From: an uncultured bacterium | GTDB lineage: Bacteria > Verrucomicrobiota > Lentisphaeria > Victivallales > UBA1829 | Assembly (NCBI GenBank): GCA_949297765.1 | Contig: CASFTV010000017.1 | Location: 1 to 64,000, forward strand | Length of the DNA stretch: 64,000 nt | Reading direction: 5' to 3' | Part shown: one piece after another, positions 1 to 64,000 of the stretch | Layout: each line of letters opens with the position of its first letter | Position numbering within the stretch: position 1 is the stretch's first letter | Translations under genes and position numbers: made by a program | Notes under the pieces: model-generated | Database searches by the model: none | The model's input: only the letters and a program-made list of their open reading frames with translations | Told to the model about the DNA's origin: nothing

Positions 1-52
1 TTTCTCACCGCCGCGCCCGCGGCCACTCGAAAAGGTTTGGAAAAAGGAGAGC

Positions 53-96
53 GCGAGAGGGAAACAACCTTTCCTCAAAAGGTTTTTCCCTCTCGC
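53..96 (-). terminator. Long terminator hairpin ending the LacI/GH13 operon
   Basis: A long inverted repeat starts 21 nt beyond the stop of the last operon gene on the minus strand. The outer arms GCGAGAGGGAAA and TTTCCCTCTCGC pair over 12 bp. A mismatch and a second stem (AACCTT against AAGGTT) follow inside. Reading along the minus strand, the hairpin is followed within about 10 nt by CTTTTTCC, a short U-tract. The stem is longer than a typical intrinsic terminator, but position and orientation fit operon termination. Confidence 0.6.
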
Positions 97-117
97 AAAC
101 AAAGAACCCGAAAAAAA

Positions 118-1578
118 TCAGCGGGACCAGCGCTCTGTCAAAGAAATCCGCTCACCCGGTTTGAGCCAGCGGATCGGCCCATGCGATTCCAGTTCCGTAA
201 AACGCTCACAAAAAAACAAATGCAGAGGCGCATTGCCATCCGGAGCATGATTGCTTCCTTCATACACGATCCGCAGCCGGGAGTCCTTTTCCGCCTCCGC
301 CTGAATTACCGTATTTTTACACCATGCACGCAACTCAAAAAAATCCTCCGGCGTTTCCTCTTGAATATCTACCCGCAACTCAATTTCATTTTTCGCGCGG
401 ATGAGACCTACCGCACTTCCGTGTTTCGCAACATGAAGTTCTGCGGAAGAAGACCTTTTCCCTTCCGGAAGAAGGACTCGCTTCAAAGGAAAACTGTCGA
501 GCCGGGTAATGCTCCAGACACCAAGAAGACGCTCATACGGAGCCGTATTTATCAGCGAATTTTCCACTTCCAGAACATTGGATTCCGGCGCAATCCGGAT
601 CCGGTACTCATACACAACTTGAAACAGCGCACTTTCCGAAGAGACCATCCGTATTTCTCCTTCCGCAGGGAATTCAATACGGAATTTTCCATGCAGGAGA
701 AGAGGATCATTCGGATGAAATGACTTCGACGGCTGAACTCGCATAAAATGACCTCCGGCGGAATCCGGGACTCGTCCGCGGACCGTTCTCCTGTCTGCCG
801 GAGGAACCGACGATTTCAGCAGCGAACGGTTCCCGTTCACGGAAAATTCCATAATCCTTCCCCCCAATTCAGGAACAAGGACTGCGGAAAGAGCTCCATT
901 TTCAATGCGGTAGGCGTTCTGAAACTCCTTCCAGACAATTTTCTGAATCCGGATTTTCTTCCACTCCGGAGCCGGAGGATACATCACATCCGTCCGGAGA
1001 TTCTGTTCATGGATTTTCCGATTCCGTTTCAGAGCGGCGCGCAGTTTTTCCGGATTTTCCGTCCGAATCACAGGATCGCCCCATGCGACGCGCTGAAGCG
1101 GAAATCCCGATTTCCCAAATTCACCGCGCAGTTCAAGCTGGCTCCTTCCCCGCAGATCAATCCGGACAGGGACGGGGCGTTCTCCAAGTCGTACCGTTTG
1201 CCGGAACACCTCCTTCCGATCCGCCATGACGACGAAGCGGACATCCGCGGAACTTCCGCAGTCTTCCGGATGACGTTCCTCGTCGATTCCGATCATGGCG
1301 GAGAAGGAGTCTGCCGTCCGGTCCAGATTATAAACGACACTGAATCCGGTATGTCCGCAAAGCCCTTTTCTGAATTTAACTCCACCGATGGAAATCGGTC
1401 CGTTGCCCGAAAGATTGGTGTTGATCTGCGGGAGCTTGTGCCCATCCTGTGTCCAGCTCCATGCGGCATCGGTCCACGGCAGAGTCTCCAGTCCGACTTC
1501 CGCACCCGCACAGGCCAGTCCGGAAAGCAGAAGCACTCCCGCGGGTATTCGACTCCGTTCAAAACTGAAAACGGACAT
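118..1578 (-). CDS. Secreted NPCBM-domain protein
   Basis: A 486-residue protein with an N-terminal signal peptide (hydrophobic stretch about residues 11-22, Ala-rich cleavage region near 25). Residues about 28-170 resemble the NPCBM/NEW2 module, a putative carbohydrate-binding domain of glycosidases. This rests on the pattern KFRKGLCGHTGFSVVYNL followed by GIDEE and a repeated beta-strand layout. The remaining 300 residues look like a mutarotase-type or glycosidase-accessory beta-sandwich; I see no catalytic signature. The start overlaps the stop of the upstream GH13 gene by 20 nt and has an AGGA site just before it. It is the last gene of the LacI operon, so it probably helps bind or process the same exported glycan. 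Confidence 0.75.
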   Translation of the reverse strand: MSVFSFERSRIPAGVLLLSGLACAGAEVGLETLPWTDAAWSWTQDGHKLPQINTNLSGNGPISIGGVKFRKGLCGHTGFSVVYNLDRTADSFSAMIGIDEERHPEDCGSSADVRFVVMADRKEVFRQTVRLGERPVPVRIDLRGRSQLELRGEFGKSGFPLQRVAWGDPVIRTENPEKLRAALKRNRKIHEQNLRTDVMYPPAPEWKKIRIQKIVWKEFQNAYRIENGALSAVLVPELGGRIMEFSVNGNRSLLKSSVPPADRRTVRGRVPDSAGGHFMRVQPSKSFHPNDPLLLHGKFRIEFPAEGEIRMVSSESALFQVVYEYRIRIAPESNVLEVENSLINTAPYERLLGVWSITRLDSFPLKRVLLPEGKRSSSAELHVAKHGSAVGLIRAKNEIELRVDIQEETPEDFFELRAWCKNTVIQAEAEKDSRLRIVYEGSNHAPDGNAPLHLFFCERFTELESHGPIRWLKPGERISLTERWSR

Positions 1579-4500
1579 TTTCCTGATTCCATCCGTTGAA
1601 CCGGACAGATTTCTTCAACGGGAAAAGAACCTGCCGCCACGCATTTTCCCGATCCCATTTTGTCTGCGGGACGATGGTCAACGAACCGATTCTGTAAACA
1701 TCCCCGTCCGTTTTCACCGGAGTTTCCGCCGGATTCATTGCGAAACGATATGTCGGGAGAGTCTTCGGAGCCTTTTTTCCCCGGCATCCCCAGCCGTATT
1801 CCACACGGATCTCCGGCTCCTCCCCGAACAGATAACGGATCTGATAGGAGAGCGCCGGATGACGGATGGAACCCCATGCGCTGGGATATCGCAGCAGTCC
1901 GTTGAATTCCAGAACGGTTTTCCCGTTTTCCGTATAGAGCTTCACCCGGGAATCATAATCTTCGCCGCTGGTCGCCGTTCCATTGTCGGAGCCGTATCCG
2001 CCAAAAGCCTGAAGTTCAAAATTCCGGAGAAGGGTTTTCCCGTTTTTATCCTTCAGCGCCCGCAGCTTTCCGTTGCGTGTGACATACGCCCGCCAGGCCG
2101 GATGCCGGATCTCCCACTCCCGGCTCTGATTTTCCAACGTCAGAGCCCCCTTCCGCAGAGAACAGCCGATCTCTTCTCCTTTCTCCCGGATTTCCGGATG
2201 GAGAATCAGCTCATGATCGCCGGACAGCACCGTAAAACAGCCGTCGATTTTTCCCACCCGGTTTTTCAGCAGAATCGTTCCGCTCTCTTTTTTCAGGAAA
2301 TTCCTGCGCTCAAGCGTTACACCGGCATCCGCTGTTTTCCAGATGATATACGGAGACCGGAAATCCGGAATGGAAAATCCGGAATTCCAGATCTCCGCCG
2401 GATCAACGATTTCCGGCTTCCGGTTCCGGTTGTACCCGGGGACGCCAAACCGGGGATGCGGTCTGTAAAAATCTTCAAGCACTCCTTCCGAGGTCATTAC
2501 ACACCACTGTTCCGCATCCAGATTTTCCATTACAGACTCTCCCTTGCTCGTCACGAGAATCCGGTCCGGACGGAAATCAAACACGATCGCACTCTTCCCT
2601 TTCGATACCCTGAAAACAGAGCCTTCCCGCTGGACCTCCATCTTCGAGCCCCGGTCCACCGGAACGATGTTCTTCACAAGAACTTTCCCCTCCGCATTTT
2701 TCAGATTGACAAGAGACCCCTCTTTTGTGAGATCAAGAGAATAGGCCCCGGAAGAAATGTTCCAGCCGTTCTGCACGGGAAGAATCCGGACGGGAAGCCG
2801 TTTTCCCCCGTTTTTCCGGACGACCGTTTTCTCCGGAGTCGTCCGCTTCATCTCGCGGAAAACGGCGACATCCCAGCCCCATGCAGAGAGGGGGATGGAA
2901 AAAACAACCGTCTCCCCGTTCGTTTTCAATGGGAGCTCCGTCCCGTTCCGCCACACTGTCCCCTTCAGCGCTTCCGGAAGAAGATGGCGGGGAACGGAAA
3001 CATTCACCGTCTGTCTGCGCGGAGAGAAATTCACCAGCGCAAGAGAAACATTCTCCCCATCCTTCCGGAGCAGATGAAAGACCACGGGAGAAGAAACCGC
3101 GGATTCCAGGTAAAGATCCTCTCCGTTCCGGAGTTCCGGAATCTCCTTCCGGGCTGCAATCAGCTCCTTCAGGAAGGGTCCGATGCCATTGTCCGCATCC
3201 TGATACACCATCGGAATGCCGCTCATCAGAAACGCCGTCGCCAGAAAGGACTGCTCCATCCCGATTCCGACAAGCCCCCGCGCACTCAAAGTGTCGTGAG
3301 AATCCGTATAGCGCATACTGAATGTTCCGCGCGGCTCCATGTAATAATCCTGATATTTCAAGTTCATGTAAGCCCGGACCAGTTCTTCCGTATCCATTTT
3401 CGGCAGGAGGGAGCGCATGACCCACTCCGCGATGAGTTTGTCATACAGGAAGTCGCAGTTCAGCATATAGGGAAATCCTGTGAGTTCCGCAAGAAGAACG
3501 CCGTCCGGATTGACCTGTTTCAAATTGCTCCGCAGCGTTTTCAGAAGAAGCATTCCGGATTCCCGGCGGGTTACGCTGGCTCGCTGGAACGGGATCGGCG
3601 GAAGTTTTCCGCCATTCTCCTTCAGAGATTTGTTCCACCAGTCGGCGGGAACATTTTTCGGGACTCTGGAAAGATTCGGGAAATCTTTTCTGCGCCAGTT
3701 CGGCACATGCGATCCGTCGGGGACATCAACACGGAATCCGTCGAGACCGTATTCCCGCGCCAGATCCGCCACAACCCGCCCGACATACTCCCGCCAGGAC
3801 GGCGATCCATAATCAAAACACCAGTAGTGAAGCGCATTTCCGTTTTTGTCGAAGGTCAAATCCCACGGTTTGTTTCCGCGCAGCGGACCGTATTCCGGAC
3901 GTCCTCCATGCGGAACATGATCCTGCAGAAACCGGATTCCCGCCTTCTGAGCCGTATGAATCAGCGCCTTGTATTCCTCCGCGGTTCCGAGCTTCGGATT
4001 GATCTTCCGGTAATCCCTCGGATTGTAAATTCCCGTCTCCTCCACCGGCATCGTCCAGAGCGTATTGAATCCCAGCTGTTTCAATCGCGGAATCAGTTCC
4101 ATTTCTGCCGCATTGAACCCGCCCAGATTCCGCGACGCATTGACATTGCCCATCGGATAAAAACAGTACAGAACAGCGTCCTTCAGCCAGTCCGCCCGGT
4201 CGGACGGAACCCTCAAACCGAGATGTTCCAGCATCTCCCAGCAGCCTCCGCGGAAGGCCGTTTCCAGACTGTTCCGCTTCACGCTCCAGTACACCGGACC
4301 AATCTCCTGTTCCTCTCCGGGATACGCCCAGCCGAAAGAGGCGAAATTTGCCTGAATCCAGCAGGCTCCTTTTGTCCCGGTCAGCTGAAAGTTCGCCAGA
4401 TCCTTCAAATTGTCCAGATACAGCAGAAGCGTCCGGCCCTTCCGGTATTCATACAGACTGAACGGAGAGCGGACCCAGTGTTCCTCCAGACGGATTTCCC

Positions 4501-5059
4501 GCCCGAGTTTTGACAGATCCGTCAGCGGCTGTTCCGTGGTCCCGGGCCTCAGGTAGCGTCCCGTTTTCCCGATCGGAAGATTCAGCGCCACAAAACTGAA
4601 CAGCGCCGGCTGATCCGTTTGCTCAGACGGCATAGAACTCATCCGAAGCGTGTTGGAAACCAGATCCGCTTTTCCGTTCACGCCGAAGCAGATTTCCGAG
4701 CGGATGCGCCATTCTCCGACTTTGTAATATAACGTCAGCTGCTTCGTTTCGTTTTTCCAATCATATTTCTCCAGCACACAGGGCGCCTTCCCCTGAACGG
4801 TCTTCCATTCCGGAACGCCGCGTTGCTGATACCGGAAAAGATCCGGCTGAATACACGTTCCCGCCGGCCAGCCGGGTCCCCAGTTGAACGGTGCGATGCC
4901 GTGCGGATTCTTCAGAATCTCCTCTTCGTTCCAGCTGAGCGATTTCCAGAATCCGTTCCGGTCGTCGAACCGGAATTCCCACGGACCGCTGCGGATCGTT
5001 TTCTCCGCGGCGGAAAGAGAAAGACACAGACAGATCAGAAAAATAATTTTTCGTTTCAT
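1559..5059 (-). CDS. Secreted GH13 alpha-amylase-family protein, multidomain
   Basis: A 1166-residue protein beginning with a signal peptide (MKRKIIFLICLCLSLSAAEK). I prefer this ATG to one 14 codons upstream because the signal peptide starts here. Residues about 295-660 form a GH13-type barrel. The expected catalytic residues are visible: Asp445 in GFRVDV, Glu525 in LLAELTG and Asp589 in DSHDT, so the enzyme should be active on alpha-glucosidic or related linkages. About 290 residues before the barrel and 500 after it are beta-rich and not assigned; this is far longer than a plain amylase. It lies 38 nt downstream of the prepilin-like gene and overlaps the NPCBM gene. Exact substrate is unknown. 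Confidence 0.85.
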   Translation of the reverse strand: MKRKIIFLICLCLSLSAAEKTIRSGPWEFRFDDRNGFWKSLSWNEEEILKNPHGIAPFNWGPGWPAGTCIQPDLFRYQQRGVPEWKTVQGKAPCVLEKYDWKNETKQLTLYYKVGEWRIRSEICFGVNGKADLVSNTLRMSSMPSEQTDQPALFSFVALNLPIGKTGRYLRPGTTEQPLTDLSKLGREIRLEEHWVRSPFSLYEYRKGRTLLLYLDNLKDLANFQLTGTKGACWIQANFASFGWAYPGEEQEIGPVYWSVKRNSLETAFRGGCWEMLEHLGLRVPSDRADWLKDAVLYCFYPMGNVNASRNLGGFNAAEMELIPRLKQLGFNTLWTMPVEETGIYNPRDYRKINPKLGTAEEYKALIHTAQKAGIRFLQDHVPHGGRPEYGPLRGNKPWDLTFDKNGNALHYWCFDYGSPSWREYVGRVVADLAREYGLDGFRVDVPDGSHVPNWRRKDFPNLSRVPKNVPADWWNKSLKENGGKLPPIPFQRASVTRRESGMLLLKTLRSNLKQVNPDGVLLAELTGFPYMLNCDFLYDKLIAEWVMRSLLPKMDTEELVRAYMNLKYQDYYMEPRGTFSMRYTDSHDTLSARGLVGIGMEQSFLATAFLMSGIPMVYQDADNGIGPFLKELIAARKEIPELRNGEDLYLESAVSSPVVFHLLRKDGENVSLALVNFSPRRQTVNVSVPRHLLPEALKGTVWRNGTELPLKTNGETVVFSIPLSAWGWDVAVFREMKRTTPEKTVVRKNGGKRLPVRILPVQNGWNISSGAYSLDLTKEGSLVNLKNAEGKVLVKNIVPVDRGSKMEVQREGSVFRVSKGKSAIVFDFRPDRILVTSKGESVMENLDAEQWCVMTSEGVLEDFYRPHPRFGVPGYNRNRKPEIVDPAEIWNSGFSIPDFRSPYIIWKTADAGVTLERRNFLKKESGTILLKNRVGKIDGCFTVLSGDHELILHPEIREKGEEIGCSLRKGALTLENQSREWEIRHPAWRAYVTRNGKLRALKDKNGKTLLRNFELQAFGGYGSDNGTATSGEDYDSRVKLYTENGKTVLEFNGLLRYPSAWGSIRHPALSYQIRYLFGEEPEIRVEYGWGCRGKKAPKTLPTYRFAMNPAETPVKTDGDVYRIGSLTIVPQTKWDRENAWRQVLFPLKKSVRFNGWNQENVRFQF

Positions 5060-5097
5060 CGTTTCAATCCTTTGTAATTTCAATGCGGCGGCACAGC

Positions 5098-5811
5098 TCA
5101 TTCCTGCGCGCCGGTCTTATAGTTGAACCAGGTTTCCGAATAGATCCACCGATCACCGTTGTAGGTCCCTCCGAGGGGACCCGAAGAAATCAGAGCGGCA
5201 TAGGAAAACTCCGCCACATGAGAGTCGAAAAACGCATAACACCCCCGGGAAAGATGGCGCAAATGAAGATAGGCATAGCCGAAATAAACCGCATTCTGCC
5301 GTTTCTGCCCTCCGTGCCCGGAATCCCCGAACTGAATGAACATGGAAGGGGCTTTCATTTTCTCCACCTTGAACGCATATCCGACCTTGCTTCCCACGGA
5401 GGTTTTGATCCGGCAGTCCTTGTTCTGCTTTTCCATATTGGAGTTCCGGAACTCCGCCCCCGCGATTCCGTAGCCGTCCAGATAGCGGCTGGCGGCAGAA
5501 ACCTTGATCGGCAGTGTCGGACAGCGCATGATGGCCGGTTCCTGATTGGCCTTGTAGTTGGCAAACAGAATTCTCGACCAGTACTCCTGCTGGTTTGCAT
5601 CCAGCATTGTGGTGGCCAGATATCCCTGATTGTCGTTCAGATACAGAGTCGCCACCTGGGATAATCCCTTCAAATTTGATTTACAGCCGACACTCTGCGC
5701 CTTTTTCCGCGCCGACTGCAGCGCGGGAAGCAGAAGCCCAATTAAAATAGCCAGGATCGCAACAACAACCAGAAGCTCTATCAAAGTAAAATTTTTTCTC
5801 TTTTCATTCAT
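5098..5811 (-). CDS. Prepilin-like protein with N-terminal methylation motif
   Basis: A 237-residue protein with a type IV prepilin leader: short basic N-terminus, then [16 protein letters not shown] with the conserved Glu at position +5, then one hydrophobic helix. The rest is a soluble domain with a late FFDSHV motif, like the large families of such proteins (related to the H-X9-DG type) that are greatly expanded in Lentisphaerota and Planctomycetota. These are usually surface or pseudopilin-like proteins of unknown function. The start overlaps the LacI gene by 8 nt, so translation is probably coupled. Its place between a sugar-type regulator and a secreted glycosidase suggests a role in handling the substrate at the cell surface, which is inference. 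Confidence 0.85.
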
Positions 5812-6844
5812 ACAGGATTCCTTTCCTCTGACAGCTTAATTTCATTGTGAAGGATTCGTAAAAAGGATCGGCGAACTGTTCTCTGCAGAAATTTTTCATC
5901 TCCGCATTGTCCAGGAAGCGGAAGGGTATTTCCGTCGGCCGGATCTGTTTGTCCCCCTCTTCGAGCATCTGCATCATCCGTCGGACGGATTGCTGGACAA
6001 TCGCCTTGAAATCGGATGCCGCCACGCCGATGACACAGGGATCGGAGATGCAGTCGCACGGCAGCGTGTAACTGTAAAACAACCGTGGAAACTTCTTTTT
6101 TCTTTTTCTTGCACAGCTCGCCAGAAGAGACGCGGCAAACGTACTGGACGTGAATACCGCCGCATCGGGTTTCATGTCCCGGATCCGGTCGAAATCTTCC
6201 GCAGAGGAAAAGAAATCCAGCGCGACGCCGAGAGCTTCCATTCCATACCGGTCCGCCTCCGCCCGGAGGAAACCGGCCCATGAGGTTTTCTCCGGGATTA
6301 CCATGCTGCGGCAGCCAAGCTCATGAAAGCGGCGGACCGCCCGTTTGAGCGGCTCTTCCGCATCCCGTTGAATGCCGTTGAACGCCGGATGCGATGAATG
6401 AATCTGAAAAATCGGATAATCCATCAATCCCGCCGAACGCAGATACTCCGCAGGAAATACCCCAAGCCCGTAAAAAATTCCGTCCGCCTGACGCCCGATC
6501 AAATTCTCCAGACACCGCCGCTCCTCCTCCGGATCAAACCGCGTAATCCCGATCAGCAGCTGATAACCATATTTCGCACATTCGTTCAGAAGCGACTGCG
6601 CAAGAAACCCGAAATAATCACTGCAAATATCGCCGACAACAAGACCAAGCGTCCTGCTCCGCCCGCTCTTCAGCGCACGCGCCATCGTGGACGGGTGATA
6701 ATTCAATTCCCGGACCGCCCGGTCAATCTTTTCCTTCGTCGACTTCGCAATCTTCGCCGAAAGCGGATGATTGTTCAGATACAGCGAAACCAGCGCCTTG
6801 GTCACTCCAACCCGTTCCGCAATGTCCTTCAATGTTGTCCGCAC
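5804..6844 (-). CDS. LacI-family transcriptional regulator
   Basis: A 346-residue protein. Residues 3-25 are a LacI-type helix-turn-helix ([20 protein letters not shown]), then a hinge ([13 protein letters not shown]) and a periplasmic-binding-protein-like effector domain beginning at TLGLVVGD. It is the first gene of a four-gene operon and presumably controls it in response to a sugar from the GH13/NPCBM system. A sigma70 promoter (6886-6914) and a palindrome with a central CG (6861-6872) lie directly upstream, which suggests autoregulation. The C-terminus overlaps the prepilin gene. Confidence 0.92.
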
Positions 6845-6860
6845 AAGCGCGCCCTTTAAT

Positions 6861-6872
6861 TTAATCGGTTAA
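6861..6872. promoter_or_regulatory. Putative LacI operator
   Basis: TTAATCGGTTAA is a near-palindrome: 5 of 6 positions pair between the half-sites around a central CG, the usual form of LacI-family operators. It lies between the predicted -10 and the LacI start codon, where a bound repressor would block transcription. The assignment to this LacI protein is by position. Confidence 0.55.
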
Positions 6873-6885
6873 ACCATCTGTTTTA

Positions 6886-6914
6886 ATTATACTCCATTCC
6901 CGGAAATTTGTCAA
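6886..6914 (-). promoter_or_regulatory. Consensus sigma70 promoter of the LacI/GH13 operon
   Basis: On the minus strand TTGACA (6909-6914) and TATAAT (6886-6891) are separated by exactly 17 bp, a perfect match to the housekeeping consensus. Transcription would start near 6880, giving a leader of about 35 nt that contains the operator. A promoter this strong implies that repression sets expression. Confidence 0.75.
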
Positions 6915-6945
6915 GAGGGGAAACCCCAAAAAGAATAAAAAAAAT

Positions 6946-6968
6946 TCCGCCGGGGAGGTCCTGGCGGA
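6946..6968 (-). terminator. Rho-independent terminator after the small lipoprotein gene
   Basis: On the minus strand TCCGCC and GGCGGA form the stem with a short inner GG/CC pair, followed directly by ATTTTTTTTATT. It lies about 27 nt past the lipoprotein stop and separates that cassette from the LacI operon promoter. Confidence 0.8.
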
Positions 6969-6994
6969 CACAAAAAACACAATACAAACAAAAA

Positions 6995-7210
6995 CTATTC
7001 ACTTCCGCCATCTGCTCCAGGATTCTTTTTTCCCCATTCTCCCGGAATCAGCGACAATCCATTCATCACACTGGTAGCCGGATCAATATTCCGAGCCGGC
7101 GAAAGCTCAAATCGAGCATCTTTTCCATTGCTTGTGATATTGACCGTACATCCGGCCAAAACCAGCGACAGAACCACCAGTATTCCACATTTCCATCGAC
7201 GATTCTCCAT
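6995..7210 (-). CDS. Small predicted lipoprotein
   Basis: A 71-residue protein starting at the ATG preceded by AGGAGGG at good distance; a longer reading from 7249 would run through a structured repeat and is rejected. The N-terminus is a lipoprotein signal (MENRRWKCGILVVLSLVLAGC), with Cys21 as the acylation site. The mature part is about 50 residues and resembles no family I know. It follows, after a structured repeat, a cassette of LamG and small membrane proteins; a role like the outer-membrane spanin lipoprotein of phages is possible but unproven. Confidence 0.6.
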   Translation of the reverse strand: MENRRWKCGILVVLSLVLAGCTVNITSNGKDARFELSPARNIDPATSVMNGLSLIPGEWGKKNPGADGGSE

Positions 7211-7230
7211 CTTTCCCTCCTGTAAAAAAT

Positions 7231-7316
7231 CGGAAAAATGCGACAGCATTTTTCCGGGTCAAGGACTCTGTCCTTGTCGCGGTCCAGCGGCGAGACGCTG
7301 GTCGTGCGAAGCACGA
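7231..7316 (-). repeat. Four-hairpin dispersed repeat, copy 1
   Basis: An 86-nt element that folds into four adjacent hairpins. H1 is 7231-7256 (11-bp stem, loop GACA). H2 is 7260-7276 (CAAGGAC/GTCCTTG, 3-nt loop). H3 is 7284-7301 (CCAGCG/CGCTGG, loop GCGAGA). H4 is 7302-7316 (TCGTGC/GCACGA, loop GAA). A second copy lies at 14100-14185. On the minus strand the order is H4-H3-H2-H1, then ATTTTTTA, then the Shine-Dalgarno and start of the lipoprotein gene 20 nt away. H1 plus the T-run therefore looks like an intrinsic terminator or attenuator. Confidence 0.85.
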
Positions 7317-7360
7317 AATCAAATCCCCCCATTTTCCACCCCGGAATCCCCCAATCCCAT

Positions 7361-7630
7361 TCAAATGGGCGGCCGTTTTATGATCGGCACATGAATCATC
7401 TTGTGATACTGTTCAATCGCGGCGAGTTTTTCACTGTTTTCACTGACTCTCCCTTCCATTTTTTCAATCCGCGCGGCATGGGCAAGCATATTTCCCATGC
7501 AGTCCGCCTTCAATACATATTGCGTCAGCGACTTGTGGAGCAGCCGGATTTCAGCGGCAACCCAGCCGAGAACGCCGGTCATCACGACCAGTGCTCCGGA
7601 GAGCATCGCAATAGCCCACCCCTCCGTCAT
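7361..7630 (-). CDS. Small one-TM protein, holin- or Rz-like
   Basis: An 89-residue protein starting MTEGWAIAML, preceded by GGAGG. One hydrophobic helix (about residues 5-25) is followed by a heptad-rich, probably coiled-coil region (about 45-80). The layout resembles small phage lysis or haemolysin XhlA-type proteins, but no diagnostic motif is seen. It overlaps the preceding gene by ATGA and is followed by the structured repeat. Function is not recognised with certainty. Confidence 0.5.
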   Translation of the reverse strand: MTEGWAIAMLSGALVVMTGVLGWVAAEIRLLHKSLTQYVLKADCMGNMLAHAARIEKMEGRVSENSEKLAAIEQYHKMIHVPIIKRPPI

Positions 7631-8028
7631 TTCTGAACCTCCTCCGGCTGATTCCATCCGGACCATCCGAAAAGATTGCACAGATTCGAAAATTGCCTCG
7701 CCTTGTTCCAGACAAGATAACGCCTCGGATCATACCAGGCATACTTTGCAAAAGCGACGGTTTTTCCGTTCCGGTAAAAACGCTCGTTGGATTCTTCGAA
7801 CTCGTCCCGCGTTCCGCCTTCATAATACTCCATATCATGAATCAAAGCGACGACGCAAAGCGATGGATGCAGTTCATCCAGCGTTCCGCGGAGCCATTCC
7901 GGGAAACGGTCCGGTCCGATTCCGTTGTAAATCCGGGAGATCTGCTCAACGGTGTAACGGTCAAGGATGGCCGCGTTTTCCAGATTTCTTTTGCGAGCTT
8001 CCGCAATGAGTTTTTCGATCTCCATCAT
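7627..8028 (-). CDS. Small protein with PLA2-like HD...Y...G pattern
   Basis: A 133-residue protein. The centre carries ALIHDMEYYEGGTRDEF followed by SNERF, which recalls the His-Asp-x-x-Tyr-x-x-Gly signature of phospholipase A2-like domains found in viral capsid and phage-associated proteins. The second half is rich in Trp and Tyr. It has no signal peptide or membrane helix. It overlaps both neighbours by ATGA (LamG protein before it, one-TM protein after it). The phospholipase resemblance is weak and rests on the motif only. Confidence 0.5.
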   Translation of the reverse strand: MMEIEKLIAEARKRNLENAAILDRYTVEQISRIYNGIGPDRFPEWLRGTLDELHPSLCVVALIHDMEYYEGGTRDEFEESNERFYRNGKTVAFAKYAWYDPRRYLVWNKARQFSNLCNLFGWSGWNQPEEVQK

Positions 8029-8951
8029 GCAAGGCCTCCGTTGTCTGATACATTGTCATTGAGGACGGGGAAAAAAATCCGTTGACCGCCGCAGTTCAGC
8101 AGAACGCCGGTCTGTCCTGGCTGGGGTTCTGCACCCGGATTTTCCCTCAGCGGAATAAAAATCTTTTTTTCCGAAAATTCCGCATTCAATACGTTCAATT
8201 CGTTTTCCGAGAGGATCCGGTTATAAACCCGAATTCCGGCAACGCTGCATGGATTTGAATAGCTGTGTTCCAGTTCATAATTGATATAGAAGCTGGAACT
8301 TTCGATATCAAACTCATCGAAATTTTTTGATCCAACAAAGGATCCATTCAAAAACGCTTTTGCCGTTTTTGTCTCTTTTTCGACCGTCATGACCATGTGA
8401 TACCACGTTTTCGTCTGAATTGTGTCGAGAAGAGTTTGCGATCCGCATGACCATCCGGCTTTATAGCGCAGATTCAGCAGAGAGGACTTCTCCCCGTTCA
8501 TGAAACCGATATCGTTATTGGAACTTTTTCCGGTAGGAGGTTGTGATTCGAGTCTCCGGCCCCAGCCGGCAATGATAACCCACGTTTTCTGTGGACTGGA
8601 TGGGAAAAAGACCCATGCGGAAATGGTTGTATCAAAAGAACCGGTCAGGCCGATATCAGGAAATAGAAGAGAGGATCCCTGTTCAAACGATACGCACGGG
8701 ATTCCATTGATCGTCTGCCCATACTGGATTTCTCCTGTTTCCATTGTTGCGGACTGTCCGGTTTCGGCGGTACACAATCTGCCGGAATAGTGAAAGACAA
8801 GTCCGTTTTCCGGCGGAGAAGGTTTTTCCACAGGGACACAAATCCCCCACTGGTTCGGAGACGGAATCTCTCCCGAAAGAGGGAAAAACACATTTCCGCA
8901 GGAAATACCCCGTCCTCCTTCTTGCGGCGCAATACCAGGTAAAAACAACAT
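8025..8951 (-). CDS. LamG/concanavalin-like domain protein
   Basis: A 308-residue protein. Residues about 50-250 form a LamG/ConA-like fold: SFDTTISAWVFFPS, the YHMVMTVEKETKTAKAFLNG strand pair and GIRVYNRILSENEL near the end are typical. There is no clear signal peptide. The start ATG is preceded by AAGGAG. Proteins of this build occur as phage tail or receptor-binding proteins and as surface adhesins. The two tiny downstream genes, joined by ATGA overlaps, favour a phage-tail remnant. No capsid, terminase or integrase gene is nearby. Confidence 0.65.
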   Translation of the reverse strand: MLFLPGIAPQEGGRGISCGNVFFPLSGEIPSPNQWGICVPVEKPSPPENGLVFHYSGRLCTAETGQSATMETGEIQYGQTINGIPCVSFEQGSSLLFPDIGLTGSFDTTISAWVFFPSSPQKTWVIIAGWGRRLESQPPTGKSSNNDIGFMNGEKSSLLNLRYKAGWSCGSQTLLDTIQTKTWYHMVMTVEKETKTAKAFLNGSFVGSKNFDEFDIESSSFYINYELEHSYSNPCSVAGIRVYNRILSENELNVLNAEFSEKKIFIPLRENPGAEPQPGQTGVLLNCGGQRIFFPVLNDNVSDNGGLA

Positions 8952-9066
8952 GTCTGCAGCTCCTTGTTTTTTTTGGATCTTCCATGATTTTGTCCGACGG
9001 ATTCATGGAGACGGCGTCAACCGTCCGCCCGCAGCCGGCGAAGAACGGAAAAATCGCACTTCCGGG

Positions 9067-9095
9067 TTGAAAAAGATCCCGGAAAGGAGTACATT
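9067..9095 (+). promoter_or_regulatory. Promoter of the alcohol dehydrogenase/glycerate kinase pair
   Basis: TTGAAA (9067-9072) and TACATT (9090-9095) are separated by 17 bp and lie about 32 nt upstream of the start codon. No operator-like repeat is visible nearby. Confidence 0.55.
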
Positions 9096-9126
9096 CCCAT
9101 TGTCATTGATCAACGAAAGGATTTTT

Positions 9127-10341
9127 ATGGAACAGAAAATCTATCCCTCGGTCTTCCGGGCGGAAACGCTGATGGAAACCTATCCGGAAACGACGGTCGT
9201 CTTTGGTCCCGGCGCATTGGCACAGCTGGGGGTCTGCCTCCAGCTGGAGAACCGGGAAACCATTCTTCTGGTAATGGGCGGCGCATCGTCACAGATTCCC
9301 CTGCGGATGATCCTGCGCTCTCCCGCATTCGGGAAACCGGATTTCAATCTTCCCCGGCACGAAGGAGTCCCGCCGGAGCCGGATACGACATGCGTCCGCG
9401 CAATCGTCGAGTCCATGAAACGCGAAAAACCTTCCGCAGTCATCGCCGTCGGCGGCGGAAGCGTGATGGATGCCGCAAAGGCCGCCTGGCTCTCCTGGCA
9501 GAGCGGACTGGATGTGGAAGAGCTTTTCGGCGTCAATGTCGCAACGGACCGTTTCCCGGAAAACCGTTTTCAGCGAATCCATGCCATTCCGACAACCGCA
9601 GGAACCGGTTCCGAGGTCACCTGCTATTCCAATATCGTGGATGCAAAGACCGGCGTGAAAAAACTGATTTCCGATCCGCTTCTCGTTCCGGAATCTGCGT
9701 CCATCATACCGGAACTGACCCTGAGCGCACCGGAAAAACTGACAAGAGAGTGCGGATTCGACGCCCTTGTCCATGCGGTGGAAAGCTACCTCAACTACAG
9801 GGCGATGAAAGCTCATCCCGAAGCGGAAGAGCGGTCTCTGGAGGCGATCCGCCTGATCGTGGCCGCCCTTCCGAACGCTCTGGAAAACCTCTCGGATCCC
9901 AATGCAAGAGCCTCTCTTTCCGCGGCGGCGACGCTGGCCGGCATGGCAATTCGAACCGCTCCGACCTCTCTGCCCCATCTGCTGAGCTACTCGTTCTGCG
10001 GGAAGACATCCCACGGATATGCCGTGGCGGCCCTTCTCCCTCACTTCTGGCGCTACTACCTCGCCGTTCCGGAAATCCGTGAACGAACCTGCGCCCTGAA
10101 CGTGTTTTTCCCCGGGAATTCGGCGGAAGAGGTGATCGACTCCTTCTGCGCGTTCCTTCACCGGTGCGGCGGAGTGACCGATCCCGGAAAACTCGCAGGC
10201 TGCGGACCGGAAATGATCGACAAACTCGCAAAGGATGCTCTGCTCAACCCGATGAAACTCGAAAGCGCCCCTCGTGCCGTGAAGCCGGAAAATACCGGGA
10301 CCGTGTTTCACGAGGTTCTGGACCGCGTCTGGAACGCATGA
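9127..10341 (+). CDS. Iron-containing alcohol dehydrogenase
   Basis: A 404-residue group III (iron) alcohol dehydrogenase. The nucleotide-binding GGGS (109-112) and TTAGTGSE (156-163) are present. The metal ligands are intact: Asp212 and His216 in FDALVHAVE, His284, and His296 in TSHGYAV. The start is the ATG after GAAAGGA; the frame is open further upstream but lacks a site there. The stop overlaps glycerate kinase by ATGA, so the substrate is probably a small 2- or 3-carbon hydroxyaldehyde or ketone on the route to glycerate. That link is inference from context. Confidence 0.9.
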   Translation: MEQKIYPSVFRAETLMETYPETTVVFGPGALAQLGVCLQLENRETILLVMGGASSQIPLRMILRSPAFGKPDFNLPRHEGVPPEPDTTCVRAIVESMKREKPSAVIAVGGGSVMDAAKAAWLSWQSGLDVEELFGVNVATDRFPENRFQRIHAIPTTAGTGSEVTCYSNIVDAKTGVKKLISDPLLVPESASIIPELTLSAPEKLTRECGFDALVHAVESYLNYRAMKAHPEAEERSLEAIRLIVAALPNALENLSDPNARASLSAAATLAGMAIRTAPTSLPHLLSYSFCGKTSHGYAVAALLPHFWRYYLAVPEIRERTCALNVFFPGNSAEEVIDSFCAFLHRCGGVTDPGKLAGCGPEMIDKLAKDALLNPMKLESAPRAVKPENTGTVFHEVLDRVWNA

Positions 10342-11444
10342 AGATCGTCCTCGCGCCCGATAAATTCAAAGGGACTCTGACAGCTCCGCACGCGGCCCGG
10401 ATCATGGCCGAAGCCCTCCGCTCCGTCCGTCCCGACCTGGAAACCGTGGAGTTCCCCCTTGCCGACGGCGGAGACGGAACGGTGCAGACTCTGATCCATG
10501 CTCTGGGCGGGGAATTGCATTCCGCCGTCGTTCACGATCCTCTCGGCCGTTTGCGGTCCGCGGATTTCGGTCTTGCCGGAACAACGGCGGTTATTGAAAT
10601 GGCGGCGGCTTCCGGCATGGCGCTCCTCGCTCCAGCCGAACTCCATCCGCTGAAGACGTCCACATTCGGAACCGGAGAGCTGCTGCGCGCCGCTCTGGAT
10701 GCCGGCGCCCGGGAAATCCTCATCGGGATCGGCGGAAGCGCCACGGTGGACGGCGGCGCCGGCATGGCGGAAGCGCTCGGTGTTTCGTTTTATGACGCTT
10801 CCGGAAATGTGCTCCGCGGCGTGAACGGAGGGACTCTCGGAAACCTCCGTTCGCTGGACCGGAATCTGCTTGATTCCCGGCTTGCGGAGTGCCGAATCCG
10901 GATTGCATCCGATGTGACGAATCCTCTGCTCGGTCCGGAAGGCGCTGTCGCGGTATTTGCTCCGCAGAAAGGCGCCGGGCCGGAAATGCTGCCGGTTCTG
11001 GAGGACGGCCTTGCAAATCTTCAGGCTCTGCTTGTCGCAGAAGGTCTTCTGAACCCGCCGGACCTTCCCGGAGACGGTGCGGCCGGAGGTCTCGGAATGG
11101 GACTTCGCGCGTTCTGCGGCGCCCGTCCGGAACCGGGAGCGGAACTGGTGATGTCCCTGACCGGCTTCGAAGCGGCGATCGACGGCGCCGATGCGGTCAT
11201 CACCGGCGAGGGATGCACGGATGCGCAGACGGATTCCGGAAAACTCTGCTCCCGTGTCCTTTCCGTCTGCCGGAAGCGGGGCGTGCGGTGCATTCTGCTC
11301 TCCGGCTGCATTCTCGGCGGCGCAGGAAATGGATTCGATGCGTTCGAGTCCTGCTGCGAACCCGGCCTGCCCCCGGAGGAGATCCGGCGCACTGCGGAAC
11401 GCAATCTTTTTGCGGCCGCATGCCGGATTGCAGCTCTCCTCTGA
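10338..11444 (+). CDS. glxK: Glycerate kinase (GlxK family)
   Basis: A 368-residue protein beginning MKIVLAPDKFKGTLTA, the signature start of the GlxK glycerate kinase family. ADGGDGT (about residue 43), GIGGSATVDGG (about 130) and ITGEGCTDAQT (about 290) are also characteristic. It phosphorylates glycerate to phosphoglycerate in the cytoplasm, feeding lower glycolysis. It is translationally coupled to the dehydrogenase by an ATGA overlap. Length is normal for the family. The gene ends 20 bp from the convergent GH123 gene, with no obvious terminator between them. Confidence 0.93.
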   Translation: MKIVLAPDKFKGTLTAPHAARIMAEALRSVRPDLETVEFPLADGGDGTVQTLIHALGGELHSAVVHDPLGRLRSADFGLAGTTAVIEMAAASGMALLAPAELHPLKTSTFGTGELLRAALDAGAREILIGIGGSATVDGGAGMAEALGVSFYDASGNVLRGVNGGTLGNLRSLDRNLLDSRLAECRIRIASDVTNPLLGPEGAVAVFAPQKGAGPEMLPVLEDGLANLQALLVAEGLLNPPDLPGDGAAGGLGMGLRAFCGARPEPGAELVMSLTGFEAAIDGADAVITGEGCTDAQTDSGKLCSRVLSVCRKRGVRCILLSGCILGGAGNGFDAFESCCEPGLPPEEIRRTAERNLFAAACRIAALL

Positions 11445-11464
11445 GACCGTCAGAAGCAATCCGG

Positions 11465-13129
11465 TTACGCGCGGTTTCGCTCTGCAAGCATGTCGTTGAC
11501 CCGCTCCCGGAAATGCAGGAGCCATTCAGGACTGCGCGGATATTCCCGCATGGTCGGGAGCGAACCGGCCTCCTCCCGGATCAGGGAAAGGACGGCTTCC
11601 CGCCCGATTTCAGACTCCAGCAGCCGGAGCGCGCGGAGATCCTGAAGGCCTTCCGCGAAGACCTCGTAGTGAAGAGAATCGACCGGGCCGTCTTTTCCGG
11701 GATACACCATGAAGGCTCCGCCGCCGCAGAAGGCCCGTCCGGCTTCCGGATCCAGATACGGATTCACCTCCCAGTTCAGCGAATGCTGCGTGAACCAGAA
11801 ATTGTATCCCCAGTTGAGAAAGCCGTCAAGATTGTAGACGTAAAGCAGAAGCCCGAGAATGCGATTCCGGGCGGATGGCATTCCAAACTGCCGATTCGGG
11901 ACGCCGTCTTTCCAGTTCCCGCAGTAATAGACCCAGCGATGTTCAAGATCTTCTTGCATGAACTGGTCAATTTCATTGGTCGTCGGAATCGGAATCCGGA
12001 TCAGCCCTTCCCGGAAAAATTCCACTCGGGAGAGCGCGTCAATGACCGGATATTCGCCGATCAGGGAGCGGAGCAGTTCCGATGCGAACCGGTAGGACTC
12101 CTTCGATTCCGCCTGCGGTTCATCGGAAACATGGAAAAACGTATTTTCCGGAGTCAGTCCTCTGCTCCGGAAGAACGGAAGAAGCTGTTCCATCAAAGAA
12201 GTCAGAAATTTCCGGTATTCCGGGTCCGTTGCGGGAACATGCCAGCCGAAACGCTTCTCTTCAACACCGTTCACCCGGACGACAATCTTCGGCGTTGCCT
12301 TCGCTCCCCACTGTGTGAACGCATGCGACATCTCAAAATATTCAAATCCGCACGCGCGGGCCGTCCTGATCCAGCGGTCCAGACGCCCGAAATCAAAATG
12401 ATAGCTCCCGTCTTTCCATTCGATTTCAAGAAGCTGAGCGGTCGGCCGTTCCCTTCCGACGGCGGTGTCCAGCGGGACGGTCCAGAGCGGCGTATAGATC
12501 ACATTGTTTCCGTGTGCCGTCATATTCCGGAAATACGCCTCCAGAAGCGTCCAGAATTCCCCGCTCCAGCAGGGAACCCGGTGACGGATGGAAACACAGT
12601 CCGCATAAAACCAGTTGACCGAAAGCAGTCTCTGCGGCGGAAGACGGAACGGAAGAACCCGCAGACGGATGGCGGTCCGATGTTCCATTTCCGGCTCCTT
12701 CCAGATCAGCAGATCCTGCGGAGTTGTGATGCGGAATGCAATCTCATACTCTCCCGGTTCCATGTCGGCGGGAATGCGGACCGAACACCATATCGCATGC
12801 CAGTTGCCCCGGGATACCCGCATGCGCCCTTTCTCCATCGGAAGCAGCGGATCCGGAAACAATCCCGGCCGGCTTGTGAGAACAAAAGGATCCTCCGGCA
12901 TCGCCGGAAGCGTGCTGGGGACCAGTCCAACCTCCCGCAGCGAAAGCGCCTCTCCGAACGGAGAACTGCATTCGAATTCAAGAATCAGATTTTCTTCCGC
13001 TTTGCATGCCAGCTGAAACGCAACGGTTTCCCCCTGCGCCCCGCTGATCCGGTCCAGACGCTCCCCCGGAAGATCCGGAGTACAGAACACTTTCTCCAGA
13101 GAACTTACCATTCGAGTTGCAAAAAACAT
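11465..13129 (-). CDS. GH123-like glycoside hydrolase (DUF4091-type)
   Basis: A 554-residue protein whose C-terminal 350 residues match the GH123 catalytic fold formerly called DUF4091. The adjacent Asp336-Glu337 in FFHVSDEPQ are the expected catalytic pair for substrate-assisted hydrolysis of N-acetylgalactosaminides. LNWGYNFW and GGAFMVYPGKDG are further family landmarks. The N-terminal 170 residues are the usual beta-sandwich. There is no signal peptide, so it probably acts in the cytoplasm on an imported sugar. The ATG follows GGGAGGAAG. A promoter and AraC-type direct repeats lie upstream. The exact sugar specificity is inferred from the family. Confidence 0.8.
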   Translation of the reverse strand: MFFATRMVSSLEKVFCTPDLPGERLDRISGAQGETVAFQLACKAEENLILEFECSSPFGEALSLREVGLVPSTLPAMPEDPFVLTSRPGLFPDPLLPMEKGRMRVSRGNWHAIWCSVRIPADMEPGEYEIAFRITTPQDLLIWKEPEMEHRTAIRLRVLPFRLPPQRLLSVNWFYADCVSIRHRVPCWSGEFWTLLEAYFRNMTAHGNNVIYTPLWTVPLDTAVGRERPTAQLLEIEWKDGSYHFDFGRLDRWIRTARACGFEYFEMSHAFTQWGAKATPKIVVRVNGVEEKRFGWHVPATDPEYRKFLTSLMEQLLPFFRSRGLTPENTFFHVSDEPQAESKESYRFASELLRSLIGEYPVIDALSRVEFFREGLIRIPIPTTNEIDQFMQEDLEHRWVYYCGNWKDGVPNRQFGMPSARNRILGLLLYVYNLDGFLNWGYNFWFTQHSLNWEVNPYLDPEAGRAFCGGGAFMVYPGKDGPVDSLHYEVFAEGLQDLRALRLLESEIGREAVLSLIREEAGSLPTMREYPRSPEWLLHFRERVNDMLAERNRA

Positions 13130-13163
13130 CTCTTCCTCCCTATGATTCCGTTTCCGGATTAGT

Positions 13164-13192
13164 ATAATATAAAAAAAGATTTATTTCAACAA
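13164..13192 (-). promoter_or_regulatory. Promoter of the GH123-like gene
   Basis: On the minus strand TTGTTG (13187-13192) and TATTAT (13164-13169) are 17 bp apart, 35-63 nt upstream of the start codon. The -35 is weak, as expected for an activator-dependent promoter. Confidence 0.55.
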
Positions 13193-13226
13193 AAACCGCA
13201 CATATAAATTATAAAAGATACATCAT

Positions 13227-13254
13227 TTTTGATGCAAAATAAAACTTTTGATGC
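13227..13254. promoter_or_regulatory. AraC-type direct repeats upstream of GH123
   Basis: TTTTGATGC occurs at 13227-13235 and 13246-13254, a 19-bp spacing (about two helical turns) in the same orientation, which is how AraC-family activators bind. The pair sits 35-62 bp upstream of the predicted -35 and immediately after the AraC gene. CTTTTGACGC is found near the paralogous AraC gene at 40194. Confidence 0.5.
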
Positions 13255-13256
13255 GA

Positions 13257-14078
13257 TCAATCCATGCCTGCGTTCAAGCGGTATTCCTCAGGCGTCATAC
13301 CGGTTTTCCGGCGAATGACCGCACAAAAATAGCTGACATGGGAAAATCCAGTGGAATAGGCGATTTCCTTGATTGACAGATCGGTCTCCCGGAGCAGCGA
13401 CAACGCCTTCTGAATCCGAATCTGCTCCAGATACGAGCCGGGAGAAAGACGCATCTCCTTTTGAAACAATCGGTTCAGCGTTGTCCGATGGATCCGGAGC
13501 TCCCGAGCAAGCAGACCGACCGTCATTTCCGGTTCCTGAAAGCGCTTGTGGGCCGCTTCAATAAATTTTCCGACCATGCCGTTTCTCCGCGTTTCAGAGT
13601 GGCGTTCGCCGGCAAGAGCGAGAATTTCCGTAAGAACGGAAATCGCATGCCGCTGCGCATAAGGAGTCCTCTGCTTCAGGAGCTGTTCGATTTCCTGAAA
13701 CAGCCGGACCGGACACTCTCCCGCAGAACAGGGGCTTTGAGGATATCCATATGCCTTCATAAACGCTTCTGCGCCGGGACCGTCGAACGTGACCCAGTAA
13801 TAACACCAGCGCCGGCGCGGATCGACGGACCGATGAATATGATCTTCTCCGGGAAGATGATAGATCACTTCTCCCGCACCGATCCGCTCAATCCGCTCTC
13901 TGAAAACAAACTCACCGATCCCCTCCACACACCAGAACAGCTGAACGAAAATCTTCCGTTCTCCCGGAGCCTCTTCCTTCCACCCGGGATCCGCTTCATT
14001 GTATCCGACGGACCGAATATGCACCGGAAGAGGAAAATCCGGAAGATCCAGATCCGGTCTAGAGATTACTTTCCTCAC
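13257..14078 (-). CDS. AraC-family transcriptional regulator
   Basis: A 273-residue protein with an N-terminal cupin-like sensing domain (about 20-135) and a C-terminal double helix-turn-helix (about 170-270, with MTVGLLARELRIHRTTLNRLF and DLSIKEIAYSTGFSHVSYF). I place the start at the GTG at 14078, which has GGAG 8 nt upstream and aligns with the start of the paralogue at 40229; an upstream ATG lies in a repeat and is not credible. Shared phrases with that paralogue, such as FDGPGAEAF, show common ancestry. It is likely to control the adjacent GH123 gene. Confidence 0.9.
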   Translation of the reverse strand: MRKVISRPDLDLPDFPLPVHIRSVGYNEADPGWKEEAPGERKIFVQLFWCVEGIGEFVFRERIERIGAGEVIYHLPGEDHIHRSVDPRRRWCYYWVTFDGPGAEAFMKAYGYPQSPCSAGECPVRLFQEIEQLLKQRTPYAQRHAISVLTEILALAGERHSETRRNGMVGKFIEAAHKRFQEPEMTVGLLARELRIHRTTLNRLFQKEMRLSPGSYLEQIRIQKALSLLRETDLSIKEIAYSTGFSHVSYFCAVIRRKTGMTPEEYRLNAGMD

Positions 14079-14099
14079 AACCCCGTCTCCCAGAAAAGT

Positions 14100-14185
14100 G
14101 GAACAATGCGGAACGCATTGTTCCTGGTCAAGGACTTCGTCCTTGTCGCGGTCCAGCGGCGAGACGCTGGTCGTGCGAAGCACGA
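14100..14185 (-). repeat. Four-hairpin dispersed repeat, copy 2
   Basis: Same length (86 nt) and fold as copy 1. H1 is 14100-14124 (11-bp stem, loop GAA). H2 is 14129-14145 (same stem, loop TTC rather than TCT). H3 is 14153-14170 and H4 is 14171-14185, both identical to copy 1. In H1 the A-T pair of copy 1 (7236/7251) is replaced by C-G (14104/14120), so pairing is kept while sequence changes. On the minus strand H1 is followed by ACTTTTC and then the AraC gene start 21 nt away, matching the placement of copy 1. Confidence 0.85.
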
Positions 14186-14228
14186 AACAAAACAAAACAA
14201 AACAAAACGAAACAAAACAAAACGAACC
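14184..14228. repeat. Pentanucleotide tandem repeat (RAAAC)
   Basis: Nine successive 5-bp units of the form AAAAC, with GAAAC or GAACC variants. The tract abuts hairpin H4 of repeat copy 2 and lies between the stop of the membrane operon and the AraC leader. Such tracts can change length by slippage; it is non-coding here. Confidence 0.8.
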
Positions 14229-14249
14229 AAACCCAACCCGAAACGCGAA

Positions 14250-15851
14250 TTATTTCCCTGCAGGAGCAGATGAAGAAGGCTTTTCTTCCTCTTTTTCCGC
14301 CTGTGCGTTGGAAATATACGCTTTGACACGTTCTCCGACGGCCGGGAAATTCTGAATGACGCTTCTTGCGATTTCCGTCTTCATTGTATCGAACGGGGGC
14401 AGCCGGACGCGTCCTTTTTCATCATCATACTCCTTCTGGAAACGGTTGTACGCTATTTCTGCGAGACGCAGATGCGCCTGAGCCCCGTCCGGATCATCAT
14501 AGCCGAGCAGGAGACAGCTCTGGAAAATCAGACCGCTGATCAGCTCGTGAACCTGCTTATAGTTTCCATCCTTGACATCCTCTGTCCACTCGCGGAGAAT
14601 GAACTGATCAAAATCCTGATAGCGCGGATCGTTCCGGCGTTCTTTCCGGATGATGCGGAAATATTCGCGCGCCTTGGCATACTTTCCGTAACTGTACAGC
14701 GTGACGACGGCGTCTTTCATGAAATTGTCGAGCGCGCTTTTGAATGTGGAGGTATCATTTCTTTCATACGCTTCCAGATACGTTTTTCGAACGGCGTCGA
14801 CGAGATCCAGATTCGGGATCAGCATATAATTCATCGTCGGCTCCTTTCCGGGAAGGAGAATTCTTCCCGCGATGAAGGACTCTTTCAGCGACTGGGTAAT
14901 CATCCGGTCGCAGTCGATGCTTTCGCGCTTGGGACTGTACATGATGCCGAGGGTCGCCCAGTAAATGGCGAACGAGTCGGAAAGCCTCCAGTCCAGCGTT
15001 CCGTATGTCCGGTTGATTTCCAGGACGATCTCCGGACGGAGCTTGTAATATTCGCGCAGCCAGCGGTTGCGGAGGAAACAGTCGAGCGCGGCCTTTGTTT
15101 CCGGTTTCAGGGCCGCCGCAAGATTTTCCGGAAGGAATCCGAGTTCGCGGAATTTGGTTTGAAGCGCATCAAGATTTTCAAAGCCTGCCGCTTTCAGCGC
15201 TTCCCACAGGACGGAATCCTCTGCATGGAGCCTGCGGAATTCCGCATTGGTTTTCGGTGCCGCCGCGAGAGCGGTCCAGTCGGGTTCGACTCCGCCATAG
15301 GCTTTCATCATCTCTTTGCAGATCATATACTTGTAATATCTCTGCGCATCGTCGAGCATATTTCCGATCTTATGCTGATAGATCCATCCGAGTTCCCGGT
15401 AGAGCAGGGGATCGTTGGGATTGTAGTTCAGCGCCTCGTCGCGGATCAGCTCGATTCCGCGCTGCACCCAGCGCCAGCGGTCGACCGGAGAGGTGTAGGT
15501 GACCGAGATATTGTACGCCATGTTCCATGCAAGATACGCGGTCGCCCCCGTGAATTTCGGCTGAAGTTTTGTGATCCACGACGCCAGCTGGACCATTTCA
15601 AAATATTTTCCCTGCTGCTGGAGACCGTTGGTCCGGAGCCAGAGCATGTCGGCCAGAATTCCGCGGAAGCCGCCAAGAGCAACGGTCGTGAACGCGACCA
15701 TCGGCGGAAGTCCTTCGATATTGCCTTCGTCCACCAGCTTGTCTTCCTTGACGATCGTATCCAGCCGCTTCTGTACAAGAACGGTCGCCGAGAGCAGAAG
15801 CGCAAACGCCGCAGTTGCGAAAAACCAGATCCGGAATCTTCTGAAAAACAT
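14250..15851 (-). CDS. Membrane-anchored protein with repeat-like helices, linked to ABC exporter
   Basis: A 533-residue protein with one N-terminal membrane helix (about 8-27) and a large extracytoplasmic part that looks alpha-helical and tetratricopeptide-like (for example NPNDPLLYRELGWIYQHKIG). The C-terminal 20 residues are Lys/Glu/Ser-rich. No catalytic motif is visible. It begins 6 nt after the ABC permease gene and ends the seven-gene SPFH/P-ATPase/ABC operon, so it is probably an accessory subunit of that transport system. I do not recognise a named family. Confidence 0.65.
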   Translation of the reverse strand: MFFRRFRIWFFATAAFALLLSATVLVQKRLDTIVKEDKLVDEGNIEGLPPMVAFTTVALGGFRGILADMLWLRTNGLQQQGKYFEMVQLASWITKLQPKFTGATAYLAWNMAYNISVTYTSPVDRWRWVQRGIELIRDEALNYNPNDPLLYRELGWIYQHKIGNMLDDAQRYYKYMICKEMMKAYGGVEPDWTALAAAPKTNAEFRRLHAEDSVLWEALKAAGFENLDALQTKFRELGFLPENLAAALKPETKAALDCFLRNRWLREYYKLRPEIVLEINRTYGTLDWRLSDSFAIYWATLGIMYSPKRESIDCDRMITQSLKESFIAGRILLPGKEPTMNYMLIPNLDLVDAVRKTYLEAYERNDTSTFKSALDNFMKDAVVTLYSYGKYAKAREYFRIIRKERRNDPRYQDFDQFILREWTEDVKDGNYKQVHELISGLIFQSCLLLGYDDPDGAQAHLRLAEIAYNRFQKEYDDEKGRVRLPPFDTMKTEIARSVIQNFPAVGERVKAYISNAQAEKEEEKPSSSAPAGK

Positions 15852-15857
15852 CTTTTC

Positions 15858-17306
15858 TCACCTCTTGGTGGCGGCGAGCGAAAGCTCGCGGCGGTTGTAA
15901 AGCCATGCTCCGAGAAGCGCCAGCGGAATTCCTTTCAGCACAATCTGGAAAAGAATCGCCGACCCGATCACGGAAAGTTCGATCAGCTCCCCGTTCGCGA
16001 CAAGATTGGAAATCCCGAATTTCTGGAGCGGAATAATTGTAAAATGCAGAATCCGTCCGAGATAATACCCGTAAAGATCCATCGCCGGCATGTCGAGCCC
16101 TCCATACATCGCCTCGTTCGAAATCAGGAACGAAGCAAAAAACCCGAACGCCATATAGGAAATCGTAATGAAGATCGCGGTCGGCATCGACAGAAACGAC
16201 GCCAGCGCAACCGAAACAATCACCGTAGCCGTGATCCCGAGAAACACCATGAAAACCGCCCGCAGATAATTGGCAAGAAATCCCGTTTCCCTGACCAGCA
16301 GCGTAGGCCCGTCCGCCACCTGAATGAACAGCGGTTTTTCATTCGGCGCCATATTCGTGAATCCGATGGCCGCCTTCCCGTTCACAATCACGTTTGCCGC
16401 CGGCATTTCCAGCTCGTTGATTGCGGCGGTCAGGATCTGTTCCGGCGGCCGCTGCAGATAGATCTGGCGGGGGGTCGGTTCCGGCGGTTTCTCGCCCGGC
16501 TTGAGCTTTTTGGGATCCGGCTGTTCCAGAAACGTGAAGACCGCTCCCCAGGAACCGAACCCGTGATCCTGATACTGCTGCGTGTCGACGGTCCCTGAAT
16601 ATGCACGGTAACGAATAAAGAAAGAGCTCTTCGGATCCAGTTTTTCCGGCAGTCCGGAATAGGTCCAGTAGCGGGTCTGCCCGACCTTGATTTCCCCCAT
16701 CGCCGCAATGATCTGCCGATAGATGGCGGCGAGCGCCTTTGCCCGTTCGGTCCCTGTAAGAGTCTGGGAGAGCAACTGCCCCTGCGCATTCTTTTTCTCA
16801 TTGAACGCCTTGAGAGCAAAGGCCTGCACGTCCGGCAGATCCGGCTGATAGGCGCGACGTCCGGTAAGCACTTCGTTGTCCATCCGGGCCCGCTCCTCCT
16901 CCGTGAATCCCTGACGGTTGTACTGATACTGGATGAATCCATAGATCACGCCCGTGGTAATCAGCAGGAGCGCGGTCAGCACCATCAGGACTCCGCAGAA
17001 TTTCCCGAGCCAGACCACATAGCGCGAAACGGGTTTGACAACGATCAGCTGCAGTCTGCAGTCTTCCACATCCGCGGTCATCGTCTGGCATCCGAGCCAG
17101 ATCCCGGAAAGCATCAGCATCACCGTAACGAAAGTCAGGCTGTATTCCAGCGAAACCTGCATATAGCCGTATGGCGTTCCATCTCCCTTGATCGTGTTCG
17201 GGACCAGAAACACCCCCAGAAGCAGGATAAACAGAAGAAACTGGAACACATGAGAACGCACCGCGCTCCGGCAGCTCAGTCTGATGATTGCAAAAAAAGA
17301 GGCCAT
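15858..17306 (-). CDS. ABC-2-type transporter permease
   Basis: A 482-residue integral membrane protein: one helix at residues 18-36, a group at 60-125, a large extracytoplasmic insert (about 130-325, including a VGQTRYWTYSG segment) and four helices after residue 340. ADVEDCRLQLIVVKPVSR following the second helix is typical of ABC-2 permeases of the NosY/Gld type. It partners the ATPase gene 17 nt upstream. The substrate is unknown. The big insert is unusual for a plain two-component exporter. Confidence 0.8.
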   Translation of the reverse strand: MASFFAIIRLSCRSAVRSHVFQFLLFILLLGVFLVPNTIKGDGTPYGYMQVSLEYSLTFVTVMLMLSGIWLGCQTMTADVEDCRLQLIVVKPVSRYVVWLGKFCGVLMVLTALLLITTGVIYGFIQYQYNRQGFTEEERARMDNEVLTGRRAYQPDLPDVQAFALKAFNEKKNAQGQLLSQTLTGTERAKALAAIYRQIIAAMGEIKVGQTRYWTYSGLPEKLDPKSSFFIRYRAYSGTVDTQQYQDHGFGSWGAVFTFLEQPDPKKLKPGEKPPEPTPRQIYLQRPPEQILTAAINELEMPAANVIVNGKAAIGFTNMAPNEKPLFIQVADGPTLLVRETGFLANYLRAVFMVFLGITATVIVSVALASFLSMPTAIFITISYMAFGFFASFLISNEAMYGGLDMPAMDLYGYYLGRILHFTIIPLQKFGISNLVANGELIELSVIGSAILFQIVLKGIPLALLGAWLYNRRELSLAATKR

Positions 17307-17322
17307 TTCAATCTCTCCGCGC

Positions 17323-18468
17323 TTACTTGTCTTTTCCGGAAGAGAGGATGTCCATGAGTTTCCGGTTCGCCTCCTCCAGCTTCTCCTTTTCCATGGTTTC
17401 CGGTTCCGGCGGGGTCTCTTCCGCGGATTTTTCCTCCTTTTCCAGACTGGTCAGGCGTTCGGTGTCAATTTTCGGAGCCTCTTCCTCCTGAGGCTTCGGC
17501 GGTTCGGGCGTCTTGAGTCCGGCGAGAAGATCAAGTTTCTCCTGCGGATCGACTTCCGGTGCCGAAAGATATTCCGCGATTTCTCCGCCGGAAGTCGCTC
17601 CGGAGGTTTCCACGCTTTCGCGCTTCGCCTTGTTGACGACATCAAGGAAGAAGTCCTCCAGGCTCATGCGCGGATGGTCGACCGTGCAGGATTCCCCGTG
17701 CAGTTTCTCCCGGATCACCGAAAGAATCTGATCCATCGCTTCCTCGGGCAGTTCCGGCATTGTAATGCGGCTGGAGCCTTTGACCGTCAGAAGATCATGG
17801 ATGGAACCTTCCGCGCGGATCTTGCCTCCGTAAAGGATGATGATCCGGTCGCAGACATCCTCCACGTCGCCGAGCAGATGGCTGGTCACCAGAACGGTTT
17901 TTCCCCGTTTCTTCAGCAGGCGGATCAGGTCTTTGACCTCTTTGCAGCCGATCGGATCCAATCCGGAGGTCGGTTCGTCGAGGATCAGGAACGAGGGATC
18001 GTTGATCATCGCCTGCGCAAGCCCGATTCTGCGCGCCATTCCCTTGGAGAATTCCCCCACCTGACGGTTGCGCGCATGAGCAAGACCGACCATGTCAAGC
18101 AGCTGTTCCGTGCGAATCCGGCGTTCCTCCGCGGAAAGATTGAACAGGGAGGCGAAAAAGTCCAGCGTTTCCGCTGCTGTGAGATATTTATAGAGGTACG
18201 TCTCCTCCGGCAGATAGCCGATCATTTTTTTCGCGGCGACATCGCGCGGCGATTTCCCGAATACCGTCAGCCGTCCGCCCGTCGGATAGAGCAGCCCGAG
18301 CAGCATTTTCACCGTGGTGGATTTTCCCGATCCGTTCGGTCCGAGCAGGCCGAGCACCTCTCCCTCCCGGACCTGGAAATCAATGTCGTTCACCGCCTTG
18401 GCCTTCGGCCTGTTCCAGAAATCCTTGAATTCCTTGGTGAGACCGACCGCCTCCACAATATTTCCCAT
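17323..18468 (-). CDS. ABC transporter ATP-binding protein with C-terminal extension
   Basis: A 381-residue protein. Residues 1-230 form an ABC ATPase: Walker A GPNGSGKST, signature FSKGMARR in place of LSGGQ (common in ABC-2 exporters), Walker B LILDEPTSGLD and a switch His in VTSHLL. The last 110 residues are Pro/Glu/Lys-rich and low complexity. The start at MGNIVEAVGL is chosen because AGGAG lies 7 nt upstream, inside a longer open frame. It energises the permease encoded next. Confidence 0.9.
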   Translation of the reverse strand: MGNIVEAVGLTKEFKDFWNRPKAKAVNDIDFQVREGEVLGLLGPNGSGKSTTVKMLLGLLYPTGGRLTVFGKSPRDVAAKKMIGYLPEETYLYKYLTAAETLDFFASLFNLSAEERRIRTEQLLDMVGLAHARNRQVGEFSKGMARRIGLAQAMINDPSFLILDEPTSGLDPIGCKEVKDLIRLLKKRGKTVLVTSHLLGDVEDVCDRIIILYGGKIRAEGSIHDLLTVKGSSRITMPELPEEAMDQILSVIREKLHGESCTVDHPRMSLEDFFLDVVNKAKRESVETSGATSGGEIAEYLSAPEVDPQEKLDLLAGLKTPEPPKPQEEEAPKIDTERLTSLEKEEKSAEETPPEPETMEKEKLEEANRKLMDILSSGKDK

Positions 18469-18492
18469 TTCGACTCTCCTGACTGGCAAAGG

Positions 18493-20442
18493 TTATTGTT
18501 TTGCGGTGTTTTCCGCGCGGGTGATCTCCTCGCCGGTTCTCACCAGACGCGCACTGTTGAAAATCACGATCAGTGTACTGAGCGTATGCAGAACCGCCGC
18601 AAGAATCGGACTCATCTGCCCGAACACCGACAACACAATACCGCAGATCACAAAGAACATGCCGAACACGAGATTCTGGTTGATGACCGCCGCCGATTTC
18701 TTCGACAGCGTAATCAGCAGCGGAATCCGGCGCAGATCGTTGGTCATCAGCGCGATGGAGGCGCTGTTGATCGCAATGTCGCTTCCGATGGCGCCCATGG
18801 CAATGCTCAGATCGGATGCGGCAAGGGCGGGGGCGTCGTTCACGCCGTCGCCGACGAATGCAACAATATCATTTTTCTTGATCTGTTCCACATATTCCAC
18901 TTTTCCCTGGGGAAGACAGTCGCCGCGGAAATCGTCGATTCCGATTTTTCCCGCCACCATCGTTGCAACGGCCGTCCGGTCGCCCGTGACCATCGCACAG
19001 AGACTGATCCCTTCGGATTTGAGCTCGCGGACCATTTGCGCCGCTTCCGGACGGATCTGGTCGCGGAACCCGATCCACCCGATCGACTTCCCGTTGCGGA
19101 CAACCACGACCACACTCATGCCTTCCACTTCACTTTCATCGTGCGGAAGCGTGATTTCCTGCGACTGGATCCACGCGGGACGGCCCACCAGGCATTTGAC
19201 CCCGCCGATCAGCGCTTCCACGCCTTTTCCGGGCAGCTCCTCGTAAGAATCGCCTTTCACCGGGGAGACCCCCACTTCCCGCGCAAGACGCTGAAGTGCA
19301 AGCGCCGTCGGGTGATTGCTTCCGATTTCCACGGAAACCGCCGTCAGAAGCAGTTCGGCCGGTTCGATTCCGTCCACCGGCTTCAGACGCGCCACTTCCA
19401 GTTCGCCTTTTGTGAGAGTTCCTGTCTTGTCAAACACAAAGCTCCGGACCTTGGACGCCAGCTCCAGATGCGCCACGTTCTTGATGAGAATTCCCAGACG
19501 TGCCGCCGCTGCAATCGCGGCCACCACCGCGGTCGGTGTCGCAAGAACGACCGCGCAGGGACACGAGATCACCATCAGGGTGATGACCCGGTTCATGTCT
19601 CCTTCGGAAAACCACCAGGTGAGGGCGGCGAGCATCAGAATGGTCGGCGTGTAGAATCCCGCGTATTTGTCGATGATGCGGACCATCGGAGTCTTGCTGG
19701 TTTCGGCGGCGAGAATCATCTCCTTGACCTTGCCGAGCGTGGTGTCGTTGCCGACCTTTGTGACCTGAATGTCGATGGAGCCGGAAAGGTTCATGGTTCC
19801 GGCGTATACGTCGTCGCCGATTCCCTTGTCCACGGGAAGCGATTCTCCGGTGATCGACGCCTGGTTGACCGCGCTCTGCCCTTTGACGATCCGTCCGTCG
19901 ATCGGGAAGTTCTCTCCGGGACGGACGTTGATGATGTCGCCGATCTGAAGCTCCAGAACTTCGGTTTCGACGAGGTCGCCGTCCACCACCTTGTGTGCGG
20001 TGTGCGGCGTCAGCCGGATCAGATCCTCAATGGAGCGCTGCGCCCCCGACGCGGTCCGCGTTTCGATGATGATGGTGATCAGGAGAAAGAACGCAATGAT
20101 TCCCGCTTCCCGGAAGACTCCTCCCGCAAATGCGGCAAGAAGCGCCATTGCGACCAGTTCGTTCATGTACACCCGTCCGGCGCAGAGATCCTTGATCGCC
20201 GCCCAGATGATCGGAAGCGCCAGAACAATCGCGCCGAGAACGGCACTGAGTTCAGAGGCAAACTCCTGATTCGGGAAAAACCATTCCAGAAGGAAGGAGT
20301 TGAGAATCAGAAAACCGCCGGCAACGGCAAAGCCCGCGCGTCCTATGGAGCGGGAGTGCCCGACGCCTTCCCCCATCGGTTGTCCGCAGACGCAGATGGA
20401 GGCATCCTCGTGATGATGGTCATGTCCGCAGCAGCAGCTCAT
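18493..20442 (-). CDS. Heavy-metal P1B-type ATPase (Zn/Cd-like)
   Basis: A 649-residue cation pump. TGES (198-201), the transmembrane CPC (294-296), phosphorylation Asp338 in DKTGTLTKG and GDGVNDAPAL are all present. The CPC in SCPCAVVLATP fits the Zn/Cd/Pb or Cu groups. The first 20 residues are Cys/His-rich and may bind metal; there is no ordinary heavy-metal-associated fold. Its start overlaps the SPFH gene upstream by ATGA and it lies 24 nt before the ABC ATPase, so it is part of one operon with them, which is not usual for metal-resistance pumps. Confidence 0.9.
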   Translation of the reverse strand: MSCCCGHDHHHEDASICVCGQPMGEGVGHSRSIGRAGFAVAGGFLILNSFLLEWFFPNQEFASELSAVLGAIVLALPIIWAAIKDLCAGRVYMNELVAMALLAAFAGGVFREAGIIAFFLLITIIIETRTASGAQRSIEDLIRLTPHTAHKVVDGDLVETEVLELQIGDIINVRPGENFPIDGRIVKGQSAVNQASITGESLPVDKGIGDDVYAGTMNLSGSIDIQVTKVGNDTTLGKVKEMILAAETSKTPMVRIIDKYAGFYTPTILMLAALTWWFSEGDMNRVITLMVISCPCAVVLATPTAVVAAIAAAARLGILIKNVAHLELASKVRSFVFDKTGTLTKGELEVARLKPVDGIEPAELLLTAVSVEIGSNHPTALALQRLAREVGVSPVKGDSYEELPGKGVEALIGGVKCLVGRPAWIQSQEITLPHDESEVEGMSVVVVVRNGKSIGWIGFRDQIRPEAAQMVRELKSEGISLCAMVTGDRTAVATMVAGKIGIDDFRGDCLPQGKVEYVEQIKKNDIVAFVGDGVNDAPALAASDLSIAMGAIGSDIAINSASIALMTNDLRRIPLLITLSKKSAAVINQNLVFGMFFVICGIVLSVFGQMSPILAAVLHTLSTLIVIFNSARLVRTGEEITRAENTAKQ

Positions 20443-21626
20443 TTGCTCTCCTCCTCACTCTTCTCTTCAGCTTCTTTCTTTTCTTTCGCGGTCAACGGCT
20501 CGGGATTCAGCTTGAGGCGGATCTCCTGGCGGCCGGCGTCGAGAGAGTTGACGATGAATTTGTCTTTCACATTCGACATCGCATCGGCCATCACCTGCGA
20601 GAACAGCGTGACGGTCACCGTTTCCGGACTCTTCCGATATTCGGCAAGAATGCTCTTGAAGTATGCGGCATCCGCCTCCACCTGAGCGACGACGCGTTTC
20701 TTGTAGCTGTCCGCCTCGGAGACCATCCGGACGGAATCGGATTCCGCCAGCGCCCGCTGTTCCGTTTCATAGGCTTTCGCCTTCTGAATGGCGGCATCGC
20801 TCTGCTGCTGGGCGTGAAGCACATTGTCGAAGGCGTTGATGGCCTGCGGCGGCGGACTCTTCACTTCGAGGTCCACCCGCAGAACTTCCACGCCGATGTT
20901 CAGGTCTGCCACCTGTTTGGCAACCATGGACTCCACTTCCTTCATATAACGGAAGGCGCTGTTGTTGTTATTGTAGAGAATCGCGTCCACGGTCCAGCCC
21001 GCGGTGACACGGAGAATGCAGTTGTCCAGAATCGCCTTCAGAAGCGTCTGGGGGCCGCGGGTTCCGCGGTTTTCCCCGTCGGGACCGCTGAACGGTTCAT
21101 CCATCTTCTCCGGATTGGCGGGGGTCATGCACTTCTCGTAGTAGAGTTTCGGATTCACGACGCGGGCGGTCATTTTCCAGTCCGTGTGGACAATGCATGC
21201 GTCCCCTGTCAGAAGATATCCGTCGACGCCCGGTTTCAAGGCTTCCGGCGCTGCTCCGCCCGCCGCCATCGCTTCTTTCCGGTTCGTGATCAGCGCGCGG
21301 TTCGCGGGCATGAACGAGGAGCTTTCGATGCTGAACGGGCTGGTCTTCACCTTCACGGTCTGTCCCACGGGGAATGGAAACACCCAGTGCCAGCTCTCCG
21401 TATACACCTGCTGGAATTTTCCGAACCGGAAGGTCAGAACCGCGGTATCCGGCTGGACGGTGAAAAATCCGCTGAATGCAAAAAACCACACCAGCAGAAC
21501 GGCAATGGCCGCAACAAGCAGTGAAAACACCGCTTTCAAACTTTTATTCAGCGTTTCGAATCCGGAGGAAAACGCGCTGTTTTCCACGGATCTCTCCGCC
21601 TTGATTCTTGTTTCAAGATCCTGCAT
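20439..21626 (-). CDS. SPFH/band-7 membrane protein (third of three)
   Basis: A 395-residue protein with one membrane helix (about 33-53) followed by an SPFH domain (VQPDTAVLTFRFGKFQQ at about 57) and a long Ala/Glu/Gln-rich coiled coil with AYETEQRALAESDSVRMV. It resembles HflK/HflC and stomatins, which form large rings in the membrane. An insert of about 60 residues with Gly/Ala-rich turns interrupts the SPFH domain. It overlaps the P-ATPase gene by 4 nt. Confidence 0.85.
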   Translation of the reverse strand: MQDLETRIKAERSVENSAFSSGFETLNKSLKAVFSLLVAAIAVLLVWFFAFSGFFTVQPDTAVLTFRFGKFQQVYTESWHWVFPFPVGQTVKVKTSPFSIESSSFMPANRALITNRKEAMAAGGAAPEALKPGVDGYLLTGDACIVHTDWKMTARVVNPKLYYEKCMTPANPEKMDEPFSGPDGENRGTRGPQTLLKAILDNCILRVTAGWTVDAILYNNNNSAFRYMKEVESMVAKQVADLNIGVEVLRVDLEVKSPPPQAINAFDNVLHAQQQSDAAIQKAKAYETEQRALAESDSVRMVSEADSYKKRVVAQVEADAAYFKSILAEYRKSPETVTVTLFSQVMADAMSNVKDKFIVNSLDAGRQEIRLKLNPEPLTAKEKKEAEEKSEEESK

Positions 21627-21640
21627 GTTCCGCTCCGTGT

Positions 21641-22576
21641 TCAGTTCTTTTTCGCAGGTTTCTCAAGCGAGACGCCGCCGTATTTCAGAATATCGAACGG
21701 GGCGGAGTTCGTATCGAGAACGAGGGTCGTGCGTTTGCCCATCAGGCGTTTCATGGAGTCCAGTTTCCGCAGGAAGACCGCAAGTTCCGGATTTTCCGCA
21801 AACACGGCGAGGTGCTGTGCGGCGGCCGCATCGCCTTCCGCACGCAGACGGGTTGCCTTCGCTTCCGCCTGCGTGAGGGCATTGCGTTTTGCCGTATCGG
21901 CTTCGGTCATGATCCGGCGGGATTTGACATTGCCTTCCTCCTTGTATTTGGCGGCGGCCGCGTCGCGTTCCTGGATCATGCGTTCCGCGATGGCCTTCGC
22001 GGGGGTTTCCGGAACGCCGATCGTCTTGATGCTTGCCGCGACAACCTCCAGGCCGTACAGCTCCTTCACTTTCGGCGCGATCAGCGCAAGCATCTCCTCC
22101 TCCATCTTCGCGATCATGATCTTTTTCGGATCGGTGTTGACCAGCTGATTGAGATTGTATTTCCCGATGACCGCGCTCTTGACCGTTCTCATGAGGCTTG
22201 CCAGATCATCTTCCGCGGCAGCGATGTTTCCGCCGGAGGTCTGGAATTTGACCAGATCCTGAATGCGGTATACCGTATAGATCCCCGCCGTAATATTTTT
22301 CCCGTCGGCTGTCCGGATTTCTTCGAGCTTGCCGATGTTGCCGTCATAGCATCTGAGGCGGATGTCGTATTTCTGGATCTTCTGGATGGGCAGCGGCCAG
22401 CGGAAATGAAGGCCGGGTCCTTTTTCATCCGTGATCTTGTTGAACGTCAGGACAACGGCGCGTTCCGTTTCATTGACCTGATAGGAAAAGATCGCCGTTC
22501 CGAAAACCGCCACGACAACCACTCCGAGAAGGATGACCGGAATATTGATTCCATGTCCTTTTTTTGTTTCTGCCAT
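21641..22576 (-). CDS. HflC-like SPFH protein
   Basis: A 311-residue protein with a membrane helix (about 12-32), the HflC-like start YQVNETERAVVLTFNKI and GPGLHFRWPLPIQKIQKYD. A coiled coil with ERDAAAAKYKEEGN and ALTQAEAKATRLRAEGDAAA completes the domain set. The ATG used has AAAGGAG 8 nt upstream; a 7-codon longer reading contains that site. HflK/HflC usually regulate FtsH protease, but no ftsH gene is near, so a scaffold role for the neighbouring transporters is equally likely. Confidence 0.87.
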   Translation of the reverse strand: MAETKKGHGINIPVILLGVVVVAVFGTAIFSYQVNETERAVVLTFNKITDEKGPGLHFRWPLPIQKIQKYDIRLRCYDGNIGKLEEIRTADGKNITAGIYTVYRIQDLVKFQTSGGNIAAAEDDLASLMRTVKSAVIGKYNLNQLVNTDPKKIMIAKMEEEMLALIAPKVKELYGLEVVAASIKTIGVPETPAKAIAERMIQERDAAAAKYKEEGNVKSRRIMTEADTAKRNALTQAEAKATRLRAEGDAAAAQHLAVFAENPELAVFLRKLDSMKRLMGKRTTLVLDTNSAPFDILKYGGVSLEKPAKKN

Positions 22577-22612
22577 TGAAAAATCTCCTTTTATCAATCT
22601 TATTTTTTATGA

Positions 22613-24532
22613 TTATTTCAAGTCGCCGAGGTCGGTGTCTGTCAGATCGGTGCGGGGTTTCTCTTCCGCGTTCAGCTCAACAATCTGATAGGGGAGGGAG
22701 GCCGACACAATGTATTTCCGCAGCAGAGCACAGTCGGTCTCCAGGAACGAGAGATAGGTGCGCAGCCGGAACATTTCTGGCATCTGTTTGTAGGCGGCCA
22801 GCTGGTTCCGGAATCGGCCCGCTTCCGCACTCGATACGGTCGAGACGTTGTATTTGTATGCTTCCGCCTGCTGGACCAGCGCCATCGTTTCGATTTCCGC
22901 GGCGGCGAGCGTTTTTGTCCTGTACGCTTCGGCCTTGATCACCGCGGTCGCCATTTCCTCTTCCGCCACAAAGACTTTCTGGAAAGCGGGGGCAACGTCC
23001 TGAAGCGGCGGATGGGTATCCAGAAGATCCACATTCAGAATGGTCACGCCGAGTCCGCGCCGGTCCGCCGCCTCCTGAATCTGCTTGCGCAGGGTGCGGG
23101 TGATTTCCAGACGCCCGCGGGAGAGATCGTTCATGAAGTCCGTGCTCGCAAAGTAGATGGTCGCCTGACGCGTTCCGATATCCAGAAGATAACGTTTGAG
23201 ATTTTCAAATCCGAACGCATAGTTCAGCAGTTTTGCCGGATTGACCTTGAAAGAGACCGGAATCGACGCATTGAGCATTGAAACCGCTCCGCCGATGTCT
23301 CCCGCCGTATCCTGATTGGCCACCAGAAACGGATTTTCTCCGGAGCTGTGTTCATTGTTCCAGAGGATCGTGCGCAGGGGCTGCCCGCTGGCGTTCTTTG
23401 CCTTGATGACGGCGCCGATGGTCACGGTCTGCGGCTGATCGACCGCCACCCGGGTGATCGTGTCGCACGGCCACGGAAGTTTCAGATACACTCCCGGTTC
23501 AAGCGGCTTTTCGGAAACCAGTTTCCCGAACCGGGTTTTGAGCCCGAGTTCCCCGGGTTCCACCTCTGCCACGCAGGTGAAGAGCCACAGAATGAAAAGC
23601 CACGCCCCCAGTGCCGGAATCGCAACCCGGCAGAACATCTGATAGAGAGAGGTCCCGGAAATTTTGAACCCGAACTGATAATCCAGTGCATCCGTAATGT
23701 TTTTCGCCACGCTGCCGGGCTCGATGAAAAGCGCCAGCAGACGGCTTTCGTGCACCGGCCGGTCTTCCTGCTGGGTCCGCGGACGGTAAAATTCGGTAAT
23801 GAACGTAAACAGCTGTTCCACCGCGATGATCGCAATCAGGGCAAACGCGATTTTTGCAAACGGCAGTTCGAGTCCGGCATTCTCCCAGCGGAGCGCCACC
23901 GACGGCACCAGCGCCAGAAGGAAAATGACCGATCCGGCAACCATCCACGCTCCGACCGGACGCAGCCAGCGGAATTCGTGAATGCGCGACTGCCCGGCAA
24001 GGAACGCCCCGAAAAACAGCGAGAACACCGCCACCGCCACGCAGACAAAAGAGACCGCAACCGGCTCTTTCGGCAGCGCAGGCCCCGCTTCTCCGAAGGT
24101 TGACCCCACTCTCCAGGCCGCCCACAGCCCGAGCACCATCAGAAGAAATGCAAGAAGTGCAAACACCGACGGCGCATATTTCGCATAGTTCCGGAACGTC
24201 CTTCCCGATGTGAACCGGACATCCTCCGAAACATCCAGCAGGCTGGCGGTATTTTCCTTGCGTTTTTTCAGCAGTTCCTTTTCATATTCCTCTTCCGCCG
24301 CGTTTCCTGCGAGCATGCTGTAAACGGCTGCGGCCACGGCGAAAAGAGTTGCCACCGCGAACGGGATGGTTCCCAGCCCGAAGGCTCCATGACCCGCCCA
24401 GTCGTAGACTCCTCCGGCAAAACCGGCCAGCAAGGCGATCGCCAGTGAATAAACGCCGGCGAAGATCGCCAGTTTCATGGCAAGGCCGGAACGTCTGCTG
24501 CTTACGGAATAGTTTACGCTTTCCATCGTCAT
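22613..24532 (-). CDS. HflK-like SPFH protein with extra N-terminal membrane domain
   Basis: A 639-residue protein. About 290 N-terminal residues hold two, then four more hydrophobic helices not present in normal HflK. The SPFH part begins near VAEVEPGELGLKTRFGKLVSEKPLEPGVYLKLPWP, seen in pieces at about residue 325, and ends in a coiled coil with VIKAEAYRTKTLAAAEIE. It is the first gene of the seven-gene operon. The extra membrane domain is the distinctive feature; its function is unknown. Confidence 0.85.
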   Translation of the reverse strand: MTMESVNYSVSSRRSGLAMKLAIFAGVYSLAIALLAGFAGGVYDWAGHGAFGLGTIPFAVATLFAVAAAVYSMLAGNAAEEEYEKELLKKRKENTASLLDVSEDVRFTSGRTFRNYAKYAPSVFALLAFLLMVLGLWAAWRVGSTFGEAGPALPKEPVAVSFVCVAVAVFSLFFGAFLAGQSRIHEFRWLRPVGAWMVAGSVIFLLALVPSVALRWENAGLELPFAKIAFALIAIIAVEQLFTFITEFYRPRTQQEDRPVHESRLLALFIEPGSVAKNITDALDYQFGFKISGTSLYQMFCRVAIPALGAWLFILWLFTCVAEVEPGELGLKTRFGKLVSEKPLEPGVYLKLPWPCDTITRVAVDQPQTVTIGAVIKAKNASGQPLRTILWNNEHSSGENPFLVANQDTAGDIGGAVSMLNASIPVSFKVNPAKLLNYAFGFENLKRYLLDIGTRQATIYFASTDFMNDLSRGRLEITRTLRKQIQEAADRRGLGVTILNVDLLDTHPPLQDVAPAFQKVFVAEEEMATAVIKAEAYRTKTLAAAEIETMALVQQAEAYKYNVSTVSSAEAGRFRNQLAAYKQMPEMFRLRTYLSFLETDCALLRKYIVSASLPYQIVELNAEEKPRTDLTDTDLGDLK

Positions 24533-24870
24533 TCTCTGTTCACCCTTCTCTTTCTGTTCCTTCCCCCGTTTTCCCCGAGTGCAGAAAAACGGAGATGTAT
24601 TCTTATTTTCTTTTGATCTTCAGCAGTTTTCGGAATCCGGTCCGCCCGTTTTCGGAAGACCGTTTCTTTCCGTATCAGCACACGATATACCATATTTTCC
24701 TCTTTTTCAAATGGAGAAGGAAGGAAAAATGGCTCCTTTTTAATTTTTTTTCTTTTATTTTTCTTTATTTTATGGAACATTTTAAATTTGCCTGTAAATT
24801 GACGGAAAGCACCCATTGGAAAGAACTCGTGTTTTCCGGAACAAGAGAGCGGAAAACGGAAAGGACTGTC
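24533..24870. other. 338-bp divergent intergenic region
   Basis: The region separates the SPFH operon from the sensor gene. It is AT-rich between 24690 and 24810 with several long T-runs. A weak minus-strand promoter is noted separately; I do not see a convincing plus-strand promoter, RNA gene or operator palindrome. Confidence 0.6.
24684..24710 (-). promoter_or_regulatory. Weak candidate promoter of the SPFH/ABC operon
   Basis: On the minus strand TTGAAA (24705-24710) and TATATC (24684-24689) are separated by 15 bp, shorter than ideal. The position is about 150 nt upstream of the first gene. Confidence 0.3.
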
Positions 24871-27195
24871 ATGCCGAATATGTTTCTTTTTTATCTTCCG
24901 CTGATCCAGATTCTGGCGCTCCAGCTGTTTGCTTGCGCGTCGTTTTCCGGAGTTTCCCATGTCCAGCGGAGGATTCTCGGTTCATTTTCTCTGTATCCGC
25001 TGCTGCTTTCGTTCGGTGTGCTTGGTTCGGTCCTGACGAATCTGCCGCATGTGGCGGTGTTTGCTTCCACTCTGCGGTTTTTCTGCATTCTGGGAGGATT
25101 TCTCTGCCTGCTGGAATTCGCTTTGCGCATTGTCCGGTTTTCTCTTGTCCGGCGGCTGCTGGTCTGCGCTCTGTTTCTGCTGGCTTCCTGTCTGATTCTC
25201 CTCTATTTCGAAAACCGGGAACGCGGAGAGATCCTGGCGCTTTATCTGCCGGGCATTCCGGCGTTGATTCTGAGTTCCTCGGCGCTCTGGAAGCTCGGCG
25301 GGCGTTTCCGCGAACAGGAAAATGTCTTCCGGATTGCGGCTATTGCGAATGCGGGAGTCGGAGGAGCGGTCATCGGAGAGATGTTCCTGGTGCTGCATCT
25401 GCTGCCGATCATTGCCCGTCTTGAGAGGGAATTTCATTTTGCCCTGATGGCATTCTCTTTGATCTGCACCCTGATCGGCGCGCTGGCGTTCCTTTCTCTG
25501 CTGAAGGATGTGCGCCTGAAATTTTCCCGCAGGAGCGTATCGGGCGCGTGGGCAATTATTCTGGCGTTTCTGCTGTTTGCGACGGCGTCGCTTCTGATCC
25601 CGAACCTCATCCTGAAGCACGCGGTGGATATTTCGTACCAGCATGTGAATTATTCCGCAAGCCTCCTGGTGCGCGATCTGGAGGTCAGTGCGGACCGCAT
25701 GAAGGATTATGCCCGCCGTCTTTCCGCCAACCGGGAACTTTACAGCGCGTTGAAAAGAGGAACACCGAACCGGACCTCGCTCGGAACAAGAAATTTCCTG
25801 GAAAAATTTACGACGGCGCATCAGCGGGCCATCATCTATATCACCGACGCGCGGGGAATCTGTCTGGATTCCTCAATGAAAAGCTCCACCCGGATTCGGA
25901 TGGTCGGTCAGAATATCTCCTATTCCTCCCATTTCCGCGAGGCGCTGAAAAACGGAGAAAGCTGCCAGATTTCCGTCGGATCCATTACGGGTGTTCCCTC
26001 CATCTTTGCGAGCCGCAGAATCGAACAGCCCGACGGCAAAGTGCTCGGCGTCCTCTGCGCAAGAGAGGATTTCGGATTCGTGTTTACGAAATTCTCCGAT
26101 GTCTACACGGCCCTCATCGCTCCCGACAACACGGTCTTTATGACCAATGAAAACCTTCAGCTCCCGGGCCATTTCCCTTCCTGGAAAAGAGGAATGAAAT
26201 GGCCGCGGAAAGAGGCGGATTCCCTGAACGGATGCTATATCAACGGAATCCTGTATGCGGAACGGCCCTGCCATTTTCTGACCACAGCCGGCTGGCGTGT
26301 CGTTCTCGGTCTGCCGACCCAGCTGCCGCTCTGGGCATATGTCGCCGGAGAGGTCCTTGTGGTTCTGCTCTGGCTGCTGCCGCTTGTTGCGTTTTCGCTT
26401 TCCGTCCTGTATTACCGGATGCGGCGGGAACTCGGACTCTCCCTGAACTGGCGGAAAACGGTTTTCAACAACAATCCGTCGGGAATCTTTGTGACGGATC
26501 CCCAATGCCGTCTGCTGGATTCCAACCGCACGTTTTCCCTGCTCTCCGGCTACACGGTGGAAGAGCTGCGCGGCATGAAACTGTTTGATCTCTGTCCGAA
26601 CACCGGGGAGGAACGGGAGCTCCTGACGGAGTTCGTCTTCTCCGGAAAAGCCCATTATGAAAATTTTGAATTCCGGATCAGCCGGAAAAACGGCGAACAG
26701 ACCACCGTCTGCCTGTCGGGAAACCGCCTCCGTAACGGGCGGGAGAATCCGCATCTGCCTTCGGACGGCGTCATCTGGACCGTGACCGACCTCTCAACCC
26801 CGATGGAGGAACTCGCCCTTCTCCGGGAAGAGGAGGAGCGTTTCCGCTCCCTCGTGGAAAACTCTTCGGAACAGGTCGCCATGCTGGATCCGCAGGGAAT
26901 CTTCCTTTACTCCAACGATCGCGAAATCGCCTTCATCCTGAAGAAATCTCCCGCGCCGGTCCATCTCAGCGAGCTCTACGATCCCGCAACATCATCGCTG
27001 TATCTGCAGATGATCCGCAAAGTCGTTTCCAGCCGTCGTTCTCTCTCCTTCCGCTATACCCGGAAAACCCCCGGCGCTCCCGGGGAGGAGATGCTGACTC
27101 TCCTGTATCCGATCCCGCGGGAGGGCGAGGTCCGTTTCATCGGCGTGATCTCCCGGAAATACGATTCCGCACAGGAGATCCCGGACGACCATTGA
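24871..27195 (+). CDS. Membrane CACHE/PAS sensor protein lacking an output domain
   Basis: A 774-residue protein. Several N-terminal hydrophobic helices span about residues 1-240. An extracytoplasmic sensing region (about 255-480, CACHE-like: YITDARGICLDSS, YSSHFREAL, GVPSIFASRRI) and a further helix near 500 follow. Then come two PAS-like domains (GIFVTDPQCRLLDSNRTF at about 545 and QVAMLDPQGIFLYSND at about 670). It then stops: there is no histidine kinase, GGDEF, EAL or methyl-accepting part. I chose the ATG after AAAGGA; longer upstream readings lack a site. It may act by binding a partner encoded elsewhere, or it may be truncated. Confidence 0.75.
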   Translation: MPNMFLFYLPLIQILALQLFACASFSGVSHVQRRILGSFSLYPLLLSFGVLGSVLTNLPHVAVFASTLRFFCILGGFLCLLEFALRIVRFSLVRRLLVCALFLLASCLILLYFENRERGEILALYLPGIPALILSSSALWKLGGRFREQENVFRIAAIANAGVGGAVIGEMFLVLHLLPIIARLEREFHFALMAFSLICTLIGALAFLSLLKDVRLKFSRRSVSGAWAIILAFLLFATASLLIPNLILKHAVDISYQHVNYSASLLVRDLEVSADRMKDYARRLSANRELYSALKRGTPNRTSLGTRNFLEKFTTAHQRAIIYITDARGICLDSSMKSSTRIRMVGQNISYSSHFREALKNGESCQISVGSITGVPSIFASRRIEQPDGKVLGVLCAREDFGFVFTKFSDVYTALIAPDNTVFMTNENLQLPGHFPSWKRGMKWPRKEADSLNGCYINGILYAERPCHFLTTAGWRVVLGLPTQLPLWAYVAGEVLVVLLWLLPLVAFSLSVLYYRMRRELGLSLNWRKTVFNNNPSGIFVTDPQCRLLDSNRTFSLLSGYTVEELRGMKLFDLCPNTGEERELLTEFVFSGKAHYENFEFRISRKNGEQTTVCLSGNRLRNGRENPHLPSDGVIWTVTDLSTPMEELALLREEEERFRSLVENSSEQVAMLDPQGIFLYSNDREIAFILKKSPAPVHLSELYDPATSSLYLQMIRKVVSSRRSLSFRYTRKTPGAPGEEMLTLLYPIPREGEVRFIGVISRKYDSAQEIPDDH

Positions 27196-27213
27196 AAACG
27201 GTTTCCCATTTTT

Positions 27214-27241
27214 CCCCGGATCGCAGAAAGATCATCCGGGG
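27214..27241. other. Perfect hairpin after the sensor gene
   Basis: CCCCGGAT and ATCCGGGG pair over 8 bp around a 12-nt loop, 18 nt past the sensor stop and 88 nt past the convergent coaX stop. There is no T-run on the plus side; it may still be a bidirectional stop signal. Confidence 0.4.
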
Positions 27242-27328
27242 CCGCCTCTCCTCTCCTGATTTCCATTTCGGCAGGAGGAAATGCACGACGGCCGTCTGCC
27301 TTTCCCGGGCGGGAGGGGAAGCCTTCCT

Positions 27329-28087
27329 TTAAGAAAGCGGCTGGGAATCGGTATGTTTCACGGTCCGGCCTTCCGTTCCGCAGCGGTAGAGTTCCGCGAT
27401 TCCGCGCAGTGTGAACAGCGCATCCGCCAGCTCAAAACCGGAAAGTTCGCGCAGAAAAAACGGTGCATCGCCCCCGCAGGCGACACAGCGGATCTGTTCT
27501 CCCGGGAACGCGAGCCGCATCCGTCGCAGCAGCTCTTTCACCGCGCCGACCGCGGCACAGTCTGTACCGAGATTGATTGCGTCGACCGTATTTCCGCCGG
27601 GAAATTCCGGAACGTTTTCCGTCAACGCCGTCAGTGGCAGTTTTGCCGTATAGTCGTTCAGTGACTGGCGGAGGATGTTACGGCCGGGGAGGATTGCTCC
27701 GCCGCGCATCCGCCGATCCCGGTCGACAAATTCCAGATTGATCGCGGTTCCGAAATCCACGCAGAGCGCCGGCAGCGGACCGGAAACGATCAGAGACGCG
27801 GCATTTGCCAGCCGGTCGGCGCCCAGCGTTTCCGGATGCTCCATTTCCGACAGGTCCACGGGACAGTTCTCCATCCGCGGACTTACGATGAACGCTCCCG
27901 CTTCCCGGAAGCGGTTTTCAAGCTCCGGGACAACGGATGCCGCCGCCATTGATTCGGCAGTGAAACTCTCCAGCCGGAAATCCCGGGTGGGCAGTGTTTC
28001 CATCAGGCGCAGAGAGTCTCCCGTCAGCTCCGCAATCTGGACATGCGTATTCCCCGCGTTGAAAATACGGCAGGAACCGGTGCTCAT
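27329..28087 (-). CDS. coaX: Type III pantothenate kinase
   Basis: A 252-residue protein of the CoaX family, which phosphorylates pantothenate as the first step of coenzyme A synthesis in the cytoplasm. The LGADRLANA segment, VDFGTAINLEFVD and GGAILPGRNI are present and typical. In the first motif, usually D-x-GNT, the Asp is replaced by Asn (FNAGNTH, Asn10); this residue normally contacts the metal/phosphate site, so activity may be reduced or altered. Length is normal. It begins 6 nt after pilC and is probably cotranscribed with it. Confidence 0.85.
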   Translation of the reverse strand: MSTGSCRIFNAGNTHVQIAELTGDSLRLMETLPTRDFRLESFTAESMAAASVVPELENRFREAGAFIVSPRMENCPVDLSEMEHPETLGADRLANAASLIVSGPLPALCVDFGTAINLEFVDRDRRMRGGAILPGRNILRQSLNDYTAKLPLTALTENVPEFPGGNTVDAINLGTDCAAVGAVKELLRRMRLAFPGEQIRCVACGGDAPFFLRELSGFELADALFTLRGIAELYRCGTEGRTVKHTDSQPLS

Positions 28088-28093
28088 CCGGAA

Positions 28094-29374
28094 TCAGCCG
28101 CCGAGTTTTTCGATGATGCTGATCAGCGGCATGAACAGCGCCATGACGATTCCGCCGACGACCACCGCAAGAAACACGATCATCAACGGCTCGATCATGG
28201 AGGTCAGGGCGCCGACGGCATTGTCGACTTCCTCGTCGTAGGTGTCGGCGATCTTGTCGAGCATTTCCGGCAGTTTTCCGGTCTCTTCTCCGACCTCGAT
28301 CATACTGATGACCATATCCGGGAAGATCTTGGTGGTGTTCAGCGGGGCCGCGATGGTTTCGCCTTCCTTCACGGCGTCGTGCACCTTCTGGATGCCGTCG
28401 CAGACGATTTCATTTCCGGCCGTCTCCTTCACGATGCTCAGAGCGTTCAGCACGGGAACGCCGGATCCCATCAAGGTCCCGAGCGTCCGGGAGAACTTGG
28501 AAATGGATGATTTCGACACAATCGGCCCGAACAGCGGCATATTATACTTCACATAGTCCAGCCAGTATTTCCCGAACTTTGTGCGGGCAAACAGCTTGAA
28601 GAGAATCACAAAGACCACGATTCCGCCGATCATGATCAGGATCTGTTCCTGCATGAAACGGCTGATCGACATCACCAGCTGTGTCAGCGCGGGCAGCGGC
28701 GCGCCTTCCAGCAGTTCCGAGAAGATCTTCTCGAACTTCGGAACGATGAAGATCATCAGACCTGCCGTAATGGCTCCCGCGATACAGAGAACGATGGTCG
28801 GGTACACCATTGCCGACTTCACTTTTCCCGCCATTCGCGCGGCTTTTTCCATGAAGGATGCCAGACGGTCCAGGATCAGTTCCAGCTTACCGGCCGCCTC
28901 GCCCGCGCGCACCATATTGAGATAGAGTTTGTCAAAGGATTTCGGGTGCTGCGCCAGCGATTCGGAGAAGGTGGAACCGGCCTCCACGCCGTTTGCCACT
29001 TCGCCGAGAATCTTCTTGATGATCGCATCCTTCGACTGTTTTTCGAGCGTGCGCAGGGAACGGATCAGGGGAAGACCCGCGTTCAGCAGAATCGCAAGCT
29101 GACGGGTGAAAATCGTCAGCTGTTTGGTTTTGATCACCGCCGGGCCGAGCGAGATATTGATATTGATGTTCATCGCGCTCTTTTTCTTTTCGCCGGCCTT
29201 GGGCGGCTGCTTCACCGCTTTTTTGTGGTCGATCTTCCGGACCTGTTTGATGGAGGTCGGGAACATGCCCTGCTCTTTCAGAAACGCGGTTACCGCTTCT
29301 TCATTTGCAGCTTCTTTCTGCCCTCTCCGTTCTCTTCCCGTGGCATCCATCGCCGCATACTGATACAGAGGCAT
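28094..29374 (-). CDS. pilC: Type II secretion/type IV pilus inner-membrane protein (PilC/GspF)
   Basis: A 426-residue protein starting MPLYQYAAMDATGRERRG, the usual PilC/GspF beginning. Two repeated T2SSF domains are visible: about 95-220 (FTRQLAILLNAGLPLIRSL) and 300-425 (FSRTLGTLMGSGVPVLNAL). Each ends in membrane helices. It is the platform protein for pilus or pseudopilus assembly. The gene stands apart from other pilus genes here, but prepilin-like substrates such as the one at 5.1-5.8 kb are encoded in the window. AAAGGAG precedes the start. Confidence 0.93.
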   Translation of the reverse strand: MPLYQYAAMDATGRERRGQKEAANEEAVTAFLKEQGMFPTSIKQVRKIDHKKAVKQPPKAGEKKKSAMNININISLGPAVIKTKQLTIFTRQLAILLNAGLPLIRSLRTLEKQSKDAIIKKILGEVANGVEAGSTFSESLAQHPKSFDKLYLNMVRAGEAAGKLELILDRLASFMEKAARMAGKVKSAMVYPTIVLCIAGAITAGLMIFIVPKFEKIFSELLEGAPLPALTQLVMSISRFMQEQILIMIGGIVVFVILFKLFARTKFGKYWLDYVKYNMPLFGPIVSKSSISKFSRTLGTLMGSGVPVLNALSIVKETAGNEIVCDGIQKVHDAVKEGETIAAPLNTTKIFPDMVISMIEVGEETGKLPEMLDKIADTYDEEVDNAVGALTSMIEPLMIVFLAVVVGGIVMALFMPLISIIEKLGG

Positions 29375-29439
29375 ACTTCATCTCCTTTCGATCTGTGCAA
29401 ACGCGTGTTGCATTATCATGAATTCGATATCCTTCTGTA

Positions 29440-29468
29440 ATAATAGCATTGGGGAAATCATATTTCCA
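29440..29468 (-). promoter_or_regulatory. Promoter of pilC-coaX
   Basis: On the minus strand TGGAAA (29463-29468) and TATTAT (29440-29445) are 17 bp apart, about 66 nt upstream of the pilC start. The -35 matches four of six consensus positions. Confidence 0.45.
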
Positions 29469-29520
29469 GTGCTTTCCAGGAGATTTCACAATAAAAATCT
29501 CAAAAAAAACGGGAAACAGC

Positions 29521-29548
29521 TTGACAAAACGCATTTTTCATGTATTTT
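29521..29548 (+). promoter_or_regulatory. Promoter of the tRNA-Glu pair
   Basis: TTGACA (29521-29526) is a perfect -35; TATTTT (29543-29548) follows after 16 bp. Transcription would begin about 15 nt before the first tRNA. Confidence 0.6.
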
Positions 29549-29568
29549 ATGTGACACTTGAGCAATAT

Positions 29569-29644
29569 GCCCCTATCGTCTAGAGGCCTAGGACACCAGG
29601 TTTTCATCCTGGCGACACGGGTTCGAATCCCGTTGGGGGTGCCA
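29569..29644 (+). tRNA. tRNA-Glu (UUC)
   Basis: A 76-nt cloverleaf: acceptor GCCCCTA with a 3' partner TGGGGGT, anticodon stem CCAGG/CCTGG with loop TTTTCAT giving anticodon TTC, T-loop GTTCGAATC, and an encoded CCA end. The first acceptor pair is G-T. It reads GAA and GAG codons. Confidence 0.95.
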
Positions 29645-29696
29645 TTTCTTCACCGGTTCCGTCAGATGTGAGGAAGTGGGGCTTTTTCCTGTTGAT

Positions 29697-29772
29697 GCCC
29701 CTATCGTCTAGAGGCCTAGGACACCAGGTTCTCATCCTGGTAACACGGGTTCGAATCCCGTTGGGGGTGCCA
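29697..29772 (+). tRNA. tRNA-Glu (CUC)
   Basis: It differs from the preceding tRNA at three of 76 positions: the anticodon first base (CTC instead of TTC) and two bases of the variable region. CCA is encoded. It reads GAG only. The two genes are 52 nt apart and evidently arose by tandem duplication. Confidence 0.95.
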
Positions 29773-29800
29773 TTCGATCGAACGGATCCGGAATTCCTGT

Positions 29801-30097
29801 ATGAAGCGTGTTCAGTTTTTCTGTCGTCCCGGCTGCGGGGCATGCTGTGTGGCTCCTTCAATCTCCTCGCCGATTCCCGGCATGCCGAAGGGGAAACCGG
29901 CGGGTGTGCCGTGCGTGAATCTTGATGCGGATTTCCGATGCCGTCTGTTCGGTTTGCCGGAACGGCCGGCGGTCTGTGTCTCGTTTTCGCCCTCTCCGGA
30001 GATGTGCGGAACGTGCCGGGAGGATGCTCTTGCCTATCTCACGGAACTGGAATTCCTGACCGCCGGAAAAGATCCGGGAAAAACGGAGAACTCTTAA
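29801..30097 (+). CDS. YkgJ-family cysteine-cluster protein
   Basis: A 98-residue protein with the pattern CRPGCGACC near the start, then CVNLD, CRLF, a single Cys in RPAVC and a CGTC pair, giving ten cysteines. This is the YkgJ/UPF0153 layout, which likely binds a metal ion or iron-sulfur cluster; the cellular role is not established. It starts 28 nt after the second tRNA and could be on the same transcript. Its stop codon overlaps that of the convergent mreD gene. Confidence 0.8.
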
Positions 30098-30606
30098 ATC
30101 CGGTTCCGCATCCGTTCCCGGGCATCGGAATACAGCTCCAGAGAGAGCAGCGATGCCAGCCAGTCCAGAAGAAGAATCGCCAGCGGGAACAGAAACGCCG
30201 AAAACAGCGAGGCGACAATCGCATTGGAAACAGCGTCAATCAGTGCATCCGGAGCAAATCCGGTCCGGATCAGTGTCGGCGGAAGCTGGGAGAGAAAAGG
30301 GAGAACCGCCCCCGGAATCATCAGAAGATTCAGGGAATCCGATCCCATCCGGAGAAGCCAGAGCCGCCCGAACAGAACCACCGCAAGAAGAAACAGCACA
30401 CTCCACGGATTTGTATATCCGAAACAGAAATCCTCCACCATTCCTCCCGTTACCGCCGTGATGCAGCCGGCCGGTGTCCCGAACACATAGCTGACGTAAA
30501 AGACAAACGGCGCAAACAGCATCAGACGCAGCCCCATGCTCTCCATCAGGAGTTCCGTGAACAGAAGAAGAAACGAAATCAGGAAAAGATAGGAAAAACG
30601 CGTCAT
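30094..30606 (-). CDS. mreD: Rod-shape-determining protein MreD
   Basis: A 170-residue, almost entirely hydrophobic protein with five to six membrane helices, matching MreD in length and in its position after mreC. It is part of the elongasome that guides peptidoglycan synthesis along the cell length. Its start overlaps the end of mreC by ATGA. Sequence signatures of MreD are weak, so context carries much of the assignment. Confidence 0.75.
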
Positions 30607-31478
30607 TCCATGCTCCGTTTTGTATAAACCGCAACAAACTGAACGGTTTCCATGGACAGAAACGGCTTCACTTCCACTTCCGCGAACATCTGATCGCGGA
30701 TCGTTGCGATATTTCCGTTCGCCGCTTTGACCACGCGTCCGATCGGAAGTCCGTGGGGCGTGTGCGAGGAAATCCCGGATGTGGCCGCAAGTTCGCCTTC
30801 CGCATAGGTCCCGTCGGCGGGCAGGTATTTCACCTTCAGCGTCCGTGCGTAGGGGTCGAATTCCATGCCTCCCACCTGACGGGAAGTTGCCAGAATCACG
30901 CTGAAATGACACTCCTCCGAAAACAGCGTGATGACCGTTGCGGTCCGTTTGGAGACCTCCTTGATCCGTCCCGCGGCGGCGAACCGGCCGTTATCGTCCA
31001 TGGCCACGACAAGATCGCCCGGCGTGATGCCGTCGTTTTCCCCGCGGTTGATGACAAAAGTTTCCCGCCAGGTCGGCACCGCGCGCGCAAGAACTTCGGC
31101 GAATACGGGCTGATATCCCTCTTTCCGCGGAAGGTTGAGCAGCGCACGCAGCGCGCCGTTTTCCCGTTCCAGGTTTTTCAGAGAGTTGTTCTCCGCGGCC
31201 AGACGGGCATTCTCCCGCGACACGGCCGCAAGCTGACGGGCCAGACGGAGTTTGGAATTCAGCATCAGCGACGCGGCGGCTGCTTTGTCCTCCGTCCGCA
31301 CGGCACAGTTCAGAAACGGACTCATGAAATCCCGGGAAAGACCGGAGAAAAAGCGGCGGAAGGTCCGGTAGCCGGAAAACAGAATCAGGATCACCGCCAG
31401 AACACTGCCGATCAGTGTGAGTCCCCGCAGATGTTTCCGCCGTTTTCCGGGGTCCATTTTTTCTTCTCTCGGGGTCAT
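30603..31478 (-). CDS. mreC: Rod-shape-determining protein MreC
   Basis: A 291-residue protein with a short cytoplasmic start, one membrane helix (about 20-36), a coiled coil (about 65-112, ENARLAAENNSLKNLERENG) and the double beta-barrel typical of MreC. VFAEVLARAVPTWRETFVIN, GITPGDLVVAMDDNGRFAA and ATSGISSHTPHGLPIGRV mark that barrel. It bridges the cytoplasmic MreB filament and the cell-wall synthases. The start is placed at the ATG that overlaps the preceding gene's stop (ATGA). No mreB lies beside it in this window. Confidence 0.9.
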   Translation of the reverse strand: MTPREEKMDPGKRRKHLRGLTLIGSVLAVILILFSGYRTFRRFFSGLSRDFMSPFLNCAVRTEDKAAAASLMLNSKLRLARQLAAVSRENARLAAENNSLKNLERENGALRALLNLPRKEGYQPVFAEVLARAVPTWRETFVINRGENDGITPGDLVVAMDDNGRFAAAGRIKEVSKRTATVITLFSEECHFSVILATSRQVGGMEFDPYARTLKVKYLPADGTYAEGELAATSGISSHTPHGLPIGRVVKAANGNIATIRDQMFAEVEVKPFLSMETVQFVAVYTKRSME

Positions 31479-32779
31479 TGCGCCGCCTTTCCGGAAATGC
31501 GGTCGAGAATTTCCTTCGCGGGATCGGTGATCGGCGCCATTGAACGGTTCGTCTGGAGATTGAGCGAGTGCCGTTCGCCCGGCGGAACATGCCGCCGTTC
31601 CGCATCCCGCAGAATCCGTTCGGTCAGGGCCTGCTGTTCCAGCGCAAGGAGAAACCGTTTTTCCGCCGTTCTGATCCGTTCCGCGGTCTGCTCCGTTCCT
31701 CCTTCGTTGCGGAAGCGGGAGATCTCCTCGATCAGTGCGGAGAACGCCGGCGTGATCTGCGGCGCCGACATGTACAGAAGTTCTGTCTGCCGGATGATGG
31801 ATTCGGAAAGCGCCAGCTGAAGCGCCAGGGGGACCGGACCCTTTATCTTCTCCGCCAGATCGGAAATCGTGACCGGCTTTCCGTTCCCGTCCGGAAGAAC
31901 CAGGGTCTGACGGTACGACGTCTCCAGATAGTTGAGCGACATCGGGAGAAAGCGGTTCAGCAGAATCTTTTCCGTTTCGCGGCGGAACCATTTATCCGCA
32001 TCGAACACATTGTCCGTCTGGACAAACCGTCCGTACCGCTTGGTCCCGTAGGCGGCGATATGGCTCAGAAGGATCTCCTGAAACAGGCGGTTCTGATCGG
32101 CGGCGGGGTTTTCCGCAAGCGCCGCCACATAGCGTTCGACAAGTCCTTTTTTCACCGCGCCGGAACGGGAGCAGAGATCGAACAGCAGCTGTGCCCACTC
32201 CTCATAGATCATCCGGGAGAATCCGTCGGACGGCGCCGGCGCGATGGAGACGATATCCTTCAGTTCCGGGAACACTCCGTGCGAGGCAAGCGCATAGGCG
32301 GCGGGAAAACGGCCGAAGCGGGAGCTCCGGAGTTTCCAGTTTTCCGTGACGGCCTTTCTGGCAATTGCGGCGAAAATCCACGAATCCGGCAGCCGACCCG
32401 CATTTTCCGGCGGGATTCCGAGGCGTGCCAGGCAGCTCCAGCGGACAAAAAGATCCAGTTTTTCCGGATCGTCCGCCCAGCTTTCGAACCGTTCCGGCAG
32501 CGTGATTTCGCGGCGTCCCCATCCCTTGTGGACGAGGTCGAAACGTCCCTTTCCGTCGGACGGCGGAACCAGAAAGGAGCAGGGAATCTCCGCCCGGAGA
32601 CCGGCCGTTGTCCGCGGCAGTGTGATCCGTGTCAGATGCCGGAAGCGGAGCGCGAGCGTTTGAGAATAATAGGAATCCCCGGGAATCCCCACATTTTCGC
32701 CTCCGATGAAGCGGAACGTGGTGTCCCGGGCGAACATTGCGGGAATCACCGCAGCAAAGAGAAATACAACCGTCCGCAT
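31475..32779 (-). CDS. Unknown secreted protein preceding mreC
   Basis: A 434-residue protein with a signal peptide (MRTVVFLFAAVIPAMFARD). The mature part is mixed alpha/beta in the first 110 residues and strongly alpha-helical afterwards, with FPMSLNYLETSYRQTLVLP near residue 290 and a SurA-like trailing helix set. No cysteine-rich, protease or PPIase signature is visible. It overlaps mreC by ATGA and so is made together with MreC and MreD; a periplasmic role in envelope assembly is plausible. I do not recognise the family. Confidence 0.6.
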   Translation of the reverse strand: MRTVVFLFAAVIPAMFARDTTFRFIGGENVGIPGDSYYSQTLALRFRHLTRITLPRTTAGLRAEIPCSFLVPPSDGKGRFDLVHKGWGRREITLPERFESWADDPEKLDLFVRWSCLARLGIPPENAGRLPDSWIFAAIARKAVTENWKLRSSRFGRFPAAYALASHGVFPELKDIVSIAPAPSDGFSRMIYEEWAQLLFDLCSRSGAVKKGLVERYVAALAENPAADQNRLFQEILLSHIAAYGTKRYGRFVQTDNVFDADKWFRRETEKILLNRFLPMSLNYLETSYRQTLVLPDGNGKPVTISDLAEKIKGPVPLALQLALSESIIRQTELLYMSAPQITPAFSALIEEISRFRNEGGTEQTAERIRTAEKRFLLALEQQALTERILRDAERRHVPPGERHSLNLQTNRSMAPITDPAKEILDRISGKAAQ

Positions 32780-32868
32780 CCTGTCCCTTTCGAATCGTTG
32801 CAATTTACTATCGGAACAGGAATTTTGCAAATCCGGTTTTTCAATTCTCCCCGCATGCGGAGGATGAA

Positions 32869-34764
32869 TCAGGATTCCACAAGGAAAACGGCCGCGTCAT
32901 TGCCGGCAATCCGCAAGGTGCCGTCCCGGAGTTCTCCGTTCCAGACCTCCCTGATCCGTCCGGAAACCTCCAGCGGGCAGAACGCCTCTTCCGGTTCATA
33001 ATTGATTGCCACGCAGATGGTTTTTCCATCCTCCCGCGGGTGTTCCGTAATGCCGACTCCCGGAAGCTCCGTTTTCACCAGGCGCCGGACTCCCGCCCGC
33101 TCCGCGGCTTCCCGGTAAAGCAGATAGAGCGGATTCAAATCTTCTCCGTGGAAACAGCCGGATTTCTGCACGGCCGTCTGTTCCAGCGGAAGATTCACGA
33201 AGAAAACCTGTCCGCGGCCGAGAGCGGCAGCGGTCATGATGGGATTTCCGCCGGAATCGGCGGCGAGCACCTCCGCCCGTTCCGCCTTTACCAGCGACCG
33301 GAAGGCCTGGACGGCGTGCATCGCTTCCTCCGGGTGTGATTTCAGTGTGAACTCCACCCGGTTTTCCTCCCGGAACCGTGCATCAATCTCCACTCCTGCT
33401 GCCTCCCGGAACGTGGAGAGTCCGCAGTCGCCCGAAAGCGTCAGGAGCAGATTCGCTCCGGAGCGCACCTTTTCCAGCAGCGCAAGCCATGCTCTCCGTC
33501 CGATCGACTGAGCGCCCGTTCCCGAAGGAAGCAGATAAAAGTTCGAATCCGGAAGCTCCTGTTCGGCTCCGGCGAACCGGATGTCGAATCCCGCCTGCCG
33601 CGACAGCAGAAACGCGCCGAATGCGGCGGTCCAGCTGTTTTCCGTTTCGGAAACCAGACAGACCGCATCCACTCTCCGCGGCGGAAGAGCGAAGGGTAAA
33701 TGATTCCGGAAATCCACGAAATCCCGGAGTACGGAAACGGTCCGTTTGGGAGTCCGGTCGATCTGGAACAGACCGAGTTCCCGTTCGATCGCGGTCCACT
33801 CATACGGCGGATAATCGAGGTGGGTCTGATCAAACGCGCACCACCAGAGATATCCGGCAAGCCCGTTCGCCCAGCAGGAGAACAGCGATGTGCGCAGATT
33901 CAGCGCCGCCCGCTCTGTCGAACAGATGGTCGGCCCGAGCGATCCGCACTCTTCCGGGAAGCATCGCTTTCCTGCAACGCCTTCGTACAGAAGTGATTCC
34001 GCCGACGGATGCAGCTCGTTGCGCATCGTGTTGAACGGTTCCCGGTTGCACTCCGGCGTGAACAGCGGATAAGGATGGGTGGTCAGAATATCCATCAGCT
34101 CGCCCTGATCCTGAAGATTCCATTTTTCTCTGCGGCAGCTGCTGAGGCTGTGCATGCCGGAGACGACGGGACGGGTTTTGTCTTCCAGGCGGATTGCGGA
34201 AGCGATCGTGTTCATCCAGTTCCAGGCTTCCGCGGAGGAGGAGACTGCCGCCATGCAGTTGCATTCGTTTCCGAGATCCCATGCGGCGATCGCCGGATGA
34301 TCCTGCATGCGGCGGACAAATTCCCGCACGAACCGCACCTCCCAGCGAATGGCTTCGGGATCGGTCAGGACATTTCTGGTCTCCAGGGCGGGCGGGACAA
34401 AAAGACGGCCGCTCATCCAGCCGGTGAGCAGTCCGACAATCAGCTTCAGTCCGTTTTTTTCCGCTGTTCCGCACAGGACGCGGAAGCGCGACATCATTTC
34501 CTCGTCGATTCCGGCGGGATTCCGCAGCGGTCCGTCGTTCTGCCCGAATTCCCTCGGGGAGCCTCCGCCTCCGTAGAAGCGGGTCAGCGGCTGAAAATCC
34601 GGCCAGAGCGGAAACACCCGGAGGACCTTCATCCCGTATTCCGAAAGCAGTTTCAAATCCCGTTCCACTTCTCCGGCATCCCAGTTGCGCCACATTCGGA
34701 TTCCCGCATGGGAGGCCCAGTAGTTGCAGCCCGTGAAAAACTCTTTTTCTCCAAAAAGATTCAT
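32869..34764 (-). CDS. GH5-like glycoside hydrolase (mannanase/mannosidase type)
   Basis: A 631-residue protein. The first 370 residues form a (beta/alpha)8 barrel of the GH5/GH-A type, with acid/base Glu in AWDLGNECNC (about residue 165) and nucleophile Glu in CFPEECGSLGP (about 270). A Rossmann-like or trimerisation-type domain and a small beta-sandwich follow, as in many bacterial GH-A enzymes. There is no signal peptide. The start at MNLFGEK has AAAGG 7 nt upstream; an ATG nine codons upstream lacks a site. It is divergent from a LacI regulator and preceded by a clear promoter. The sugar is not determined. Confidence 0.8.
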   Translation of the reverse strand: MNLFGEKEFFTGCNYWASHAGIRMWRNWDAGEVERDLKLLSEYGMKVLRVFPLWPDFQPLTRFYGGGGSPREFGQNDGPLRNPAGIDEEMMSRFRVLCGTAEKNGLKLIVGLLTGWMSGRLFVPPALETRNVLTDPEAIRWEVRFVREFVRRMQDHPAIAAWDLGNECNCMAAVSSSAEAWNWMNTIASAIRLEDKTRPVVSGMHSLSSCRREKWNLQDQGELMDILTTHPYPLFTPECNREPFNTMRNELHPSAESLLYEGVAGKRCFPEECGSLGPTICSTERAALNLRTSLFSCWANGLAGYLWWCAFDQTHLDYPPYEWTAIERELGLFQIDRTPKRTVSVLRDFVDFRNHLPFALPPRRVDAVCLVSETENSWTAAFGAFLLSRQAGFDIRFAGAEQELPDSNFYLLPSGTGAQSIGRRAWLALLEKVRSGANLLLTLSGDCGLSTFREAAGVEIDARFREENRVEFTLKSHPEEAMHAVQAFRSLVKAERAEVLAADSGGNPIMTAAALGRGQVFFVNLPLEQTAVQKSGCFHGEDLNPLYLLYREAAERAGVRRLVKTELPGVGITEHPREDGKTICVAINYEPEEAFCPLEVSGRIREVWNGELRDGTLRIAGNDAAVFLVES

Positions 34765-34783
34765 ATCGACGCCTTTCTTTTTC

Positions 34784-34812
34784 GGTTTCATGGTAGTATA
34801 TTCCCCGAAACC
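34784..34812. promoter_or_regulatory. Inverted repeat in the GH5/LacI intergenic region
   Basis: GGTTTC (34784-34789) and GAAACC (34807-34812) form a spaced inverted repeat across the -10 of the GH5 promoter. With only 6-bp arms it may be chance, but it is well placed for repression by the divergent LacI protein. Confidence 0.35.
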
Positions 34813-34823
34813 TCCTCTTGCAA
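34795..34823 (-). promoter_or_regulatory. Promoter of the GH5-like gene
   Basis: On the minus strand TTGCAA (34818-34823) and TATACT (34795-34800) are 17 bp apart and about 31-59 nt upstream of the GH5 start. Confidence 0.6.
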
Positions 34824-34832
34824 GCCGGAAAA

Positions 34833-35792
34833 ATGAGACAAAATGAAACAAAACGCCGGATGACCGCTCGAAAGGAAAACAGAAAAATCACGGTCCGGGA
34901 GATCGCCCGGCGGACAGGCTACGCGCCCTGCACGGTCGCCCGCGCCCTCTCGGATGACGGATGCGTCGCCCTGCAGACCCGCACCCGGATTCTGGAATCC
35001 GCCCGCGCGCTCGGCTACATCCGCAGATCCGGAACCAATATTGCTGTCCTCATCCCCTCTTTCGGGAACCGGGTCTGCTGCTACAACACCGCGATCCTTC
35101 ACGCTCTTGCCGATCAGCTCGACCGGGAACATTTCCGCTATGAACTGATCCCGGAAAACCATCTGCGCGCCTTCAATGAAAAGATGCTCGACGGCGCCGT
35201 CTCCATCTGTTATACGGGAAAAACCGCGAAACGGTGGTCGGAGCTGAATTCGATTCCGCTGGTCTGCATCAACGATTTCAGCTATCATCCGGACCGTATC
35301 TATTCGGTCTGCTCCAACGATCTTCAGGCGATGACGTCCATTGCGGATCATCTTCATGCCGCCGGGCATTCCCGTGTCCTTTTTCTGGAAAGAAGGATGG
35401 CGGCGGAGAATCTGAATCATGAGATGCGGAAACGTGCGTTTCAGAGACGGGCGGAGGAACTGGGGCTTGCTCTTTGTTATGCGTCCGCCGGAGATCTGTG
35501 CAACTGGGGGGCTCTGCTTCTCCGCGAGAAGATTTCCGCGGTGGTCTGTCCGTTTGAAATGACGGATCTCGGCATCTTTGCCAGTCTTCTGAAGAGCGGA
35601 CTGCGGATTCCGCAGGATGTCGAGCTGGTTCACTGGCATGTCCCGGGAATTTCCGATGCCCTCATGCCCGATCAGTTCACCGTCCGGCAGGATTTCCCCG
35701 CTCTGGCGCGGGCGGCGGTCGGACTGCTCAAAAGGCTTTTTGCGGGAGAACGGGTGCGGGATGTCTCCGTCGATTACGTCGTCGGTCCCTGA
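34833..35792 (+). CDS. LacI-family transcriptional regulator
   Basis: A 319-residue protein. The helix-turn-helix is ITVREIARRTGYAPCTVARAL (residues about 20-40), then a hinge and a sugar-binding-type effector domain; the C-terminus is VDYVVGP. The start is uncertain: I use the ATG at 34833, but the one at 34860 is also possible and neither has a strong ribosome-binding site. Divergent transcription from the GH5 gene with 68 bp between starts suggests that it regulates that gene. Its 3' end overlaps the convergent membrane-protein gene by 19 nt. Confidence 0.87.
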   Translation: MRQNETKRRMTARKENRKITVREIARRTGYAPCTVARALSDDGCVALQTRTRILESARALGYIRRSGTNIAVLIPSFGNRVCCYNTAILHALADQLDREHFRYELIPENHLRAFNEKMLDGAVSICYTGKTAKRWSELNSIPLVCINDFSYHPDRIYSVCSNDLQAMTSIADHLHAAGHSRVLFLERRMAAENLNHEMRKRAFQRRAEELGLALCYASAGDLCNWGALLLREKISAVVCPFEMTDLGIFASLLKSGLRIPQDVELVHWHVPGISDALMPDQFTVRQDFPALARAAVGLLKRLFAGERVRDVSVDYVVGP

Positions 35793-36799
35793 GAACGTTT
35801 CCGGCGTTCCGGCGGAAGAAGAAACGCGATCCCGCCGAGAACATCAATCAGCAGCAGTGACGCCGTATAAATCACCATCGCGGTGACGGCCGGAATTTCC
35901 GGAACTCCCCAGGCGGTCAGAAGAGTTTTGATCACGGCATCGCGCGTGCCGAGTCCGCCCGGCGTCACGGGAAGCGCCGACGCCACGTTCCCGTATGCGA
36001 CCGCTGCCATCGTCTCTTCCGGCGGCGGCAGTTCCCGCATCTCTCCGTACAGCGGGAAAAAAATCGCCAGCATCAGCAGCGGATGGAGCACCAGCGCCGA
36101 AAGAAGCGTTGTCCCGACCAGCACTTTCCACCGTCCGCGGTAGGCGGAAACCGATCGGATGATTCCTCCTGGTATTCCGCGCATCCAGCGGTCCGCGATG
36201 TCCAGAAGTTTCGCCGCAACGCTCCAGCGGAAGATGAAATCCTGAAAAAACAGGACCGCGATCACTCCGCATCCCGCCACGCTGAGCGCGGTCAGAAGAA
36301 GGGCCACCGAGCGTACCGCCAGCGGAAGCGCCGCCACCTTTCCGAACAGAAGTCCGGAAAACAACAGAACCAGCAGAAAGAGTCCGGCGATTCCGACGAT
36401 CCGGTCCACCAGAATGGAAATGGTCGCTTCCACACGCCGCCCTTTTTCCGCATTGGATGCGAACATTGCCGCCTTGACCACGTCTCCGCCCACCGCGCCG
36501 GCGGGAATGAACATGTTGGCGAACAATCCGATGAATGTCAGGCGCATCGTTTCATACCATGACACCCGCAGATCCGGAGCGGTCAGGAGTCTCCACCGCA
36601 CACAGGTCAGCATTGTCTGCGCGAACTGGGCGCTGAAGCAGAGAACCACCCACACCGGATTCATCTGACGGAGCGCTTCCATCACGCTTTTCCGGTCGTG
36701 GCCGATCACCCATGCGATCAGCAGCAGCGCCACCGCCAGCTTCAGGAGCTGTTTCAGCCGCAGTTTCCAGCGCGGCGGCTCCATGCTCTGTTCCGGCAT
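35774..36799 (-). CDS. LPG_synthase_TM-type (UPF0104) integral membrane protein
   Basis: A 341-residue protein with about eight membrane helices. GLFANMFIPAGAVGGDVVKA (about residue 90) and TPGGLGTRDAVIKTLL (about 285) are hallmarks of the UPF0104/LPG-synthase membrane family, which includes lipid and glycolipid flippases or transferases. The catalytic phosphatidylglycerol-lysyl domain is absent, as in most family members. The ATG used lies 2 nt past the stop of the DUF190 gene; a GTG four codons earlier overlaps it. Confidence 0.85.
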   Translation of the reverse strand: MPEQSMEPPRWKLRLKQLLKLAVALLLIAWVIGHDRKSVMEALRQMNPVWVVLCFSAQFAQTMLTCVRWRLLTAPDLRVSWYETMRLTFIGLFANMFIPAGAVGGDVVKAAMFASNAEKGRRVEATISILVDRIVGIAGLFLLVLLFSGLLFGKVAALPLAVRSVALLLTALSVAGCGVIAVLFFQDFIFRWSVAAKLLDIADRWMRGIPGGIIRSVSAYRGRWKVLVGTTLLSALVLHPLLMLAIFFPLYGEMRELPPPEETMAAVAYGNVASALPVTPGGLGTRDAVIKTLLTAWGVPEIPAVTAMVIYTASLLLIDVLGGIAFLLPPERRKRSQGPTT

Positions 36800-36800
36800 T

Positions 36801-37139
36801 TCACTTGTCACCGTAATAGCGTGTCTTGACCGGAACCAGGGTCATCAGACCGCGCGGGATGGCCGGATCGATCTTCCGGATGAACTTCTCCAGATCCTCT
36901 TCGGTATCCACGATTTCCACAATGACGGGCTGATTGATCTGAAACGCGCGGAATTCCGGAGCAAGCACCGGATTGCTGGAACAGAATCCGCCGATTCCGC
37001 GAATCACCGTGGCGCCGGAGATTCCGGCCGCCACCGCCTGCTGAACGATCCATTCATACAGCGGAACGCCGTCGATCTGATCCTTTTCCGCCGTGTAAAT
37101 GCGAAGAAGACTCGCCCCGTTGATAAAAAGTCCCGACAT
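36801..37139 (-). CDS. DUF190 (PII-like) protein
   Basis: A 112-residue protein of the DUF190/UPF0166 family: LLRIYTAEKDQIDGVPLYEW and ISGATVIRGIGGF are signature segments. The family adopts a ferredoxin-like, PII-related fold and often accompanies fluoride or other ion channels (CrcB), which is not the case here. AAAGGAGG precedes the start. It lies between rdgC and a flippase-like protein. Confidence 0.88.
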   Translation of the reverse strand: MSGLFINGASLLRIYTAEKDQIDGVPLYEWIVQQAVAAGISGATVIRGIGGFCSSNPVLAPEFRAFQINQPVIVEIVDTEEDLEKFIRKIDPAIPRGLMTLVPVKTRYYGDK

Positions 37140-37172
37140 TGCGCACCTCCTTTTGCTTTGGCCGTCCCGGGA

Positions 37173-38273
37173 TCAGAACGACTCCCGGTCCTCCGCCCAG
37201 CTTTTGATATCCTTTTCCACTTCCGCGCGGGTCTCGCCGGTGACCGCTTCCGCGAACTTCCGGAAATACCCTTCGATCGCCTTGTGGAAAATATGCAGGT
37301 ATTCGACCCGTTCCGCAAAACAGCTTTCGCGGTCCATTTCCTCTCCTTCGGGCAGCGTCACGCCGGTGAAGTTGAAGCGGTCCGCATCGAATGTGAAGGT
37401 CCAGACCTCCTGATCGCGGGCCAGCAGCACTTTCGCCTTTTTCAGTTTTTTCCCGACCGACAGCGCCGCTTTGGCTTCCGCCGCGAGTTGCGGACATCCC
37501 TTCTTCACCACGCTCTCTTCCGCCCCCTTCGCCTCGGCGGAATATCCGAAGGTCAGCGGTCCTTCGATGCCGAGCTGGAAGCGCCCGAAGTTTTCGATCT
37601 CCAGTTCCGCTCCGTTCTGTTCGGAGAAGTACCAGAGCCAGGTCAGGAAATCGCGTCCCGGCGTGAAGTCCATTCCCGCTGCGGAGGCGTTTTTTGTGAA
37701 GCTCAGGCTGGGAAGCGCTCCGGCCTCCTCCTGAAACAGTTTCAGCATCAGTTCTCCGACCGTCATCGGGATCGGCTCCACGCCGAGCTGACTCACAAAT
37801 GCGCTGATAATCTGATCCGCCTGCGACAGCGATGCCGTCCCGATGTACAGAACATTCTGCGCCCGGTCCACCACGATCGGCGTACCGGAGATCACCGGCG
37901 GCATCTTCATCAGATTGCGCTTGATCGCATCTTCGCGGATCCGCTTCTTTTCCTGGCGCGGAACGGTGAACGTTTCGTTGGCCTTCATATAGGCCAGTTC
38001 GTCGCGCCGGCAGATCGCGTTCAGCAGCGACGACGGAATCTTCCGCTCCGCTTTCCGAAGATTCAAGTAAAGATGCCCTCCGCAAAGCGAGGTCGTCTCA
38101 CTGATCTCCGTTTCCAGCAGAAAGCGGCCGCTGACCCAGCCGATCTCGGGTTCTTCCGCGACATCCTCCAGTTTCCCTGCGGCGGCGGCCTGCAGTTTCT
38201 TCAAAAAATCGTCCGGCAGAGCTGAGTTCAGCGGACAGATGGTCAATGCAAAATTTCCATGATCGAACGGCAT
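37173..38273 (-). CDS. rdgC: RdgC-family recombination-associated protein
   Basis: A 366-residue protein. The N-terminal half contains GWVSGRFLLETEI, LRKAERKIPSSLLNAICRRD and PVISGTPIVVD, phrases characteristic of RdgC. RdgC forms a ring dimer around duplex DNA and modulates RecA loading. The N-terminal 30 residues differ from the proteobacterial start. A good promoter lies 30 nt upstream and the gene leads into DUF190 33 nt downstream. Confidence 0.82.
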   Translation of the reverse strand: MPFDHGNFALTICPLNSALPDDFLKKLQAAAAGKLEDVAEEPEIGWVSGRFLLETEISETTSLCGGHLYLNLRKAERKIPSSLLNAICRRDELAYMKANETFTVPRQEKKRIREDAIKRNLMKMPPVISGTPIVVDRAQNVLYIGTASLSQADQIISAFVSQLGVEPIPMTVGELMLKLFQEEAGALPSLSFTKNASAAGMDFTPGRDFLTWLWYFSEQNGAELEIENFGRFQLGIEGPLTFGYSAEAKGAEESVVKKGCPQLAAEAKAALSVGKKLKKAKVLLARDQEVWTFTFDADRFNFTGVTLPEGEEMDRESCFAERVEYLHIFHKAIEGYFRKFAEAVTGETRAEVEKDIKSWAEDRESF

Positions 38274-38302
38274 ATCTCTATCTCCTGTCTGTGATTAACG
38301 GT

Positions 38303-38331
38303 AGTATACCACAAAACAGGTGGTTCGTCAA
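38303..38331 (-). promoter_or_regulatory. Promoter of the rdgC operon
   Basis: On the minus strand TTGACG (38326-38331) and TATACT (38303-38308) are separated by exactly 17 bp. Confidence 0.7.
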
Positions 38332-38380
38332 CCGCCGGAGGAAAAAATAAATTGCGGTGCGGTCCGGGAAAGGAGCCGAT

Positions 38381-40099
38381 TCACAGTTTCCCGTACAGCT
38401 CCTTGACAACATCGGCCGCCAGTTTGCGACGGCGGAACTTGTCGAACACGCCGGCAAGATTGAGGCCGAGCGGCTTGGTCCGGATGTCATTTCCCATGCG
38501 GTGGAAGCTCATGGCGTCCGTGAACTGCCAGATGGTCAGTCCGCCGAGGTCCTCTCCTGCGGAGGCGACGGTCCGGATCACGGCGCCCATGTACTCCGCC
38601 TGAAATTCTTCCGACCACTGGGTCTTCGCGGGATCGCGCTGACCGTAAATGCCGCAGCAGCCCATTTCACTGACAATGATCGGTTTATCCTGCGGGACCC
38701 TTTCGCGGAAATAATGAATTGCTTTTTCCTGTCCCGCGGGAATCTCGTCCGGGGGCTCGACGCCCGAAAGATGATCGCCGATCCATCCGGGATAGATGTT
38801 GTACGCCACAACATCCAGAAGATCGGAGCAGATGTCGTTCCCCGAATGGCAGCTGGCGAACGTGACCAGGCGCGAGTTGTCCTCCTCCTTCACCGCCTTC
38901 ACCAGGCGCTCGCACAGATGGCGACCCTCCTGCGTGTGCGAATGAAATTCATTCAGGAACGCCCAGAAAATCACGCTCGGGTGATTGATGCTGTTGCGGA
39001 CCATGATCCGTGTTTCGGCTTCGGCGAGTTCCTGGAATTCTCCGTCGGCCATCTGTTCCGCCGTGTTGCCCCATCCGAGGCTTTCCTCCCAGACCAGCAT
39101 GCCGAATTCGTCGCAGAAATCCAGGAACCGCGGGTCCTGCGAATAATGGCAGCCGCGGACAAAGTTGCAGTTGAGGTCCCGCAGATTCTGCAGATCCTCC
39201 ACCATCACCGCTTCCGGCGTCGCCGGCCCGAACTCCGGATGGGATTCGTGACGGTTGAATCCTTTCAGATAAACCGGTTTTCCGTTCAGGAGAATCCGTC
39301 GGTTTCCCGCCCGGACCGTCCGGATGCCGAACCGTTCGACAATCGCATCGTTCTCCGTGCGGACTTCGAGCGTATGGAGCTGCGGATGCTCACAGCTCCA
39401 GAGACGGAAGGACGGAACCGTGCATTCGATGCTTTCCCCGTGAGCAACATCCGCGGTCCGCTCTTCGGAATCCGTGTCAAAGCGGAAACGGACCGTTTTC
39501 TTCCCCGAAGTCTCTCCGGAAAACAGGAAGCGCAGCGAGACCTTTCCTGTTTCATGGCAGAGCGTGCGCACCTGTACGCGGTCAAGCGTTGTTCCGGCGG
39601 GAAGCTGATGCAGTTCGATCCCGCGGTAGAAACCGCCGAACGCATAGAAGTCATAATACGGCAGGAAGAGCTTCATCCGGTCGCCCGCAGCGTACAGGGC
39701 CGGCGGCGGATCGAAATTGTTGTCGATTGCCGCCGTGATCACATGGACACCCGCTTTCAGCGGCCCGGTTTCGAACTCCACTCCGCTGTACGGAAGATTG
39801 GTGAAGCCGATTTCCTTTCCGTCGATCCGGAATCTCGCCCGCAGTCCGATTGCGCCGATTTTGAGAATTCCGCGGGGCGAATCGTGCCACAGACGGAACT
39901 CCCGGCGGTAGAGGCCCGTGCCGCGTTTGCACCGGTAGGCTGGCGTCGTGTCGAACGCTCCCGGAACGCACATGACGTCATCCGGTGTGAAGGTTGTTTC
40001 GTCGGCGTCCTCCAGAAAGGTTTTTTCCAGAAAGCGGAACTGCCAGATGCCGTTCAGGTCTGTGATCTGCCGGTCCGGGTAGAGCGGATAAGGTTTCAT
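38381..40099 (-). CDS. GH2 beta-glycosidase (beta-galactosidase/glucuronidase type)
   Basis: A 572-residue GH2 protein: a jelly-roll sugar-binding domain (about 10-180), an immunoglobulin-like domain (about 190-280) and a barrel (about 285-572). The acid/base Glu is in VIFWAFLNEFHS (about 395) and the nucleophile Glu in PIIVSEMGCCG (about 490). ITDLNGIWQFRF opens the sandwich domain. There is no signal peptide, so it works on imported oligosaccharide. The ATG with AAGGAG upstream is chosen; an in-frame TTG three codons earlier is unlikely. It is divergent from an AraC regulator. Galactosidase and glucuronidase activities cannot be separated by eye. Confidence 0.88.
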   Translation of the reverse strand: MKPYPLYPDRQITDLNGIWQFRFLEKTFLEDADETTFTPDDVMCVPGAFDTTPAYRCKRGTGLYRREFRLWHDSPRGILKIGAIGLRARFRIDGKEIGFTNLPYSGVEFETGPLKAGVHVITAAIDNNFDPPPALYAAGDRMKLFLPYYDFYAFGGFYRGIELHQLPAGTTLDRVQVRTLCHETGKVSLRFLFSGETSGKKTVRFRFDTDSEERTADVAHGESIECTVPSFRLWSCEHPQLHTLEVRTENDAIVERFGIRTVRAGNRRILLNGKPVYLKGFNRHESHPEFGPATPEAVMVEDLQNLRDLNCNFVRGCHYSQDPRFLDFCDEFGMLVWEESLGWGNTAEQMADGEFQELAEAETRIMVRNSINHPSVIFWAFLNEFHSHTQEGRHLCERLVKAVKEEDNSRLVTFASCHSGNDICSDLLDVVAYNIYPGWIGDHLSGVEPPDEIPAGQEKAIHYFRERVPQDKPIIVSEMGCCGIYGQRDPAKTQWSEEFQAEYMGAVIRTVASAGEDLGGLTIWQFTDAMSFHRMGNDIRTKPLGLNLAGVFDKFRRRKLAADVVKELYGKL

Positions 40100-40193
40100 T
40101 GAATGCAATCTCCTTGTTGGTTTTTTTCCTGTTTTTGATTAATTTGCTCTTGTTTTTTTCTTTTTCAATGATATAAATGAAGAAAAAAAGATA

Positions 40194-40203
40194 CTTTTGA
40201 CGC
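40194..40203 (+). promoter_or_regulatory. AraC-type half-site between GH2 and AraC genes
   Basis: CTTTTGACGC matches, with one change, CTTTTGATGC in the direct-repeat pair at 13245-13254 that lies beside the paralogous AraC gene. It is 25 nt upstream of the AraC start. A second half-site is not clear here (ATTTTGCCG follows directly). Confidence 0.4.
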
Positions 40204-40228
40204 ATTTTGCCGAGGAGTCCTTTGTTCA

Positions 40229-41053
40229 ATGGACCACAACCTTACAATCCGCCGTCTCGGATTTCCGGATGTTCCGGCGATCGGTCTTCCGTTTTACCCG
40301 CGCTCCTGCGGCGTGAACCGGTTTTTCGGGAGACGGGAGGAAAATGAACCGGACGACATTGTCGAAATCTGCTGGGTTGTTCGGGGATCGTGCGTGTTTG
40401 AAACGGGGGACGCCGCCTATCCCGTGCAGGAGAACCAGTCGATCTACCGTCTTCCCGGGGAGAAGCGGATCAAAATTCCCGCGCCCGACAGGGAAACCGT
40501 GATTTACTGGGCGGCGTTCGACGGTCCGGGCGCAGCCGCGTTTCTGCTCTCCTACGGCTATCCGCGCGGAGCTCTGGACTCCGGAAAATGTCCGGTTCAC
40601 CTGTTTGACGAGATCCGCCACTCTTTGAACAGTCTTCTTCCGGGCGATCTGCGCCGCATGGTTGCTCTCTACACGGAGCTGATCGGGCTGATGGGGGAAG
40701 AGCGCGATCCCCAGAGTTCCAGCGGACGGATCTTCCGCGACGCTCTCGGACTGATCCATTCCGGCTACCAGAATCCCGCGCTGAACGTGAACATGCTTGC
40801 GGAAACGCTTGGCGTGCACCGGACGAGTCTGGACCGTCTGTTTCTCCGCGAACTGTCGATTCCGCCCGGACAGTATCTGATGAAAATCCGTCTTCATCAT
40901 GCCCTCTCGCTTCTGAGCTGCACGGCGCTTCCGGTTTCGGAGATCGCGGCGCATACCGGATTTGTCCGGCCGAACTATTTCGGGCGGGTGTTCCGCGGAA
41001 CGATGGGCTGCAGTCCCCGGGAGTACCGCCGGCGCCGGATGCAGGGAATCTGA
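40229..41053 (+). CDS. AraC-family transcriptional regulator
   Basis: A 274-residue protein with a cupin-like N-terminal domain and the two-helix-turn-helix C-terminus (LNVNMLAETLGVHRTSLDRL and LPVSEIAAHTGFVRPNYFGR). It is paralogous to the regulator at 13257-14078: both contain FDGPGA, a Ser/Gly...CPV-LF segment and the same domain spacing. GAGGAG precedes the ATG by about 11 nt. Divergent from GH2, which it probably activates. Confidence 0.92.
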   Translation: MDHNLTIRRLGFPDVPAIGLPFYPRSCGVNRFFGRREENEPDDIVEICWVVRGSCVFETGDAAYPVQENQSIYRLPGEKRIKIPAPDRETVIYWAAFDGPGAAAFLLSYGYPRGALDSGKCPVHLFDEIRHSLNSLLPGDLRRMVALYTELIGLMGEERDPQSSSGRIFRDALGLIHSGYQNPALNVNMLAETLGVHRTSLDRLFLRELSIPPGQYLMKIRLHHALSLLSCTALPVSEIAAHTGFVRPNYFGRVFRGTMGCSPREYRRRRMQGI

Positions 41054-41079
41054 CCGCGCCGGAAAGAAGCGGTTCCGCC

Positions 41080-42261
41080 TCAGACAAACCGGACGCGCAC
41101 TTCCTTCATGTACTGATCCCGCAGACTCTGCTCCAGACGCTTTACAATGTTGCGCCGGAACTCCAGATCCAGCGGAAGATTCGGATCCTGATACGCTTCG
41201 TTGATCTTGGTCCCCACGATGATTTCAATAACGTCGTATTTGCGGAGCAGATTCGCGAGCCGTCCCGCCGGATCGAGCTTCTGCAGTTCGTGCTTTTCCA
41301 GATAGGAGGCGGCGCGGGTCAGCGTGAAGATTCCTTCGGTCACCAGATCAATGCCGGGAATGAGCGACGGCGGAGGCAGATCCCCCGCATACGATTCAAA
41401 ATCCGCCTTCAGCGGCAGATTCAGCTCCCGCGCGACAATCTCCGCCGACGTTCCTCCGCAGATGACTTTTGCCCCGTCGAAATTCCGGAACAGCGCCCCG
41501 ATCTCCGCATCGCGCGCCGGGTCCACCGGCGGCCCCGTGAACAGCAGAAGTTTGTGCGGCGTCCGGAAATGGATGCAGGCCACCGTGATGTCGTCCGCCG
41601 GACGCAGATGCGGCTCCTGCGCAATCGCCTGACGGAGCATCCGTTCCGAAAGCTCCTGCGCGCCGATCGACGGATTCTGCGCAACCTGTTCCACCGCATA
41701 CGCCTCCGCTCCGGAGGTCTGCCAGCCGAGCGGAAGGTGCGGCGTTCCGAGTCCGGCCTGGCTCACTCCGTCGGAAAAGAACAGAAGATGATCTTCCGGA
41801 AGCGCCTGAAAATGAAACGCCGCCATCATGCGGTCCTGGTATTTCGGAGAGACAAATGTGCAGCCGGTGATATTGTGCGGCCGTCCGCGGCGGAGAAGGA
41901 TGAATTCCGGATTCCCCATCTCCACCAGATTGATCCAGCCGCCGGGACGGATGTCCACGATGGTGAACGTGGAATAGCTGACATCCCGGTCCCGGCTCAC
42001 CGGAAGGGCGTCCATCATGATCTCCGCCGAGTGGACGATCTCGCGTTCCGCCGCGACAAATTTCAGTGCCATCGTGGCGGTCATGGTTGCAAGAATGTTC
42101 GCTTTGACGCCGTGTCCCATTCCGTCCGCGAGAACCGCGAGAAGGCGTCCCTCCTCCGGAATGCGCCGGAATTTGAGGACATCGCCGCAGATCCGCTCGT
42201 CATAGTGCGTGCAGTGGCTGCTGCCGGTGTCGATGAACAGATGGTCGGTCTGCTGGTTCAT
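41080..42261 (-). CDS. SpoIIE-type protein phosphatase
   Basis: A 393-residue protein. Residues about 15-225 form a PP2C-like SpoIIE phosphatase domain: DVLKFRRI, LLAVLADGMGHGVKA with the metal-binding Asp, LLFFSDGV and the closing PADDITVACI. The C-terminal 165 residues are a separate unknown alpha/beta domain with FDGAKVICGGTSAEI. It overlaps the hydrogenase gene by ATGA. Pairing of a hydrogen-sensing hydrogenase with a phosphatase is known for group C [FeFe] hydrogenases, so it likely relays the H2 signal to a phosphoprotein. Confidence 0.85.
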   Translation of the reverse strand: MNQQTDHLFIDTGSSHCTHYDERICGDVLKFRRIPEEGRLLAVLADGMGHGVKANILATMTATMALKFVAAEREIVHSAEIMMDALPVSRDRDVSYSTFTIVDIRPGGWINLVEMGNPEFILLRRGRPHNITGCTFVSPKYQDRMMAAFHFQALPEDHLLFFSDGVSQAGLGTPHLPLGWQTSGAEAYAVEQVAQNPSIGAQELSERMLRQAIAQEPHLRPADDITVACIHFRTPHKLLLFTGPPVDPARDAEIGALFRNFDGAKVICGGTSAEIVARELNLPLKADFESYAGDLPPPSLIPGIDLVTEGIFTLTRAASYLEKHELQKLDPAGRLANLLRKYDVIEIIVGTKINEAYQDPNLPLDLEFRRNIVKRLEQSLRDQYMKEVRVRFV

Positions 42262-44006
42262 TTTCCGAAACTCTCCATGGCTTCGCGCTGTTTGAGGGTG
42301 TCGCTGTCGGCATAGTCGTCGGCGATGGAGCGGAGGAGAAGCTCGGTGTCGGCGATCTGCTCGCCGAGACGGCTGGCGATTTCCTGGACCGATGCCAGAT
42401 TTTTGTCGATCACCTCCCGCGCCCGCGCCGCGATCTGTTCCCGGCGGAATTCGGTGTTGGTCACGTCGAAGATCGCGGCTCCGACCGTTTCGCCCGGCTC
42501 GATCAGGAAGATGTTCACATTGAAAAGTTTTTTCCCGACCTTCATGGAATCGCGCCGGATCTCTTTGCCCGTCTCCAGCGCCGACTCAAACAGATTGGAG
42601 AACGGAACGATTCTCCGCAGATCCGCTCCCGCCAGACCGGGAGACGCCTCAAACGCGATTTCCGTATCCTCTCCGAACAGCTTCGCAAAATTGAGGTTGC
42701 ATTCGATAATCTGGAGTTTCCGGTCGCAGATGACCACTCCCGACGAAATGCTCCGCAGAAGCGCGTTCGCCTTCTTCTGCGCCTGTTTCTTGAGATAGGA
42801 GACGCACATGGACGGTTCCGCGCGCCCGGCGAGCATCGCCTGCGCAAAGTTGCGGCAGGTGTCGTATCCGCAGCCGTCGCAGTTGAGTTCGTCTTCCGGT
42901 GTGGTTTTCCCGATGCTCCGCAGCGCCTCCGTCAGTTCCCGCGAGGCCGGAAGCGCGTTGACGATCGCTCCCGGATCGAAGGATTCCCGGATGCTTCCCG
43001 CCGTCTCGCGGAGTTTCGGGTGATCGGGAAATTTCGTCCGGCAGAGCACCCGCAGGCGCTCGTGAAGTCCCGGGGAATTGTGCTCGGCGCACGGACCGTG
43101 CACACAGCCGCCCGAACAGGCCAGCATTTCCACAAACACAAAGTTTTCCGGCGAGACCGATTCCAGTCCGCTGAGCGCAAGTTTGAAGCTCCGGCAGCCG
43201 GCAAGCGTTGCAAAATGGACATTCCGGTTCGTCAGCTGGAACTGGATCGTGTCGTTCATCCCTCCTTCGATCGGGTAGCGTGCGCCCTCCTCCGCGGATT
43301 CCGGAACGAAGGTTTCCGCTCCGTCCGCGGGGAACTGCTCGGGAGAAACTCCCGCCTCCCGCAGCATCTGCCGCAGTTCGGGATAGGTCAGTGCCGCGTT
43401 GAGCAGTTCCGGATGGCGGTCCGCCTCGTTCTTCTTCGCGATGCACGGCCCGGCGAACACAATCCGGATCTCCTCCCCGAACCGGTCCCGCAGCAGACGG
43501 CAGTGCGAAAGCAGCGGCGAGGACACCTTTGTGATCTTCTCCGAAAGATGCGGCAGGTATTTGCAGACATAGTCCACCGCCGCCGGACACGCAGACGACA
43601 GAAGAAGATCCGGCGTTCCCGTGTTCAGCTCCTCCGCCAGAGCAAAGGAAACCAGCTGCGCGCCAAGCGCAGTTTCACTCACTCCGGCGAATCCGAGCTT
43701 TTTCAGCGCGCGGATCATCTGCGACGGCGCAATTCCCGGAAATTCGCTGATCCACGACGGCGCAAGGGAAAGGTAAACCGGCCGCTCCTCTCCGAGAAGC
43801 TGGCGGACGAACGCCGTGTCGTTCCGAACCTGTTTCGCCTTGACCGGACACACTTCCACGCACCGTCCGCACGCAATGCACATTTCCGGGATCACCGCGG
43901 CATGTCCATCCCGCACGCGAATCGCCTTGACCGGGCAGTGCCGGACGCATTTGTAGCAGTCCTGACATTCCGCCTCCAGAGTAAACACCGGATAAGAATG
44001 ATTCAT
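42258..44006 (-). CDS. Sensory [FeFe] hydrogenase with PAS domain
   Basis: A 582-residue protein. Two 4Fe-4S ferredoxin motifs lie at Cys14/17/20/24 and Cys43/46/49/53. The hydrogenase H-cluster domain has its four Cys ligands at 140 (SSACPAAV), 188 (FAGPCIAKKNEA), 297 and 301 (VEMLACSGGC). A further cluster motif sits at Cys376/379/384/401 (NCDGCGYDTCRNFAQA), and a PAS domain at about 415-520 is followed by a helical tail. This order is that of sensory (group C, HydS-like) enzymes rather than bulk H2 producers. The start follows AGG and avoids an upstream reading that crosses the promoter. Coupled with the SpoIIE phosphatase. Confidence 0.88.
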   Translation of the reverse strand: MNHSYPVFTLEAECQDCYKCVRHCPVKAIRVRDGHAAVIPEMCIACGRCVEVCPVKAKQVRNDTAFVRQLLGEERPVYLSLAPSWISEFPGIAPSQMIRALKKLGFAGVSETALGAQLVSFALAEELNTGTPDLLLSSACPAAVDYVCKYLPHLSEKITKVSSPLLSHCRLLRDRFGEEIRIVFAGPCIAKKNEADRHPELLNAALTYPELRQMLREAGVSPEQFPADGAETFVPESAEEGARYPIEGGMNDTIQFQLTNRNVHFATLAGCRSFKLALSGLESVSPENFVFVEMLACSGGCVHGPCAEHNSPGLHERLRVLCRTKFPDHPKLRETAGSIRESFDPGAIVNALPASRELTEALRSIGKTTPEDELNCDGCGYDTCRNFAQAMLAGRAEPSMCVSYLKKQAQKKANALLRSISSGVVICDRKLQIIECNLNFAKLFGEDTEIAFEASPGLAGADLRRIVPFSNLFESALETGKEIRRDSMKVGKKLFNVNIFLIEPGETVGAAIFDVTNTEFRREQIAARAREVIDKNLASVQEIASRLGEQIADTELLLRSIADDYADSDTLKQREAMESFGK

Positions 44007-44052
44007 CGTCAACCTCGCATTTGAAAATTCGCCGTTCTGTCCGCTTTTCATG

Positions 44053-44081
44053 AGTATACATGAACTGCGCGGAACTTTCAA
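44053..44081 (-). promoter_or_regulatory. Promoter of the sensory hydrogenase operon
   Basis: On the minus strand TTGAAA (44076-44081) and TATACT (44053-44058) are 17 bp apart, about 47-75 nt upstream of the hydrogenase start. Confidence 0.65.
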
Positions 44082-44107
44082 ATGCGGAAACCGATTTTTT
44101 CTCAAAA

Positions 44108-44136
44108 CCTTCTCTCCGGTCCGTTCCGGAAGAAGG
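44108..44136 (-). terminator. Terminator of the HmuTUV-like operon
   Basis: On the minus strand CCTTCTTCCGG pairs with CCGGAGAGAAGG (one bulged base) around a 6-nt loop, followed by TTTTGAG. It starts 2 nt past the DUF2149 stop and isolates this operon from the hydrogenase promoter. Confidence 0.65.
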
Positions 44137-44137
44137 C

Positions 44138-44488
44138 TTATTCTCCGTTTTTCCCTTCCGGGACGTAGATGATCTCCCCGCTTTCCAGACGGTATGCGAT
44201 TCCGACACGCTCCCCCCGTCCCGATCCGGTGGTCTTTTCCGATTTGAAGCGGGAGACTTTGTTGTTCTTCTTGACGATGATTTCCATATCCGGTTTGCCG
44301 GCGTTCTTGACATAGGTGACATCCTCCGCCGTCAGGAATTCGGTCATCCGGCTCTGGATCACGAAGGCGACCATCAGCGCAACGGCGAACACCATTGCCG
44401 CGTCGAACAGATTGATCAGTCCGCTCAGCGGATCGCAGTCGTCGTCCGTCAGGAACGACTCTGCGTCATACCGTCCCGGCCTGCGCAT
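44138..44488 (-). CDS. DUF2149 protein (HmuV-like)
   Basis: A 116-residue protein with one membrane helix (about 28-46) and the DUF2149 signature: basic start, then FLTDDDCDPLSGLINLFDAA. The soluble tail ends near GIAYRLESGEIIYVPEG. It resembles HmuV of the Porphyromonas/Bacteroides hmu haem-uptake locus and follows an ExbB-like gene as there. It is thought to act like ExbD in an energising complex. The start lies inside the MotA/TolQ gene (23-nt overlap). Confidence 0.82.
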   Translation of the reverse strand: MRRPGRYDAESFLTDDDCDPLSGLINLFDAAMVFAVALMVAFVIQSRMTEFLTAEDVTYVKNAGKPDMEIIVKKNNKVSRFKSEKTTGSGRGERVGIAYRLESGEIIYVPEGKNGE

Positions 44489-45074
44489 GAACGCCCTCCT
44501 TTCTCAGGCGGAGATCCAGCGCATACCGCAGCGAGGCAATCTCGTCCGCGAACCAGTGCCGTTTCACCGAGTAGAGCAGAAGTCCGACTCCCGCAACAAA
44601 AATACCGACCACCGTGGTCCCGAATGCAATCTGCATGTTATAGGCCATCGAATGGATGTTTCCGGAGGCAAGCCCCGCAAGTGCCGGACCCATCGGAATC
44701 AGAGTTCCCATCAGTCCGAGCATCGGACCGATCTTCATCATGAAGCGGGCGCGCTCCAGCTCGTGCTCATACTGGCGGGAAAAATCGAAAATCCGTTTTT
44801 CGCAGTGGACCGGATCCCATTCCAGTTCGTGAAGCGCCCGCAGATGCCGGGCGAAGGTTCCGCCGCCGAGCATTTCCGTGGTGAGGTCCCTGTCCGCGCG
44901 GAGCGTTTTCATGATCTCCTCGCGCCGCTTCCGCTGCTGCAGAAGCGAAAGCCAGGTGGAACAGAAGCCCCCCAGTTCGACCAGTGCAAAAATCATCGCC
45001 GCAAGCAGCAGCACAATGTCGGGCAGCATGAGACTTGCGGAAACCCAGTTCAGAATTTCGGTGATGTAATGCAT
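44466..45074 (-). CDS. MotA/TolQ/ExbB proton-channel protein (HmuU-like)
   Basis: A 202-residue protein with three membrane helices (about 15-35, 112-132 and 150-170). GPMLGLMGTLIPMGPALAGL followed by MQIAFGTTVVGIFVAG is the conserved proton-channel region of the MotA/TolQ/ExbB family. It converts the proton gradient into mechanical work for an outer-membrane or envelope partner. It sits between the HmuT-like and DUF2149 genes with overlaps on both sides. Confidence 0.87.
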   Translation of the reverse strand: MHYITEILNWVSASLMLPDIVLLLAAMIFALVELGGFCSTWLSLLQQRKRREEIMKTLRADRDLTTEMLGGGTFARHLRALHELEWDPVHCEKRIFDFSRQYEHELERARFMMKIGPMLGLMGTLIPMGPALAGLASGNIHSMAYNMQIAFGTTVVGIFVAGVGLLLYSVKRHWFADEIASLRYALDLRLRKEGVHAQAGTV

Positions 45075-45766
45075 GTTTGTTTTTTATCCTTCCTTATTCT
45101 GTAAAGTTGAAATCCGAGCGTTGAAAGTGCCGTCACGGCGGCGAGCGAAGCGAGAATGAGCAGATCTCTTTTCCAGTCGGCCTCCTGCATTCCGGCGCCG
45201 TCCGAAAGCCGTCCTTCCGCTGCCGCGGGGAGAAATACCGCGAGAAGAACCAGCATCCAGCTCGCGGTCAGAGCCCCTGAAACACGATCCTGTTCCGTCG
45301 GACGGAGAAGCGCGAGAAGTTCGCACATCAGTCCGCTGAACACCGCAAAACCGCCTGCCGTCCACCAGAGAATCGTCGAAAATTCGTACCGGACCAGATG
45401 GTTGAAACCGACCGCCGTCAAATACATGACCGCAACCGGAAGAAGAAGCGACGGCAGAAGCGAAAGATATTTCCAGTGATGAATCCGTTTCCCAAGCTCG
45501 CGTTCCTTCAGAAGCGAAAGTCCGGCCGGAAGCGCAAGAAGCTCCTGAATGACGATCAGTGCGCAGAGGTCCTTCAGATTCTCTCCGCTGGAAAGAAACC
45601 GGTCGATCGCCTGAAGATTGCAGCTCATCAGCCGTTCCCGGAAGACAAATGCCGGAACAGTCGCCGCTGCCAGAAGAATCCAGCGCACCGGTCGCGGAAG
45701 CAGCGTCAGCTTCAGAAGGCTGAGAAGCCACGCCGCCGCAAGAATTGTCCCGATCAGACCGCCCAA
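45050..45766 (-). CDS. Integral membrane protein (HmuT-like)
   Basis: A 238-residue protein with six to seven membrane helices and short loops. I recognise it mainly by position, first in a three-gene set with an ExbB-like and a DUF2149 protein, as hmuT is in haem-uptake loci. The start is a TTG preceded by GGGAG at 8 nt; no in-frame ATG lies nearby. Two palindromic operators and a promoter precede it. Confidence 0.6.
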   Translation of the reverse strand: MGGLIGTILAAAWLLSLLKLTLLPRPVRWILLAAATVPAFVFRERLMSCNLQAIDRFLSSGENLKDLCALIVIQELLALPAGLSLLKERELGKRIHHWKYLSLLPSLLLPVAVMYLTAVGFNHLVRYEFSTILWWTAGGFAVFSGLMCELLALLRPTEQDRVSGALTASWMLVLLAVFLPAAAEGRLSDGAGMQEADWKRDLLILASLAAVTALSTLGFQLYRIRKDKKQTCITSPKF

Positions 45767-45811
45767 TCCCGTTCTCCCTTTCCGTTTCCCCGGATCCCCC
45801 GGTGAAGTTTG

Positions 45812-45831
45812 TTATTAGATATGGCTAATAA
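45812..45831. promoter_or_regulatory. Palindromic operator 1 of the HmuTUV-like operon
   Basis: TTATTAG and CTAATAA form a perfect 7-bp inverted repeat with a 6-bp spacer, overlapping the -10. The TTAG...CTAA form resembles DtxR/IdeR-type or other metal-regulator boxes. Confidence 0.6.
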
Positions 45832-45857
45832 TATACACGCGAAAGCGGATGTTTCAA
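45830..45857 (-). promoter_or_regulatory. Promoter of the HmuTUV-like operon
   Basis: On the minus strand TTGAAA (45852-45857) and TATATT (45830-45835) are 16 bp apart. The -10 adjoins operator 1 and the -35 lies 5 bp from operator 2. Confidence 0.6.
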
Positions 45858-45862
45858 GACGT

Positions 45863-45882
45863 TTATTAGAGATTTCTAATTT
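45863..45882. promoter_or_regulatory. Palindromic operator 2 of the HmuTUV-like operon
   Basis: TTATTAG with spacer 6 and CTAATTT: the same half-site as operator 1, 5 of 7 positions paired, centred 51 bp upstream (about five helical turns), so two dimers could bind the same DNA face. Confidence 0.5.
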
Positions 45883-45929
45883 TATTTCTCATATTTTCGG
45901 AACGGGAGGAAAGGGGCGGAGGGAGGGAT

Positions 45930-46910
45930 TCAGCGCGGCTGTGTTGCCGAGACGTACCGCAGGATTCCGTCGACAATGGCGTTGACGGTTTCCTGCTGGC
46001 GTTTCCGGGTCAGCAGCTGGGTTCCCTCGCGGTAATTGGAGAGGAATCCGGTTTCGATCAGGACCGCGGGACAGGCGACATTCTTAATCACATAGAATCT
46101 TGCGTGTTTGACGCCGCGGTCCTCCGCTCCGGTTTTCCAGATCAGCTGGCGCTGGATCTCATAGGCGAGACGGTAATTCTGACGGTCGAACGAGTTGCCC
46201 GGATTGCGTGTGAAATTGCTTTTTGTATCGCTGGAGGAGGGGGCTCCCGCCGGTGTCACGACAAAGGTTTCAATTCCGTTGATCGACTTGACAACCGACG
46301 CATTGCAGTGAATCGAAAGAAAGAGATCCGTCCGGGCTTTTGCATGCATGTTCACCCGGTTTTCCAGACTGGGATACCGGTCTCCTGTGCGGGTCATGAA
46401 CACATTGAATCCTCTGGCGCGCAACGCATCGCGCAGTTTCAGGGAAATGGAGAGCGTGATCTGTTTTTCCCAGCTCCGGTTCGGCCCGGGCGCACCGTTG
46501 TCCTTTCCTCCATGGCCGGGATCAATCATGATCGACCGGATCCGCTTCTTCGGAAGCACGGCGTTGCGCATGACCGGTTCGATCACCTTGCTGAAATCCA
46601 GCTCGGAGACATACGGCCGGCCGCTGAGATGGACCGGCGCAAACAGATAGGTCACCGCGATTCCGTTCAGGGAACCGTAGCGTTTGTTGACGGTCAGCAC
46701 GATCCGCGCGTTCCGGAGAGAGAGGGTGTAGCGGCTGTTTTCTCCGCGCACCATGGACATTCCATAGAACCGGGCGATGTCGGCAAGCGCCAGATACCGC
46801 CGCCCGGAATACCACTGCGTCCGGATGGATCGCGGAACTCCCTGCGCGGAAAGAGTCTGCGGAACTGCGCAGACAAGAAGAATCAGAATCAGAAAAAGAA
46901 CGCGCCGCAT
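45930..46910 (-). CDS. N-acetylmuramoyl-L-alanine amidase
   Basis: A 326-residue secreted protein with a signal peptide (about 22 residues). An AMIN-like or copper-amine-oxidase-type N-terminal domain (about 25-110) is followed by an Amidase_3 domain. The zinc ligands are visible: His in MIDPGHGGKDNGA, Glu in the SLENR region, His in LFLSIHCNAS, and the catalytic Glu in AVLIETGFLSN. It cleaves the amide bond between MurNAc and the peptide in peptidoglycan. The ATG overlaps the thiD stop (TGATG). Confidence 0.9.
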   Translation of the reverse strand: MRRVLFLILILLVCAVPQTLSAQGVPRSIRTQWYSGRRYLALADIARFYGMSMVRGENSRYTLSLRNARIVLTVNKRYGSLNGIAVTYLFAPVHLSGRPYVSELDFSKVIEPVMRNAVLPKKRIRSIMIDPGHGGKDNGAPGPNRSWEKQITLSISLKLRDALRARGFNVFMTRTGDRYPSLENRVNMHAKARTDLFLSIHCNASVVKSINGIETFVVTPAGAPSSSDTKSNFTRNPGNSFDRQNYRLAYEIQRQLIWKTGAEDRGVKHARFYVIKNVACPAVLIETGFLSNYREGTQLLTRKRQQETVNAIVDGILRYVSATQPR

Positions 46911-47731
46911 CACTCCGGAAATCCTTTCTGGAGTGACGGCGGAAACATTGCGCAGATTCTCTCTCCCGGGCGCACAGGATGTTTCAGCGACTCGTAAACA
47001 AATTTCTTTGCCGCGGCCGCGGCCGCGGAAAGACCGAGTCCCCGGGCGACGGATGCCGCCAGCGCCGCACTGAACGTGCAGCCGGTCCCGTGCGTTGCGC
47101 TCTCCGGCAGATCAAGACGCGGCGAACGCAGCAGAAGCACCTCTCCGTCAAAGAGACAGAGGTCCACCGACTCCGACTCATGTTCCGCGTGTCCTCCTTT
47201 GACAATGACGCCGCAGCCGAATTTTTCCTGACAGATCCGGGCGGCTTTTTCCATGTCGTGCAGATTCCGGATCGGCATGCCCGCGATCCGTTCCGCCTCC
47301 ATCCGGTTCGGCGTGATGACCGCTGCGCGCGGCAGCAGATCCGAAAGAAGGGTCCCGACCGCATCGTCCTTCAGCAGAGGCGAACCGCTGGTGGAGATCA
47401 TGACCGGATCGACGATCAGAGTTCCGTTCCAGCCGTTGAGCGACTCCGCCGCCGCCCGGATCAGTTCCGCGGAAAACAGCATTCCCGTTTTGATCGCGCG
47501 GACGTGGAATTCCGCAAGGACCGCGCGGATCTGTCCCCGGAGATTCTGCACTGTCGCAGGCTGGATTCCGGAAACGTTGAGCGGGTTCTGTTCGGTCAGC
47601 GCGGTGATTGCCGAACAGCCGAAAACGCCCAGAGCGGCAAATGTCCGCAGATCCGCCTGAATTCCGGCGCCTCCTCCGCTGTCGCTTCCGGCGATGGTCA
47701 TTGCGACCGGATAAAAACCTTTTTCGTTCAC
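46910..47731 (-). CDS. thiD: Hydroxymethylpyrimidine (phosphate) kinase ThiD
   Basis: A 273-residue protein of the ribokinase fold. MTIAGSDSGGGAGIQADLRT, PVMISTSG and THGTGCTFSAALA with its catalytic Asp-free GTGC anion hole are typical ThiD signatures. It phosphorylates hydroxymethylpyrimidine in thiamine synthesis. The start is a GTG with AAGGAG 5 nt upstream. I see no TPP riboswitch in the 220 bp upstream. Cotranscription with the amidase is likely because the genes overlap. Confidence 0.93.
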   Translation of the reverse strand: MNEKGFYPVAMTIAGSDSGGGAGIQADLRTFAALGVFGCSAITALTEQNPLNVSGIQPATVQNLRGQIRAVLAEFHVRAIKTGMLFSAELIRAAAESLNGWNGTLIVDPVMISTSGSPLLKDDAVGTLLSDLLPRAAVITPNRMEAERIAGMPIRNLHDMEKAARICQEKFGCGVIVKGGHAEHESESVDLCLFDGEVLLLRSPRLDLPESATHGTGCTFSAALAASVARGLGLSAAAAAAKKFVYESLKHPVRPGERICAMFPPSLQKGFPE

Positions 47732-47951
47732 GTCCGCTCCTTGTCCAAGATATTCCGTAACTTAAATTCGCTTTCCCGAATAAACAAATCGAAAACCGAA
47801 ATATTTTCAAACTTTTTCTTTCCCGAAACAGAAAAGGGAAATGCGCGGAGGCCTTTTCCCCGGGCGGGGTTCCGGTCTCCTGCGGCGGTCCGGCGGGAAT
47901 GCGTCGGCGGCGCTGCACCCGGACGGACAGGAATGGCGGATCGGTTCGGCC

Positions 47952-48602
47952 TCAAACCCCTTCCGCGGAGGGATCCCAGACGATCTTGTGCAGCTGAAGA
48001 TTCAAACGTGCGGGAACGCGGTCGGCGAGCATCCATTCCACGAGAGTCCGGGGGGAGATCCTTCCGAAGACCGGGGCAAAGAGAAGCGTTGTTTTTCCGG
48101 CGATCCCGAACCGGCGGATGGCATCCCGTGCGGCGTCGTAGTCCCGGCGGTCCGCGACCACGAATTTTACTTCGTCTCCCGGACGGAGGGAGCGGAAATT
48201 GGCCTCGAACATCTTTTCCGTCTCTTCGGAACACGGGGTTTTCCAGTCGATGATCCGGCGGACGCCCGGAGGGACCGGGGCAAGATCGACACTCCCGTTG
48301 GTCTCTATGAGCACTTCGAATCCCCGCTCGAGGAGACGGCGGCAGAGTTCCGGAGTTCCCTCCTGAAGCATCGGCTCCCCTCCGGTGATTTCCACGAGTT
48401 TCAAACCGGAATGTTCCGCTTCGGCGATGAGGCTGCCGATGGAGCGGTCGGTTCCGGCCGAGGAAAGCTGGGCTTTGACCGTGTCGCAGTACGCGCACCG
48501 CAGGTTGCATCCCGCGAGGCGGATGAAGAAGCAGAGGCGTCCCGCATGGGAGGATTCCCCCTGAATGCTGGAAAAGGTCTCATACACCTTCAGTGTGTTC
48601 AT
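47952..48602 (-). CDS. queE: 7-carboxy-7-deazaguanine synthase QueE
   Basis: A 216-residue radical SAM enzyme: ETFSSIQGESSHAG, then Cys32, Cys36 and Cys39 in GCNLRCAYCDT, then EITGGEPMLQ. It converts carboxytetrahydropterin to the deazaguanine core of queuosine. It is last in the LysM-hpt operon and overlaps the preceding gene by ATGA. No other queuosine gene lies in this window. Confidence 0.93.
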   Translation of the reverse strand: MNTLKVYETFSSIQGESSHAGRLCFFIRLAGCNLRCAYCDTVKAQLSSAGTDRSIGSLIAEAEHSGLKLVEITGGEPMLQEGTPELCRRLLERGFEVLIETNGSVDLAPVPPGVRRIIDWKTPCSEETEKMFEANFRSLRPGDEVKFVVADRRDYDAARDAIRRFGIAGKTTLLFAPVFGRISPRTLVEWMLADRVPARLNLQLHKIVWDPSAEGV

Positions 48603-50293
48603 TTCCCGCTCCGTTTCCGTGCGACAATAATCTGCTGCGTCAGGAAATTGCTCCAGACAATCTCTTTGTGGAGGACCGTTCCGCAGGAGGCGATGGTCTC
48701 TTCGACTTCAGAGGCTTCCAGCGGCCGTTCGTCGTGAAAGATCCAGAGCCGCAGGATTTCCGCCAGAGAGCGGGTGGTCCGGTACAGGAAGGTCGGAGTC
48801 GGGAACAGCAGAATCACGATGCCGTCCTCTTTGGCAAGCTCAAAATGCCGCCGGACCATGCGGGCGGTGTTTTCCGGCATGAAGTGTTCGATTAAACCGA
48901 CGCTCAGAACGATATCGGATTTTTCTTCCCCGTCCGGATTGCAGGCCAGCAGATCGAGTTCGCGGACCGCCACATCGGGCCGCTGTCCCGTCTTTTCCCG
49001 GAATTTCCGGATGCCGATGGCATTGTTGTCGTAGACCGTATAGCGGAGCGGCAGAAACTCCTTTTCAATCCGGTCGAAAAAGCAGCTGTTCCCTCCGCCG
49101 AGTTCAGCGATGGTGAAGCGGTGCGGCGGACGGTAGCGGCGGAGCATCTCCATCAGGCGGGAGGCGACGATGAACCGGGCGTATCCCGCAGTCGGGGCGG
49201 GGGCGGAATAATAACGGTCCCAGTCGGTTGCGGCCGCTTCTCCGGTGGTCCCGCTGTTCCGGAAAATGAAGTCGCGCTGAATGGAAAAGTTGATCAGATA
49301 GAGCACCGCCTCCGCCAGAAGTTTCCCGATCCGCGCATCCAGTCCCAGCAACGACTTCAGGCACATGACCATCGACGCCGAAAGAAATCCGGATACACAC
49401 ACCAGCAGCAGATACAGCGGCAGAGTCCGCCGCAGCTTCATCCGGGAATCGAACACCATGTTCCGCACCAGCGCGTAGTTGATGCAGACCGCCGCCGCAC
49501 GGGAGAAATAGGTGGAAATCAGAATGCTTCCCCCGGTCAGAGGAAGGACCGCCAGAAAAACCAGATAATCAAAAACCGCCGTCACGATCGACGAGAGAAT
49601 GTAACGGAAAAGCACAAAATAAATCTTGAACGAATCCAGCAGAGGATTGAAATGCGACGATTCGTTGTCGTTCAGATAAATCGTCCGGATTCTCACTTCG
49701 CGGATCGGGATTCCCCGGTGGCGCGCCAGAATCAGCATCTCCAGCTCAAACTCATAGCGGTTCGACGCAATCTTCAGAAGCGAAGGAATCAGACCGCGCG
49801 GAATCGCCCGCAGACCGCTCTGCGTATCCTCCAGCGCGATGCCGAGAAACACCTTCATCAGAAAGCGGGTCGTCTTATTGCCGATCCGGCTGCGGAACTG
49901 CACGTCGCGACCGGAGAAGGAGCGGGTTCCGAGGATCAGGGAATCCGGATGCTCCAGCCGTTCCCGCGCAAGGGTAAGGATGTCGTCCGGACAGTGCTGG
50001 CCGTCGGCATCCGCCGTGATGACCGCGGGACATTGCGGCCAGCGGGTGTACAGATAATCGAGCCCGAGTTTCAGCGCCGCGCCTTTGCCGCCGTTCAGCG
50101 CGTGGGAGAGCACGGTGCATTTCCCCTCCCGTTGCAGGTCGGAAATCACCCGGCGCGCAGAATCCGACGTACTGCCGTCGTCCACCACCAGAATGGAGGC
50201 AAATCCGTGTCCCGCCAGCTCGCGCACCAGCGCGGAAAGGCGTTCATCCGGATTGTAGGCCGGAATCAGAATGGCTGTCTGGGAAAGATTCAT
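48599..50293 (-). CDS. GT2 glycosyltransferase-GtrA-methyltransferase fusion
   Basis: A 564-residue three-part protein. Residues 1-225 are a dolichol-phosphate-mannose-synthase-like GT2 domain (ILIPAYNPDE, VVDDGS, TADADGQH). Residues about 225-345 are a four-helix GtrA-type flippase domain (RYILSSIVTAVFDYLVFL). Residues about 355-564 are a SAM-dependent methyltransferase (FTIAELGGGNSCFFDRI, then GLIEHFMPENT). GT2-GtrA fusions are known; the added methyltransferase is unusual and suggests a methylated prenyl-linked sugar transferred by the adjacent membrane glycosyltransferase, with which it overlaps by ATGA. Confidence 0.87.
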   Translation of the reverse strand: MNLSQTAILIPAYNPDERLSALVRELAGHGFASILVVDDGSTSDSARRVISDLQREGKCTVLSHALNGGKGAALKLGLDYLYTRWPQCPAVITADADGQHCPDDILTLARERLEHPDSLILGTRSFSGRDVQFRSRIGNKTTRFLMKVFLGIALEDTQSGLRAIPRGLIPSLLKIASNRYEFELEMLILARHRGIPIREVRIRTIYLNDNESSHFNPLLDSFKIYFVLFRYILSSIVTAVFDYLVFLAVLPLTGGSILISTYFSRAAAVCINYALVRNMVFDSRMKLRRTLPLYLLLVCVSGFLSASMVMCLKSLLGLDARIGKLLAEAVLYLINFSIQRDFIFRNSGTTGEAAATDWDRYYSAPAPTAGYARFIVASRLMEMLRRYRPPHRFTIAELGGGNSCFFDRIEKEFLPLRYTVYDNNAIGIRKFREKTGQRPDVAVRELDLLACNPDGEEKSDIVLSVGLIEHFMPENTARMVRRHFELAKEDGIVILLFPTPTFLYRTTRSLAEILRLWIFHDERPLEASEVEETIASCGTVLHKEIVWSNFLTQQIIVARKRSGK

Positions 50294-52107
50294 GGCGTTG
50301 TTTTCTCGTATAACCGGTATCCGTACTTGCGGAACTGTAATCGTATTTCGCCGTTTTTCAAGCGCTGTTCAAGATCTTTCCGGAATTCTTCCGCCGCGTA
50401 GTCCGGAACCAGAAAGGATTTGACCGCCGGATTTGCCGCCGCCTCCCGATGGCGGTTCAGATCTCCCGGAAGCGAATACTCCACAAACACAAAGGAGTCC
50501 GGTCCGAATCCCGGGAGAAACTCCAGAAACTGATAATCGGTCGCGAAGGGGCGGAGACGGCCGCATTGCTCCAGTTCCCGGTTCAGTCCTGGCGATCCGA
50601 TCCGGGTCTCCTGCTCCCGGTGGAGACGGCGGAAATCCGCCCGCAGAATCCCGGGAACAATCGCGGCGGCCGCTGTCACCGCAGCAAGTATTCCGAAACT
50701 CCAGCGCAGAGACGGCGTCCGCAGAATCCGGACCAGCGCGAATGCCGCTCCGCAGGCCAGAAGCGGCTGAAGCGGCATCAGATTGCGCAGATCGTAGCTG
50801 TAAAAAAGCATCCATACCAGCGTGTACGGAAGAGCCACCGCGTAAAACAGTCCGCTCCAGACCGGAACTCCGCGCGCGAAGACCAGAATCCCGATCGACA
50901 GCAGCAGCGCGCAGAGCAGCACAGGAAGACGGTCCGCATACAGATTGACAACACCGCGGAAGATCCCTCCGGAAAAGTCGACCTTGGCACGGCGCACGCT
51001 GTCGGTCGGCACTCCGGCCAGAAGCCGGCAGAGAAAAACCTTTCCGGCGGCGGCCGCAATCTCGGCGCGGTTTTTTGTCCCGTAGATTTCGCAGGTGACG
51101 GTCCGGAACGTGGATGTTTCCTTTCCCCCGGCGGCCCGGCCGGCAAAGTAGAGATAGTACGGCGCGGCAAACAGCAGCGCCAGAAGGACATAAATCCCGA
51201 GCGCTCTGCGGAATCCGCGGCCCGGCGGAAAATCCAGGATGCGGGCAAGGATCGGGAGAAGCACCAGAAACACGATCCCCGACGGTTTCGTGCATGCCGC
51301 GCAAATCGCGGCTCCGCCCGCACAGAGCGCCGTTTTCCAGCTATGCTTTTCCTGTGCGGCCAGCAGAAACCCGATGGAGGCAAAACAGTAGAATGCAGCC
51401 ATGAAGTCCACTTCTCCGCCGCCCGCGAGCGGATCGGTGTTGCGGAAAAACCAGGCTGTCAGCGGAATCGCCAGACAGAGTCCCGCCTCCCTTCTCCTTA
51501 CGGCCAGATCCATCATGATCAGCGAGATCATCGCCGGACACAGCAACGCGATTCCTTTCGGGACAAAGTTCAGCACCTCGCCGATGATCCGGTATGCGAC
51601 GGCCCAGTTGCAGGGAACCAGCTGCGGATATCCGAAGGTCCGCTGTTCGGAAAATCTCCCCTCCGTCCATGCGACGGCCCAGCGGTTCCATGAAAGCACC
51701 GAATCCCAGGACAGAAAAATGGATCCGAAAGACCGGACCGCAATCCCCAGCTGGATCAGCTGGACGCCGGCCGCCAGAAAAAACGCGGCTTTTTCCAGGG
51801 TGCTTGTTCCGGGAGGGATCGGGAGGTCTTCCAGCCATTCCGGACGTTTTCTCTCCCGGAAGTCCCGGATCAGAAAACAGATCAGAAGCCCTGTCTCCGC
51901 GAGCAGAAGAGGAAACATCGGAATTTCGTGGAATACGCCGAACGCCGAAAGCAGGAGAACAAACGCATAATTGAACAGTCCGCTCAGCACAAAGGAGAGA
52001 GGAAACACCGTCAGAGGAGATGCGGGACAGCGGAGCATCCGCAGGATCAGAAATCCCGGCAGAAAAAACAGCTGGCAGAATGCCGCAAACTGAAGCAGAA
52101 GAAGCAT
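50290..52107 (-). CDS. Polytopic membrane glycosyltransferase-like protein
   Basis: A 605-residue protein with at least 11 membrane helices, and an Asp/Trp-rich loop early on (SWDSVLSWNRWAVAWTEGRF) like the acidic loop of GT-C enzymes that use polyprenyl-phosphate sugars. ATG at 52107 follows AGAGGA inside the end of hpt. It lies directly before the GT2-GtrA fusion that would make its lipid-linked donor. Acceptor unknown. Confidence 0.75.
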   Translation of the reverse strand: MLLLLQFAAFCQLFFLPGFLILRMLRCPASPLTVFPLSFVLSGLFNYAFVLLLSAFGVFHEIPMFPLLLAETGLLICFLIRDFRERKRPEWLEDLPIPPGTSTLEKAAFFLAAGVQLIQLGIAVRSFGSIFLSWDSVLSWNRWAVAWTEGRFSEQRTFGYPQLVPCNWAVAYRIIGEVLNFVPKGIALLCPAMISLIMMDLAVRRREAGLCLAIPLTAWFFRNTDPLAGGGEVDFMAAFYCFASIGFLLAAQEKHSWKTALCAGGAAICAACTKPSGIVFLVLLPILARILDFPPGRGFRRALGIYVLLALLFAAPYYLYFAGRAAGGKETSTFRTVTCEIYGTKNRAEIAAAAGKVFLCRLLAGVPTDSVRRAKVDFSGGIFRGVVNLYADRLPVLLCALLLSIGILVFARGVPVWSGLFYAVALPYTLVWMLFYSYDLRNLMPLQPLLACGAAFALVRILRTPSLRWSFGILAAVTAAAAIVPGILRADFRRLHREQETRIGSPGLNRELEQCGRLRPFATDYQFLEFLPGFGPDSFVFVEYSLPGDLNRHREAAANPAVKSFLVPDYAAEEFRKDLEQRLKNGEIRLQFRKYGYRLYEKTTP

Positions 52108-52111
52108 TGCG

Positions 52112-52621
52112 CTAATCCTCTGTCGCGACAAACGGACGATTCCGACGGAGCCCGAAAGCGTCGTCCATTCCATACCCGTACACATAGCGGTCCGGAATGG
52201 TGAATCCGACATAGTCCGCCTGGAATTCCTGGATTCGTCCGGCGGGTTTGTCGAGGAGGACGCAGGTCCGCAGAGAAGCCGGATTCCGGAGCCGGATCCG
52301 TTCCATGATCTTCCGGAGCGTCACGGAAGAATCAAGAATGTCGTCCACCAGCAGGACATGCCGTCCCTCCAGAGGAAGGCGGAACGATTCCTCAAACGCC
52401 AGCTCCCCGCGCTGCGCGGATTTGTAGGAGGAGGCCTTGATGACGTCCAGATATGCGTCGACCCGGAGAAGGCGGAACAGATCCGCCGCGAACAGAAGCG
52501 CTCCGTTCGCAATGGCAATGACAATCAGTTCCTTTCCCCGGTAGTCTTCATTGATCCGATCCGAAAGAGCGGCAACGCGAGCTGCGATGGCGGAGGTGTC
52601 GATCAGAATGGCTTCGCTCAT
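52112..52621 (-). CDS. hpt: Hypoxanthine phosphoribosyltransferase
   Basis: A 169-residue protein with the PRPP-binding motif VLLVDDILDSSVT, an N-terminal VIAIANGALLFAADL loop, and PDRYVYGYGMDD near the end. It salvages hypoxanthine and guanine. It overlaps the preceding lipoprotein gene by ATGA and lies 4 nt before the membrane glycosyltransferase gene, so a housekeeping enzyme is embedded in an envelope operon. Confidence 0.93.
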   Translation of the reverse strand: MSEAILIDTSAIAARVAALSDRINEDYRGKELIVIAIANGALLFAADLFRLLRVDAYLDVIKASSYKSAQRGELAFEESFRLPLEGRHVLLVDDILDSSVTLRKIMERIRLRNPASLRTCVLLDKPAGRIQEFQADYVGFTIPDRYVYGYGMDDAFGLRRNRPFVATED

Positions 52622-53184
52622 GGGGCGCTCTTCACGGAGTTGAGGATGAGTTCTTTGACATTCGCTATCTGTTTGGCGATCGCCTGCTTCATCGCTTCGG
52701 CGAAGGCTTCGGCGGAGGTCCCGGAAGCCGGAACGCGCGTGGTCAGAACGCGGGAAAACAGCGGGTCCCGCCCGTCCAGCAGCGAAACGGTGTACGCCGT
52801 TGCCAGAACGGCCGATGCGGATTGCTCATCAAACTCAAACGTCAGAATATTGGCGGAAAGTTTGAATGCGGGACTCTCCTGGGTCGCGGACTGAAACGCG
52901 GCCTGTAAACTCCGCGTCATGATGCGCGACGGCGTCTGGGACCATTTGTTGTATTCATCAATGATCAGACGGCTGCCGTTCCGGCGGAGCATCTTGAACT
53001 TCGCCGGAGAGTCGGAGCGGACCGGAAGAACCTCCACCCGGAACGGAAAACGATGGAACGGTGTGCGGGCAATGTCAAACGTCCTCGTCTCCCGGATCTC
53101 CTGTTTCGGGAGATTGACGTTGAAACATCCGCAGAGGAGTCCGCCCGTCAGACAGAGGAGCAGCAATGACAAAAAAGATCTCAT
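52618..53184 (-). CDS. ABC-type transport auxiliary lipoprotein
   Basis: A 188-residue lipoprotein (lipobox LLCGC, Cys20) whose mature part matches the ABC_trans_aux/DUF330 type: RVEVLPVRSDSPA, then a FQSATQESPAFKL-LSANILTFE pattern and a C-terminal helical segment. Such lipoproteins assist Mce/Pqi/Mla lipid transporters; no such transporter lies nearby. The start overlaps the LysM gene by ATGA. Confidence 0.75.
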   Translation of the reverse strand: MRSFLSLLLLCLTGGLLCGCFNVNLPKQEIRETRTFDIARTPFHRFPFRVEVLPVRSDSPAKFKMLRRNGSRLIIDEYNKWSQTPSRIMTRSLQAAFQSATQESPAFKLSANILTFEFDEQSASAVLATAYTVSLLDGRDPLFSRVLTTRVPASGTSAEAFAEAMKQAIAKQIANVKELILNSVKSAP

Positions 53185-54233
53185 TTTTTCCCTCCCTTCG
53201 ACTCCGGCGCGGGCGGAATGACAAGAATCTGACCGATCTGCAGAAGATCCCGTCCTTTGAGAAGATCCGCATTGGCCTCCCGGATCAGACGGACCGCGGA
53301 TGCTTTCCTGTAATATTTCAATGCGATTCCGTAGAGGGTATCGCCTTTCTGCACCTGATGGCGGCGTGCGGCAGGAGCGGATTCCGGCGTCTCCTGCGCC
53401 GGGGTCTTCACGCCGCCGGCCGCGTTCGGACTTTGTGCCGCGACGCTGGCATTTTCCCATTCATCCCCGGATTTCTCCGGCGGGGTGCCGGCTGGAGTCC
53501 GTTCCTGTGGAGGAGTCTGCGCTGTTTCGGCCGACTTCGGTTTTTCCGAAGGAGTCTGTGCCGTTTCGGCGGCCGGCTTCTTTTCTCCGGCGGGAGAGGT
53601 CTTTTCCGGCTTCGGGGGTTCCGTTCCGGCGGTCTGTGCCTGAGCCTGGGTCTGGGCGGATTGACGCTCCAGATTTTTCACAGTCTGACGGAATTTTTCG
53701 CTCTCCTTTGCAAAAGATTCGATGCGTTTGCGCATTTCCTCGTTCTGGGCGCGCAGGGTGTCGTTCTGAGAGCGGAGTTTCTGGCTGTAGGCGACATACT
53801 GATCGAGAATTTTCCGGGTTTTTTCCGCTTCTGCATATGCGCGGGCGGTGTCGGCGGATTCGAACCGTTTTGAAAGCTGTTCGAAAATTTTCCGTTTGGC
53901 CGATTCAATGAATGTCCGGATGTTTTCCGCATCGGGGGAGTTGCGGTTCAGCTCCAGAAAACGCTGATAGTGATAGACCGCCTTGTAGGGATCGTCCAGG
54001 TGATCGGTGTAGAGGGCGGCCAGCTCATAATGGACCGCGGGCGAACGCGGGCATACATTGAGAAACTCTTCAAAATACTGTGCGGCTTCCTTGTAGTTGC
54101 CGGCGCTTCTGGAAGTTTCCGCCTTGACAAAAAACGGATGACTCTTTTCCTTGCCGACATAGTCGCCGCATGAGACCGTCAGAAGTGCAGCTCCGGTCAG
54201 AAGTATCAGCAGCAGCGGTTTTTTCAGATTCAT
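53181..54233 (-). CDS. Lipoprotein with TPR, coiled coil and LysM domain
   Basis: A 350-residue protein. Lipobox LLTVSCG (Cys22) is followed by TPR-like helices (about 30-110), a coiled coil (about 130-190), a long Pro/Glu/Thr-rich linker (about 195-290) and a C-terminal LysM domain (HQVQKGDTLYGIALKYYRKA). LysM binds peptidoglycan, so the protein likely links the outer membrane or another envelope machine to the wall. It is the first gene of the six-gene operon and has a promoter 27 nt upstream. Confidence 0.87.
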   Translation of the reverse strand: MNLKKPLLLILLTGAALLTVSCGDYVGKEKSHPFFVKAETSRSAGNYKEAAQYFEEFLNVCPRSPAVHYELAALYTDHLDDPYKAVYHYQRFLELNRNSPDAENIRTFIESAKRKIFEQLSKRFESADTARAYAEAEKTRKILDQYVAYSQKLRSQNDTLRAQNEEMRKRIESFAKESEKFRQTVKNLERQSAQTQAQAQTAGTEPPKPEKTSPAGEKKPAAETAQTPSEKPKSAETAQTPPQERTPAGTPPEKSGDEWENASVAAQSPNAAGGVKTPAQETPESAPAARRHQVQKGDTLYGIALKYYRKASAVRLIREANADLLKGRDLLQIGQILVIPPAPESKGGKK

Positions 54234-54259
54234 AAAAGGCTCTCCCGGTTAAGCACGGA

Positions 54260-54288
54260 AATATACAGCCGTTTTTGCAGATTATCAA
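54260..54288 (-). promoter_or_regulatory. Promoter of the LysM-hpt-queE operon
   Basis: On the minus strand TTGATA (54283-54288) and TATATT (54260-54265) are 17 bp apart. Confidence 0.65.
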
Positions 54289-54348
54289 ATCCGAAGCGGA
54301 ACGGAACCCTTGAAAACAGGGAAAACAGCCGTTCAGACCGCGGATGCT

Positions 54349-55197
54349 TCAGACCGCGCCCCTGCGTCCGGCGACCTCCGCGGCGAGACGATTTCCTTCC
54401 TCCAGCGCCTTTTCCAGCGTCGCGCCGGTCAGCCAGTGATACAGAAACGCCGCACTGAACGAATCCCCCGCGCCGACCGTGCTGACCACTTTCACGGGAA
54501 ACGCCGGGGAATGGATTGTCCGCCCGTCCGTATAGAGATCACAGCCGTCCGGCCCGAGAGTCAGAAGCACCATCCGCACATGGAAGATCCGGGCGAATTC
54601 CTTCAGATCTTCCGGAAATCCGAACATCGACGCCAGCACCGGGAATTCCTCCTCGTTCAGTTTGACGATGTCCGCCGATTCCAGCGATTCCCGGATAATC
54701 TCCTCCGTGTAGAAATGCTGACGCAGATTCACATCGTAAAAGAACGGACAGTGCAGCATTCCCCGGAGACGGCTCAGCGATGCGCGCGATTCCGGAGAAC
54801 GCTGCGCCAGCGTCCCGAAACAGAACAGATCCGCATCCCGGCAGATCTCCGGAAGAGGAATGTGGTCGTACGCCGTATCAGCGGCAAATTCATACGATGC
54901 TGTTTTGCGTTCATCCAGAGAAACGGTCACGGTCCCGGTGGGGAATTTTTCCAGCACGGCCACCGTGCCGGTATTCAGCCCGAATCCGCGGATCTGCTCC
55001 AGAGCCGACGTCCCGAGCGCATCGGTCCCGACCGCCGAAATCAGCGTTGTTTCCGCCCCCTGACGATGAAGATGCACCGCCAGATTCAGCGGAGCCCCTC
55101 CCAGACAGGGGACGCCTTCAATCACATCAAACAGAATCTCCCCGAACGAGATCACCTTCGGCGGATGATGAAAAACAGTTTTTCTTTCAGCTCCCAT
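54349..55197 (-). CDS. PfkB-family sugar kinase (fructokinase-like)
   Basis: A 282-residue protein: VISFGEILFDVIEG at the start, LGGAPLNLAVHLHRQGA and catalytic STVGAGDSFSAAF near residue 240 identify a ribokinase/PfkB sugar kinase, closest in layout to fructokinases. Specific sugar uncertain. ATG overlaps the stop of the upstream membrane gene (TGATG). Confidence 0.85.
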   Translation of the reverse strand: MGAERKTVFHHPPKVISFGEILFDVIEGVPCLGGAPLNLAVHLHRQGAETTLISAVGTDALGTSALEQIRGFGLNTGTVAVLEKFPTGTVTVSLDERKTASYEFAADTAYDHIPLPEICRDADLFCFGTLAQRSPESRASLSRLRGMLHCPFFYDVNLRQHFYTEEIIRESLESADIVKLNEEEFPVLASMFGFPEDLKEFARIFHVRMVLLTLGPDGCDLYTDGRTIHSPAFPVKVVSTVGAGDSFSAAFLYHWLTGATLEKALEEGNRLAAEVAGRRGAV

Positions 55198-56564
55198 CAC
55201 TCAAACCTTCCTTTCTTTTCAGATTGAAGTGGATGGATTTCTGTTTTCCCGGGAAACAGATGCGGAAAGATCTTTTTCAGAACCGCGTGAAGGGCAATCG
55301 CACTGAAAACGATCAGTCCCGCATCCAGAAACGGAATCCGGTAACGCATGTAGATAAAGGTCAGCGTGTGGGCAAGGAACCCTCCGGCGAATATGAATGC
55401 AAACGGAACAAATATCCTCCACTCTTTCCGGCGGATCCAGATGCCCGCTGCAGCGGTTCCATAGAGGAACAGTTCCCAGAGCGTGAATCCCCAGAACATC
55501 AGCGGAGAATGCACCCCGCGGACCGGCCAGGGACAGACAAACTGCCATCCCTTTCCCACCAGAAGACAGAAAAACTTCCATGTCCCCATTGCACGGATTT
55601 CCTCCAGAGCCTTCCCCATCATATAAGTATCCTGAAGCGCCGGTTTTCCGGAATAGGATTCCGGCAGGGAGCTGACCAGCCGGATCGTTTCCCGCCAGCC
55701 TTTGTCCTGATGATACAGAAACGCCTCTCCTGAACCGGCTTGATAGGCTTTCCCGTTTTCCTGGTTATTTCCAAGATAAAAAGTGTAGCCGCCGAAGAAC
55801 GTGGTCAGCGAGAATTTTCCGAACAGAACCTGATTCCGGATTCCGAACGGAAGCATCAGAAAAAAGAAGCAGAGACCATATAGAAGCGCGCTGCGGAAGC
55901 AGCGGAAATGGAGCAGGGAGGCTGGACGTTTTGTCTCCCGGAGCACGTCGAACGCATCCAGCAGAAACAGCAGCAGGATGCCCCCCGGGAGGAAGATCAG
56001 TCCGGTCGGCCGGGTCAGTGCCATTCCTGTTCCCGCGACAGCGAGGAGAACCGTCCTTTTCCAGCCTGCTTTCATCAGGAAGATTCGGAAGAAACAGAGA
56101 ATCCACAGCAGGAAGAGTGTTTCGGTGCAGAACTGGAGGGAGTATTCCAGAATCAGCGGATGAATATTGTAGAGAATCAGCGCGAACCAGGCGGTAAAGC
56201 GCGACGGATCTATTTTTGCTGTCGTCAGGAATATCATCCAGGATGCGAGCGTTGCCAGAACGGCCTGAAGCAGGGGATAGGCCGTTGCGGGCGGAAGGCC
56301 GGTCCGGAGCAGCAGCCCCGCAAGGAAGGAAAGCAGCGGGGAACGGTAGGCCTCAGGAAGCGGTTCTGTCCTCGGCGGTTCATAATAACGCGGCTTTTCG
56401 ATGAGCATGCGTCCATATTTGGCGAACGTCTCAGCCATTTCGGCGTACTCCCGGCCATCATTGTGGTAATAAAACGACGGCTTTTCCCGGATAAACAGAA
56501 ATCCTGCAGAAAAATGAATCAGAAACAGGGCCGTCAGAACCAGATATAAAACGGTGTTGCGCAT
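55197..56564 (-). CDS. GT39-like polytopic membrane glycosyltransferase
   Basis: A 455-residue protein with about nine membrane helices. Early HNDGREYAEMAETFAKYGR carries the acidic residues typical of the first loop in GT39/GT83 (ArnT-like) enzymes, which transfer sugar from polyprenyl-phosphate donors. Start chosen at MRNTVLYLV, after GGGGAG; the frame is open for 160 more codons upstream but that part is not protein-like and crosses the promoter. Its stop overlaps the PfkB start. Confidence 0.78.
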   Translation of the reverse strand: MRNTVLYLVLTALFLIHFSAGFLFIREKPSFYYHNDGREYAEMAETFAKYGRMLIEKPRYYEPPRTEPLPEAYRSPLLSFLAGLLLRTGLPPATAYPLLQAVLATLASWMIFLTTAKIDPSRFTAWFALILYNIHPLILEYSLQFCTETLFLLWILCFFRIFLMKAGWKRTVLLAVAGTGMALTRPTGLIFLPGGILLLFLLDAFDVLRETKRPASLLHFRCFRSALLYGLCFFFLMLPFGIRNQVLFGKFSLTTFFGGYTFYLGNNQENGKAYQAGSGEAFLYHQDKGWRETIRLVSSLPESYSGKPALQDTYMMGKALEEIRAMGTWKFFCLLVGKGWQFVCPWPVRGVHSPLMFWGFTLWELFLYGTAAAGIWIRRKEWRIFVPFAFIFAGGFLAHTLTFIYMRYRIPFLDAGLIVFSAIALHAVLKKIFPHLFPGKTEIHPLQSEKKGRFE

Positions 56565-56606
56565 GGTGTCTCCCCTTGAAAACAGTAAAAGTCCAGGAAA
56601 TTTCTC

Positions 56607-56635
56607 AATATATCCCGTTCCGCTCTTTTTTACAA
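56607..56635 (-). promoter_or_regulatory. Promoter of the GT39-PfkB pair
   Basis: On the minus strand TTGTAA (56630-56635) and TATATT (56607-56612) are 17 bp apart, about 43-71 nt upstream of the start codon. Confidence 0.55.
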
Positions 56636-56671
56636 GGTGCGGAAAAAAGAAAAATAAAAAAACGGAGCCGG

Positions 56672-56700
56672 TTGCAACCTGTTTTTTTTGGATGTAGATT
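56672..56700 (+). promoter_or_regulatory. Promoter of the NHLM-type export operon
   Basis: TTGCAA (56672-56677) and TAGATT (56695-56700) are 17 bp apart. This would start transcription near 56707, in agreement with translation starting at 56725 rather than 56701. GGTTGCAACC (56670-56679) at the -35 is a perfect short palindrome and could be an operator. Confidence 0.5.
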
Positions 56701-56724
56701 ATGGAAAACCTGGAAGGACCGCGC

Positions 56725-57777
56725 ATGAACGACGGAAACGAAAAACAGTTTTTTTCGGAAAAAGCGCTGGAAAACCTGGAAAGCGGACGGCAGAGCGAAC
56801 TTCTGACGAACACCGTCAGCTTCTGGAACTGGTTTTCCCTCGCGGCACTGACCTTTTTTCTCGCGGCGGCGCTGTACTGGGGGTTCTTCGGGACGATGAC
56901 GGAAAATGTCCGCGGACTGGGAATTACCGTCAGCGGGGGAATTGAAGCGATTGTCGCCCGGAGCAGCGGAATCATCCAGAATCTCAATATTGCGCCGGGA
57001 GAGCATGTGATCCGCAATGAAATCGTCGGCCAGCTTTCCGACAATCAGGCGTTCCACAACCTGAAACGAGCGGAAATCGAATACAAGGAGTTCCTGCGCA
57101 GAACGGAAGCCGTCTCCGGGGCGGCTCGACGGGAAAAGGAGAACGCGGACTCCGGGCTTCAGGAACTCCGGACCACATTGGAATTGAAAAAACAGGAACT
57201 GGAACTGGAGCGCCGTTTTTTTCAGGAAAACATCTGGCTCCGCTCCAACTCCGAGGGGACGGTCATAGAGATTCTCAAAGGTCCCGGCGATGCGGTGTCG
57301 GCAGGTGATACCATCGCCCTTCTGAGCCGTTCCGAACAGAAGTTCCGCAAAGTGATTGCATTTGTCCCCGTGGAAATGGGCAAGAAGGTGAAACCCGGAA
57401 TGAGCGCTTACTTCGCTCCCGGGTCCCTGAAACCCCAGGATTACGGATATGTCCGGGGGGTGGTCCGGGAAACCAGCCAGTTCGCCGTCAACAGCGATTC
57501 CATTGTGACGGAACTGAAAAACCGCGATTTTGCCGCTGCCGTTTCCAAAACCGGAGTTCAGGCGCGGCTTGTGATTGAGCTGCTGCCCGACCGGAAAACG
57601 GTCAGCGGCCTGAAATGGACCAGCCGGAACGGAACGGATATTGCGGTGGATTCCGGCACGGTCGGCCGGGTGATCATCAACACGGAATACCGTTCGCCGA
57701 TTTCGTATGTGATTCCGTTCTTCCGGGAAAAGGTGTTCGGGATCGGCCGATCGGACTTCCCGGAGGAGCGGCAATGA
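56725..57777 (+). CDS. NHLM-type bacteriocin-system membrane fusion protein
   Basis: A 350-residue HlyD-like protein with one N-terminal membrane helix (about 35-55), two lipoyl-like half-motifs (GIEAIVARSSGIIQNLNIAPG and NSEGTVIEILKGPGDAVSAG) either side of a coiled coil (about 110-165), and a beta-barrel tail. It bridges inner-membrane ABC transporters to the envelope. AAGGA lies 6 nt before the ATG used; the in-frame ATG at 56701 lacks a site and lies at the promoter. Overlaps the next gene by ATGA. Confidence 0.83.
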   Translation: MNDGNEKQFFSEKALENLESGRQSELLTNTVSFWNWFSLAALTFFLAAALYWGFFGTMTENVRGLGITVSGGIEAIVARSSGIIQNLNIAPGEHVIRNEIVGQLSDNQAFHNLKRAEIEYKEFLRRTEAVSGAARREKENADSGLQELRTTLELKKQELELERRFFQENIWLRSNSEGTVIEILKGPGDAVSAGDTIALLSRSEQKFRKVIAFVPVEMGKKVKPGMSAYFAPGSLKPQDYGYVRGVVRETSQFAVNSDSIVTELKNRDFAAAVSKTGVQARLVIELLPDRKTVSGLKWTSRNGTDIAVDSGTVGRVIINTEYRSPISYVIPFFREKVFGIGRSDFPEERQ

Positions 57778-59972
57778 AATTCTGGAAGGATCTTCTGCAC
57801 AGCCTCTCCCGGCGGAGGTGTTTCCACAAACGCTGCAAAACTCCGACCGTTCTTCAGATGGAAGCGGCGGAATGCGGAGCCGCCGCCCTTGCGATGATCC
57901 TTGCATATCACCGGTATTATGAGCCGCTGGAAAACCTGCGGATCGCCTGCGGAATTTCCCGGAACGGCAGTCTTGCGGTCAATCTGATCCGGGCCGCGAA
58001 GGAACGGGGCTTCCGGGCGAAGGGGTGCAAACTTCCCGTTGACCGGCTGACCGCTTCTCCGCTCCCGATGATTCTTTTCTGGGAATTCAATCATTTTGTG
58101 GTGCTGGAGGGACGGATCGGCGACCGGTTCTACCTCAACGATCCGGCAAAGGGGCCGTACCATCTGCCGCTGGAGGAGTTCGAACGCTCCTATACGGGGA
58201 TCGCGCTCCTGTTTGAGCCTTCGCCGGAATTTGTTCCGCACGGGAGGAGGCGCGGCGTGTTTTCGGTGCTCCTGCCGCTGCTGAAGAAGGTGCGGCTGGC
58301 GGTCGCCGTTGGTTTCTGGGCGGGATTCCTGCTGGTGATTCCGGGGCTTGCGGGGCCGACGTTCCTCAGAGTGTTTGTGGATGATGTGATGAACGACCGG
58401 CCGGAGTGGCTGTCTCCGCTTCTTCTGATCTGTCTGCTGACGCTGATTGTGGAAGCCGCGCTGGTCTGGCTGGAACATGCGGCGCTGCGGCGCGGAGAGC
58501 TGAAGCTCGCCGCGGAAAATACGCTGACCGTGCTTGTCCGCCTCATGGTTCTGCCGATGGATTTTTTCCTTCAGCGCTCGTCCGCCGATCTTCCGTCGAG
58601 AGTACGTCTGAACCGGGAGATCGCCCGGATGTTTTTTTCACAGGTCGTCGCGAATGGCGTGAAGATTTTTACGGCGCTCTTCTTTCTGATACTGATGGTC
58701 CATCTGGATCCTCTGCTTTCCTGTATTGCCGCGGGGACGGCGGTGCTGAGTTTTTTTGCACTGAGTCTGGTGGGACGCGGGACCCGGATTCTGAATCAGA
58801 GTTTTGAAATTTCTTCCGCGCGCCTTCACTCCTGTACAATGACCGGAATCGGAATGATGGAAAGTCTGCGGGCCGCGGGGAGGGAAGATGAGTATTTCGT
58901 GGAATGGAGCGGGTATCTGGCGGAATATGCGGCGAAACGGCAGAAAATGCAGTATGTCTCCACTCTGCTTTCACTGCTGCCGGTCCTGCTGCTCGGGATG
59001 AACGGGGTCCTGGTGCTGTGTGTCGGGTCGTGGCGCATCATTGAAGGGGAGATGACGCTGGGAAGCATGATGGCGTTCACCGTGCTGACCGGCGGTTTCC
59101 TGGCGCCGGTGAACCGGATCGTCATGTCGGGCGCCAAACTGCAGACCCTGAAAAACAATATGGAGCGAGTGGAGGATATCCTTCTCTGCAGTGCGACGGA
59201 ACAGCCGGCGGATCTCTCGTCCGGAGCAGTTCCGCGCGGGGGAAAACTGGAGCTGCGGGATGTGTCGTTTGGATACAGCCGTCTGGAGAAGCCGCTGATC
59301 GAACACATTTCTCTCACGCTGAATCCCGGACAGAGGATTGCTCTGGTCGGAACTTCCGGATCCGGGAAGAGCACGGTTGCAAAGCTTGCCTCGGGACTTT
59401 ATCGACCCTGGTCGGGAACGGTTCTCCTGAACGATCGTGCTCTGGCGGAGTGTTCCCGGGAGGAGGTGGTGCGGTCGATCGCCTCTGTGGATCAGAACAT
59501 CATGCTGTTTTCCGGATCGGTCGGGGAAAATCTGACCTTGTTCCAGCGGAAGAGCAACTCCTCCGGTCTTTACCGGGCGCTGCGCGACGCTTCCATCGAC
59601 CGGGAACTGGCGGAACGCGGTCCCGTTCTGGACGTTCCCGTGGGAGAGATGGGAAACAATCTTTCCGGCGGCCAGTGCCGCCGTCTGGAGCTGGCCCGCG
59701 CGCTGGCCCGCGAGACGCCGATTCTGATCCTCGACGAAGCGACCGCCTCTCTGGACTCCGTTGCGGAGGCGCAGATTGATCAGGCCATTCGCCGCCGCGG
59801 CTGTTCGTGCCTGATCGCGGCCCATCGCCTGAGCACCATCCGCGACTGCGATGAAATTCTTGTTCTCGCGCACGGAAGGATCGTCGAACGCGGCACCCAT
59901 TCCGAACTGATGGCCCGCAACGGCGAATACCGCCGTCTGATGGAGGCGGAAACGGAGGCGGAACATGTCTGA
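57774..59972 (+). CDS. NHLM-type ABC transporter with C39 peptidase domain
   Basis: A 732-residue protein. An N-terminal C39 peptidase (about 20-150) has catalytic Cys34 in QMEAAECGAAALAMI, His107 in NHFVVLEG and Asp123 in LNDPAKGP. Six membrane helices (about 155-450) and an ABC ATPase follow (Walker A GTSGSGKST, signature LSGGQCRR, Walker B LILDEATASLD). This type removes a double-glycine-like leader while exporting a ribosomal peptide. No precursor peptide gene is evident in the window. Confidence 0.9.
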   Translation: MKFWKDLLHSLSRRRCFHKRCKTPTVLQMEAAECGAAALAMILAYHRYYEPLENLRIACGISRNGSLAVNLIRAAKERGFRAKGCKLPVDRLTASPLPMILFWEFNHFVVLEGRIGDRFYLNDPAKGPYHLPLEEFERSYTGIALLFEPSPEFVPHGRRRGVFSVLLPLLKKVRLAVAVGFWAGFLLVIPGLAGPTFLRVFVDDVMNDRPEWLSPLLLICLLTLIVEAALVWLEHAALRRGELKLAAENTLTVLVRLMVLPMDFFLQRSSADLPSRVRLNREIARMFFSQVVANGVKIFTALFFLILMVHLDPLLSCIAAGTAVLSFFALSLVGRGTRILNQSFEISSARLHSCTMTGIGMMESLRAAGREDEYFVEWSGYLAEYAAKRQKMQYVSTLLSLLPVLLLGMNGVLVLCVGSWRIIEGEMTLGSMMAFTVLTGGFLAPVNRIVMSGAKLQTLKNNMERVEDILLCSATEQPADLSSGAVPRGGKLELRDVSFGYSRLEKPLIEHISLTLNPGQRIALVGTSGSGKSTVAKLASGLYRPWSGTVLLNDRALAECSREEVVRSIASVDQNIMLFSGSVGENLTLFQRKSNSSGLYRALRDASIDRELAERGPVLDVPVGEMGNNLSGGQCRRLELARALARETPILILDEATASLDSVAEAQIDQAIRRRGCSCLIAAHRLSTIRDCDEILVLAHGRIVERGTHSELMARNGEYRRLMEAETEAEHV

Positions 59973-62826
59973 GTCTGCGGACCGCATTTTCCGGACGGGT
60001 TCCGGCGATGAGCTTTCTCTGGAGGAGAAGCTCGGCATTCTGCATCTGGAATCCGGCGCGGTGAACGTGTTCCTTGAAATTCTTGCGGACGGACGGAGAA
60101 AAGAGCTTCTTTTCCTCTGCACGCTGAGCGGAGGAGGAATCCTTCTCTCTTCCATTCCGCGCGTTTCCGCGGGGGAGGACGAATGCCGTCTTCTTGCAAT
60201 TCCCGCCGAAGAGAGTGTTTTCCGCTCGGCGGACACGGAACTTCCCGCGCCGGAGGAGATCGACGCATGGTGCGAGGCTCTGATGTCGGGAATCGTTCTG
60301 CGGGAGGGCGCCGGAACCAGCGCCCTTCAGTTCGACGGAGAAACCGCGGAGTTGGATGTCCCGGAAGGCGGATCACTGCGTTCCGCAGGAGGAATTCTGT
60401 GGGCGGAGGTTCTCTCCGGGACCGTGCATCACGAAGGGTTTCCGGAAAAACTCGGACAGGGGAGCGGCTGTCTGGCGCTGGTGACGCCGCGTTGTTCCGT
60501 GTGTGCGGCGGAAGAGACGATCCTGAAACTGCACAGGACCGCGTCTCTGTCGGACGATCAGCTTCGCCGCGCGCTTTCCGACTTCTGCGCGCTTGCGGTT
60601 CTGGAACATCTTGACCAGCGGGCCGTTCATGCGAAACAGCGGATCGACGACGAACGCTACGACGAGATCCGCTGCGGATTCGAACTCCAAAACAAACTGC
60701 GCATGCTCGGTTCCCTGACCGGAGTCGCCCGGAAGGAGAAAAAAACAGCAACGGAGCAGGATCCGCTTCTTCTCGCCCTGCGGACCATTGCGGCGGATCA
60801 CCATCTTGATTTTGCGATACCGGTGTCCGACCGGGACACCCAGCCTCCGGCGGAGCGTCTGCGGGAACTGGTTTCAAGCAACCGGTGGAGAATGCGGAAG
60901 GTGCGTCTTCCGGAGAATTTCCGTCACTTTTTTGCCGGGACCGTTCTTGGATTCTACGGGCCGGAAGGGATTCCGGCGGCGATCCGTCTCCGCGGCTACC
61001 GCTCCAGCTGGATCCATCCGGAGGACGGAAGCGAACATCCGCTGAGTGCCGGAGATGCGGAAAAATTCTCCTCCTCCGCGTACCGCTTCTACGAACAGTT
61101 CCCGGGCCGTATGCTGACCCGGAAGGAACTTGCTCTGTTTGCGCTTGCCGGTTTCCGGCGTCTGGCCCGGCGGATTGCGGTTCTTGGAGTCTGCATCGGA
61201 CTGCTCGGATTTGTAATGCCGATTGCGACGGAGTATATCACAGGGCGGGTGATCCCGACCGCCAATACAATCGAACTCTGGCAGCTCACGGTTCTGCTTC
61301 TTTCCCTGACATTCTCGACAGCGCTGCTGGGTCTTGCTCCGCAGGTTTCCATGCTGGCGTACGGCGCCCATCAGACGGAACGGTTTCAGGCGGCGCTGTT
61401 CGATCATATTCTGAATGTGAAAATAGATTTTCTGCGTCGTTACAACACCGGGGAGCTCTGCAGCCGTCTGCTTTCCGCCACCCGGATTCAGGAGACGCTG
61501 TTCGCGGTGCTGTCCGGGCAGTTTCTCGGCTCACTTTTCTCGCTTGCGAGTCTGCTGATGCTGTTTGTTTACAGCTGGCGTCTGGCACTTCTTGCGCTGC
61601 TGCTGATTCTGATCTACTGTCTGCTGATGAGCGGTCTGTTTCTTCTGAATCAGCGTCCGCTTGCCCGCGCGGCCGCGGCAGACGGACGGCTTGCGGGCAT
61701 GCTCAAACAGTTTCTCGACGGAATTGCCAAGATCCGCGGGGCCGGCGCGGAAAACCGGATCGTTTCACGGTATCTGGATGACTATCTTCTGCTTGCGGAG
61801 GCGGATCGGGCCACGGCGCGGAACGCCGCCCGGATCGCTTTGCTGGATGTTTTCTTCCCGGCCGTGACGGCGATGGTGTTTTTCCTGTTTGCGGGAAGCA
61901 TCTGGCGCGGATTGATGTCTCTGCCGGAATTCTTGGCGTTTCTCTGTGCGTACGGCGGATTTCAGCAGGGGGTGACCGGGAGTTTTTCCGGCGTGTGGCG
62001 TCTGGCGTCGATCCGTCCGGAAATCAAGCGCCTGATGCCGCTGATTGAGGCGGAAACGGAGCGCGGACGGGCACAGCATCCCGGAGTTCTGAACGGAAGC
62101 GTGGAGATTTCCAATGTGACGTTCCGGTATGCGCCGGATCGGCCGGCGGTGCTCAGAAATGTTTCCATCAAGGCGAATCCGGGCGAGTTCATTGCGATTG
62201 TGGGGCCGTCGGGCGCCGGGAAAAGTTCGCTGGTGCGTCTGCTCCTCGGATTTGAACAGCCGGAAAAGGGAACGGTGTTCTACAACGGCCGGGATCTTTC
62301 CACGCTCGATGTTCACGCTGTCCGCCGCCAGCTCGGCGTGATCCTGCAGAACAGCCGGGTGATGCCGGGAACAATTCTCGACAACATTGTCACCGGAAGC
62401 GGATGCTCCCGCGCCGAGGCGGAACGGGCGGCTCAGCTTGCCGCGCTCGACCGGGATCTCAGTGAGATGCCCATGGGATTGTACACCACCGTTTCCGAAG
62501 AGCTGATTTCCGGCGGTCAGCAGCAGAGGATTCTGATTGCCCGCGCCCTGGTCGGGAACCCGGCGGTCATTCTGATGGACGAGTCCACCAGTGCGCTGGA
62601 CAATGCCGCGCAGGAGCAGATCCGCCGGAACATGGAACGTCTTCCGGTGACGCGGATCATCATCGCCCAGCGTCTTTCGACAGTGGTGAATGCCGACCGG
62701 ATCTATGTTCTGAATCAGGGCCGGATTGAACAGTGCGGAACCTTCCGCGAGCTCATGGAGCGCGAAGGTCTGTTCCGGGAACTTGCTGAACGTCAATTGC
62801 TTTACAAGGAGTCGCAGACACGATGA
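59965..62826 (+). CDS. NHLM-type second ABC transporter with N-terminal regulatory domain
   Basis: A 953-residue protein. The first ~380 residues are soluble: an NHLM-ABC2 type region with a cyclic-nucleotide-binding-like fold (about 20-180) and a helical linker, without a C39 peptidase. Membrane helices follow (about 395-680), then an ABC ATPase (GPSGAGKSS, ISGGQQQR, VILMDESTSALD). In NHLM systems this second ABC protein works beside the peptidase-bearing one. It overlaps its upstream neighbour by 8 nt and its downstream neighbour by 4. Confidence 0.88.
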   Translation: MSESADRIFRTGSGDELSLEEKLGILHLESGAVNVFLEILADGRRKELLFLCTLSGGGILLSSIPRVSAGEDECRLLAIPAEESVFRSADTELPAPEEIDAWCEALMSGIVLREGAGTSALQFDGETAELDVPEGGSLRSAGGILWAEVLSGTVHHEGFPEKLGQGSGCLALVTPRCSVCAAEETILKLHRTASLSDDQLRRALSDFCALAVLEHLDQRAVHAKQRIDDERYDEIRCGFELQNKLRMLGSLTGVARKEKKTATEQDPLLLALRTIAADHHLDFAIPVSDRDTQPPAERLRELVSSNRWRMRKVRLPENFRHFFAGTVLGFYGPEGIPAAIRLRGYRSSWIHPEDGSEHPLSAGDAEKFSSSAYRFYEQFPGRMLTRKELALFALAGFRRLARRIAVLGVCIGLLGFVMPIATEYITGRVIPTANTIELWQLTVLLLSLTFSTALLGLAPQVSMLAYGAHQTERFQAALFDHILNVKIDFLRRYNTGELCSRLLSATRIQETLFAVLSGQFLGSLFSLASLLMLFVYSWRLALLALLLILIYCLLMSGLFLLNQRPLARAAAADGRLAGMLKQFLDGIAKIRGAGAENRIVSRYLDDYLLLAEADRATARNAARIALLDVFFPAVTAMVFFLFAGSIWRGLMSLPEFLAFLCAYGGFQQGVTGSFSGVWRLASIRPEIKRLMPLIEAETERGRAQHPGVLNGSVEISNVTFRYAPDRPAVLRNVSIKANPGEFIAIVGPSGAGKSSLVRLLLGFEQPEKGTVFYNGRDLSTLDVHAVRRQLGVILQNSRVMPGTILDNIVTGSGCSRAEAERAAQLAALDRDLSEMPMGLYTTVSEELISGGQQQRILIARALVGNPAVILMDESTSALDNAAQEQIRRNMERLPVTRIIIAQRLSTVVNADRIYVLNQGRIEQCGTFRELMEREGLFRELAERQLLYKESQTR

Positions 62827-63971
62827 AAAACGGGATTATTCTTCTTCTTTCAGCGCTGGTGGTTTTCCTTCTGCTGTTTTCCATCGGCGCGTTCCGCCAC
62901 GGCGATATCATGGCCCGGGACGATTATTCAAAACAGAGGAAAAAACGGATTTCGGAAGTCTCCCGTTCGGCGGAATGGAACATCGGCATTGCCGCCTCGG
63001 TGGCCAATCCGGTCAACAAGCAGGTGATTCACGGAATCCGGATTGCGGCGGAGATTGTCAACGGCGAAGGCGGAGTCCTCGGAAAACCGATCAAACTGCG
63101 TCTGGAGGATTCCAGAGGGTCGTTCCCGGAAAGCAAGTTTCTTGTCCAGGATTTCTGTGAGGATTTCCGGACGGCGATGCTGATCGGGGCATTTTCTTCG
63201 GTCACAGTGCTGCCGTCCCGTGCGCTTTCGCAGTTTCATGCGCTGCCGCTGCTGTCGCCGATTGCCACGCTGCCTTCCGGACTGCCGGAATTGAATCCGG
63301 ATCTCTTTTTCGCCGTTCTTCCGCCGCTTGCGTTCTGGGCGGAGCCGATCGTGAACGGACTGAAAGAGAAAGGATACCGGCGGATTCTGATTCTCTCCCA
63401 GGAAAGCCCCTATTACGGAGGGGTGTTTGCTTCGCATCTGGAGCGGTCGATGGAGGAGACGCGTTTCTTTTCGGATGTGTTCCGCACCTCTTTCAGCCCT
63501 CCGGCGGAGGAACAGACGTTTTATCAGGTTCTCCGCTTTTTCCAGGAAAACCGGATTTTCGACGCGATCGTGTTTACCGGCAGCATCGAGGAACTCCTGA
63601 AGCTCGGCACGGTGATGAAGGAACTGAACATGAAACTCCCTGTTTACGGGACGGATCTTCTGGATGTTCCGAACCGGGACCGGCTGCTTTCGGGATTCCC
63701 GTCCGATCTTTTTTTCCCGCGGGTTTCCGGGACGATTCTGATGGATTCCAGATTCAGTACGGAGTGGCGCAGACGCTTCGGTTCCGATCCGGGAATCTGG
63801 GAACAGTGCGGCGCTCTCAGCATCTTTTTCTTTGCCCGGGCTCTGGATCTCCGCGGATCCTACGACCCGGAATCCCTTGTCCGGACCATGAAAAAAGAAT
63901 GGAGCGAACTGATGAACCATTGCGTTTACTCGCTTCAGACAAGCCTGGAGTGCCGGAATGCCGGAAAATGA
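62823..63971 (+). CDS. Membrane-anchored LivJ-like ligand-binding protein
   Basis: A 382-residue protein with an N-terminal membrane anchor (about 5-25, no lipobox or clear cleavage site) and a type I periplasmic-binding fold like amino-acid receptors of the Liv family: HGIRIAAEIVNGEGGVLGKPI near residue 80 and a hinge FAGILILSQESPYYGG-type strand near 190. Amino-acid ABC permeases are absent. Embedded by ATGA overlap in the export operon, it probably senses a ligand or the exported peptide. That role is inferred. Confidence 0.82.
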   Translation: MKNGIILLLSALVVFLLLFSIGAFRHGDIMARDDYSKQRKKRISEVSRSAEWNIGIAASVANPVNKQVIHGIRIAAEIVNGEGGVLGKPIKLRLEDSRGSFPESKFLVQDFCEDFRTAMLIGAFSSVTVLPSRALSQFHALPLLSPIATLPSGLPELNPDLFFAVLPPLAFWAEPIVNGLKEKGYRRILILSQESPYYGGVFASHLERSMEETRFFSDVFRTSFSPPAEEQTFYQVLRFFQENRIFDAIVFTGSIEELLKLGTVMKELNMKLPVYGTDLLDVPNRDRLLSGFPSDLFFPRVSGTILMDSRFSTEWRRRFGSDPGIWEQCGALSIFFFARALDLRGSYDPESLVRTMKKEWSELMNHCVYSLQTSLECRNAGK

Positions 63972-64000
63972 GCCGGAACAGACTGCCGGAGGAATCTCGG
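63958..64000 (+). CDS. Start of a further gene in the export operon (partial)
   Basis: An open frame begins at an ATG with GGAG 7 nt upstream and runs off the window end after 14 codons. An alternative ATG at 63968 overlaps the preceding stop by ATGA, the usual style of this operon. Too short to identify. Confidence 0.45.
   Translation, partial: MPENEPEQTAGGIS

Follow-up and report, generated by a model that had tools for sequence, protein, structure and literature searches.

Within the window analysed here, a stretch of 64,000 nt from an uncultured Victivallales bacterium, an element of four consecutive hairpins occurs twice. A first-pass annotation of these letters left two readings of it, namely a leader terminator or attenuator of the minus-strand gene next to it, or a mobile REP-like element. 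Which of the two, if either, describes the element?

Copy 1 (type A, plus strand, 7231..7319, from H1 to CGAAAT) scores 107.4 bits with the covariance model described below. It begins with the variable stem H1 (7231..7256; 11 bp, loop GACA), which is followed by H2 (7260..7276; CAAGGAC-TCT-GTCCTTG, with GGT just before it), by the linker TCGCGGT (7277..7283), which is near invariant across Victivallales, by H3 (7284..7301; CCAGCG-GCGAGA-CGCTGG), the module with the highest conservation, and by the triloop hairpin H4 (7302..7316; TCGTGC-GAA-GCACGA, then AAAT). A G-poor 3' tail (7320..7360) extends up to the stop of the minus-strand gene at 7361-7630. Copy 2 (type A, plus strand, 14100..14187; 98.2 bits) has the same modules on the same strand: H1 (14100..14124; 11 bp, loop GAA), H2 (14129..14145; CAAGGAC-TTC-GTCCTTG), H3 (14153..14170), H4 (14171..14185) and a microsatellite-like, G-poor 3' tail of (AAAAC)n (14188..14240).

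The two 86-nt units of four adjacent hairpins reported by the first-pass annotation are indeed present at these positions and fold far better than shuffles. Both copies, on either strand, reach a minimum free energy between -40 and -44 kcal/mol (z between -4.4 and -5.4), and 0 of 200 shuffles fold as well. The stems of H2, H3 and H4 are identical between the copies, as had been noted, and the compensatory change in H1, where C-G in copy 2 replaces A-T in copy 1, is real. The loops were said to differ only in H2; the H2 loops do differ, but so do those of H1 (GACA compared to GAA plus one extra pair). Exact matches to the core number two in the 64-kb window, with zero expected. As a separate observation, the window contains two tandem tRNA genes that are 96% identical (29569-29641 and 29697-29769), and their anticodon-loop sequences suggest that they are Glu TTC and CTC.

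The first-pass annotation had proposed a search for further copies, and these are numerous. The host genome comprises 4.23 Mb in 92 contigs and is 98% complete; in it, an initial scored search found 40 copies and a search with the core pattern 38, with no match to the reversed control pattern. A covariance model built from the 40 copies detected 44 full copies on both strands at E <= 2e-10; three weak extra matches belong to a sister type. Compensatory changes beyond the one in the window are abundant. In the 40-copy alignment, standard pairs fill 99.2% of the pair cells, whereas control structures slid along the alignment are paired in only 39-44% of cells. Ten pairs are changed on both sides compared to 2.3 (sd 1.0) in shuffles; the aligned copies are paralogues and these counts are not independent events, though many different pairs are affected. 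H1 holds most of the double changes (7/9 pairs, 40 copies). The pairing is under selection in this repeat family. We found no Rfam match for the element at E<=1, nor at E<=0.5 when eight loci from the host and its relatives were searched; in these searches the repeat does not belong to a known Rfam RNA family.

To see how far the family extends, we compared the host with 60 relatives. An 88-nt consensus matches 15 of these 61 genomes, in the host genus, in other genera of the family and elsewhere in the order. A more general pattern, GGTCCAGC-loop-GCTGGTCG-stem-CGAAA, is present in 19 Victivallales genomes from four families. Among 388 Verrucomicrobiota genomes, this pattern has one chance-like match only outside Victivallales, and its reversed control has zero matches in every genome. 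The genomes are mostly metagenome assemblies, one per species, and each copy number in the relatives is to be read as 'at least'.

The architecture common to these genomes is [H2]-nCGCGGTC-[H3 CCAGC..GCTGG]-TCG-[H4]-CGAAA(T). H3 and its linkers (CGGTC; TCG-H4-CGAAA) hardly change across genera. The H2 stems include CAAGGAC, GCAGGTC, GCAGGAC, CCGGC, CCTCCG, CCCGG and others, and their sequences are unrelated between genera; of 107 distinct segments upstream of the core, 96 form at least five perfect H2 pairs, compared to 28 once they are shuffled. Similarly, H4 stems in the 19-genome set vary (TGC/GCA, CCC/GGG, CGC/GCG, CC/GG, TCC/GGA, CTCC/GGAG and others) above a nearly constant TCG..CGA base, and pairing is nearly always kept. 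H1, H2 and H4 are conserved in structure and the H3 core is conserved in sequence. Nearly all H4 loops consist of three nucleotides, and G[A/G/C]A is dominant among them. The GCGAAGC hairpin that the first-pass annotation pointed out in H4 occurs in some copies, but loops of AAA, AAC and ATA are also found. The oligonucleotide d(GCGAAGC) is an unusually stable DNA hairpin, and the prevalence of three-nucleotide loops, GNA included, is compatible with hairpins formed by DNA.

We also considered plasmids and phages as a source of the family. A plasmid origin was rejected: the sole plasmid matches are 26-nt exact identities to linker and H3 (GTCGCGGTCCAGCGGCGAGACGCTGG) on Vibrio plasmids (L213:3001-3026 and L214:2001-2026), which fall within annotated genes at both loci inspected, have no flanking hairpins and were judged to be chance. 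No phage match was found that would indicate a phage origin. Pattern matches in IMG/VR are mostly chance; one contig filed as viral, IMGVR_UViG_3300027985_001790, has two convincing architectures, each a full H2-core-H4 copy (L201:2449-2484 and L207:1928-1963).

The gene context of the copies was determined on 20-kb loci with a home-made gene finder based on hexamers, for which 0.8 Mb of host sequence served as training data; its calls are approximate and not those of a standard annotator. Relative to the element, the gaps of the 41 host copies are (-,-) in 19 cases, (+,-) in 11, (-,+) in five and (+,+) in two. Both neighbours could be called for 37 copies, and 32 of these adjoin at least one stop codon because their gaps are co-directional or convergent. 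Divergent gaps hold five of the 37 copies compared to a share of about 40% of control intergenic bases in the host; in the relatives, two type A copies are in divergent gaps. The CGAAA end points toward the stop codon in 31 of 39 host copies. In co-directional gaps, the host has 19 antisense and 2 sense copies (14:8 with looser gene calls, 19:2 with the better-trained ones), whereas type A copies in the relatives are 20 sense (+,+) and 6 antisense (-,-), often with H1 just past the stop. We therefore rejected a fixed gene orientation as a universal rule (19:2 in the host compared to 6:20 in the relatives). The sole context rule common to all genomes is nearness to gene 3' ends. Judged from their sequences, the neighbouring genes belong to large families such as prepilin-like proteins, AraC regulators and glycosidases; among them, we found neither a recurrent transposase nor a common function.

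Positions of the repeat differ between lineages. Three congeners (G001, G002 and G003) lack the element at the junction of copy 2: their glycerate kinase and their orthologue of the 14250-15851 gene are neighbours, separated by a short spacer, and both the AraC gene and the 11465-13129 gene are absent. As the host has two extra genes there, this is not an exact empty site. In the window, the segment 11465-14187 consists of a glycosidase-like gene, an AraC-type regulator and copy 2, placed between genes that are adjacent in the three congeners. Around copy 1, repeats of the family recur at the 3' end of the small gene 7361-7630 and its orthologues, with varied orientation and type. For instance, an orthologue or paralogue of this gene in G005 and G013 (genus g3) is accompanied by copies of its own that are oppositely oriented, and other paralogues have no copies. 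Some sites are common to sister species (L082/L087 and L086/L094), and the site shared by L045, L046 and L060 shows additional paired changes in H3 and H4. Neither a target-site duplication nor an exact empty site was demonstrable among the congeners, which are ~65-75% identical in coding DNA.

The unit is also part of larger architectures. In the host and its genus, type C repeats have five hairpins, in the order GCCCGNAGGGC / GGAGCCGNAGGCTC / GCAGGTC..GACCTGC / CAGC..GCTG / CCCGNAGGG, and end in the type A core and CGAAA (host C1:5349, C6:42018-42100, C7:77439-77529 and C7:78548-78629; L150:2161; L153:230). They are often inverted beside type A, with 3' ends or 5' ends facing. One such pair of type A and type C lies in a segment of ~1.7 kb that is 98% identical between L150 (host C55) and L072, from species otherwise ~65-75% alike; this identity possibly reflects a recent transfer. 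Genus g3 has a third type (B), and there an additional branched structure lies past the element. In G052 (L097-L099, L109), inverted repeat pairs enclose 0.5-0.6 kb of DNA that is complex, rich in hairpins and apparently non-coding; some of its parts are present at more than one locus, and we found no Y1 gene in it. In G001 and G002, the terminal unit TGCGAAGCACGAAATCTTTT (H4-CGAAATCTTTT) is repeated in tandem, with 3 to ~13 copies. Arrays of TGCGAAGCACGAAATCTTTT were seen in L082, L086, L087, L094 and L044, and their copy number varies at related sites of sister species.

The 3' tails have an unusual composition. Among host copies, G makes up ~8-15% of the 50 nt past CGAAA. A strong excess of C over G (<=4 G, >=15 C) is seen in 20 of the 40 tails, compared to 6 of 885 intergenic control windows and to 4 of 40 windows taken 5' of the element; the low-complexity, G-depleted tract is found on the 3' side only. 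Short-tandem-repeat scores of the tails exceed those of control windows (p ~2e-9) and of their own shuffles (p ~1e-6), and the (AAAAC)n tract of copy 2 exemplifies such tails. In the relatives, the tails are often structured, with a further hairpin, and not G-poor. Two host copies are clearly incomplete, and both lack the 5' part.

What kind of element would show these properties? A leader attenuator or terminator of the downstream minus-strand gene is suggested by the two window copies. They lie 20-21 nt before a minus-strand start codon, as first reported, if the starts are the ATG at ~7210 and the GTG at ~14078, and both end on the minus strand in a terminator-like hairpin and a T-rich stretch. 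However, this arrangement does not extend to the 40+ copies, among which distance, orientation and T-run are not conserved. Distances vary between overlap and 775 nt. On the minus strand, a T-run (an A-run on the plus strand) follows H1 in only 7 of 40 copies, and on the plus strand one follows H4 in 4 of 40; the family does not have the GC hairpin with a directly following T-run of an intrinsic terminator. Furthermore, the downstream genes are unrelated, an alternative antiterminator pairing was not seen, gene orientation is opposite between genomes and the copy 2 junction is element-free in congeners. We thus rejected the leader attenuator as a rule of the family and hold it to be highly improbable as an explanation, although a single exapted copy could act in this way. 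A host-maintained 3'-end element, that is, an mRNA 3' UTR stabiliser or a transcription end-point kept by selection on the neighbouring genes and not by transposition, would account for the adjoining stop codons, the avoidance of divergent gaps, the antisense excess in the host (19:2), and very stable hairpins under strong pairing selection. Nonetheless, we consider it unlikely, as the T-run is missing after H1 in 33 of 40 copies and after H4 in 36 of 40, the orientation is reversed in the relatives (20 sense to 6 antisense), the site of copy 2 is not conserved in congeners and the flanking genes have no common function.

Two further explanations assume that the element acts or spreads as RNA. 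Multicopy small RNA genes that act in trans would agree with RNA-type folding and covariation on either strand and with the intergenic location. We regard them as very doubtful, given that no sigma-70-like promoter was found beside the two window copies, that both strands fold about equally well, that Rfam has no match even at permissive thresholds and that the copies are embedded against stop codons. Alternatively, a SINE-like retroposed RNA would be reverse transcribed from the 3' end of the plus-strand RNA, and slippage would make the G-poor short-tandem-repeat tails. The restriction of low complexity and G depletion to the 3' tails and not the 5' flanks, the tandem repetition (~3-13 times) of the terminal H4-CGAAATCTTTT unit in G001 and G002 and the missing 5' part of the two incomplete host copies are consistent with this. 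Yet truncated copies number only two, no reverse transcriptase is linked to the repeat, the tails of relatives often form a further hairpin rather than a G-poor tract, and tandem arrays are also expected from replication slippage at a hairpin; retroposition is therefore quite improbable in our view. We give slightly less credence still to a full bacterial SINE-like element that would combine a structured RNA, 3'-primed reverse transcription, variable tails, some 5'-truncated copies and stems that are replaceable if paired.

We conclude that the element probably belongs to a family of REP/BIME-like, non-autonomous repeats in Victivallales. Of the two readings in the first-pass annotation, the mobile REP-like one is thus favoured by the dispersed and intergenic copies, their position at gene 3' ends, the inverted dimers and the lineage-specific sites. 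We infer that the family is mobile and that it has a mobilising enzyme. By analogy to Y1/HUH enzymes that read REP hairpins, an enzyme acting in trans would recognise the single-stranded H3 core and its linkers, and H1, H2 and H4 would be required only as hairpins. Under such recognition, stems could be replaced with pairing kept because H1, H2 and H4 need only stay hairpins. Insertions 3' of genes would be those that are tolerated. Transcribed copies would form a strongly structured 3' UTR and, as a secondary effect, may shield mRNA ends or define them, in the manner of REPs. The unusual features of the family are the order-wide replacement of stems around a fixed H3 core and the hypervariable, G-poor, microsatellite-like 3' tail.

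Several observations count against a REP/BIME-like family: no mobilising gene was found, the neighbouring genes include no recurrent transposase, neither a target-site duplication nor an exact empty site was demonstrable, and the orientation bias in the host (19:2) is stronger than purely random insertion would give, although the bias is opposite in the relatives. Mobilisation by RAYT/Y1 was rejected, as Y1_Tnp (PF01797) does not co-occur with the repeat. Six genomes have the repeat and no PF01797 match (G001, G002, G025, G043, G052 and G055), three have many Y1 genes and no repeat (G051, G056 and G059), and the 2.1-kb locus of the single host Y1 gene has no match to the core motif. REP-type repeats are usually tied to RAYT, whereas the Victivallales repeat spans families of the order without such a link. 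The dozens of replaced stems are a natural mutational scan of the requirements of an enzyme that mobilises the repeat or processes RNA, and the one-ended tails are a testable clue to the copying mechanism. In addition, the pattern and the covariance model provide a reproducible annotation of Victivallales intergenic DNA that is outside any Rfam family.

Lastly, we compared the repeat to known systems and assign it neither to the GTAG-REPs nor to the CGTC-REPs; in the literature searched, we found no paper that links Victivallis with repetitive extragenic palindromes. The ends of integron attC sites (RYYYAAC ... GTTRRRY) are not visible in the consensus. Among other repeats, bcr1 of Bacillus cereus, ERIC and BOX are intergenic structured RNA or DNA repeats of ~100 nt, and the mobilising enzyme is unclear for several of them. 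By description, the Victivallales family differs from these in its architecture and in its host order, and no terminal inverted repeats are seen in it. Both bcr1 and ERIC are named, together with NEMIS, in a work on REPs (PMC3733652). The GTAG-REP/BIME/REPIN repeats are short, stable, intergenic palindromes with many copies, which lie in co-directional or convergent gaps, form inverted dimers and vary in their stems with pairing kept (PMC3733652). The Victivallales repeat is likewise made of dispersed intergenic palindromes that occur in inverted pairs and near gene 3' ends. It differs in its unit of four to five hairpins with a G-poor variable tail, in its H3 core, which is fixed and has CGGTC and TCG..CGAAA as linkers, in a consensus that has conserved GGTC, CGCGGTC and TCG..CGAAA but no GTAG, and in having no co-occurring, repeat-flanked RAYT/Y1 gene. 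The CGTC-REPs of Rickettsia, alpha-proteobacteria and others are palindromes with an unpaired end tag, mostly in head-to-head dimers, and have no dedicated transposase; they consist of a single stem of 8-9 bp with complementary A/T at positions 1-2, a CGTC/TGTC/CCTC tag, a loop of 4-5 nt and a CCA tail (PMC3733652). In contrast, the H2 and H4 loops of the Victivallales repeat have mostly three nucleotides, GGTC precedes H2 and H3, and there is no CCA tail. Although these defining features differ, CGTC-REPs are, by analogy, a precedent for REPs that spread without a dedicated transposase.

Follow-up and report, generated by a model that had tools for sequence, protein, structure and literature searches.

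The window analysed here, a stretch of 64,000 nucleotides from the genome of an uncultured Lentisphaeria bacterium (Victivallales), contains three overlapping genes in the order hmuT-hmuU-hmuV, which is also the order of Bacteroidota haem operons according to the accessible parts of two reports (PMC13227078, PMC10434189). Beside this module we recognised no receptor, no HmuS and no HmuY. This arrangement raises the question as to what an ExbB-like energising module may do when no receptor is encoded next to it. A first-pass annotation had proposed that it serves another metal or cofactor, or that it energises distant receptors. We come to a different reading: these genes are probably the hmuTUV part of a split system for the extraction of iron from haem, in which the energy provided by HmuU and HmuV is used at the inner membrane and not on a TonB receptor.

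Table 1. Features of the hmuTUV locus and of the prepilin-X pair in the same genome. Positions refer to the window unless a locus (L020) is given.
Feature	Position	Strand	Description	Evidence or remark
hmuT	45050..45766	-	238-aa polytopic protein of the inner membrane, start codon TTG	profile reaches Bacteroidota HmuT
hmuU	44466..45074	-	ExbB/TolQ/MotA-type proton channel, 202 aa	PF01618 MotA_ExbB, 1.8e-10
hmuV	44138..44488	-	DUF2149 protein, 116 aa, one TM helix followed by a small beta domain	PF09919, 1e-30
operator copy 1	45814..45829		ATTAG-N6-CTAAT, 48 nt 5' of hmuT	longer form TTATTAG-N6-CTAATAA exact at 45812-45831
operator copy 2	45865..45880		ATTAG-N6-CTAAT, exact 16-mer	longer form with 2 mismatches
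promoter-like site	45828..45857	-	TTGAAA-16-TATATT, between the two operators	10/12 positions match; consensus match only
P (prepilin-like)	L020:8633-9451
X	L020:8166-8618

The reading frames overlap by 25 nt (hmuT/hmuU) and 23 nt (hmuU/hmuV), and hmuV is the only DUF2149 gene in the genome (4.23 Mb, 98.4% complete). The product of hmuT has no Pfam match above the cut-off. We examined its relationships with a profile built from 20 Lentisphaeria proteins encoded at the HmuT position in the window and in related genomes. Among 5149 open reading frames from 80 loci of other genomes this profile matched 51, all of them directly 5' of an ExbB-like gene (46 within 250 bp of hmuU, the other five placed there from their coordinates). 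Fifty of these matches have E values of at most 1e-3, one of them from L192, a contig already inside the profile. The HmuT proteins of Bacteroidota operons are found in this way as well. By profile comparison, the first gene of the module is a genuine HmuT homologue, and the description of the locus as an HmuTUV-like module in hmu order with an HmuT-type first gene holds. A Yersinia-type HmuTUV ABC haem importer could be ruled out, since T, U and V contain no ABC-transporter domain.

In the HmuU family alignment T124 is invariant (106/106), while T153 and T154 are conserved in 104 and 105 of the 106 sequences, a pattern which we take to correspond to the Thr residues of ExbB. The Asp that opens the TM helix of HmuV is invariant in the 64 rows of alignment A3 (62 of the 75 listed HmuV, one archaeal sequence and the window sequence), and may correspond to Asp25 of ExbD. 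The profile of HmuV gave only chance matches to solved structures and no sequence match to ExbD or TolR; its structural model (pLDDT 62.4) was too poor for a fold search. HmuU, searched as a single sequence, found no solved structure at E ≤ 1. The genes that follow hmuV in the window (41080-44105, minus strand) encode an [FeFe]-hydrogenase-like protein (Fer4/PAS) and a phosphatase of the SpoIIE type. The same pair follows HmuS in one other genome (G019, L202 3627-6567, plus strand), and these were the only two places among the open reading frames searched at E ≤ 1e-20.

The reported lack of a CobN-like HmuS is correct for the neighbourhood of the module, but not for the genome. The single CobN-family gene of this genome (G000) lies on another contig than hmuTUV and well inside it (G000:C12:74974-78363). 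The best match of its product among solved structures is PDB 9d26, the haem de-chelatase HmuS (1e-299, 1000.9 bits), as compared to 381.8 bits for ChlH and 350.2 bits for CobN. The alignment with 9d26 starts at residue 2 and extends over nearly the whole length. Judged by this alignment the gene is hmuS, and HmuS is therefore missing only locally. In the accessible part of their report, Nath and colleagues assign the haem ligands of HmuS to Met-79 and His-254, and the active site to His-538, His-1209 and Glu-1212 (PMC12583661). In the aligned columns all five residues are kept in each of eight Lentisphaeria HmuS proteins encoded apart from TUV, and in each of twelve from TUVS operons (the check took sequences of at least 1150 aa, and three TUVS loci truncated at contig ends are absent from the twelve). 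Hydropathy analysis located an N-terminal TM anchor in 20 of these 20 proteins and a C-terminal one in 19, with both present in all eight HmuS that are separate from TUV.

These residues bear on the proposal that the substrate is not haem iron but a different metal or tetrapyrrole, such as cobalt or a cobamide. HmuS does belong to the CobN superfamily, and the same lineage contains paralogous U-V-S sets without the haem ligands: among U-V-S sets that lack HmuT, the ligands of HmuS are replaced in four of five. This observation indicates that U-V can serve other substrates, and also that, in this phylum, it is the T-linked set that carries the haem signature. The T-linked HmuS, however, keeps all five haem and active-site residues, and its operator is common to feoAB, flavodoxin and a DtxR-family gene, as described below. 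Because the ligands and the active site are kept and the operator marks an apparent iron regulon, we regard a role with another metal or cofactor as quite improbable. The HmuT-less group includes additional U-V-S sets at L104, L107 and L108, with no operator nearby; these probably serve another substrate.

The operator ATTAG-N6-CTAAT connects the dispersed genes. The region of 2.1 kb that we searched contains three promoter-like sites (0.6 expected from shuffled sequences), and the one listed in Table 1 is flanked by two operators, which is the arrangement expected for repression. The exact 16-mer occurs at six sites in the genome, and a reversed control pattern at none. Two sites precede hmuTUV, one the FMN_bind-hmuS pair, two a prepilin-X pair and one a gene for a pyruvate formate-lyase-like glycyl radical enzyme. 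An SNF2 gene was also considered as the target of the two operators of the prepilin-X pair, but this gene, which lies on the same strand, terminates ahead of them, and we therefore assigned them to prepilin-X. The search for a CobN-like gene behind the same operator, which had been suggested as a check, thus returned HmuS. The glycyl radical enzyme (L019 9609-11900, plus strand) is encoded directly behind the exact operator at G000:C12:107564, and may perhaps represent an iron-sparing switch.

In eight of the 25 genomes with DUF2149 the exact operator occurs at 51 sites, as compared to 3 for the control. With at most one mismatch it is found 5' of 20 of the 21 T-bearing loci in the taxonomic order of the window, and the contig of the remaining locus starts inside hmuT. 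The exact operator precedes all eight HmuS loci that are separate from TUV. It also occurs 5' of feoB in seven loci, six of them in relatives and the seventh being feoAB of the window genome (one mismatch), 5' of DUF3793/flavodoxin genes in four loci and 5' of a DtxR-family gene in one locus of relatives. The DUF3793 genes are those of L237, L239, L244 and L246, two of which are shown with flavodoxin after them. Since feoAB, flavodoxin and DtxR-family genes share this element, it looks like an iron-starvation operator that marks an iron regulon, and induction by iron limitation is predicted. The cognate repressor would be a metal sensor, probably of the DtxR family. The window genome encodes one clear DtxR-FeoA protein and two Fur-family proteins, and the stretches examined for these genes contain no operator at up to 2 mismatches. 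A Fur-like gene, just under the Pfam cut-off, is located in the operon of one relative, and the repressor may instead belong to the Fur family.

According to the accessible part of PMC12583661, HmuU and HmuV power HmuR in Bacteroides, and by analogy the window genes could work as ExbB/ExbD and energise TonB-dependent receptors whose genes lie elsewhere. Most Bacteroidota loci do contain a receptor beside S-T-U-V, so that HmuU/V may well act on a receptor there. The absence of a receptor, first noted beside the module, extends to the entire window genome, in which PF00593, PF07715 and the TonB C-terminal domain PF03544 are all without a match. Among 194 genomes sampled from the phylum of the window, DUF2149 is present in 25. 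A CobN-family gene accompanies it in 24 of these 25, but is found in only one of 20 genomes without DUF2149 (those listed, of 169; Fisher p about 2e-10, a value that ignores shared ancestry). The Plug domain (PF07715) is absent from 22 of the 25 genomes, all 22 of which contain a CobN-family gene and 21 of which contain T-U-V. TonB_C matches occur in 15 of the 25 and are mostly weak. G173 has no HmuT in the stretch examined, and G083 contains only a short DUF2149 fragment and no CobN-family gene. One relative that keeps TonB receptors (G126, L205) encodes a receptor with an exact operator (ATTAGGTTAACCTAAT) 5' of the gene, and hence the operator may predate receptor loss.

Among 80 loci with U-V, HmuS is encoded in 72, HmuT in 55 and a receptor within the stretch examined in 52 (L106/L114 and L086/L192 are identical contigs in two collections). 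HmuS was not found near U-V in eight of the 80 loci, four of which (L152, L162, L173 and L178) span roughly 11 kb or more. One of the 80 is from the archaeon Methanoculleus chikugoensis (L180), with the order DUF2162-U-V-S. The control genome of Methanosarcina acetivorans also contains both the DUF2149 and the CobN family. Since M. chikugoensis is an archaeon without an outer membrane, and since neither receptor nor TonB was found in the window genome, the powering of HmuR cannot explain the retention of HmuU/V here. Hence, distant receptors as the target of this module are largely refuted and extremely improbable. Haem-iron extraction without a recognisable TonB receptor instead points to an energising part that acts at the inner membrane, and from the retention of HmuU/V without any receptor we infer a step that involves HmuT and HmuS.

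The window genome contains a dispersed Hmu system and not a lone module. T-U-V-S is contiguous in 15 related genomes and split in six. The joined operon usually has the order prepilin-X-T-U-V-S, and in most of these 15 operons the prepilin-like protein (P) and X are encoded between the operator and hmuT. The window genome distributes the same genes over three loci, namely prepilin-X, T-U-V and FMN_bind-S. Each of these pieces lies well within its contig sequence and not at an end, and therefore assembly breaks do not explain the split; the joined operon is likely the older form in view of its frequency. P is identified as prepilin-like by N_methyl and by weak DUF1559 and H-X9-DG matches, and X is an anchored protein of roughly 150 aa. 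Each of the 23 X genes found (18 of which served to build the X profile) is directly preceded by a P gene, and the pair in turn by an operator with no more than one mismatch. In a genome of the same genus (G086, L083), P-X and T-U-V diverge from a common region with three operators.

Only some of the genomes have an FMN_bind gene that adjoins hmu genes or follows the operator. In the window genome it is located 5' of hmuS, and in four loci (one in G009, two in G011 and one in G067) it lies between the operator and P-X. A search of the first loci collected gave one match. Judged by eye, the FMN_bind protein beside HmuS has an apparent signal peptide and a TGATYSS motif that is similar to a flavinylation site. 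Directly 5' of HmuS in Bacteroides cellulosilyticus (L179 1859-4330) there are genes for a CbiK-like chelatase and for a PepSY_TM protein. PepSY-like proteins, like extracytosolic flavinylated proteins, have been linked to iron assimilation, and the former also to electron transfer, in the accessible part of one report (PMC8238504). As a general electron partner of HmuS we rejected PepSY, since the two queries retrieved no homologues beyond the two loci of their origin.

HmuTUV could also be a proton-driven importer that takes intact haem or porphyrin through the inner membrane, beside HmuS and not together with it. Such transport of haem is suggested in the accessible text of PMC13227078. The AlphaFold model of HmuT (pLDDT 87.4) is helical and gave no Foldseek match at E ≤ 0.001; VIA-align superimposed it weakly on the six-TM halves of MFS carriers, with a best Z of 8.3 (rmsd 4.2, 140 residues). 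Z values of this size are, however, common among helical models and at the level that VIA-align warns about, and we do not claim a fold for HmuT. The alignment of HmuT sequences (A2) comprised 59 of the 60 listed proteins and the window sequence. The counts given above also argue against independent importers: HmuS accompanies U-V at 72 of the 80 loci and HmuT at only 55, so that U-V is linked more tightly to S. A whole-haem importer is therefore somewhat unlikely, but a serious alternative to an inner-membrane step shared with HmuS.

For this shared step we propose the following sequence of events. Under iron limitation the metal-sensing repressor would leave its operators, and HmuS, HmuTUV, FeoAB, the secreted FMN_bind protein and the prepilin-like protein with X would be made. 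Membrane-anchored HmuS would bind haem in the periplasm, and after reduction the haem would be stripped to protoporphyrin and Fe(II), the latter being imported by the ferrous iron importer FeoAB. For Bacteroides this de-chelation chemistry of HmuS has been demonstrated, according to the accessible part of PMC12583661. HmuU/HmuV would function as a proton-driven stator like ExbB/ExbD, acting on HmuT, HmuS or both at the inner membrane, and its work could be to move haem or porphyrin, or to drive the de-chelation cycle. The FMN_bind protein is a candidate for the electron carrier to HmuS, and the P-X pair, under the same apparent iron control, could serve in haem capture or in passage across the outer membrane.

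A broader model would have HmuU/HmuV as a proton-driven motor of HmuS and not a TonB-type energiser, with HmuT as a membrane partner and a U-V-S core whose conservation extends from Bacteroidota to archaea. Haemophore and receptor would be replaced in Lentisphaeria by the iron-regulated prepilin-X pair, and the electrons for the reduction of haem iron would come from a flavinylated protein in the periplasm. We consider this full combination speculative and, taken as a whole, unlikely.

Each of these protein families, the chemistry of HmuS and the hmuTUV order are known already. As far as the open-licence literature shows, what is new is the receptor-less Lentisphaeria Hmu system, together with its operator and regulon, its partners P-X and FMN_bind, and the case against HmuU/V working on a receptor alone. 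The only paper there that mentions HmuS along with a Lentisphaer- name is a genome note on Elizabethkingia. The removal of iron from haem by HmuS was shown only recently, and the accessible parts of the published accounts leave the electron donor in the cell and the role of HmuT unsettled. These same parts are also divided on HmuU/V, assigned to the receptor in one report (PMC12583661) and, as HmuTUV, to inner-membrane transport in another (PMC13227078). A system whose genes for HmuS and HmuTUV share an operator, and which lacks a recognisable TonB receptor, separates these two roles, since the target of HmuU/V must be reachable in the absence of a receptor. It also offers candidates for the missing electron carrier (the FMN_bind protein) and for haem capture (the prepilin-like protein and X), and suggests that haem-iron extraction of the HmuS type reaches beyond Bacteroidota.

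The closest known systems are the hmuYRSTUV operons of Porphyromonas gingivalis and Bacteroides thetaiotaomicron, which share homologous T, U and V in equal order with the window, and the ligands, active-site residues and membrane anchors of HmuS with its genome. Unlike these Bacteroidota, the window genome has no HmuR-type receptor that we could find and distributes its genes over three loci with HmuS outside the T-U-V operon, and in its taxonomic order the operon includes the prepilin-like protein, X and sometimes FMN_bind. As compared to the HmuS of 9d26, the protein described here keeps the five key residues and is preceded by an FMN_bind gene. The region of the Met-rich insertion is shorter here (138 residues with 7 Met) than in the first 14 T-linked sequences listed from other genomes (142-248 residues with 9-28 Met), with a Met content below that of most Bacteroidota-type HmuS. 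Similarity to ExbB-ExbD-TonB, TolQ-TolR and MotA-MotB resides in HmuU, a PF01618 protein with conserved Thr, and in the single TM helix of HmuV with its invariant Asp at the start. In contrast to these systems, neither TonB_C nor a receptor was found in the genome, and HmuV shows no ExbD/TolR sequence match. Finally, the DUF2162-ExbB-DUF2149-CobN clusters of archaea and deltaproteobacteria (L180 and L144) share the U-V-S linkage and a polytopic protein encoded 5' of U, with DUF2162 in the place of HmuT.
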